A stretch of DNA of 36,112 nucleotides from the NCBI GenBank assembly GCA_029938135.1, contig JAPYOO010000003.1, positions 16,225 to 52,336 on the forward strand, in the 5' to 3' direction. Below are positions 1 through 36,112 of this stretch, piece after piece. This stretch comes from Bermanella sp. Its GTDB lineage: Bacteria > Pseudomonadota > Gammaproteobacteria > Pseudomonadales > Oceanobacteraceae. Within the stretch, counting starts at the first letter, position 1. Each line of letters begins with the position of its first letter. The position numbers and the translations under genes are program-made. Under the pieces are notes generated by a model. The model ran no database searches. It saw only the letters and a list, made by a program, of their open reading frames with translations, and was not told the DNA's origin.

Positions 1-1556
1 CCAGGGTATGGGTTGGCTGCAACACACGTTAAGCAATCCGTATTTACCGAACCACTTGGGTCCGACGCAAGTATTTCTTCCTGACTTTGAAAAAAGGACA
101 TATTAACATCCACTACCGTGTCCTTATCCCATTGATAACCAAAGCCCATTCCATACATGTTACCGCCACCAAGGGGCGCCATTACATTGCGTCTATTGTC
201 TGGAATGGTTGCTGCTCGTTGCTCTATACCCATACGTGCTACCAAGCGAGAACTTAGCTGATATTCTAGGCCCAGTCCAAAGCTCCATGTACTTTTATAG
301 TTAAGGTTTTGCTCTAAGGTGGTGGCAGTAATTTCGGTGGGTGCCAATATTTTTGCAGCATTTAGAAAGTCCAGCTGTCGATCAAACTCAAAATAGAATG
401 ACTCCCATTCATCATAATCGGCCCAGTCCGCATCTATGTTGACCTGAAGCTTGTCAAAGAAGCGAAACTTAAAGCCCGTAGAGAAATGCTGAGGATAAGT
501 GAACTCTGTTGTCACGTAGCCTGTTTCCTTACTAGTACCGGTGGGCAGCTGGAACATCGCACCAATAATGGCTCCAAAAATAGAGCTTCGAAAGCGTTGA
601 AAAAAGCCTGCAAATTCATCGGTGTAATCAAATTCAAATTCACCCGTTAGCTGATCCTTACCCTCACTTTGGTAGGCCATGCCCCAAGCAAACCAGTCAT
701 TAGGCTCCCATAACAAACCAAAGTTAAAGGTAGGCGACATACTGGTTTCAAGTTGCATGCTCAGATTGCCGATGTCTTGATAAGGGCCTATTCGACCACC
801 ACATAATGCAATGAATGGTACTAAGGGGTCGTCCCCTGTTCCACCCTCTTCACAACCAAATGCATCTTGTAAAAGCTCTGCAGCAGACATTAGAATATTT
901 ACCGCTCTAACATCTTGGGATATGGCAAAACCTTGGTGTGAGAGTAAAAAACCGGCACCAATAGATAATTCATCGCTCACTTTATAACCAAAAGACGGTG
1001 ACAAATACGTTAGGCGTTGCATTGCCACCTGTTTACCCTGATACCGCCCAGGGTTGTCGTCCTCTTCTTTTACGAAGCCTGCTGCCATAGGGATGTAGCT
1101 GAACGTGGCAAAAGTGAATTTAGACCCTGGAGGATTGATGGATATACCACCGCCTGGTGCCATTGCGACTGGTAGGTGCAATGGAAAAATACCGTAACCG
1201 GGAATATACAGCCCACCGATGGATTCACTTTTTTGACCGGCTACTGGGTCATCACGAAAATCCAACAAACCCGGATCTACCTCTTCGCCACTACTATTTG
1301 TCGCGTATCCGTCAGGTATGGCGTACTCAGACTCCATACTTAAGAGAACACTCATTATGGTGACACTCAGTTGGCGACCCTTGAGTTTTGTTAATCCGGC
1401 AGGATTATAATGAACAGAAGCAAGGCCAGTTGGGTCTGCGGTTACCGCATTTCCAAGTGACAGCGCTTTAGAGTCAATTGATAGCGACTGACCCATTTGA
1501 GCGTGATTGAGTGTGCTTAAAGTTAAGCAGGCAAGCGTGAAAATTAACTTCTTCAT
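1..1556 (-). CDS. OMPP1/FadL/TodX-family outer membrane protein (partial, 3' end beyond left edge)
   Basis: Manual reverse-strand translation from ATG at 1556 gives an open frame to the window edge: MKKLIFTLACLTLSTLNHAQMGQSLSIDSKALSLGNAVTADPTGLASVHYNPAGLTKLKGRQLS..., with signal peptide and the FadL-like 'SLGNAvTAdptGlasvhyNPAGLtkLkG' motif. Absent from the ORF track because it is open at the edge. Confidence 0.85.
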   Translation of the reverse strand, partial: MKKLIFTLACLTLSTLNHAQMGQSLSIDSKALSLGNAVTADPTGLASVHYNPAGLTKLKGRQLSVTIMSVLLSMESEYAIPDGYATNSSGEEVDPGLLDFRDDPVAGQKSESIGGLYIPGYGIFPLHLPVAMAPGGGISINPPGSKFTFATFSYIPMAAGFVKEEDDNPGRYQGKQVAMQRLTYLSPSFGYKVSDELSIGAGFLLSHQGFAISQDVRAVNILMSAAELLQDAFGCEEGGTGDDPLVPFIALCGGRIGPYQDIGNLSMQLETSMSPTFNFGLLWEPNDWFAWGMAYQSEGKDQLTGEFEFDYTDEFAGFFQRFRSSIFGAIIGAMFQLPTGTSKETGYVTTEFTYPQHFSTGFKFRFFDKLQVNIDADWADYDEWESFYFEFDRQLDFLNAAKILAPTEITATTLEQNLNYKSTWSFGLGLEYQLSSRLVARMGIEQRAATIPDNRRNVMAPLGGGNMYGMGFGYQWDKDTVVDVNMSFFQSQEEILASDPSGSVNTDCLTCVAANPYP

Positions 1557-1569
1557 ATTCAGGTACTCG

Positions 1570-2580
1570 TTACGAAGATGCTGGTTCAAACTTGGCTTTA
1601 AGGCCATTCAAACTTATGGGCATAGATAAAGACAGCATGATGTCTGGTGAGTCTTCTGTTAGACCAAATCCAACACCGACATTAGTAATGGTTGTGGGTG
1701 ATACCCGAATTCCCAAGCTAAAGTTCATTACACCCGACATAGTCGCTGCCGTTTCAGCCACGCCACCATTTCTGAATATGTATTTACTTTTGTCCGAGAA
1801 AGACCCCTGAAACGACATGCTTAAAGACACGTCGTAAGATAATGAGTAGGCAAAGCCGCCGGACATAGCAACGGAAACCCCAGGGTGTACTTCTTCTAAA
1901 AGCTGGCCGCTTCTTACTTGATTAACATCCTTTTCTGGAATTGCATAACTTAGACTTGTTGAGCCAAATAACATAACGGGATCCACTACCTTGTTAACGG
2001 ACATTCCGCCTGACAAAGAGTAATAACCACTGCCTATTGGTAAATTTTTTCCGGCTATTGTTCTAAATGGGCTTCCGCCTGTTTTAGTTTTAAACGATCC
2101 TGTAACGGTACGGCTTAGTTCACCAGGCACGTAAGCATAGGGCTGCCAACGAGCATTGACTGATACATCGCCAATGCCAGCTCCACTTAATGAATCCGCA
2201 GTGTCATATTTAGTGACTAAAGGCACGCTGAGGCCCAGTGTTAGATTATTTAGGTAGCCAAAATCAAAGGAGAAATTATTGGTCAGGTTATGAGTTGCTG
2301 ATGGGGTGACATCAAATGCACGCACCGAATTGCCAGAAAACTCAATATTGAGCCTTTGGTCAGCTGTATAGCTGTAGCTCATGCTGTAACTCATTGATGT
2401 TTGTCCCTTTTTCATCAAGGAGTAGCTATTTTCAGTGGCTTCAAATACCTCCTCTAGACTTTTTTCTTGTGTCGCGTCTTCGTCACTTTTAGAAAGTGCT
2501 TCACGAGCATCGGACACATCTGCCCAGCCAGAGAGACTGAATGTGTATAAAAATATTCCGTATAAATACCACAGACGCAT
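1570..2580 (-). CDS. Predicted outer-membrane beta-barrel protein with N-terminal charged/helical segment
   Basis: 336 aa; signal peptide (MRLWYLYGIFLYTFSLSGWA), acidic/helical stretch (DVSDAREALSKSDEDATQEKSLEEVFEATENSYSLMKK), then alternating amphipathic beta pattern ending in strand-like 'DIMLSLSMPISLNGLKAKFEPASS'. 13-bp gap to the FadL gene. Confidence 0.65.
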   Translation of the reverse strand: MRLWYLYGIFLYTFSLSGWADVSDAREALSKSDEDATQEKSLEEVFEATENSYSLMKKGQTSMSYSMSYSYTADQRLNIEFSGNSVRAFDVTPSATHNLTNNFSFDFGYLNNLTLGLSVPLVTKYDTADSLSGAGIGDVSVNARWQPYAYVPGELSRTVTGSFKTKTGGSPFRTIAGKNLPIGSGYYSLSGGMSVNKVVDPVMLFGSTSLSYAIPEKDVNQVRSGQLLEEVHPGVSVAMSGGFAYSLSYDVSLSMSFQGSFSDKSKYIFRNGGVAETAATMSGVMNFSLGIRVSPTTITNVGVGFGLTEDSPDIMLSLSMPISLNGLKAKFEPASS

Positions 2581-2602
2581 TGTAGCAAACCTTTTTTTAT
2601 AA

Positions 2603-3481
2603 TTATTTTCTTCTAAATCTAATTTCTTTTTCTACAACAACAGTTGGCGCGTAAATTGTATTTGCTTGTTCTGGATCGAAGTCCTCACCCATATCCGAAG
2701 TTATGAGGAGGTCATCTTTCCAATAAGCATTATTCTTTCCACGGGCCACTGCATTATAAAACTCGCTAGACTCTTTCATGTGGTCCACAGGAAAAACGTC
2801 TTTAAAATCTCGATACGCCATCTGCGTAAAGGTGCGCTCATCGATCACGCGTAAATCTTCGTCTCTTAATTCAAGCCCGCCTACCGGTTTGTGGCCGTTT
2901 GGAAACACTATAAAGAGTACATTTCTATCCCAGATTTGCATGAAACGGGACAAGGTAAAGCTGATATTCCCTAATGCCGGATCTGCCACATATACGTGAC
3001 CGTCTTTAACCGCTCGAACGACAATGAAATGCTTAAACCCTGCATATTCAATAGGTGCAATTGCTGGGTGATCCAGCTTAATTAAGTCTTCTTTTTCAGC
3101 TCTAAAGCCGCCCGAAGGGTGGCCAAGAGCTGTTACTAGGCGTTTCATGTCGAGCAATGAAAAGCCACGGCGCTCTACGATTTTTTCACTGTCTCCAAAC
3201 TGGAGCAGGCCTTCCATTACTTGTCGTTCTTGGAAGTTTCGGCCCAAATAAAAGTCTAACAGGGTCGTTAATGCAGCGGATCCACAACTGTAATCGTAAG
3301 CTTGGCGTATAACATTATTGTATTTAAACTCACTTAGCGGCTCGATCGACTGGTGCTGGATAATAGTGTTTTCACCAAAACCAGTTTCAAAATAGACAAT
3401 GCCTTTAGGCTGAGGGTCTATTTCAACGAATTCAGTCAGCATGGTATAGCCGAGTATGGATGCCATTATTAGAACGATCAT
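2603..3481 (-). CDS. C39-family cysteine peptidase-like protein (exported/anchored)
   Basis: N-terminal hydrophobic anchor; 'RQAYDYSCGSAALTTLLDFYLG' (Gln + catalytic Cys context), 'GFKHFIVVRAVKDGHVYVADPALGN' (catalytic His/Asp context) typical of C39 domains. 22-bp gap to the barrel gene. Confidence 0.85.
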   Translation of the reverse strand: MIVLIMASILGYTMLTEFVEIDPQPKGIVYFETGFGENTIIQHQSIEPLSEFKYNNVIRQAYDYSCGSAALTTLLDFYLGRNFQERQVMEGLLQFGDSEKIVERRGFSLLDMKRLVTALGHPSGGFRAEKEDLIKLDHPAIAPIEYAGFKHFIVVRAVKDGHVYVADPALGNISFTLSRFMQIWDRNVLFIVFPNGHKPVGGLELRDEDLRVIDERTFTQMAYRDFKDVFPVDHMKESSEFYNAVARGKNNAYWKDDLLITSDMGEDFDPEQANTIYAPTVVVEKEIRFRRK

Positions 3482-3755
3482 TGAATCGCTAAGTCACTTT
3501 TAAAGTTGTTATTGTTATTTTGTGTCACTAAGACTTACGCATTGTTACATTTAATGGCGCAACTCGCCAAGCCCTAATCACTTGCCTTTTAGTGAATATC
3601 AGCTAAAGGGATAAGAAAATTCACAAGCTAGCTTTTATAGGCGCACATTTGTGCTAGTAATCTGATCAACTGTTAATCAATCATTAGAAATACTGATAAA
3701 ACCTACCTAATTTGTACATAGATGGCTAAAATGCGCATCCAATCTTTGGTGCACT

Positions 3756-5072
3756 ATGAAACTAGATACAGCCAAACTCCCCTATTTAGCAGATAGCTCT
3801 CAACTTCTTAGTCAATTGCGCCGACTCAGTGGCTTGGTTGCGCTAGAGAGTGACAATTCAGAACATGAAAATGGCCGTTGGAGCATTATCAGTGCAGCCC
3901 CGGTTAAAACGTACAGAGCAACCGATCGCCATTGTTCAGCTGAGATGCTTCAAACACTTGAGTCTTTTTATAGTCTATTGCCTAAGCAAAGCCATGAACT
4001 CCCTTTTATAGGGGGGCTGCTGGGTCACGCCAGTTATGACCTTGGGCAGCCATCTTTAGATAAGTCGCTAAACATACCCTCTTTCGATAATCTGCCGAAA
4101 ATTTTGGTGGGCCTATATACATGGGCTTTCGTTATTGATCATCAGGAGAAGGTAAGCCATTTAGTCTATTGGGAGGGTATGTCTATTCCAAATAAATCAG
4201 ATCTGCTTGATATGTTTAATGATAGTTTTCAGCCATTAACGGCAGACTTTAAGGTTACTGATAGCTTTAAGTCCATGTGGAGCAAGGATACCTACAAACA
4301 AAAGATCCAAGTTATACATAATTACATTCAAGGTGGTGATTGTTATCAAATTAACTTGGCGCAATGCTTTAAAGCTAAATATAGCGGAGATAGCCTTGAA
4401 GCCTATTCAAGGTTAAGGAAGGCAGCCCAAGTGCCCTTCGCGAGCTACTTTGAAGATATGGAGATGAGTTTTGCTAGCCTGTCCCCTGAGATGTTCATTA
4501 CTTGTGATAATGACAAGGTCACTACCAAGCCCATTAAGGGGACTCAGCCTAGAAGTCAATCCGTGCTAATTGATAATAAGAATAAGAATAAGTTAAAGGA
4601 AAGTACAAAGGATCAGGCCGAAAATTTAATGATCGTGGATTTATTGCGTAATGACTTAAGCAAGAATGCAAGTCAGGTTAAGGTTCCTAAGCTATTTGAT
4701 GTGGAATCGTTTTCAACTGTACACCATTTGGTTAGCACTATTACCGCCCAAATGAATCCAAGCACCAGTATATTGAAGTTATTTCTGGATGCCTTTCCTG
4801 GAGGCTCTATCACCGGGGCGCCAAAGAAAAGGGCTATGGAGATTATTAGTGAGTTAGAGGGGTTTCCAAGAAGCTTTTATTGTGGAAGTTCGTTCTATTA
4901 TTCATGCAGCGGCAAATTCAGCTCGAACATCCTCATAAGAAGCTTTCTATTTCAGCGTGGGAATCTTTTTACGTGGTCTGGAGGCGGGATTATTGCTGAT
5001 TCAAAGTGGGAGTTAGAATATCAAGAAAGCCTGGATAAGATATCCAGGCTAATGGCAAGTTTACAGGGCTAG
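3756..5072 (+). CDS. pabB: Aminodeoxychorismate synthase component I
   Basis: 438 aa; chorismate-binding motifs 'TTKPIKGTQPR', 'DQAENLMIVDLLRNDLSK', 'FPGGSITGAPKKRAMEIISELE', 'GGGIIADSKWELEYQESLDK'. The PIKGT motif favours PabB over TrpE. Confidence 0.93.
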   Translation: MKLDTAKLPYLADSSQLLSQLRRLSGLVALESDNSEHENGRWSIISAAPVKTYRATDRHCSAEMLQTLESFYSLLPKQSHELPFIGGLLGHASYDLGQPSLDKSLNIPSFDNLPKILVGLYTWAFVIDHQEKVSHLVYWEGMSIPNKSDLLDMFNDSFQPLTADFKVTDSFKSMWSKDTYKQKIQVIHNYIQGGDCYQINLAQCFKAKYSGDSLEAYSRLRKAAQVPFASYFEDMEMSFASLSPEMFITCDNDKVTTKPIKGTQPRSQSVLIDNKNKNKLKESTKDQAENLMIVDLLRNDLSKNASQVKVPKLFDVESFSTVHHLVSTITAQMNPSTSILKLFLDAFPGGSITGAPKKRAMEIISELEGFPRSFYCGSSFYYSCSGKFSSNILIRSFLFQRGNLFTWSGGGIIADSKWELEYQESLDKISRLMASLQG

Positions 5073-5678
5073 CGGGCGTACGCTGGCTTTAATAAATTCA
5101 CGCTTAAGATCTTCGTATTCATGTACTGCAGGGAATTGTGGGAATTCAGCAATTACATTAGGCGGCGATTTAAACAATATGCCGGACTCAGCTTCAGCCA
5201 GCATAGTCGTGTCGTTATACGAGTCACCCGCTGCAATACAGCGATAATTTAGAGTATGAAACGCTTTGATTGACTGGCGTTTAGGGTCAACCTGTCTTAG
5301 TTTATAATCAGTAATATCCCCTTCTTCACTCACTACCAGCTTGTGGCATAGCAATGTTGGGAAGCCGAGCTGGCGCATTAGTGGCTGTGCAAACTCATAA
5401 AATGTATCGGATAAAATAACCACCTGGAAACGCTCGCGTAACCAGTCGACAAACTCTACAGCTCCGTCTAGAGGCTTTAATGTGGCAATTACCTCTTGGA
5501 TGTCATCTAGCTTTAAGTTGTTATCCTTAAGGATTTGAAGACGCTGCTTCATGAGGACATTATAGTCAGGGATATCTCGAGTCGTCGCTTTCAGCTCCTC
5601 TATGCCAGTTTTATTGGCGAACTCAATCCAAATCTCTGGGATTAAAACCCCTTCCAAATCAAGACAGGCTAACTCCAC
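5061..5678 (-). CDS. thrH: Bifunctional phosphoserine phosphatase/homoserine phosphotransferase (ThrH)
   Basis: 205 aa HAD protein: 'MELACLDLEGVLIPEIWIEFANKTGIEELKATTRDIPDYNVLMKQRL', 'VVILSDTFYEFAQPLMRQLGFPTLLCHKL', 'AAGDSYNDTTML'. Confidence 0.9.
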   Translation of the reverse strand: MELACLDLEGVLIPEIWIEFANKTGIEELKATTRDIPDYNVLMKQRLQILKDNNLKLDDIQEVIATLKPLDGAVEFVDWLRERFQVVILSDTFYEFAQPLMRQLGFPTLLCHKLVVSEEGDITDYKLRQVDPKRQSIKAFHTLNYRCIAAGDSYNDTTMLAEAESGILFKSPPNVIAEFPQFPAVHEYEDLKREFIKASVRPLAL

Positions 5679-5850
5679 GATAATACTCCTAGGCAGGTAA
5701 AAAGTGCGCTACTTTAGCCGTTATAACGCCATGCTTCAATCTGTATTCACGATTACTTATAAGTGATGGCTATTAAATTATGAATAATAAATATTTTTTT
5801 GCATATGTAAGTTCTGGTATGGTCCTGTTTATCTGAATAAAGGATTCAAC

Positions 5851-6585
5851 ATGAATATTTCTACCGAAGAAATTTCCACGATCAATAGCGAGCTAATAAA
5901 CCAGCAACCTAAGCAGATCATTAAGTTTGCCCTGGAAAAGTTCGATAACATTGTCATCTCGTTTAGTGGTGCTGAGGATGTGGTTCTGATCGACCTTGCT
6001 CTAAAGGCAGGTAAAAAAATTCAAGTGTTTAGCTTGGATACTGGCCGACTTCATCCTGAAACCTATCGTTTTATTGATACGGTTCGTAAGCACTACAATA
6101 TCGATATTGAGCTTATGTCTCCAAAAGCAGAAGAACTTGAGCCATTTGTTAAAGCAAATGGTTTGTTTAGTTTTTATGAAGACGGTCATCAGGGCTGTTG
6201 TGGTGTGCGTAAAATCAAACCCCTAAAGCGAAGGCTTTCTAGTGCTGATGCATGGATTACTGGCCAAAGAAAAGACCAAAGCCCAGGTACTCGCCAGTCA
6301 ATCGATGTTTTTGAATTAGACTCTGGTTTTAAAGGTGCTAACGATCAATTATTTAAATTTAATCCGTTGGCAAATTGGTCGTCCGAGGATGTTTGGAATT
6401 ACATTAAAATGTTTGATGTGCCCTACAACCCTCTTCATCAACAAGGATTTAAGAGTATTGGTTGCGAGCCTTGTACTCGGGCTGTACTCCCCAATCAACA
6501 TGAACGCGAAGGTCGTTGGTGGTGGGAGAATGAAGGCGGCAAAGAATGCGGCCTTCATGCGGGCAATATAATCAGTAAATCATAA
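5851..6585 (+). CDS. cysH: Phosphoadenylyl/adenylyl-sulfate reductase, Fe-S type
   Basis: 244 aa; '[14 protein letters not shown]', '[20 protein letters not shown]', CC + CxxC cluster motifs ('[13 protein letters not shown]', '[10 protein letters not shown]'), C-terminal 'KECGLHAG'. Confidence 0.93.
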
Positions 6586-6600
6586 TGCCCGATGCTCGGG

Positions 6601-7662
<1,062 letters not shown>

Positions 7663-7715
7663 TTAGATTTACCATCTATCTCTTAGATCACATTTTATAA
7701 GCTTAGACTATATCC

Positions 7716-8501
7716 ATGGAATTTCTGTTATATATAACATCCGGGGCGCTTGTTGGCCTAATTATTGGCCTTACGGGCATTGGCGGCGGCTCACTTATGA
7801 CCCCGTTACTGCTCATGTTTGGCATCCCTCCACACATAGCGGTAGGAACCGACTTGCTTTACGCCTCTATTACCAAAGCAAGCGGAGTTGTTGCTCATCA
7901 CAAGCAAAAAAGTATTCGCTGGGAAATTACTTGGCTTATGGCTTTGGGGAGTATTCCAGCCGCCTTAATTACAGGCTTGATACTGCACTCCTATTTTGAT
8001 GATTTTAAACAATATACGGGTGTTATCACCACGTGCCTAGGCGTTATGCTTATTATTACGGCCTGTATGCTTATTTTTAGAAAGAAGCTGCAAGTATTCT
8101 CTCAGCGGCAAGCAGATCTAAAGCGAGTCAGTGTGCTGCAAAAGAATAAGGCGGCATTAACCATAGCTATGGGGGTTTTATTAGGAGCCTTTGTTACGCT
8201 TTCGTCTGTTGGTGCAGGCGCAATAGGAACGGCAATATTATTGGTTCTTTACCCGCACCTTAGATCTATTAATATCATTGGAACCGATTTAGCGCATGCA
8301 GTTCCATTGACGTTAATAGGTGGGTTAATCCACCTCTCGCTTGGAAATGTGGATTTTGCATTGCTTGGGGCGCTATTAATAGGCTCAATTCCTGCTATTC
8401 ATTTGGGTAGCAAGCTTGGTACTAGATTGCCAGAAAGTATTCTGCGAACAGTCTTGGCCAGCTTACTTATGGGCCTGGGTGCAAAATACGTCTTTTTTTA
8501 G
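7716..8501 (+). CDS. TauE/SafE-family sulfite exporter-type membrane protein
   Basis: 261 aa, multi-TM, 'GLIIGLTGIGGGSLMTPLLLMFGIPPHIAVGTDLLYASITKASGVVAHHKQKSIRWE' and the second repeat 'GAFVTLSSVGAGAIGTAILLVLYPHLRSINIIGTDLAHAVPLTLIGG'. Confidence 0.9.
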   Translation: MEFLLYITSGALVGLIIGLTGIGGGSLMTPLLLMFGIPPHIAVGTDLLYASITKASGVVAHHKQKSIRWEITWLMALGSIPAALITGLILHSYFDDFKQYTGVITTCLGVMLIITACMLIFRKKLQVFSQRQADLKRVSVLQKNKAALTIAMGVLLGAFVTLSSVGAGAIGTAILLVLYPHLRSINIIGTDLAHAVPLTLIGGLIHLSLGNVDFALLGALLIGSIPAIHLGSKLGTRLPESILRTVLASLLMGLGAKYVFF

Positions 8502-8502
8502 G

Positions 8503-9000
8503 CTAGTTACGAGTTAGGTCCTCTAGCGTCACCATGGGTATCATGTGGACCGGTACCGGGGTGCTTTGCAATACCTTGCTAACGACCGACCCTAGTACTC
8601 CACCACTGTAAGCCTGCTGTCCATGGCTTCCAATGACGATTAAATCGGCTTTGGAGAGCTTTGCTTGCTCTATGATGACCTCAGCAGGCACTCCAACTTT
8701 AACCAATACCCCCTGAAGATTTATCTGCCCTAAATAATCAGCATATTCAGATTTTAAAGTATCAATCACCTGTAAACGTATTCTTTCAATTACCTCGCCG
8801 ATTCCCTTATTACGAAGGTACTCTCGCTCTTTTTCCGGCATGTAGGTATCAATAATAGATTCAGCGAACAACCCCATGGGTTCTATTGCGTGCACAATAT
8901 CAACGCTCGCGCCCGTGCTCTGCACAATGGACGCTAATTGCTTCATGAGGTAAGGGCCGTACAGGCCTAAGTCTGTAGCAAATAAAATATGTTTAATCAT
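8503..9000 (-). CDS. Universal stress protein (UspA family)
   Basis: 165 aa; 'MIKHILFATDLG' and ATP-binding 'ADLIVIGSHGQQAYSGGVLGSVVSKVLQSTPVPVHMI'. Confidence 0.88.
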   Translation of the reverse strand: MIKHILFATDLGLYGPYLMKQLASIVQSTGASVDIVHAIEPMGLFAESIIDTYMPEKEREYLRNKGIGEVIERIRLQVIDTLKSEYADYLGQINLQGVLVKVGVPAEVIIEQAKLSKADLIVIGSHGQQAYSGGVLGSVVSKVLQSTPVPVHMIPMVTLEDLTRN

Positions 9001-9086
9001 GGCGACTTCTTTCTGCCAATTTCAACAATAAGCATAGCAGGTGAAATTACTGTCTATACTAAAACCATACTTAAAAGGAGGTAAAT

Positions 9087-9266
9087 ATGGGCGAGAAAAT
9101 GTTAAACCTTACCGAGACTAGCTCCATCTTGAATGTGAGTGAGACAACGGTGAAAAGATGGGCGCGCGAGCATCTATTAAAAAGCGTCAAAAATGGTTCG
9201 GAATTCATGTTCCCAGAGCCTGATGTTCTAAAATACAAAGAAATAAACGACAGGTTGAGCAAATAA
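9087..9266 (+). CDS. Small helix-turn-helix (MerR/excisionase-like) DNA-binding protein, 59 aa
   Basis: Not in ORF track (59 aa). Strong SD AGGAGGT at 9076-9082, ATG 9087, TAA 9264-9266: MGEKMLNLTETSSILNVSETTVKRWAREHLLKSVKNGSEFMFPEPDVLKYKEINDRLSK; followed at once by a terminator hairpin. Confidence 0.7.
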   Translation: MGEKMLNLTETSSILNVSETTVKRWAREHLLKSVKNGSEFMFPEPDVLKYKEINDRLSK

Positions 9267-9269
9267 GCA

Positions 9270-9309
9270 TCAAGGTCTGTGTTTACAGCAGGCCTTGACA
9301 CTTTTTTTT
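9270..9309 (+). terminator. Rho-independent terminator after 59-aa HTH ORF
   Basis: TCAAGGTCTG (9270-9279) pairs with CAGGCCTTGA (9289-9298, one G-T), then CAC and a T8 run. Confidence 0.8.
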
Positions 9310-9417
9310 AGCAATTCTCTTCAATTCACGCGATAAACCCCTTCAGCTGGCGCTTTAACTGCTTTATTATTCACTTCATATATTAATTTAACTTTCCCGC
9401 TGGGGATTTTGAGTATC

Positions 9418-10485
9418 ATGAGCAATACACGCCTTGAAGATTTAAATGTTAAGAGCGCCACCCCTCTTATTACACCAGAAAAATTAAAAGCACAGTTGCC
9501 AGTAAGTGAGCTGGCAATGGCATCTGTGGAAGCTGGTCGAGCAGCCATACGTGATATTTTAGAGCGTAAGGATCATCGCTTATTCGTTGTAATTGGCCCG
9601 TGCTCAATACATGATGTAAAAGCTGCCAAAGAGTATGCTGAGCGTCTAAGGGTGTTGAGTAGCAAGGTAGATGATACTTTGTTGCTCGTTATGCGTGTCT
9701 ATTTTGAAAAGCCACGCACAACAGTGGGCTGGAAAGGGTTGATTAACGATCCATATTTGAATGATACATTCAAAATTGAAGATGGCCTTACCATCTCAAG
9801 AAAGCTGCTTATCGACCTTGCTGAAATGGACCTGCCATTAAGTACTGAAGCGCTTGACCCAATATCTCCTCAATACCTTCAAGACCTCATTAGCTGGTCT
9901 GCCATTGGTGCGCGTACAACTGAAAGTCAAACTCACAGAGAAATGGCCAGTGGCCTATCTTCAGCAGTAGGCTTCAAAAATGGTACAGATGGCAACTTAA
10001 CAGTGGCTATTAACGCCCTACAGTCAGTTGAAAGTCCTCATAGATTTTTAGGTGTCAATGAAAACGGACAGGTGTCTGTTGTTGAAACTAAGGGTAATTC
10101 ATTTGGTCACATTGTACTTCGTGGCGGCGGTGGCAAGCCCAACTATGATTCAGTGAATATCGCCTTGTGTGAGCAAGAGATTGAAAAAGCCAATATCCCC
10201 AATAATATTATGATTGACTGTAGTCACGCTAATTCAAACAAAGATCCGGCTCTTCAGCCACTTGTAATGGATAACGCCACCAATCAGATTTTAGAGGGTA
10301 ATAAATCTATTGTCGGCCTAATGGTAGAGTCACATTTAGAATTTGGTAATCAGAGTATTCCAGCCAATTTGGATGACTTGGTATATGGTAAGTCTGTCAC
10401 GGATGGCTGTATATCCTGGAGTCAAACAGAAGAAGCCATCCTGAAAATGCACGAAAAACTAAAAGATATCCTGCCTAAGCGTTAA
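9418..10485 (+). CDS. 3-deoxy-7-phosphoheptulonate synthase, class I (AroF/AroG/AroH type)
   Basis: 'RLFVVIGPCSIHDVKAAKEYAERL', 'VMRVYFEKPRTTVGWKGLINDPYL', 'SWSAIGARTTESQTHREMASGLSSAVGFKNGTDGN', 'IMIDCSHANSNKDP', 'SVTDGCISW'. Track start 9409 is TTG; ATG at 9418 is more likely. Confidence 0.93.
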   Translation: MSNTRLEDLNVKSATPLITPEKLKAQLPVSELAMASVEAGRAAIRDILERKDHRLFVVIGPCSIHDVKAAKEYAERLRVLSSKVDDTLLLVMRVYFEKPRTTVGWKGLINDPYLNDTFKIEDGLTISRKLLIDLAEMDLPLSTEALDPISPQYLQDLISWSAIGARTTESQTHREMASGLSSAVGFKNGTDGNLTVAINALQSVESPHRFLGVNENGQVSVVETKGNSFGHIVLRGGGGKPNYDSVNIALCEQEIEKANIPNNIMIDCSHANSNKDPALQPLVMDNATNQILEGNKSIVGLMVESHLEFGNQSIPANLDDLVYGKSVTDGCISWSQTEEAILKMHEKLKDILPKR

Positions 10486-10490
10486 GCTAG

Positions 10491-10523
10491 ACATGGGGTT
10501 GCCATGCAACCCCATGTCTTTTC
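10491..10523 (+). terminator. Hairpin terminator downstream of DAHP synthase
   Basis: ACATGGGGTTG / CAACCCCATGT perfect 11-bp stem, CCATG loop, then CTTTTC. Confidence 0.75.
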
Positions 10524-10563
10524 TGTGATAGAATTCGCCCCTTTAATATTTGAGTAGTTAACG

Positions 10564-11058
10564 ATGAACCGTCCACAAGTCGGCATTATCATGGGATCAA
10601 CCTCTGATTGGCCCACCATGGAAAAAGCAGAAGAGATGCTTAAAACACTGGGTGTAAGCTATGAGGTTAAAGTAGTTTCAGCTCACCGAACACCTGATTT
10701 ATTGTTTGAATACGCTGAAACCGCTTCCGAGAGAGGCATTCAGGTGATTATCGCAGGCGCTGGTGGAGCAGCCCACCTACCCGGCATGGTGGCGGCTAAA
10801 ACCCACATCCCCGTTTTAGGTGTGCCTGTTAAGAGTAAAACTCTCAATGGTATCGACTCGCTACTTTCTATCGCACAAATGCCTGCTGGCATAGCCGTTG
10901 GAACCCTAGCTATTGGCCCTGCTGGGGCCGCTAATGCGGGTATTCTAGCTGGTCAGATCATTGCGCTTAATAATAGTGATGTGCGCGGTAAGCTTATTGA
11001 GTTTCGTGCCAAGCAAACAGATAAAGTTTTATCCATTCCAGATCCAAGAGATGCATAA
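10564..11058 (+). CDS. purE: N5-carboxyaminoimidazole ribonucleotide mutase
   Basis: 164 aa; '[40 protein letters not shown]', '[28 protein letters not shown]'. Confidence 0.96.
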
Positions 11059-12161
11059 TGGCTTGTAAGCGCGTAGGAATAATAGGCTCAGGACAGTTGG
11101 GCAGAATGATGGCATTGGCTGGCACTCCCTTAGATGTGGAGTTTGTTTTCTTCGATGAAGCTCAAGGCTCCCCTTGCAGTCAGCTTGGCCGAATGATCCA
11201 GCCGAGTAGCGACAATGCTTTGAAGGATTTCATCTCTTCAGTGGATGTAGTGACTTACGAGAGTGAGAATACCAGCCTTGAATTGGTGCGCGAAATAAAC
11301 AAGCAGAAGCCAGTGTATCCACCTGAACTGTCCCTGGGTAAGAGTCAGCACCGGTTAACCGAAAAAACTGAATTCAATGATTTAGGCATAGATACCGCTA
11401 AATTCAAGCGCGTGACTAGCAAGCAAGAGCTGGCAAGCGCAACAGCTGAACTTGGCTTCCCTATAGTGGTTAAAACCACAACCTTGGGTTACGACGGAAA
11501 AGGACAGGCTGTCATTAAAACAGCAGCCGATGTAGATACTGCTTGGGAGCAATTAGGTGGCAGTGAGTTAATCGCCGAATCCTTCGTGAATTTTAGCCGA
11601 GAATTATCTGTTATCGCAGCAAGAGGCGTAAATGGTGAGATTAAAATTTACCCAATTGCAGAAAACATGCATCAAGATGGAATACTTCGTGTATCAAGAG
11701 TCCCAGTTAAAGGCCTGAGCCCTGAAAAAGAGCAACAAGCTAAAGACTTTATCACCCTACTCCTAAACCATCTTGGGCATGTGGGTGTGTTAACACTTGA
11801 GCTGTTTGATTGTGAGGGCGGTCTAGTCGCTAATGAAATGGCACCTCGTGTCCATAATTCGGGTCACTGGAGCATTGAAGGTAGTTTCTGTAGTCAGTTT
11901 GAGAACCACGTTCGTGCAATCTGCGGCATGCCTCTGGGTAATCCTGAAGCCAAGCAGGCTGCTTCTGCCATGATTAATGTAATTGGCAAAAATGGTGATC
12001 GCAATTGTGTATTGGCTAACTCAAATGCACACCTGCATATGTACGGGAAGTCAGAAAGACTCAATCGTAAATTGGGTCACATAAATGTATTTGCCGACAC
12101 GGAGAAAGAAGTGGAAGATAATTTAGTTAAATTAGCGGATTTTATAGAGGAATGTGGATAG
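11058..12161 (+). CDS. purK: N5-carboxyaminoimidazole ribonucleotide synthase
   Basis: 367 aa ATP-grasp; 'VGIIGSGQLGRMMALAG', 'FPIVVKTTTLGYDGKGQ', 'GVLTLELFDCEGGLVANEMAPRVHNSGHWSIEG'. Start overlaps the purE stop. Confidence 0.96.
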   Translation: MACKRVGIIGSGQLGRMMALAGTPLDVEFVFFDEAQGSPCSQLGRMIQPSSDNALKDFISSVDVVTYESENTSLELVREINKQKPVYPPELSLGKSQHRLTEKTEFNDLGIDTAKFKRVTSKQELASATAELGFPIVVKTTTLGYDGKGQAVIKTAADVDTAWEQLGGSELIAESFVNFSRELSVIAARGVNGEIKIYPIAENMHQDGILRVSRVPVKGLSPEKEQQAKDFITLLLNHLGHVGVLTLELFDCEGGLVANEMAPRVHNSGHWSIEGSFCSQFENHVRAICGMPLGNPEAKQAASAMINVIGKNGDRNCVLANSNAHLHMYGKSERLNRKLGHINVFADTEKEVEDNLVKLADFIEECG

Positions 12162-12203
12162 CTTGGATAGATCTTTCGCAGCTCTAGCTAATCGATAGCT
12201 AAT

Positions 12204-12238
12204 AAAGCCACTCACTTAGGTATGAGTGGCTTTTTGGT
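12204..12238 (+). terminator. Terminator between purK and nfuA
   Basis: AAAGCCACTCA (12204-12214) / TGAGTGGCTTT (12223-12233) followed by a T-rich tract. Confidence 0.8.
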
Positions 12239-12239
12239 T

Positions 12240-12818
12240 TTACATGTAAGCATTGTCCGAATTGGTGTGGTCGGTAACATCGCGAACACCTGATAATTGC
12301 GGTAATTTAGCTAAAAGTGTTTTTTCGACACCCTCTTTAAGTGTTATGTCTACTGCGCTACATCCTTGGCAACCACCGCCAAACTCCAGGATCGCCAATC
12401 CGTCTTCAGTTATTTCTATCAATTTAACTTCACCGCCGTGAGAAGCCAGGCCCGGATTAACCTCATTATATAGGATGTAAGTTACCTGTTCTTCAAGGGG
12501 GCTGTCGTTGGTTACTTTAGGCATTTTGGCATTGGGTGCCTTAATTGTCAGCTGGCCGCCCATTTTGTCTTTTGCAAAATCTATTTTGGCATCTTCCATA
12601 TATAGGATGCTTTGTTTGTCTAAATACACACGGAGATCATCAAGATCCATTATCTCATCGTTTTCATTGATCTCATCAGGGCGACAATAGGCTAAGCAAG
12701 TCTCAGCATAAGGTGTCCCTGGTTGAGTAATAAACACCCGTACAGACATGCCAGGTGAGTTTTGTTTTGCCAGAAGCCCAGCCAGGTATTCTCTGGCTGA
12801 ATCAGTAATGTCCAACAT
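12240..12818 (-). CDS. nfuA: Fe-S biogenesis protein NfuA
   Basis: 192 aa; N-terminal A-type-like domain plus Nfu C-terminal 'NPGLASHGGEVKLIEITEDGLAILEFGGGCQGCSAVDITLKEGVEKTLL' with CxxC. Confidence 0.95.
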   Translation of the reverse strand: MLDITDSAREYLAGLLAKQNSPGMSVRVFITQPGTPYAETCLAYCRPDEINENDEIMDLDDLRVYLDKQSILYMEDAKIDFAKDKMGGQLTIKAPNAKMPKVTNDSPLEEQVTYILYNEVNPGLASHGGEVKLIEITEDGLAILEFGGGCQGCSAVDITLKEGVEKTLLAKLPQLSGVRDVTDHTNSDNAYM

Positions 12819-13083
12819 GCAACAACTCCAAATATTTTGCTCGATTTTACTGATTTCCTACCAAAAAACCAATCCCTACTTCATTACTCGGGTATTTATT
12901 TCCACCAACCTCCTAAGTTAACCACCTTCAAAAACGAAATCACTAAAAGAAGTAAAATAGATAAGCGTTATAGGTTTTAAATCATATTCTCGATATATGA
13001 ATTTTGCTATTATTCGCACAAAAGCGAATTAGCGCATTATGGCCTCAGATTAGATTTTGATGCGATATTGATTGGATACCAGT

Positions 13084-14742
13084 ATGTATAAATATGATGA
13101 CTACGATCAACGTATCGTAGATGAGCGCGTCGCTCAATTTAAAGACCAGACGGATCGATATCTTGCTGGTGAATTAACGGAAGAGCAGTTTCTACCACTG
13201 CGCTTACAAAATGGCCTTTATGTGCAGCGCTATGCACCTATGCTTCGTGTTGCCGTGCCCTATGGTTTAATGTCTAGCCAGCAAGTTCGAAAGCTAGCCC
13301 ACATCGCTCGGACGTACGACAAAGGCTATGCGCACATCAGTACGCGCACAAACGTACAATTTAACTGGCCTGAACTTGCTGATGTTCCTGCTATTCTTGC
13401 AGAGCTTGCCAGTGTTCAAATGCACGCCATTCAAACGAGTGGTAACTGTATACGTAACACCACCACCGATCAATTTGCCGGTGTAGTTCCTAATGAACTG
13501 GTAGACCCAAGACCTTATTGCGAAATTATACGTCAGTGGTCAACGTTCCACCCTGAATTTGCCTTTTTACCACGTAAATTTAAAATTGCCGTAAACAGTC
13601 ACGAAACAGACGATCGTGTTGCTACTCTTTTACATGATATTGGCATTAAGATCGTTCGTAATTCAGCTGATGAAATTGGTTTTCAGGTATACGTAGGTGG
13701 CGGTCTTGGCCGTACTCCAATCGTTGCAAGCCTAGTTAAAGAATTCCTAGCTGAGAAAGATCTTCTTACCTACCTAGATGCAGTACTTAGGGTCTACAAC
13801 CTAAATGGTCGTCGCGACAATAAGTACAAAGCACGTATTAAAATTTTAGTGAAAGCTTTAGGCGTTGAAGCATTTGCCAAGCTAGTTGACGAAGAATGGC
13901 AGCACCTAAAGGACGGTCCGGGCACGTTAACAGACCAAGAACTTGAACGCATTAAAGGTCACTTTACCGCTCCAGACTATAAAGTGTTAAGTGCCAGCTC
14001 AGAGCTTAAAACCCAAACACAAGAGAATAAAGCTTTTAGTAACTGGTATAACCGCAACGTAAGTGAGCATAAAGTAGCGGGCTACGCGATTGTCACGTTA
14101 ACGCTTAAAAAATTAGGTACCGCTCCTGGTGATATTACCGATCAGCAACTTGATACGGTTGCTGACCTAGCTGATAAATACAGTTTGGGCGAAGTTCGCG
14201 GCTCACATGAACAGAACCTAGTGCTAGCTGATGTAGAAGAGTCACAATTATTTGCATTATGGCAAGAAGCTAAGGCTGCTGGGTTTGCAACGCCAAACCT
14301 AGGTTTGTTGACGGACATGATTTGCTGTCCTGGTGGCGACTTTTGTGCGCTGGCTAATGCTAAGTCACTTCCTGTTGCTGAAGCGTTACAGGAAAAATTC
14401 GATAATTTAGATTACCTTCATGATTTGGGCGAAATAGACCTAAATATCTCTGGCTGTATGAATGCCTGTGGTCATCATCATATTGGTCATATTGGTATTT
14501 TAGGAGTGGACAAAAAAGGCGCTGAATTCTACCAAGTATCGCTTGGCGGTAAATCAGGCGTTGGTGCCAATGTAGGTAAGATCTTAGGGCCTTCTTTCGC
14601 TCGCGATCAGATGCCTATGATCATAGAGAAGATTCTATCTATATTTGTAGATCTTAGAATAGACGGTGAACGTTTTATCGACACCTACGACCGTGTTGGT
14701 CAAGCCCCATTTAAGGAACGCGTTTATGCAAAAGCTAATTAA
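13084..14742 (+). CDS. cysI: Assimilatory sulfite (nitrite/sulfite) reductase hemoprotein, CysI-type
   Basis: 'HISTRTNVQFNWPEL', 'QTSGNCIRNTTTDQFAGV', 'DMICCPGGDFCALANAKS', 'DLNISGCMNACGHHHIGHIGILGVDKKG' siroheme/4Fe-4S motifs. Track start 13072 is TTG; ATG at 13084 preferred. Confidence 0.9.
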   Translation: MYKYDDYDQRIVDERVAQFKDQTDRYLAGELTEEQFLPLRLQNGLYVQRYAPMLRVAVPYGLMSSQQVRKLAHIARTYDKGYAHISTRTNVQFNWPELADVPAILAELASVQMHAIQTSGNCIRNTTTDQFAGVVPNELVDPRPYCEIIRQWSTFHPEFAFLPRKFKIAVNSHETDDRVATLLHDIGIKIVRNSADEIGFQVYVGGGLGRTPIVASLVKEFLAEKDLLTYLDAVLRVYNLNGRRDNKYKARIKILVKALGVEAFAKLVDEEWQHLKDGPGTLTDQELERIKGHFTAPDYKVLSASSELKTQTQENKAFSNWYNRNVSEHKVAGYAIVTLTLKKLGTAPGDITDQQLDTVADLADKYSLGEVRGSHEQNLVLADVEESQLFALWQEAKAAGFATPNLGLLTDMICCPGGDFCALANAKSLPVAEALQEKFDNLDYLHDLGEIDLNISGCMNACGHHHIGHIGILGVDKKGAEFYQVSLGGKSGVGANVGKILGPSFARDQMPMIIEKILSIFVDLRIDGERFIDTYDRVGQAPFKERVYAKAN

Positions 14743-15214
14743 TCATACTGGCGTTATAGACAATAACTGGGCCTTGATTGAAACAGTTGAAGGTGAGTTA
14801 CCTAGTGGTCAGATCTTGGTGCCCGCTTCTTATTGGCTTGAAAACTTAGAGGCCTTAAAAGGACGTAGCGATGTCGGCATCTGGTTTGCTGCGGATGCCC
14901 AGATTGCTCCTTTTCTTGCGCTAATAAGCGACGTTGCCGTTATTGCCATTAACTTCCCTGCCTTTGCTAACGGCCGCGGCTATAGCCTTGCTAGACTTGT
15001 TAAAGAGCGCAGTGGCTTTAAAGGCGAATTACGAGCGTTTGGTGATGTATTGCTAGATCAACTTTTCTTTATGAGACGTTGTGGGTTTGATACCTACTTG
15101 TTAAAAGAAGGTCTGTCTGGTGAAAAAGCGGTTGAATATTTCGCCACGTTCGCCGACCCCTACCAGTTGGCTTACGATAAGCCAGAGCCACTTTTTAGAC
15201 GTAAAGGCGCTTAA
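14726..15214 (+). CDS. DUF934-family protein (sulfite-reductase-associated)
   Basis: MQKLINHTGVIDNNWALIETVEGELPSGQILVPASYWLENLEALKGRSDVGIWFAADAQIAPF...FANGRGYSLARLVKERSGFKGELRAFGDVLLDQLFFMRRCGFDTYLL; overlaps the cysI stop by 17 bp. Internal ATG 14726 preferred over track start 14666. Confidence 0.85.
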   Translation: MQKLINHTGVIDNNWALIETVEGELPSGQILVPASYWLENLEALKGRSDVGIWFAADAQIAPFLALISDVAVIAINFPAFANGRGYSLARLVKERSGFKGELRAFGDVLLDQLFFMRRCGFDTYLLKEGLSGEKAVEYFATFADPYQLAYDKPEPLFRRKGA

Positions 15215-15225
15215 TAATTGGCTGC

Positions 15226-15266
15226 AACCACCTAATACAGTTTAAAATAGATTGTTTTAGGTGGTT
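15226..15266 (+). terminator. Hairpin downstream of the cysI-DUF934 operon
   Basis: AACCACCTAA (15226-15235) / TTAGGTGGTT (15257-15266), 10-bp perfect stem; followed by a C9 run rather than T-run, so terminator function is uncertain. Confidence 0.45.
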
Positions 15267-15393
15267 ATCCCCCCCCCTTCTTCACAGTGCTGACCTTTTT
15301 CACACTAAAATGTCGCTTTAAATACAATTACATCTCTACCCTCTTCTATACTTTCTGGTAGTATCCGCCCAAAATCGATTCTAGGTATTTAGC

Positions 15394-16713
15394 TTGTTTA
15401 ATCAATTCAATCTTGACCCTCAGCTTTTAAAAGCCATTGAGGCGTTGGATTACAACGCTCCCACCCCTGTACAGGCCCAGGCCATACCGGCTGCTTTAAC
15501 AGGCGACGATATAATGGTGTGTGCTCAGACGGGTAGTGGCAAGACAGCTGCATTCCTATTGCCGACCATAGATAAACTTATTAGAAATAAAGCCCCTAAC
15601 AGTGCCACCAGAGTGCTGGTATTGGCCCCTACTAGGGAATTGGCTAGGCAGTTATTTAAGCAGTGTGAATTACTTACTAAGTTTGCTCCGATAGAGGCTG
15701 GCCTTATCACGGGCGGAGAATCTTTTAAATTTCAAGCGGCTACGTTTCGTAAAAACCCTGAGATTATTATTTCTACACCGGGTCGATTAATCGACCATCT
15801 AGGTCGAAAACCCACCTTAATGGATGATGTAGAAGTGCTCATTCTTGATGAAGCCGATCGCATGCTCGATATGGGTTTTGCAGAAGATGTAATGAATATT
15901 GCAAATAAATGTAAGCCGGATCGTCAGACGATGCTGTTCTCAGCCACCATGAACCAAAAAGGCATTCGCCACGTTATCAAACAGGTCCTAAAAGACCCTG
16001 TAGCGATAACCGTGGATGACATTAATAGTAAACACGACAATATCAAACAGCAGGTTCTTTTAGCGGACGATGACCAACATAAGGATCGCTTACTCACATG
16101 GATGCTTGCCAACGAAACATACCGTCAGTGTTTGATATTCAGCAATACAAAAGCGAAGACCGATGAGTTATATCATTTTTTGCGCTACCACAAGCACAAA
16201 GTAGGTGTGCTACACGGTGACATGACGCAAGACGAACGCAACCACATTATGAGTCGTATGCAGCAAGGGCATGTGAAAGTATTGGTTGCAACAGATGTGG
16301 CCTCACGCGGCCTAGATGTTAAGGACATTGATCTAGTCGTTAACTTTGACCTACCCCGCAGTGCTGATGACTATGTGCATCGTATTGGTAGAACCGGTCG
16401 TGCCGGCGAGCAAGGATTAGCTGTATCCTTGGTTAATCACTTTGAATGGAATTTAAAGGCCTCTATTGAACGCTACCTAAAAATAGAGCTTGAAGTACGA
16501 AAAATTAAGACTTTATTAGGTAAGTACAAAGGCCCTAAAAAGTTAAAGTCTAATGGCAAGCCGGTTGGTAAAAAGAAAAAAGACGTTAAGAAAGCGGCTG
16601 AGAAAAAGGCGGCTATTAAAGCTCGTCCGGGTAAGCCTAAAAAGCCTCGCGCACCTGTGGCAAAACACTTTGGTGACGGCAGTGCCCCCTTTAAAAGAAA
16701 ATCAAGCAGCTAG
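15394..16713 (+). CDS. DEAD-box ATP-dependent RNA helicase (SrmB/RhlE-like)
   Basis: 439 aa; Q-motif 'FNLDPQLLKAIEALDYNAPTPVQAQAIP', 'AQTGSGKTAAF', 'PTRELARQL', 'LDEADRMLDMGF', 'FSATM', 'HRIGRTGRAG', Lys-rich C-terminus. Apparent TTG start. Confidence 0.92.
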   Translation: MFNQFNLDPQLLKAIEALDYNAPTPVQAQAIPAALTGDDIMVCAQTGSGKTAAFLLPTIDKLIRNKAPNSATRVLVLAPTRELARQLFKQCELLTKFAPIEAGLITGGESFKFQAATFRKNPEIIISTPGRLIDHLGRKPTLMDDVEVLILDEADRMLDMGFAEDVMNIANKCKPDRQTMLFSATMNQKGIRHVIKQVLKDPVAITVDDINSKHDNIKQQVLLADDDQHKDRLLTWMLANETYRQCLIFSNTKAKTDELYHFLRYHKHKVGVLHGDMTQDERNHIMSRMQQGHVKVLVATDVASRGLDVKDIDLVVNFDLPRSADDYVHRIGRTGRAGEQGLAVSLVNHFEWNLKASIERYLKIELEVRKIKTLLGKYKGPKKLKSNGKPVGKKKKDVKKAAEKKAAIKARPGKPKKPRAPVAKHFGDGSAPFKRKSSS

Positions 16714-16722
16714 TCTTCTCTC

Positions 16723-16760
16723 TTTGTAAAAAGGATTGTTCATTTGGTCCTTTTTACAAA
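16723..16760. terminator. Inverted repeat after helicase gene
   Basis: TTTGTAAAAAGGA (16723-16735) / TCCTTTTTACAAA (16748-16760), 13-bp perfect arms. Confidence 0.55.
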
Positions 16761-16825
16761 ACCCCTTTCTACTCTTTACACCCATGTAAATATGCCTCAT
16801 GTTAAGCGCTTAGGGAGAGTATTTG

Positions 16826-17992
16826 ATGGAACAGGGTTTGTTTTTTTCTTTTTTTGTGATTTTTAGTGGCGCAGCTGTGCTCGCCACCTTTTCCCTATAT
16901 ACCCATCAACCTATTATTATTGCTTATGTCGCGCTAGGTTTAATTGCAGGCCCCTCAGGCTTTCAGCTAGTTAGTGACCCGCAATTACTGAATGAAATTT
17001 CCCACATAGGGATTGTCTTCCTGCTGTTTTTACTGGGTTTAGACATGCAGCCTAGTAGCCTCATTCATGTGCTTAAGAAGGCAAGCTTAGTTGCTCTCAT
17101 TAGCTCGGCCTTCTTTTTTGCTTTGGGATATTTTGCGGGAATCGCTTTTCACTTTACAACACAAGAGAGTCTCATCATGGGTGCCGCTATGATGTTCTCT
17201 AGCACCATCATAGGCATTAAATTACTGCCTACTACCGTACTGCACCATAAACACATGGGCGAGCTCATGATAGGCCTTCTGTTACTGCAAGATATTCTGG
17301 CCATAATTGTATTGCTTGTGATTGGTAGTGCAGCAGATCCAGCTGGTGAGCATACTCACTTAGCTCTGACCGCACTAGCCTTGCCCTGCTTGATTTTGGC
17401 ATCCTACATAACGGTTAAGTGGGTTATTTTACCGTTATTAGAAAAATTTGATTTATTTCATGAATACATATTCTTAATGGCCATAGGTTGGTGTTTAGGC
17501 ATGGCCGAGCTAGCCGAGTTTGTGGGGTTATCTAAAGAAATTGGGGCGTTTATAGCGGGCATAACATTAGCAACCCATCCTGTTGCTCAATTCATGACGG
17601 ATAAACTTAAACCTATTAGAGATTTTTTCTTGGTATTGTTTTTCTTTACGCTAGGGGCAAATTTTAAAATTCATGTACTGGCAGACATTTGGCTTTACGC
17701 ACTCATCTTAAGCGCTATTGTCATTGCTATTAAGCCTGTGACGTTTAAAGTTTTGTTATCTCAGCAGCTAGAACACAGTAGCTTGGCTTGGGATGTAGGG
17801 TTTAGGCTGGGTCAGATTAGTGAGTTTTCGCTACTAATCGTGTATTTGGCACTTTCATCAAACCTTATAGGGGAGCAAGCAGCCCATGTGATTCAGGCTA
17901 CTGCTGTTTTGACCTTTGTGATTTCAACTTATATTGTCATATTCAACTACCCTACCCCAATCGCCCCCTCTTCAAAATTGAGGCGCGACTAG
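16826..17992 (+). CDS. Kef/CPA2-type cation:proton antiporter (membrane domain only)
   Basis: 389 aa; 'IIIAYVALGLIAGPSGFQLV', 'ISHIGIVFLLFLLGLDMQPSSL', 'GAAMMFSSTIIGIKLLP', 'LSKEIGAFIAGITLA'. No C-terminal TrkA-N domain. ATG 16826 preferred to TTG 16823. Confidence 0.85.
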   Translation: MEQGLFFSFFVIFSGAAVLATFSLYTHQPIIIAYVALGLIAGPSGFQLVSDPQLLNEISHIGIVFLLFLLGLDMQPSSLIHVLKKASLVALISSAFFFALGYFAGIAFHFTTQESLIMGAAMMFSSTIIGIKLLPTTVLHHKHMGELMIGLLLLQDILAIIVLLVIGSAADPAGEHTHLALTALALPCLILASYITVKWVILPLLEKFDLFHEYIFLMAIGWCLGMAELAEFVGLSKEIGAFIAGITLATHPVAQFMTDKLKPIRDFFLVLFFFTLGANFKIHVLADIWLYALILSAIVIAIKPVTFKVLLSQQLEHSSLAWDVGFRLGQISEFSLLIVYLALSSNLIGEQAAHVIQATAVLTFVISTYIVIFNYPTPIAPSSKLRRD

Positions 17993-18009
17993 GAGGGTAT
18001 GTTGCGTAT

Positions 18010-18999
18010 CTACTGGTGATTCAGTATGTAACGCCCTTTGACGGTGCCGTTCAGTAGCAACTGTAATGAGTCTGCAAGTTGCTCCTTTTGAATGATCTGA
18101 CACTGCGTAAGTAACTCAGGTAAGGCCCACTCTTTTGAAATCTTTTCCCACATAGATTTCTTCACGTGAAGTGGTAATTCCACCGAATCCACTCCTAGCA
18201 AGTTAACCCCGCGTAAAATAAAGGGCAGAACCGTAGTGTTAAGCTCAATCGAAGCCACTAAGCCACAACACGCCACTGAGCCGCTAGGCTTAATGACCTT
18301 AAGTAAGGTCGCCAAAATGTCGCCTCCCGCTACATCAATGGCGCCTGCGTATACTGGTTTAAGCATTGGGCGCTTGCTTTGATCTAGAAAGTCAGCCCTA
18401 TCAACGACAACACTTGCGCCTAATTGCTCAAAAAAGGTAGATTCAGCCGTTTTGGCAGTGAGGGCGTGCACTTCAAAACCTAGCTTGGCCAATAGCATAA
18501 TGGCAACGCTGCCAACGCCACCACTGGCACCTGACACGAGTACAGGCCCCTGATTGGGTGTAAGGCCTGCCATGATAAGTTTGTCTATGCACAGCGCTGC
18601 GGTAAATCCAGCCGTACCCCAGGCCATGCCCTGCATTGCTGACATATCATTGGGCATTGGCATAACCCACTCTTTGGGCACGCTTATATATTCTCCAAAG
18701 CCGCCACTTGTGTTCATGCCTAGGTCATAACCGATTACAAAAACGCTCTGCCCTTCGATAAATCCACCAGACGTGCATGAAACTACCTTGCCCGCCGCAT
18801 CTATACCGGGTGTGTGAGGGTATTGTTTAGTGACCCCTTTATTGCCACTGAATGATAATGCGTCCTTATAATTTAAAGACGAACATTCAACTTTTATAAG
18901 AACATCTCCTTCAGGAAGGTCTTTATGATTAAGCGTCTTAACCTTGCCCTCAAATATTCCTTCTTTAGTTTGCTCCACCACAAATGAGCGGTAATCCAT
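18010..18999 (-). CDS. AcuI/YhdH-family quinone oxidoreductase (acrylyl-CoA reductase-like MDR)
   Basis: 'MDYRSFVVEQTKEGIFEGKVKTLNHKDLPEGDVLIKVECSSLNYKDALSFSGNKGVTKQYPHTPGIDAAGKV', 'GPVLVSGASGGVGSVAIMLLAKLGFEVHALTAK'. Confidence 0.88.
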   Translation of the reverse strand: MDYRSFVVEQTKEGIFEGKVKTLNHKDLPEGDVLIKVECSSLNYKDALSFSGNKGVTKQYPHTPGIDAAGKVVSCTSGGFIEGQSVFVIGYDLGMNTSGGFGEYISVPKEWVMPMPNDMSAMQGMAWGTAGFTAALCIDKLIMAGLTPNQGPVLVSGASGGVGSVAIMLLAKLGFEVHALTAKTAESTFFEQLGASVVVDRADFLDQSKRPMLKPVYAGAIDVAGGDILATLLKVIKPSGSVACCGLVASIELNTTVLPFILRGVNLLGVDSVELPLHVKKSMWEKISKEWALPELLTQCQIIQKEQLADSLQLLLNGTVKGRYILNHQ

Positions 19000-19001
19000 A
19001 T

Positions 19002-20012
19002 TTAAACAAACCACTTTTGGAAGGCCATTTTCTGAAAAGCAGCTTCAATGCCCTTCCCAACGCCTGCTTGTGCAGCCATTCCCAAACGTTCAAACACGCT
19101 CTTCTTTTTTTCGCTGCTTAATAAGTACACATCAGCCGTCTTACAGCGTTCTTGTAGATATTCATCGCTGGTTTTAATTTCATCAACTAAATTAACTTCA
19201 AGGGCTTTTTGGCCATACCAAACGTCACCATTAGCCACTTTATCAACGTCGACGGAGGAGCGTCGCTCACCTACAAAGTCTTTGAATAATACGTGTACAT
19301 CCGCTAAGTCTTCACGGAATTTTTCGCGAGCTTTATCTGTATTCTCACCAAATACCGTCAAGGTTCGCTTGTATTCACCAGCCGTGTGCACTTCAAAATC
19401 TATGTCGTTTTTCTTAAGTAAGCGGTTAAAGTTAGGAAGCTGAGCGATAACACCAATAGAGCCTAGAACGGCAAAAGGGGCGGCGATAATTTTATCAGCC
19501 ACTACAGCCATCATGTAGCCACCACTGGCGGCTACCTTATCAACGCAAACCGTCAATGGGATGCCCTTTTGTTTGATGCGTTCTAATTGTGACGCTGCAA
19601 ATCCATACTGGTGAACCATGCCGCCGCCACTCTCCACTTTAACCACAATCTCAGAGATACTGTCTTCTAAGCTCAGTAACGCGGAGATCTCATCTTTCAT
19701 TTGCTCACTTTGAGCGGCTTTTATATCGCCATTAAAGTTGAGTACATATACCTTTTCTTTTTCAAGTTCCGCGTTTTTTTTAGCATCGGCTTTTGCCTGC
19801 TTTGCTCGTTTTTTTAACTCTTTCTTCGTGAGCACCGCTTCCTGAAGATGCTTTTTTAGCTCGGCGTAGCGATCATTCAAATGCTCAATATTTATTTTCT
19901 TAGGCTTTGTTTTTTGTCCTGCACTGGCAATAAGTCCTATTACGACGGCTACAACAATGATAAAAGTCACAGATTTGGCTAAGAACAGCCCGTATTCAGC
20001 TAAAAATTCCAC
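19002..20012 (-). CDS. sohB: Inner-membrane S49-family protease SohB
   Basis: 336 aa; N-terminal TM, 'VYVLNFNGDIKAAQSEQMKDEISALL', 'VESGGGMVHQYGFAASQLERI', 'DKVAASGGYMMAVVADKIIAAPFAVLGSIGVIAQLPNFNRLLKKNDIDFEVHTAGEYKRTLT'. Confidence 0.94.
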   Translation of the reverse strand: MEFLAEYGLFLAKSVTFIIVVAVVIGLIASAGQKTKPKKINIEHLNDRYAELKKHLQEAVLTKKELKKRAKQAKADAKKNAELEKEKVYVLNFNGDIKAAQSEQMKDEISALLSLEDSISEIVVKVESGGGMVHQYGFAASQLERIKQKGIPLTVCVDKVAASGGYMMAVVADKIIAAPFAVLGSIGVIAQLPNFNRLLKKNDIDFEVHTAGEYKRTLTVFGENTDKAREKFREDLADVHVLFKDFVGERRSSVDVDKVANGDVWYGQKALEVNLVDEIKTSDEYLQERCKTADVYLLSSEKKKSVFERLGMAAQAGVGKGIEAAFQKMAFQKWFV

Positions 20013-20117
20013 AATATATCCTTACTATTATTTGTATGCCAGTGTAACGGTTGATGAGACTATCTGCCAGTATACGCAGTCTACTAGTGGCTTAATCTAT
20101 CTAATCTCATGACACAT

Positions 20118-20133
20118 TCAAACAATCGTTTGA
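20118..20133. promoter_or_regulatory. PsrA/FadR-type palindrome (CAAAC-N4-GTTTG)
   Basis: TCAAACAATCGTTTGA: 6-bp perfect arms TCAAAC/GTTTGA around AATC, just upstream of a TTGACA(20141-20146)-N17-TAATGT(20164-20169) promoter-like pair. Confidence 0.4.
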
Positions 20134-20255
20134 CTTGGTATTGACAGCTACGCCTAGCTTGCTTAATGTAGATTGTCTGGGTTACCAGATAATAGACCAG
20201 TACGTTTTTTGTACACGTTTTAAGGTCTTCCATTTATTTACAGTAGGACAGCGAT

Positions 20256-20570
20256 ATGACTTCAGTTACAGATATTATCGAAAAAATGAAAAGCTCTTTT
20301 AACGCTGACGCAGCTGCTGGCATGGAAAATATTTTCCAGTTCAGCATCGAAGATGGCGATGACTTTTACCTTGACATTAAAGACGGCGGATTTGAAATTG
20401 CTGCTGGCGAAAATGCCGACCCTTCAGTAACTCTAATCATGAGCACTGAGACTTTGGTAGGTGTAATGACCGGCGAAACTGACGGCATGCAAGCGTTCAT
20501 GGCTGGCCAGTTACGCGCTGAAGGCGATATGATGTTAGCCACTAAGCTGGGTGAACTTTTCCCTCAGTAG
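20256..20570 (+). CDS. SCP2 sterol-binding domain protein
   Basis: 104 aa single-domain: 'FQFSIEDGDDFYLDIKDGGFEIAAGENADPSVTLIMSTETLVGVMTGETDGMQAFMAGQLRAEGDMMLATKLGELF'. Confidence 0.9.
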   Translation: MTSVTDIIEKMKSSFNADAAAGMENIFQFSIEDGDDFYLDIKDGGFEIAAGENADPSVTLIMSTETLVGVMTGETDGMQAFMAGQLRAEGDMMLATKLGELFPQ

Positions 20571-20589
20571 TAGCTACACAGTCCTGCGG

Positions 20590-20629
20590 GGCAATAAAAA
20601 AGGGAGCATTTGCTCCCTTTTTTATTGCC
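20590..20629. terminator. Bidirectional terminator
   Basis: GGCAATAAAAAAGGGAGCA / TGCTCCCTTTTTTATTGCC: 19-bp perfect inverted repeat with flanking A/T runs. Confidence 0.92.
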
Positions 20630-20643
20630 TTTTTATTACCGGT

Positions 20644-21285
20644 TTAGAGCCATGATTCAACCGCTACTCGGGCCTGCTCATTAACAGGAAATGCCATTAG
20701 CCCCTTATGCGATAGCTTCACCTCGTATATCGCGCCATCTGACATGGGCATGAATGCGGCGGATCCATTTTTCACTTGTATCATTGAGAGCCATTTCTGG
20801 TTGACCAACCAAGGCCATGTGTCTATATAATTCTTTTTCACAAACCCATAAACACTTCTTTGACTGCTTTTTTCCTGCTCTAAAGACAGGTAGCGACCAC
20901 TCAGCCTGTCTAACTTATAAGATGGCAGCTTGCTACTAAGCAACCCTTGCATATGAATAAGTCGTACATCTAGCTGCCATTGATCTCCCAATAATCGGTA
21001 GACATTACTGGCACCGGTTACATCGACCAGCTCTGCTTCAAATTCCTGCTCTTGAATTTGGTTAAATTTCAAGGTGGCAAGTACTTCGCCATCTTTAGAT
21101 TTAAAGTAACTTAGTAAGTCCAAAGCAAGAATGCCCGCGAGCACAGTTAATATTAAGGCTGAAAAACCAAAGGTGCCTCTTAACCACTTTAGAAACCAAC
21201 CTTTTGAAACAAGGGTTCTGGCTGCAATGAATAAAAGAAAAATAACAAAGGCTAATAAAATAGCGGCAAACAGTTGAATGGCCAT
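20644..21285 (-). CDS. Hypothetical protein with two predicted N-terminal TM segments
   Basis: 213 aa; hydrophobic segments 'LFAAILLAFVIFLLFIAARTLV' and 'FGFSALILTVLAGILALDLLSYF'; directly follows the ChpA-like gene. Confidence 0.7.
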   Translation of the reverse strand: MAIQLFAAILLAFVIFLLFIAARTLVSKGWFLKWLRGTFGFSALILTVLAGILALDLLSYFKSKDGEVLATLKFNQIQEQEFEAELVDVTGASNVYRLLGDQWQLDVRLIHMQGLLSSKLPSYKLDRLSGRYLSLEQEKSSQRSVYGFVKKNYIDTWPWLVNQKWLSMIQVKNGSAAFMPMSDGAIYEVKLSHKGLMAFPVNEQARVAVESWL

Positions 21286-22926
21286 TTAGGACGTCCTGTA
21301 TCCCAGTTGGGCCATGCTCTTAATGGCTAGATCTAATATACCAGGGTCACCGTTATCGGAGTGCGTTAGGGCCTCTATGTGATATTCAATACTGGTAAGG
21401 GCATCGGCTAATACTTCTAATTTAGCTTCGTTAAGGTCGTTGTCAGTATTTAAGACCTTGTCTACTAAATAACTAATAGCCGATTGAATTACGAATGATG
21501 CCTTTTGTTCATTCAAAAAGATTAGGGCCCCTTTCACGCCGTGCAGTACTGGGCCGACATTATTTAAATGGAGCTTATCTCCTAGCTCTACATAAGAAGC
21601 GATTGCCCGCTTAGCCATGCCAATGCCCGAGACCACCTCATCAAATAAAATGATGCGTGCTTCAAAATAGTGTCCGGCTCCAATGATTTCTTCCGAGGCG
21701 CTTTTTACTTTCCCCGTTGAAAATTGAGAGCTGGCAAGCTCTACTTGTAGCATGGCATCGGCTATTTGAGCCAGCGCAGTGATTTTTTCTTGTTCAGCAA
21801 GACCGGGCAGAGCCTCAACATTGCCATGTTGCTCTTTAAGGCGTTTAGAGAGTGGCTCTTGGTTTATGACCTTTAAAACGTCGGCAAGTGCTGAAAGTCT
21901 TGTGCTTAACCCTGTAAATCCATCTTCACTGAGTGAGTTTTTAGCGGCCAGATCTAAAGATTCTTTGACCCCATGAATTTCTTCTTGAAAAGCCTTTGAA
22001 AGACTTTCGTAGGCACCAACATCGGGCCCTGATAGAAATTTCCTTTCAATTTTAAGATCTTTTTCCTGAGTGTTAATAGCCAGCATATAGCTTTTCTTTA
22101 CATCACTAATATCTCCTGTCTCGGATGCTGACAATGACACTAGATGAAGTAGGTCTTTATGGGCCTCATTGGCGAGCTGCGCAGTAAATACTTTAGCACC
22201 TTCTTTTATCATGCTGCGCATAATTAGGTCTATGCGGGCAAACAGTACTCGGCGCTCTTGTGTTAACTCATACTCTTCAGTTACTAAAGCACTTAAGGCG
22301 GCTTTACAGCTCCACCAAAATGGCCAAGCAATGGTGCCTCGAAAGCCGCGCTCGAGCAAAACTAAGGAGCGCTGAATAAGCTTTAAGCCAATGAGTGTGT
22401 CGGGGCCATTTAATACCCTTAACAGGCCCAATTGATACATTAGGCGCAGGCGTGACAGGTGAGGCCTAATATTGAGTTGGCTTTTTTCAACTTGTGGTAA
22501 TTTAGGGCGTAAATTTACGCTAAAAAAATGTGATTCTGTTAAGGCTTTATGCTGTCCAGTTTTACGGACCCGATTAATGGCAGGGATTAGCAGTATTGGG
22601 TGATCTTTTTCATGTTCAAGTAAAATGCCAATGTAATGAGATAAGCTTAAAAGCCCGTGCCCTAAGGCGTCGAGTTTGGCGTCAAATCCAGTGGTGCCGT
22701 CTCCCACTAGAGATAGCATTTCAGTGGTAAGTGCCTCTGGCCCTGCCAATTCTAATAACTTAAATATGCCCCTGGCTAAATTTAACTCATCAGCGAAGCT
22801 CTTTAAGTGTGACTGGTCTTGGCTTTCAGCGTAATGCGAAAAGTAAGCCTCTGCTTTTTGCAGGGTTGCTTCTAACTCTTTTCGCACTAGGCTTATGGAC
22901 ATACCGATGTTTGAAGCTTGATTCAT
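21286..22926 (-). CDS. ChpA/PilL N-terminal-like (Hpt-like helical) protein, stand-alone
   Basis: 546 aa, almost entirely helical; 'DELNLARGIFKLLELAGPEALTTEMLSLV' resembles the ChpA N-terminal helical modules; no CheA kinase or receiver motif. Confidence 0.55.
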   Translation of the reverse strand: MNQASNIGMSISLVRKELEATLQKAEAYFSHYAESQDQSHLKSFADELNLARGIFKLLELAGPEALTTEMLSLVGDGTTGFDAKLDALGHGLLSLSHYIGILLEHEKDHPILLIPAINRVRKTGQHKALTESHFFSVNLRPKLPQVEKSQLNIRPHLSRLRLMYQLGLLRVLNGPDTLIGLKLIQRSLVLLERGFRGTIAWPFWWSCKAALSALVTEEYELTQERRVLFARIDLIMRSMIKEGAKVFTAQLANEAHKDLLHLVSLSASETGDISDVKKSYMLAINTQEKDLKIERKFLSGPDVGAYESLSKAFQEEIHGVKESLDLAAKNSLSEDGFTGLSTRLSALADVLKVINQEPLSKRLKEQHGNVEALPGLAEQEKITALAQIADAMLQVELASSQFSTGKVKSASEEIIGAGHYFEARIILFDEVVSGIGMAKRAIASYVELGDKLHLNNVGPVLHGVKGALIFLNEQKASFVIQSAISYLVDKVLNTDNDLNEAKLEVLADALTSIEYHIEALTHSDNGDPGILDLAIKSMAQLGYRTS

Positions 22927-23032
22927 TTAGCCTGCTTACTCATCATCAATGATCTAAAGTGTTCATTTCCTGCCTGTGAGTCTATCGTTAAATTACACCT
23001 AAATCATTGATTAAATTCACGAAAATAGCGCA

Positions 23033-23734
23033 TTATTTCAACCAAATAGGCCCTTCAGACTTTTTAGAGAGCAATTCTAAAACATTTTCATGCTCAACCC
23101 TCTCTTCTTCACTAACCCCTAAAATAGTCAATTGAGCCGCTAATTCTGTATTAATGGTGCTTTTTTCACTGGCCGAGGATAATGCTGCCTTTGTTGATGC
23201 ACTGGAATCTAATATTAAGTTGGTCTGGCCTCCTGTCATTAACAGGTAGACGTCGGCTAATATTTCAGAATCCAGTAAAGCCCCGTGAAGCTCGCGATGA
23301 CTGTTATCAATACCATAGCGTCTACACAAAGCATCCAGGCTGTTCCTTTGCCCTGGGTGCATCTTTCTAGCCAGCGCCAAGGTGTCCAATACAGTACATA
23401 TGTCGGTAGTTTTTGGGTAGCCGGATAGCTGCCCAAACTCCCTATCCATAAAGCCCACGTCAAATGGCGCATTATGAATAACCAGCTGACCGCCACTAAT
23501 AAACTCAATAAAATCGTTGGCTATCTGGCCAAACAGAGGTTTATCTTCCAAAAACTCATCTGTGATCCCATGAACTTCCATAGCTTCAGGGTCTACAAGA
23601 CGCTGCGGGTTCACGTACTGATGGTATTGCCTGCCGGTAAATTTACGATCAATTAACTCGATACAGCCAATTTCAACTATCTTATGACCTTCGCCAATAC
23701 CTGTGGTTTCGGTATCAAGAACTATTTGACGCAA
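23033..23734 (-). CDS. dnaQ: DNA polymerase III epsilon subunit
   Basis: 233 aa; '[27 protein letters not shown]', '[13 protein letters not shown]', '[17 protein letters not shown]', '[25 protein letters not shown]'. Confidence 0.96.
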
Positions 23735-24183
23735 GTACTACCCCTTAAATTAGATTTTGTTATTCCAAGATTAGCGAGATCGTCTGCTCGCTCATTGCCT
23801 GGGTGGCCGCTGTGACCTTTTACCCACTGCCAAGTTACATCATGCTCAGCCATTACCGAATCAAGCTTTTTCCATAAATCTTGGTTTTTGACGGGCTGTT
23901 TTGCCGCGGTTAACCAATTACGTTTTTTCCATCCCTCCATCCACTCAAGTACGCCTTTACGTACATACTGAGAGTCAGTGATGACTTTTACTTCGCAGGT
24001 CCGGGTTAATTCAGCTAATGCCTGAATGGCCGCCATTAGCTCCATGCGATTATTTGTGGTTTGAGGCTCTCCGCCGCAAATTTCCTTACGATGCCCTTTG
24101 TAGTGCAATAGTGCCCCCCACCCGCCTGGGCCTGGGTTCCCCTTGCAGGCTCCGTCTGTATATATTTTAACGATCTGTGACAC
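23722..24183 (-). CDS. rnhA: Ribonuclease HI
   Basis: '(V/M)[55 protein letters not shown]...TDSQYVRKG...[21 protein letters not shown]'. GTG start at 24183 inferred; the track's 24306 start would overlap the upstream gene deeply. Confidence 0.94.
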
Positions 24184-24892
24184 GCGCCCCTCTCGTACTT
24201 GGTGCTGCCACAGGTATTCTGCGGCCAGCCAAAGGGCGCCATTGTGGCCGAACCGGCGTACGACCTGCAACCAGTTTCCTAGCAATAATGATATACACAC
24301 CTCCAAATGGGAAGTTTAGATCGTCCAGTAAGGTTTCAACTCTGCGCGAGAAGTTTGGGAAATAGCGCAGAATGATGGGTGGGATATACAGTGTCGTTTT
24401 TACTTGCTCTACTCTAAAGCCAAGTAACGTTAGCCAGTCCACAATTCTGTGGCGACTTAACTGCCTCCCTTTTGAAGCTACTAGGGTGCGCGGTAAAAGC
24501 CGGCTAATGCCCCATGCACTCCAAGGGTTGAAACCGATAATTGCCAAGTAGCCATTGGGTACCACAACACGTGCCGCTTCACGCAGGCACTGGTGAGGGT
24601 CTGAACTAAAGTCCAGTACGTGATGTGTAACAATGCAATCAAGGCAGTTATCTCGAAAAGGCAATTGCTCATAGTTCATTTGCAACTGACTATTATGGGT
24701 ATCAGTGACTTCATTAACCGCTATAAAGCTATGCATTAAGGTACTGCTATGGATGACCACTTTATTTAAGGCGCTGTACTGCAACAGATAATGACCGGTT
24801 AAATCCGGCATACAGCTGTTTAATTTATCCGTCTCTAACGCCACAAGTCTTTGTGCGAGACTACTTTTACACCATGATTTATCCATTTTCAC
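24167..24892 (-). CDS. SAM-dependent methyltransferase (class I)
   Basis: 241 aa; '[57 protein letters not shown]', located next to rnhA as in pseudomonads. Confidence 0.85.
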
Positions 24893-24996
24893 TCATATTT
24901 TTACCAAGTAGGACACATCTCCAAAAGACACTCCTTGACCCGCGAGCTTGTGATTCATAAACTGCCAAGCCCACAGAAACATCTTGGTGTATTACT

Positions 24997-26568
24997 TTGT
25001 TTTTTCGTAGCTTTTTAATTGTAGTATGGCTATTTACCATAACCGCGTGTATTAACGTTCCAACCAAACAGGTTGCTGCGCCACTGCCACCCCCAGACCT
25101 ATTAAATGAAGGCTTAACAAGTCATTCAATCAATAATAGTGCCACAAGCATTATCGATAACACCCATAGTGATATATGGCAGCGTGTTCGTGATAACTAC
25201 AAGCTAGATGGCTCTATCTCTAATAAGCGTATAGATTCGCAATTAAACTGGTTTAAGTCCCACCAAAAATATCTAAATAGAGTGTCTAACCGCGCCAAGC
25301 GTTACATGTATTTTATAATGCAACAAGTCGAAGTTAGGGATATACCGGCCGAAATTGCGTTACTTCCTATCGTGGAGAGTGCTTTTGACCCGTTTGCCTA
25401 TAGTCATGGTAGGGCATCCGGTGTTTGGCAGTTTATTCCCAGTACCGGCAGAATGTACAATTTACACCAAGATTGGTGGTATGACGGTCGCAGAGACATC
25501 AGGCAGTCAACCATAGCCGCATTAAAGTTTCTTAGGGGGCTATCTCGGGAATTTAAGGGCGATTGGATGCTGGCATTGGCTGCATACAACTCTGGCGCCG
25601 GTACGGTTAGAAAAGCGATACGTAAAAACAAAAAACGCGGCTTGCCAGTAGATTATTGGTCTCTTGCTCTTCCAAAGGAAACTAAAGCCTATGTGCCTAA
25701 GCTTTTAGCCCTTGCCAAATTAGTGGGCAATCCTGAAAAATACGGCGTCACCCTACCCCCAATCGCTAACGAGCCTTATTTCGCGGTTGTGGATACTGGC
25801 AGTCAGATGGATTTAAGTCAGGCCGCCCAGATGGCTAACGTTGACTTAGAGGAAATATACAAACTCAACCCTCAATATAATCAATGGGCCACCAGCCCGA
25901 ATGGGCCTCATGAATTACTTGTCCCCATAACCCAGCAGGCAACTATACAAGAAAACCTTAAGAATCTGCCGTCAAGCCAGCGGATTAAATGGCAGCGTTA
26001 CAAGGTTTCTTCTGGAGATTCATTGATATCCATTTCAAAGAAATTTCACACCACTCCAGATGCGCTCAAGCAGGTTAACCCGCTGAGTGGCAATATCATT
26101 AGAATTAATGACATGTTATTAATTCCTACGGCCTTCAATAAATTAAGTAGTTACACCTATAGCGCTAATAATCGCTTAAACAAGAAGCAAAAGCGCACCC
26201 GAGGCCCAAAAAATTCTACTCGCATTACCCATACCGTTCGCAATGGAGACTCTTTTTGGAGCCTGGCCAAAAAACATAAGGTGAGCACTAAGAGCATTGC
26301 GCGCTGGAATGGTATGGCCCCTAAAGACCCATTGCATCCTGGTAAAAAGCTTCTTATTTGGTCTAAAACCCAGCTTGCCAAAACAGATCGTGAGGTCATT
26401 CGCAAAATACATTACAGGGTAAGAAATGGCGATAGCCTACACAGAATAGCCGACAAATTTAATGTTAAAGTACATGATATTAAACGCTGGAACCCAAGCA
26501 GTAAGAAGAAATACTTACAGCCTGGCGATAAGTTGGTCCTTTATGTGGATGTCACACGAGCCACCTAA
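24997..26568 (+). CDS. mltD: Membrane-bound lytic murein transglycosylase D, with LysM repeats
   Basis: 523 aa; lipoprotein-like N-terminus 'FLIVVWLFTITAC', SLT motifs 'LPIVESAFDPFAYSHGRASGVWQFIPSTGRMYNL', 'ALAAYNSGAGTVRKAI', three C-terminal LysM units ('YKVSSGDSLISISKKF', 'HTVRNGDSFWSLAKKH', 'YRVRNGDSLHRIADKF'). Apparent TTG start. Confidence 0.94.
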   Translation: MFFRSFLIVVWLFTITACINVPTKQVAAPLPPPDLLNEGLTSHSINNSATSIIDNTHSDIWQRVRDNYKLDGSISNKRIDSQLNWFKSHQKYLNRVSNRAKRYMYFIMQQVEVRDIPAEIALLPIVESAFDPFAYSHGRASGVWQFIPSTGRMYNLHQDWWYDGRRDIRQSTIAALKFLRGLSREFKGDWMLALAAYNSGAGTVRKAIRKNKKRGLPVDYWSLALPKETKAYVPKLLALAKLVGNPEKYGVTLPPIANEPYFAVVDTGSQMDLSQAAQMANVDLEEIYKLNPQYNQWATSPNGPHELLVPITQQATIQENLKNLPSSQRIKWQRYKVSSGDSLISISKKFHTTPDALKQVNPLSGNIIRINDMLLIPTAFNKLSSYTYSANNRLNKKQKRTRGPKNSTRITHTVRNGDSFWSLAKKHKVSTKSIARWNGMAPKDPLHPGKKLLIWSKTQLAKTDREVIRKIHYRVRNGDSLHRIADKFNVKVHDIKRWNPSSKKKYLQPGDKLVLYVDVTRAT

Positions 26569-27015
26569 GCGGGTACTTTTAAAACAACTCTCTGTAATCA
26601 TAGGGCTTAGTCACTTGGTCAATTCACAGTTAGGTGAAGCCGAATATTGAGCCCAGCCCAGCCCCGCAATATCGCACCAGATTTACCCCCCCCTCTTCGG
26701 CGAATGCATGCGTAATGATTAGACGCTCCTTAGTCCTGTTGATCCCCCTCCTACTGCTTTCCGACCAAGGTCAGGTACAGGCGTTTTTGCAAACGCTGTT
26801 ATCTGTAAGGTGTAGGGATTAATCAAAGGAGGTAATCGGTACAGCGGCTATTGTTGAAGGTGTCTTGCAGAAAATAAACGTTGCTATAGATAGTACGCAG
26901 TCATGTTAGAAATTGAGTGCTGTCGGTAGGTGTTAAGGGAGGGGCAGCTGACACAGTACTATCAAGCAGTAGGCTTGGATATAACACCTTTAATTAGATG
27001 ATCACTATCACAAGC

Positions 27016-27047
27016 AATAAAAAAGGGCCTTTCGGCCCTTTTTTATT
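27016..27047. terminator. Bidirectional terminator between mltD side and ppiD
   Basis: AATAAAAAAGGGCC / GGCCCTTTTTTATT with TTTC loop; overlaps the ppiD stop codon. Confidence 0.92.
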
Positions 27048-28887
27048 AATTTCTTTCTATATCTGCTTTATCAGAAAAGTACTGATGATAAGCCTTGTAT
27101 TCATTAAAGGATTTACCGCGCGCAACCTTCTGCTCATCACTGTCGGTACTAGTAGCACTTACAGTCCGGTTAATTCCATCTAGACGAATTATTGCCTTAT
27201 TACCGGCCTTTAAATCAACCAGGTCAAAGCTTGCTTCGCCATTAATTGTAAGTGCCATGGTAAAGGCTTTGCTGATTACAGCCGACTCTACACCCTTGGC
27301 ATTTCGAGATTTAGCGATATAAGCGCTCCAATCAACGTTTAATTTACCCGTTTTGGCCAACTCAATCGCGCTATCTATTTGAGCATTAAGAGACTCAAGG
27401 CCCTTCTCGCTTCTTAGGCGAGCCTCAATCTGGGCAGCTACCTTTTCAAAAGGCTTAACTGACGATTCCTTAAGATTGTTAAGGTGCAGTACAACCGCTC
27501 GTCCGTCACTTAGCTCTATAACTTCACTGTTGATATCATCAAACAAAACACCCTCAGTGAAGGCTGCAGAAGACACCTTGGCGTTACTTGCAATACCAGC
27601 CCCACCTTGACGGGTAAACTCTACGCTTGTTTTAACGGTAAGGCTTAGCGCTTGTGCTGGACCCTGTAAGTCAGAAGCTGAGAAAGCTTCATCATTTAAG
27701 GCATCAAGTTTTTCTATATAAAGAGCTTGAGATTTCTCTGACTTGATACCCTGAGCTAGGCTATCTTTTAGGTCAGAGAATGACGCTACTTCAGGCTGGC
27801 GTGTATCGACTAATTTGATTAGGTGCAAGCCATCACGTGTTTCTATTATGTTAGATACTTCGCCTTTAGATAAAGCTGATAAAGCTTGAGCAAATTCATC
27901 TTCATAAATATCGACTGTCGAGAAACCTAGGTCACCACCTGAAAACTTAGATGTGTCATCCTGGGAGAATTCTTCAGCAAGTTTCGCAAAGTCTGCTCCA
28001 GATGATAATTTCACTTGAATGTCTTTAAGTGTTTGGCGAGCTGCAGCCTCGTTACTTAATAGTAGTATGTGGGCTGCTCGAAATTCACGACGCTCTGCAG
28101 ATTCAGCTGAAATAATATCGTAACGCTCACGCAGTTCTGAGTCATCAATTTCAATTGAAGCCAGTAAGTCAGAACGATTTAATTCTATGTAGTCTACTTT
28201 CACAGACTCCATTGTCATAAATTGACTTGTATTGGCCTCGTAGTAACTCTGTTTTTCTTCATCGCTAACGACTGCATTTTTCTTGGCGTCATCTAGTGAG
28301 TATTCGAAGTATGAAAAGCCACGTGTTTGAGACTCAAGCTGAGCTGAGCGTGATTCTTCTGCTGTTGTTGCAAATGAGGTTGCCTGCCATGCAGACTGAG
28401 CCTGTTGGGTTGATAGATTTGAGCGCAGTAAGTTTCTGTGAGTATAGCGAGTAAAACCTGCACTACGAAGGACTAGGTCATATTGGTCACGGTCAAATTG
28501 TCCGTTAACCTGAAATTCAGGTGACTGTACGATTAACTTATCAATTTCTTGATCAGAAAAATAAACACCGTTATCACTGGCCGCTTGCTTGAGCAATGTT
28601 TCGCCAATTAAGCTTTCGACAGCGGATTTTTTTAACATGGTGTCACTAATGATAGATGGATCGAAGTTTTCGCCAAACTGCGATTGCAGTCTACGCTTTT
28701 GAAGCTGAACCATTTGTGAAACTTTTAGATCGCTTATTTCTTCGCCATTGACCACGGCAGGTGCAGCACTTCCGCCACCCAAAGCAACAATGCTTTCAAT
28801 GCCAAATAATGCGAATGTTAAAATGATTAAACCAACAATGAATTTGGCAACAATTCCTTTAGAACCATCACGAATAGCCTGAAGCAT
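27046..28887 (-). CDS. ppiD: Peptidyl-prolyl cis-trans isomerase D (SurA N-terminal + parvulin)
   Basis: 613 aa; 'MLQAIRDGSKGIVAKFIVGLIILTFALFGIESI' anchor; parvulin 'RAAHILLLSNEAAARQTLKDIQVKLSSGADFAKLAEEFSQDDTSKFSGGDLGF'; upstream of hupB. Confidence 0.94.
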   Translation of the reverse strand: MLQAIRDGSKGIVAKFIVGLIILTFALFGIESIVALGGGSAAPAVVNGEEISDLKVSQMVQLQKRRLQSQFGENFDPSIISDTMLKKSAVESLIGETLLKQAASDNGVYFSDQEIDKLIVQSPEFQVNGQFDRDQYDLVLRSAGFTRYTHRNLLRSNLSTQQAQSAWQATSFATTAEESRSAQLESQTRGFSYFEYSLDDAKKNAVVSDEEKQSYYEANTSQFMTMESVKVDYIELNRSDLLASIEIDDSELRERYDIISAESAERREFRAAHILLLSNEAAARQTLKDIQVKLSSGADFAKLAEEFSQDDTSKFSGGDLGFSTVDIYEDEFAQALSALSKGEVSNIIETRDGLHLIKLVDTRQPEVASFSDLKDSLAQGIKSEKSQALYIEKLDALNDEAFSASDLQGPAQALSLTVKTSVEFTRQGGAGIASNAKVSSAAFTEGVLFDDINSEVIELSDGRAVVLHLNNLKESSVKPFEKVAAQIEARLRSEKGLESLNAQIDSAIELAKTGKLNVDWSAYIAKSRNAKGVESAVISKAFTMALTINGEASFDLVDLKAGNKAIIRLDGINRTVSATSTDSDEQKVARGKSFNEYKAYHQYFSDKADIERN

Positions 28888-28932
28888 GAACCTACAACCT
28901 TTATTAGAATTGTTATATCTGGAATATAAAAA

Positions 28933-28960
28933 AAAAGCGCATCAAGCAAGATGCGCTTTT
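28933..28960 (-). terminator. hupB terminator
   Basis: AAAAGCGCATC (28933-28943) / GATGCGCTTTT (28950-28960), followed by T-run on the minus strand. Confidence 0.85.
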
Positions 28961-29011
28961 AAACATTCGGTTAATCTGCCTGACTAAAGCCGAGCAATTA
29001 ACCGAAGTTAA

Positions 29012-29284
29012 TTAGTTTACGGCGTCTTTAAGCGCTTTGCCGGGCTTAAAGCCAGGTACTTTAGCGGCTTTAATTTGAATCGGCTCGCCTGTTTGAGGGT
29101 TGCGTCCAGTTCGTGCGGCACGATCTTTAACAGAGAAAGTACCAAAACCAACTAGAACAACCTGTTCGTCATTTTTCAATGCACCGGTAACAGCTTCAAT
29201 AGTTGCGTCTAGAGCGCGGCCAGCGGCAGCTTTTGGAATGTCGGCAGAAGCAGCGATTGCATCAATTAATTCAGATTTGTTCAC
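29012..29284 (-). CDS. hupB: DNA-binding protein HU-beta
   Basis: 90 aa; '[90 protein letters not shown]'. Confidence 0.97.
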
Positions 29285-29420
29285 ACTAATCCCCTTTACA
29301 GGTTTGGTTATTGAATATGTAAATTGTTAAGGCCAAGCATGTAGCAATGGCGATAAAATAAAAGTGCTGGAAGTTATACCAGCGTAAGACCCATAGTCAA
29401 GCCCCGTAGGGCTTTTTGGA

Positions 29421-31811
29421 CTAATGAGTTCTCATTTGAGTTTGTTGATTTTGCTGGGTTAACGCTTCTTTTTCAATGACAGAAGCGACATTTTTTTCAA
29501 GATTCCCAACTAAAGCGGCCTTTATGACCTCGTCAACCCATTTTACAGGTATTATTTCCAATTCCTGCTTTATATTTTCGGGTATTTCTTTTAGGTCGCG
29601 CTCGTTCTCGTGAGGAATAAGTACAGTTTTTATACCGCCTCGGTGAGCAGCAAGCAATTTCTCTTTAAGTCCGCCGATAGGAAGCACCTTACCCCTAAGG
29701 GTAATTTCACCCGTCATGGCAATGTCTGCTCGGATTTCAGTATTAGTAATCACAGACATTAATGCGGTCACCATGCCTACGCCAGCACTCGGGCCATCTT
29801 TAGGTGTGGCACCTTCAGGCACGTGTATATGCAGGTCGTGCTTTTCAAAAAAGTCATTGGGCAATCCAAAGCCTGCAGAGCGGCTCTTAACGACCGTTAA
29901 TGCCGCCTGAATAGACTCTTGCATCACGTCCCCTAAAGAGCCCGTTTTAACTATACGGCCCTTGCCAGGCAGCATGATCGCTTCAATGGTAAGCACCTCA
30001 CCCCCTACCGAGGTCCAAGCAAGACCTGTAACCTGCCCTACTTGATTCTCTTCTTCAGCCAAACCGTAATGGAATTTCTGAACACCTAGGTAGCTCTCTA
30101 TCATGTCAGGTTGCAATACAGATTCGATTTTATCGGTTTTCTTCATAATGTGCTGTTTAACGACTTTACGACACATCTTGCCCATCTCACGCTCTAAACC
30201 TCGAACACCTGCTTCTTTGGTATAGTGTCGCACTACGTGGCGTATTGATTCTTCAGGTAAGGCAAGCTCGCTATCCTTCACACCGTTACTTTTCATTTGT
30301 TTTGGAAGTAAATAACGGTCGCAAATATTAACTTTTTCATCTTCGGTGTAGCCAGGTAAACGAATAATTTCCATTCGATCCAAAAGCGGTGCGGGAATAT
30401 TCATGCTATTAGCCGTACAAATAAACATCACTTCGGATAAATCAAAATCAACCTCTAAATAGTGATCGCTAAATGTAGTATTTTGTTCCGGGTCTAATAC
30501 TTCCAGTAAAGCTGAAGCAGGATCACCACGATGATCCATGCCCATTTTGTCTATTTCGTCTAATAAAAAAAGTGGATTTTTAACCCCTACTTTAGATATT
30601 TTTTGTACAAGTTTACCCGGCATAGAGCCAATATAAGTACGTCGATGACCGCGTATCTCTGCTTCGTCCCTTACGCCACCTAAAGCCATGCGAACATACT
30701 TTCGGCCAGTAGCTTTTGCGATAGAGCGACCCAGGGAGGTTTTACCTACCCCTGGTGGGCCCACTAAACATAAAATATTGCCTGTCGATTTTTTAACGCG
30801 CTTCTGAACCGCTAAATACTCAAGAATGCGCTCCTTAACTTCGTCCAACCCATAATGATCTTCATTAAGGATGTCCTCGGCTAAATCAATATTGCTGCGT
30901 ACCTTGCTTTTACTTTTCCAGGGCACTCCAATTATCCAGTCTAGATAACCACGTACAACGGATGCCTCTGCAGACATAGGGGACATCATTTTTAATTTAT
31001 TTAATTCGGCGTCGGCCTTTTCTTTGGCTTCTTTGGGCATTCCGCTGTCATTAATTTTGTTTTGTAGTTCTTCTAGCTCATTGGGTACATCATCCATGTC
31101 ACCTAATTCTTTTTGAATGGCTTTCATTTGCTCATTCAAATAATATTCGCGCTGACTTTTTTCCATCTGCTTTTTAACGCGACCGCGAATGCGTTTTTCT
31201 ACATCTAGCAAATCTATTTCAGACTCTATAAGCGCCATGATGTGCTCTATGCGCTCACGCTCACTTACCATTTCAAGCACAATCTGTTTTTCATTAAGCT
31301 TTAAGGAAAGGTGCGCAGATATTGTGTCAGCAAGTCTACCCGCTTCATCAATCTCTTCAATTGAAGTTAATACTTCACTGGGGACCTTTTTACTCATCTG
31401 AACAAATTGATCAAATTGAGACGTTACCGCCTTAATCATCACGGACTGTTCACGTTCATTTAGCGATTCTATCTCTAGAGGTGATGCATCGGCCTGATAG
31501 TAATCGGATACTTTGTCGTAATCAGATACTTCAGCACGAAATAAACCCTCAACAAGCACTTTTACAGTGCCGTCTGGAAGCTTCAGCAGCTGTAAGACTT
31601 TAGCGACGGTTCCAACCGAATAAATATCTATCTCGGCGGGCTCGTCTGTAGAGGCGTTTTTCTGCGCCACTAATAAAATCTTTTTACCACCTTCCATGGC
31701 CGCTTCCAGCGCTCTGATGGACTTATCACGCCCAACAAATAGCGGAATAACCATGTGAGGGTAAACAACAACATCACGTAAGGGTAATAGGGGGAGTTTT
31801 TCAATAGTCAT
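29421..31811 (-). CDS. lon: ATP-dependent protease La
   Basis: 796 aa; Lon N domain, 'GPPGVGKTSLGRSIAKATGRKYVRMALGGVRDEAEIRGHRRTYIGSMPGK', proteolytic 'PKDGPSAGVGMVTALMS'. Confidence 0.98.
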   Translation of the reverse strand: MTIEKLPLLPLRDVVVYPHMVIPLFVGRDKSIRALEAAMEGGKKILLVAQKNASTDEPAEIDIYSVGTVAKVLQLLKLPDGTVKVLVEGLFRAEVSDYDKVSDYYQADASPLEIESLNEREQSVMIKAVTSQFDQFVQMSKKVPSEVLTSIEEIDEAGRLADTISAHLSLKLNEKQIVLEMVSERERIEHIMALIESEIDLLDVEKRIRGRVKKQMEKSQREYYLNEQMKAIQKELGDMDDVPNELEELQNKINDSGMPKEAKEKADAELNKLKMMSPMSAEASVVRGYLDWIIGVPWKSKSKVRSNIDLAEDILNEDHYGLDEVKERILEYLAVQKRVKKSTGNILCLVGPPGVGKTSLGRSIAKATGRKYVRMALGGVRDEAEIRGHRRTYIGSMPGKLVQKISKVGVKNPLFLLDEIDKMGMDHRGDPASALLEVLDPEQNTTFSDHYLEVDFDLSEVMFICTANSMNIPAPLLDRMEIIRLPGYTEDEKVNICDRYLLPKQMKSNGVKDSELALPEESIRHVVRHYTKEAGVRGLEREMGKMCRKVVKQHIMKKTDKIESVLQPDMIESYLGVQKFHYGLAEEENQVGQVTGLAWTSVGGEVLTIEAIMLPGKGRIVKTGSLGDVMQESIQAALTVVKSRSAGFGLPNDFFEKHDLHIHVPEGATPKDGPSAGVGMVTALMSVITNTEIRADIAMTGEITLRGKVLPIGGLKEKLLAAHRGGIKTVLIPHENERDLKEIPENIKQELEIIPVKWVDEVIKAALVGNLEKNVASVIEKEALTQQNQQTQMRTH

Positions 31812-31855
31812 AAAAGGTACCTAGCGGCGTAACAGCACACAAAAACATAAGACTA

Positions 31856-31884
31856 AGATGGGGATAAACCTGCATGAATACAAG
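31856..31884 (-). promoter_or_regulatory. Sigma-32 (RpoH)-like promoter upstream of lon
   Basis: Minus strand reads CTTGTA-N15-CCCCATCT (31884->31856), close to the textbook CTTGAA-N(13-17)-CCCCATnT pattern; 45 bp before the lon ATG. Confidence 0.6.
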
Positions 31885-31896
31885 CTCTAAATAGAA

Positions 31897-31920
31897 AAAA
31901 GGACCCTTAAGGGTCCTTTT
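31897..31920 (-). terminator. clpX terminator
   Basis: AAAAGGACCC-TTAA-GGGTCCTTTT palindrome with flanking A/T runs. Confidence 0.88.
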
Positions 31921-31930
31921 GTTTTAACTT

Positions 31931-33220
31931 TTAAGCGTCGTCCGGTGCCACTTTGGCATCCTCGACCGTCTCATAGATCAATAAAGGTTCAGAGTCACCG
32001 TTAATAACGCCTTCATCTACAACGACCTTAGTAACATGTTCCTCAGAAGGGATTTTGTACATGCTGTCTAGCAGCACCCCTTCCAGAATTGATCTCAGGC
32101 CTCGAGCACCTGTTTTACGCTCCATTGCTTTTACAGCTACCGCTGATAAAGCGCTATCTCTAAACTCAAGTTCAACGTCTTCCATTTCAAAAAGCGCCTG
32201 ATACTGCTTAATAAGTGCGTTTTTAGGTTCTACCAATATTTGAATAAGCGCTTCCTCATCCAATTCATCAAGTGTTGCCACTACAGGTAGGCGACCGATG
32301 AATTCTGGTATTAAACCGTACTTCACTAAATCCATAGGCTCTGCGTGTTTAAGAACGGCTCCTAACTCTTTAGTGTCATCTTTTGCTTTCACTATGGCAT
32401 TGAAGCCTATTCCGCTTTTTTCGGTTCGATCACGAATAATTTGATCAAGCCCCGAAAATGCTCCGCCACATATAAATAGGATGTTCGCTGTATCAACCTG
32501 TAAAAACTCTTGCTGAGGATGTTTGCGGCCACCTTGTGGAGGTACGGAAGCGACAGTGCCCTCAATAAGCTTTAGCAAGGCCTGCTGAACACCTTCACCA
32601 CTCACATCGCGAGTAATGGATGGGTTGTCTGACTTGCGAGAAATTTTATCTATCTCATCAATGTATACGATGCCGCGTTGAGCCTTATCTACATCGTAAT
32701 CACATTTTTGAAGTAGCTTTTGAATGATGTTTTCAACATCTTCACCTACATAACCTGCTTCGGTTAATGTAGTTGCATCAGCAATAGTAAATGGAACGTT
32801 TAATAGGCGCGCTAGTGTTTCAGCTAATAGGGTCTTACCACTACCCGTTGGGCCAATTAAAAGAATATTACTTTTGGTCAGTTCGGTTACCGCTTTATTA
32901 CTTTCACCATGGCGTAAACGCTTGTAGTGATTGTAAACAGCTACAGACAAGACGATTTTAGCTCGATCCTGGCCGATTACATATTCACCCAGTGTTTCTT
33001 TTATTTCTTTGGGGGTTGGCAATAGGTCTGAAGGGGTTTCCCCTTGGGCCTCCTGCACTTCTTCACGAATGATGTCATTACATAAATCTACACATTCATC
33101 GCAAATGAAGACACTAGGACCGGCAATGAGTTTTTTAACCTCATGCTGGCTCTTACCACAGAAAGAGCAATATAAAAGTTTGCCCTTATCGTCGCCTTTA
33201 CCATTCGACTCGTCGGTCAT
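31931..33220 (-). CDS. clpX: ATP-dependent Clp protease ATP-binding subunit ClpX
   Basis: 429 aa; zinc-binding N-terminus '[33 protein letters not shown]', Walker A '[21 protein letters not shown]', '[17 protein letters not shown]'. Confidence 0.98.
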
Positions 33221-33304
33221 TCGACATCCTCATGAATTTACTGCTAATTATTTGAACACTGTCGGCCTTACAGCGCCGACAGCTATAGAAAACTTAATAT
33301 TGTT

Positions 33305-33934
33305 TTAAACTGGACGTTTTTCAAGTACTTCATCAATCAAACCGTAAGACATAGCGGTTTGCGAATCCATAAAGTTATCTCGCTCAGTATCTGCGGCAAC
33401 TTCTTCAACCGTTTTGCCACAATGGCTAGCTAGGATCCTATTTAAGCGGTCCTTAGTGCCTTTAATATTTTCGGCTTGTATTAGAATATCAGTTGCCTGA
33501 CCTTGAGCACCACCACTTGGCTGATGGATCATTACTTGACTGTTAGGTAGGCAATAACGCTTTCCCTTCTCGCCAGCCGCTAGTAGAAAGGCTCCCATGC
33601 TACATGCCTGACCAATACATATCGTATTAACGTTAGGCTTAATAAACTGCATGGTATCGTATATAGACATGCCGGCTGTAACTGAGCCACCGGGGGAATT
33701 TATATACAAATGAATATCTTTTTCGGGGTTTTCAGCTTCTAAGAATAGTAGCTGGGCCACGATTAAGTTGGCCATATGATCTTCTACTTGCCCAACTAAA
33801 AAAATAACACGTTCTTTTAGTAGACGGGAATATATATCGTAAGAACGCTCACCACGAGCGGTCTGCTCTACCACCATGGGCACAAGACCAGACATCTGAA
33901 GTGCCGATTCTTGATTGGCTAGTAGATCTTTCAT
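33305..33934 (-). CDS. clpP: ATP-dependent Clp protease proteolytic subunit
   Basis: 209 aa; '[49 protein letters not shown]', '[23 protein letters not shown]'. Confidence 0.98.
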
Positions 33935-33961
33935 GCGTTATCTCCATCAACGACTTCATAA

Positions 33962-33994
33962 AAAACAGCTGCCCCTAATGGTAACAGCTGTTTT
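33962..33994 (-). terminator. Hairpin between tig and clpP
   Basis: AAAACAGCTG (33962-33971) / CAGCTGTTTT (33985-33994), T-run on minus strand. Confidence 0.7.
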
Positions 33995-34035
33995 GAAGTG
34001 TAGTCTGAAACGTGCCCTTTGGGCACCTAATTTGA

Positions 34036-35346
34036 TTATTGGGCGCTATTTGCCGTCTTAATCACTTCTTCATAACTACTTTCTTTTTCACTTACCTTTG
34101 CCTTACTTAATATAAGGTCAACTACTTGTTCTTCAAGGGCTAGTGCTTCTAATTGTGCACGTTGCTCTTTATTTCCTTTGTAGAAAGCCTTAACTTGCTC
34201 AGGATCTTGGTAAGTAGACGCCATTTCTTCGATAAGCGTTTCTACTTTTTCATCGTCAGCTTTAATATCAAACTGCTCAATAGAGGCATTGATCAATAAA
34301 CCTAGCTTAACGCGACGCTCAGCTTGCTCTAAGAACAACTCACGAGGCAGCATGCCAGGCTTGAATTCTTGGCCACCACCGAACTGCTTAAAAGCTTGTT
34401 CTTGTAGGCGTTCAATTTCTTGATCAACTAGAGCTGTTGGTACATCTAGCTCGTTGGTTTTAACCAAACCATCTAATACTTGATTTTTGTTCTGACGCTG
34501 AACAGCCTGCTTAAGCTCACGTTCCATGTTCTTACGTACTTCAGTACGGAACACTTCTTCAGTTTCAGCTTCAACACCAAACTTTGTAAAGAACTCTGCG
34601 TTAAGTTCTGGCAATTCAGATACTTCAACCAAAGTTACTTTGATTTTAAACTCAGCATCTTTACCTTTAAGCTCTTCAGATTGGTAATCAGCAGGGAATG
34701 TTACTTTAATAGTACCTTCATCGCCGGCTTTCATGCCTACGATCTGATCTTCAAAACCCGGGATCATGGCTTTAGAACCAAGAGTCAAGCTGTGGTCTGC
34801 TGCTTTGCCGCCGTCGAATGCTTCGCCGTCAACATAACCATCGAAATCAAGCTTAACGCGATCGCCGTCTTTAGCTGCGTCAGTTGATTCAGTGAAGGTA
34901 GCCTGCTGCTTACGTAAAACATCTAACATGGTGTCCATGTCAGCGTCTTTAACTTCAGCTTTTAGCTGTTCAACTTCAATGGCATCTAGGCCATCAATCT
35001 TAACTTCTGGGTATATTTCAAAAGTAGCTGAAAACTGGAAGTCTTTGCCTGCTTCATCAACAACGGGCACAACATTAGGCATGCCTGCTGGATTTAATTT
35101 TTCTTGAGTTACAGCTTTTACAAAACTTTGCTGCATTTGTTCGCCAAGTACTTCTTGGCGAACACCCTTACCATAACGTTGCTTGATAACACTCATAGGG
35201 ATTTTACCCTTACGAAAGCCGTCGATACGCGCAGTACGGGATACATCTTGTAAGCGCTTAGCAATTTCTTGCTCTACGTCAGATGCTGGGATGTCGATTA
35301 CAAGCTTACGTTCTAAGCCTGCTAATGATTCTACGGAAACTTGCAT
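34036..35346 (-). CDS. tig: Trigger factor
   Basis: 'MQVSVESLAGLERKLVIDIPASDVEQEIAKRLQDVSRTARIDGFRKGKIPMSVIKQRYG', PPIase 'VKLDFDGYVDGEAFDGGKAADHSLTLGSKAMIPGFEDQIVGMKAGDEGTIKVTFP'. ATG 35346 preferred over track start 35361. Confidence 0.97.
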   Translation of the reverse strand: MQVSVESLAGLERKLVIDIPASDVEQEIAKRLQDVSRTARIDGFRKGKIPMSVIKQRYGKGVRQEVLGEQMQQSFVKAVTQEKLNPAGMPNVVPVVDEAGKDFQFSATFEIYPEVKIDGLDAIEVEQLKAEVKDADMDTMLDVLRKQQATFTESTDAAKDGDRVKLDFDGYVDGEAFDGGKAADHSLTLGSKAMIPGFEDQIVGMKAGDEGTIKVTFPADYQSEELKGKDAEFKIKVTLVEVSELPELNAEFFTKFGVEAETEEVFRTEVRKNMERELKQAVQRQNKNQVLDGLVKTNELDVPTALVDQEIERLQEQAFKQFGGGQEFKPGMLPRELFLEQAERRVKLGLLINASIEQFDIKADDEKVETLIEEMASTYQDPEQVKAFYKGNKEQRAQLEALALEEQVVDLILSKAKVSEKESSYEEVIKTANSAQ

Positions 35347-35509
35347 TGATGCCTCACACACGGATACAGAAGCTAGAGAAATTCGGATTCGCTACTTTAT
35401 TGATACAGACAGCGGTAATCAAGCAGTTTTTAGATGAATTTCAAGGTATTTGGCGATTACTGGCTATGTTTTAAGCAACTTAGCGCTTTACATCTGTTTT
35501 TTCGTACAG

Positions 35510-35529
35510 TACTGTACAGCTATACAGTA
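35510..35529. promoter_or_regulatory. LexA (SOS) box
   Basis: TACTGTACAGCTATACAGTA: CTGT-N8-ACAG core with perfect 7-bp arms TACTGTA/TACAGTA; overlaps the -10 of TTTACA(35487-35492)-N17-TACTGT(35510-35515); 25 bp before the ATG at 35555. Confidence 0.85.
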
Positions 35530-35554
35530 CTTTTACGCATTAAACAGGTCGAAT

Positions 35555-35893
35555 ATGAGCGCACTACTTAAAAGCCATACTGAGCAAGCTTTACACTATT
35601 GGATGCTGTGGGTCGCTCCAGATGCCACCCAAACACAGGCCATAAAAAAACTACCAGCCAGCCAAAAAGATAGAGTCTTAATGCTGCACCCTAAAAACAT
35701 GGGGCACATAACAAAAGCGATTGAGGTCGCGATTTTGAGCAACCTTTATCAAATGATTACCTTGCCTAGAGCCATACTAAGTAGAGTTCAACAACAAGCA
35801 TTGGAGCTGCTCGCTCTACAGAACAGTACAATCATTAGCTGGGTAGGCAGTTCGAAGCAACTTAACAGTGCCAGCCAGCTAACGCTGATTTAA
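35555..35893 (+). CDS. SulA-like SOS cell-division inhibitor candidate
   Basis: 112 aa: MSALLKSHTEQALHYWMLWVAPDATQTQAIKKLPASQKDRVLMLHPKNMGHITKAIEVAILSNLYQMITLPRAILSRVQQQALELLALQNSTIISWVGSSKQLNSASQLTLI; the 'W...lWVAPdat.tqa...l...rvLmLHPkn' pattern resembles SulA proteins; LexA box directly upstream. Track start 35450 lies before the promoter; ATG 35555 preferred. Confidence 0.6.
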   Translation: MSALLKSHTEQALHYWMLWVAPDATQTQAIKKLPASQKDRVLMLHPKNMGHITKAIEVAILSNLYQMITLPRAILSRVQQQALELLALQNSTIISWVGSSKQLNSASQLTLI

Positions 35894-36112
35894 ACCTGCT
35901 CTTTAAGAAGGGCCTCTACGCGCTGCACATCTTCATTGGTATCAACCCCGTGACCTGGGGGTTGATCAATAATCGACATATGGATTTTAACTCCGTAACT
36001 CAGTGCTCGTAACTGCTCTAAAGACTCAGCTCGCTCAAGTGCTGTAATTTCCATTTTTTCGTACTGCTTCAAAAAAGACACTCTATACCCGTACATGCCA
36101 ATGTGGCGATAT
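35890..36112 (-). CDS. kdsB: 3-deoxy-manno-octulosonate cytidylyltransferase, C-terminal part (continues past right edge)
   Basis: '(IRHIG)MYGYRVSFLKQYEKMEITALERAESLEQLRALSYGVKIHMSIIDQPPGHGVDTNEDVQRVEALL' is the KdsB C-terminus; the frame stays open to 36112. Confidence 0.9.
   Translation of the reverse strand, partial: YRHIGMYGYRVSFLKQYEKMEITALERAESLEQLRALSYGVKIHMSIIDQPPGHGVDTNEDVQRVEALLKEQV

Follow-up and report, generated by a model that had tools for sequence, protein, structure and literature searches.

We propose that three genes at the left end of a 36,112-nucleotide stretch of a Bermanella genome (hereafter the window) belong to a Fil system in which the peptidase FilB trims, and the outer-membrane barrel FilC exports, secreted precursors of the DUF6160/FilA family that go on to form a pilus-like filament, with the substrates encoded in Bermanella at sites unlinked to the operon. 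We put the probability of this reading at about 0.8. It is based on the identity of the genes, their synteny, their co-occurrence with DUF6160, a conserved leader pattern, and the homology of FilA to the subunit of a solved filament.

A Fil locus in Bermanella

The three genes lie on the minus strand with spacings of 22 and 13 bp, as the sequence-only reading had described, and their open reading frames, at 2603-3481, 1570-2580, and 3..1556, agree with that description. Pfam, NCBIfam, and the catalytic residues identify filB (2603..3481) as encoding a 292 aa C39 cysteine peptidase that is predicted to be periplasmic or membrane-anchored; filC (1570..2580) encodes a 336 aa FapF-like outer-membrane barrel with an N-terminal helical segment (from NCBIfam, PDB sequences, and fold), and filD (1..1556) a FadL/OMPP1-family outer-membrane protein of which 518 aa are visible (from Toluene_X and NCBIfam). 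filD starts at 1556 (MKKLIF...) rather than at 1607, where an in-frame ATG would make it longer.

Judged by sequence, the triplet is the Bermanella version of FilB-FilC-FilD of the Acinetobacter “putative pilus system”. The best NCBIfam match of each protein is the corresponding Fil model, with 265.6 bits for FilB (cut-off 475), 329.3 bits for FilC (cut-off 630), and 458.4 bits for FilD (cut-off 970), these cut-offs having been curated on Acinetobacter and all window scores falling under them. The second-best matches are FapD for FilB and FapF for FilC.

FilB matches the Pfam Peptidase_C39 family (5e-17), and its catalytic set of Q60 (oxyanion), C66, H151, and D167 is unchanged in ten diverse homologues, in keeping with the intact Cys/His/Asp contexts first read from the sequence. 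It is 89% identical to the FilB of Bermanella sp. 47_1433, which places the window in Bermanella or a genus very near it, and is the sole Peptidase_C39 (PF03412) protein found in the assembly, which is about 90% complete. Marinobacter halophilus (L247, G321:C11:460353-460832) has a second stand-alone C39 peptidase besides FilB, one that is closer to FapD (147 bits).

Pfam alone leaves FilC unnamed (just DUF2490, E 0.14); NCBIfam and the PDB named it. A predicted helix at residues 23-49 precedes the barrel, which agrees with the likely helical segment noted earlier, and the suspected likeness to FapF is found both by sequence (PDB 5o65/5o67/5o68, E 1e-11) and by fold. The 18 best PDB matches of the FilC AlphaFold2 model (pLDDT 67.6) are all FapF chains, with E values down to 7e-18 and TM-scores, normalised by target, of 0.71-0.85. 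In FilC homologues from two distant genomes (L127:3253-4719 and L128:7358-8860, in G254 and G054), the helix and barrel are preceded by additional N-terminal sequence similar to an OmpA-like domain. The third gene had been read as OMPP1/FadL-type and FilD indeed matches Toluene_X/FadL (3e-59).

Position 1 of the window directly follows an assembly gap, a stretch of Ns in C407 (G000:C407:16125-16224) that removes the 3' end of filD and the 5' part of filE. By comparison with a Bermanella relative (L030), about 320 bp are lost, corresponding to some 21 filD codons and 85 filE codons; because the loss is so small, a substrate gene hidden in the gap is unnecessary. Beyond the gap lies the C-terminal part of a MalM-like/“YTWVD” protein that aligns with the filE of Bermanella relatives, showing filE to be present downstream, and the match of a relative to the FilE model is 20.6 bits only. 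The ppsA-like gene further along the same contig is broken by a second N run. There is no filF at the locus and no match to the FilF model among the proteins scanned, and a promoter and terminator scan found no excess over shuffled sequences.

Conservation of the locus

In the family sample, filC is present in 36 of 45 genomes, and the order of the locus is [filA]-filB-filC-filD-filE, flanked by pabB and ppsR. The triplet of C39 peptidase, barrel, and FadL protein is conserved across genera, so the lack of conservation that would have refuted the sequence-only reading does not apply. Of 80 named gammaproteobacterial loci, drawn from Bermanella, Thalassolituus, Marinobacter, Hahella, Kistimonas, Alcanivorax, Pseudomonas, Acinetobacter, and other genera, 79 carry filBCD as an unbroken run, and the remaining one is cut short where its contig ends. 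In 45 of the 80, filB has a FilA-type gene at most 6 kb upstream. In most family members outside Bermanella, an alpha/beta-hydrolase-like gene (“LLLLHGAGVPGE”; L028:8281-9129 and equivalents) sits between filE and ppsR.

The likeness to Acinetobacter Fil (NCBIfam NF050077-NF050080 and NF033645; filA-filF) extends to the order and homology of FilB, FilC, FilD, and FilE, to FilA lying upstream in relatives, and to matches of the FilA profile in the window genome; the difference is that the Bermanella operon is without filA and its FilA-type genes are dispersed.

The likely substrate family

What, then, does the Bermanella locus export? The most likely substrate is the secreted FilA/DUF6160 family. 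In relatives, the gene upstream of filB encodes a secreted DUF6160 (PF19657) protein that matches the FilA model, while filA is missing from all eight Bermanella-genus loci examined. In the window, the interval 3482..3755 (no strand), which separates filB from the divergent pabB-like gene, holds neither filA nor a remnant of it: tblastn with FilA sequences upstream of filB gave a best E of 0.40, and all three frames on the filB strand are closed. The window genome has seven DUF6160 matches (E<=0.01), all on other contigs, and two of these proteins, on contigs C218 and C326, match the FilA NCBIfam model (61 and 36 bits). Most FilA-type proteins carry ...SIGS..I.dinl.G...kI[YW]GH at their extreme C-terminus (L044, L043, L168, and others), and the DUF6160/FilA-type protein encoded at C218:2094-3203 (minus strand) ends in ...SGTTLKIYGH.

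The sequence-only reading had placed the substrate left of position 1 or elsewhere. The former is ruled out, the next genes there being the filE remnant, ppsR, and ppsA; the latter holds, with DUF6160 proteins encoded on other contigs.

The DUF6160 genes also show arrangements of their own. A recurrent cluster of three (L119, G000:C603, and L133, in G004), encoding proteins of about 380, 220, and 810-850 aa, adjoins a gene with a 2-isopropylmalate-synthase-like motif (DTTMRDGEQSPG), and other genera repeatedly have comparable clusters that include one protein of about 800 aa. Two related, FilC-bearing genomes (G182 and G295; L125, L126, L129, L130, and L134) have 15-17 DUF6160 matches, mostly small (100-270 aa) and with C-termini that are without the Gly-His motif.

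Co-occurrence of FilC and DUF6160 supports the pairing. In the class sample, FilC (>=198 bits) occurs in 6 of 274 genomes and DUF6160 in exactly those 6, while DUF6160 is absent from all 23 genomes whose only FapF-like barrels are weaker (<=88 bits). In the phylum sample, DUF6160 is present above cut-off in 9/9 FilC genomes versus 1/390 others (Fisher 1.6e-17), p-values here being too small because the genomes are related. Contrasts within genera go beyond what descent alone gives: genus g231 includes two genomes with both FilC and DUF6160 and, among those listed, five with neither, and genus g233 has two with both and one with neither. In the family sample, DUF6160 is found in 36/36 filC genomes versus 1/9 others, and all 14 named FilB genomes carry it, with 3-12 matches each. 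There are counter-cases. The single family exception (G041, 96% complete) has 8 DUF6160 matches with FilB and FilC not found, an absence that may be due to an assembly gap; G433 and, with DUF6160 below cut-off, G505 also carry DUF6160 without FilC.

A double-glycine-like leader after the Sec signal

DUF6160 proteins have a fixed propeptide of 15-16 residues after the predicted Sec cut (an example FilA leader 20-mer is ELTSIDDATLSGMTGQAGIS). In 152 DUF6160 N-termini, with the conserved Gly numbered -2, the distance from the Sec-site Ala to Gly(-2) is 13-14 residues in 151. Positions -12 and -7 are hydrophobic in 100% and -15 in 98%; -4 is hydrophobic in 66%, the rest being mostly Thr or Ala. 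Gly stands at -2 in 148 and Gln at -1 in 144. The leaders of C39 double-glycine substrates are hydrophobic at -12, -7, and -4, with Gly at -2 and Gly, Ala, or Ser at -1 (PMC6363468). The DUF6160 leaders agree at -12, -7, -4, and Gly -2, but differ in having Gln at -1 and in following a Sec signal.

The leader motif is found in 134/153 DUF6160 matches versus 8/3519 other open reading frames, a contrast that is partly circular since the profile used to collect the proteins contained the leader region; the match of the leader register to LahT is free of this circularity. One exception occurs in the window genome, where the protein on contig C605 has a degenerate leader (...EQASAKSG). For the C218 protein, AlphaFold2 predicts a helix on the leader segment (residues 27-34) at low confidence.

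Homology to a solved filament

A search of the PDB with a FilA-type profile returned one chain, 9XFV_A (25 copies; E 9e-14), from an entry titled “Pilus-like-alpha, a bacteria pilus-like structure obtained from a Karst cave”. Its subunit fits the FilA profile at both ends, the mature N-terminus and the C-terminal motif, and the environmental 9XFV is nearest to the Pseudomonas FilA type, its closest relatives in our set being Pseudomonas FilA proteins encoded beside filB. A single FilA protein (L037) searched against the PDB missed 9XFV, which was found by both the profile and a Pseudomonas FilA, and comparison of a FilA model with 9XFV by Foldseek was weak (E 0.095). At the level of sequence homology, 9XFV independently supports filament formation by the FilA family.

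Residue 1 of 9XFV (DGVSI) aligns with position +1, right after Gly-Gln, in a family whose members start there mostly with AG or DG. The start of the chain lends indirect support to a cut after Gly-Gln, although the first modelled residue could be a modelling choice. The C-terminus of 9XFV aligns with the conserved FilA C-terminal motif, and the filament subunit keeps that end. We found no paper linking 9XFV to Fil, nor the paper describing 9XFV itself.

Relation to Fap and other explanations

The locus had been read as a Fap-related or parallel system, and this is borne out in that FilC resembles FapF by sequence and fold and FilB scores 119 bits against the FapD model. As in Pseudomonas Fap (FapD, FapF; PDB 5o65), a stand-alone periplasmic C39 peptidase is paired with a helix-plus-barrel exporter; in Fil, however, the likely substrates are DUF6160 proteins and not FapB/C repeats, the FadL-family FilD is additional, and the phyletic distribution differs. 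The window locus is a member of the Fil gene set, Fap-like but not Fap. A true functional-amyloid Fap system, with FilB and FilC acting as FapD and FapF to export a FapB/FapC-like amyloid, would account for FapF being the best fold match of FilC and for the FapD and FapF model scores (119 bits for FilB, 58 bits for FilC), yet these scores are far under the FapD and FapF cut-offs (330 and 700) and far under the scores against the Fil models. The proposed substrates are DUF6160/FilA proteins by their matches; none of those in the window genome matches a Fap family, and no FapB or FapC stands at the locus. In addition, the genomes with FapF-like barrels only have no DUF6160, and the FilA relative 9XFV was deposited as pilus-like. 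We give Fap very little chance and set it aside on the grounds of scores, substrates, and co-occurrence. A search with the FapD model in six genomes, P. aeruginosa PA7 among them, mostly returned FilB itself.

It is improbable, though a shade less so, that FilB and FilC export DUF6160 while another protease removes the leader, the target of FilB being FilC or FilE. This has a precedent in that the target of FapD was still open in 2017, when processing of FapE or FapF was suggested (PMC5557850). Against it, the DUF6160 leader has the register and length of a C39 leader, the mature filament subunit begins at the predicted cut site, and FilB is the only C39 peptidase found in the genome. Hardly credible is an operon for uptake of hydrophobic compounds centred on FadL, in which the peptidase and the barrel would be passengers or act in quality control: filD is clearly of the FadL family, but filBCD stays together in nearly every locus, often with a secreted filA-type gene upstream, the co-occurrence with DUF6160 is near-perfect, the barrel is of the FapF-like export kind, and no catabolic genes adjoin the locus.

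A proposed mechanism

For the reading that FilB trims and FilC exports DUF6160/FilA precursors, we envisage that precursors made from several separate Bermanella loci would reach the periplasm via Sec, where removal of the signal peptide would leave the 15-16-residue, double-glycine-leader-like propeptide ending in Gly-Gln. FilB, facing the periplasm, would bind the leader helix through the hydrophobic residues at -12, -7, and -4 and cleave after Gln. The mature subunit would then cross the FapF-like barrel FilC, presumably aided by FilD and FilE, and polymerise outside into a pilus-like filament. We infer FilB to be the leader-cutting enzyme and FilC the export pore; FilD and FilE may have parts in export, and the Bermanella DUF6160 proteins would themselves form filaments. 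FilB shares its catalytic residues with the C39 domains of peptide ABC exporters (LahT/PCAT1), but would be periplasmic and is without an ABC exporter.

More tentatively, and at somewhat under even odds, FilBCDE may be a general branch of outer-membrane export, a single machine serving many unlinked cargoes. Each DUF6160 protein would carry a Sec signal and a Gly-Gln propeptide read by the C39 peptidase, the C-terminal Tyr/Trp-Gly-His of the FilA type may be bound by FilD, and one genome could produce several filaments or surface proteins. PorV of type IX secretion is also a member of the FadL family.

Meaning for Fil systems

Relative to the known kinds of system, three features are new: Gln at position -1, a leader that comes after a Sec signal and is predicted to be periplasmic, and likely substrates that are multi-copy and dispersed. 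Our literature search on FilB, FilC, and FilD, on DUF6160 function, and on the fil operon returned only a FilF vaccine paper and passing mentions, and no paper joining FilBCD, DUF6160, and a filament was found, subscription literature being mostly outside that search.

Three separate items are brought together here: the genes of a “putative pilus system”, the DUF6160 family, and the orphan environmental structure 9XFV. A concrete cut site is proposed for a stand-alone periplasmic C39 peptidase, which would bear on many bacteria, the hosts of Fil systems including Acinetobacter, Pseudomonas, Marinobacter, Alcanivorax, Hahella, and Thalassolituus.
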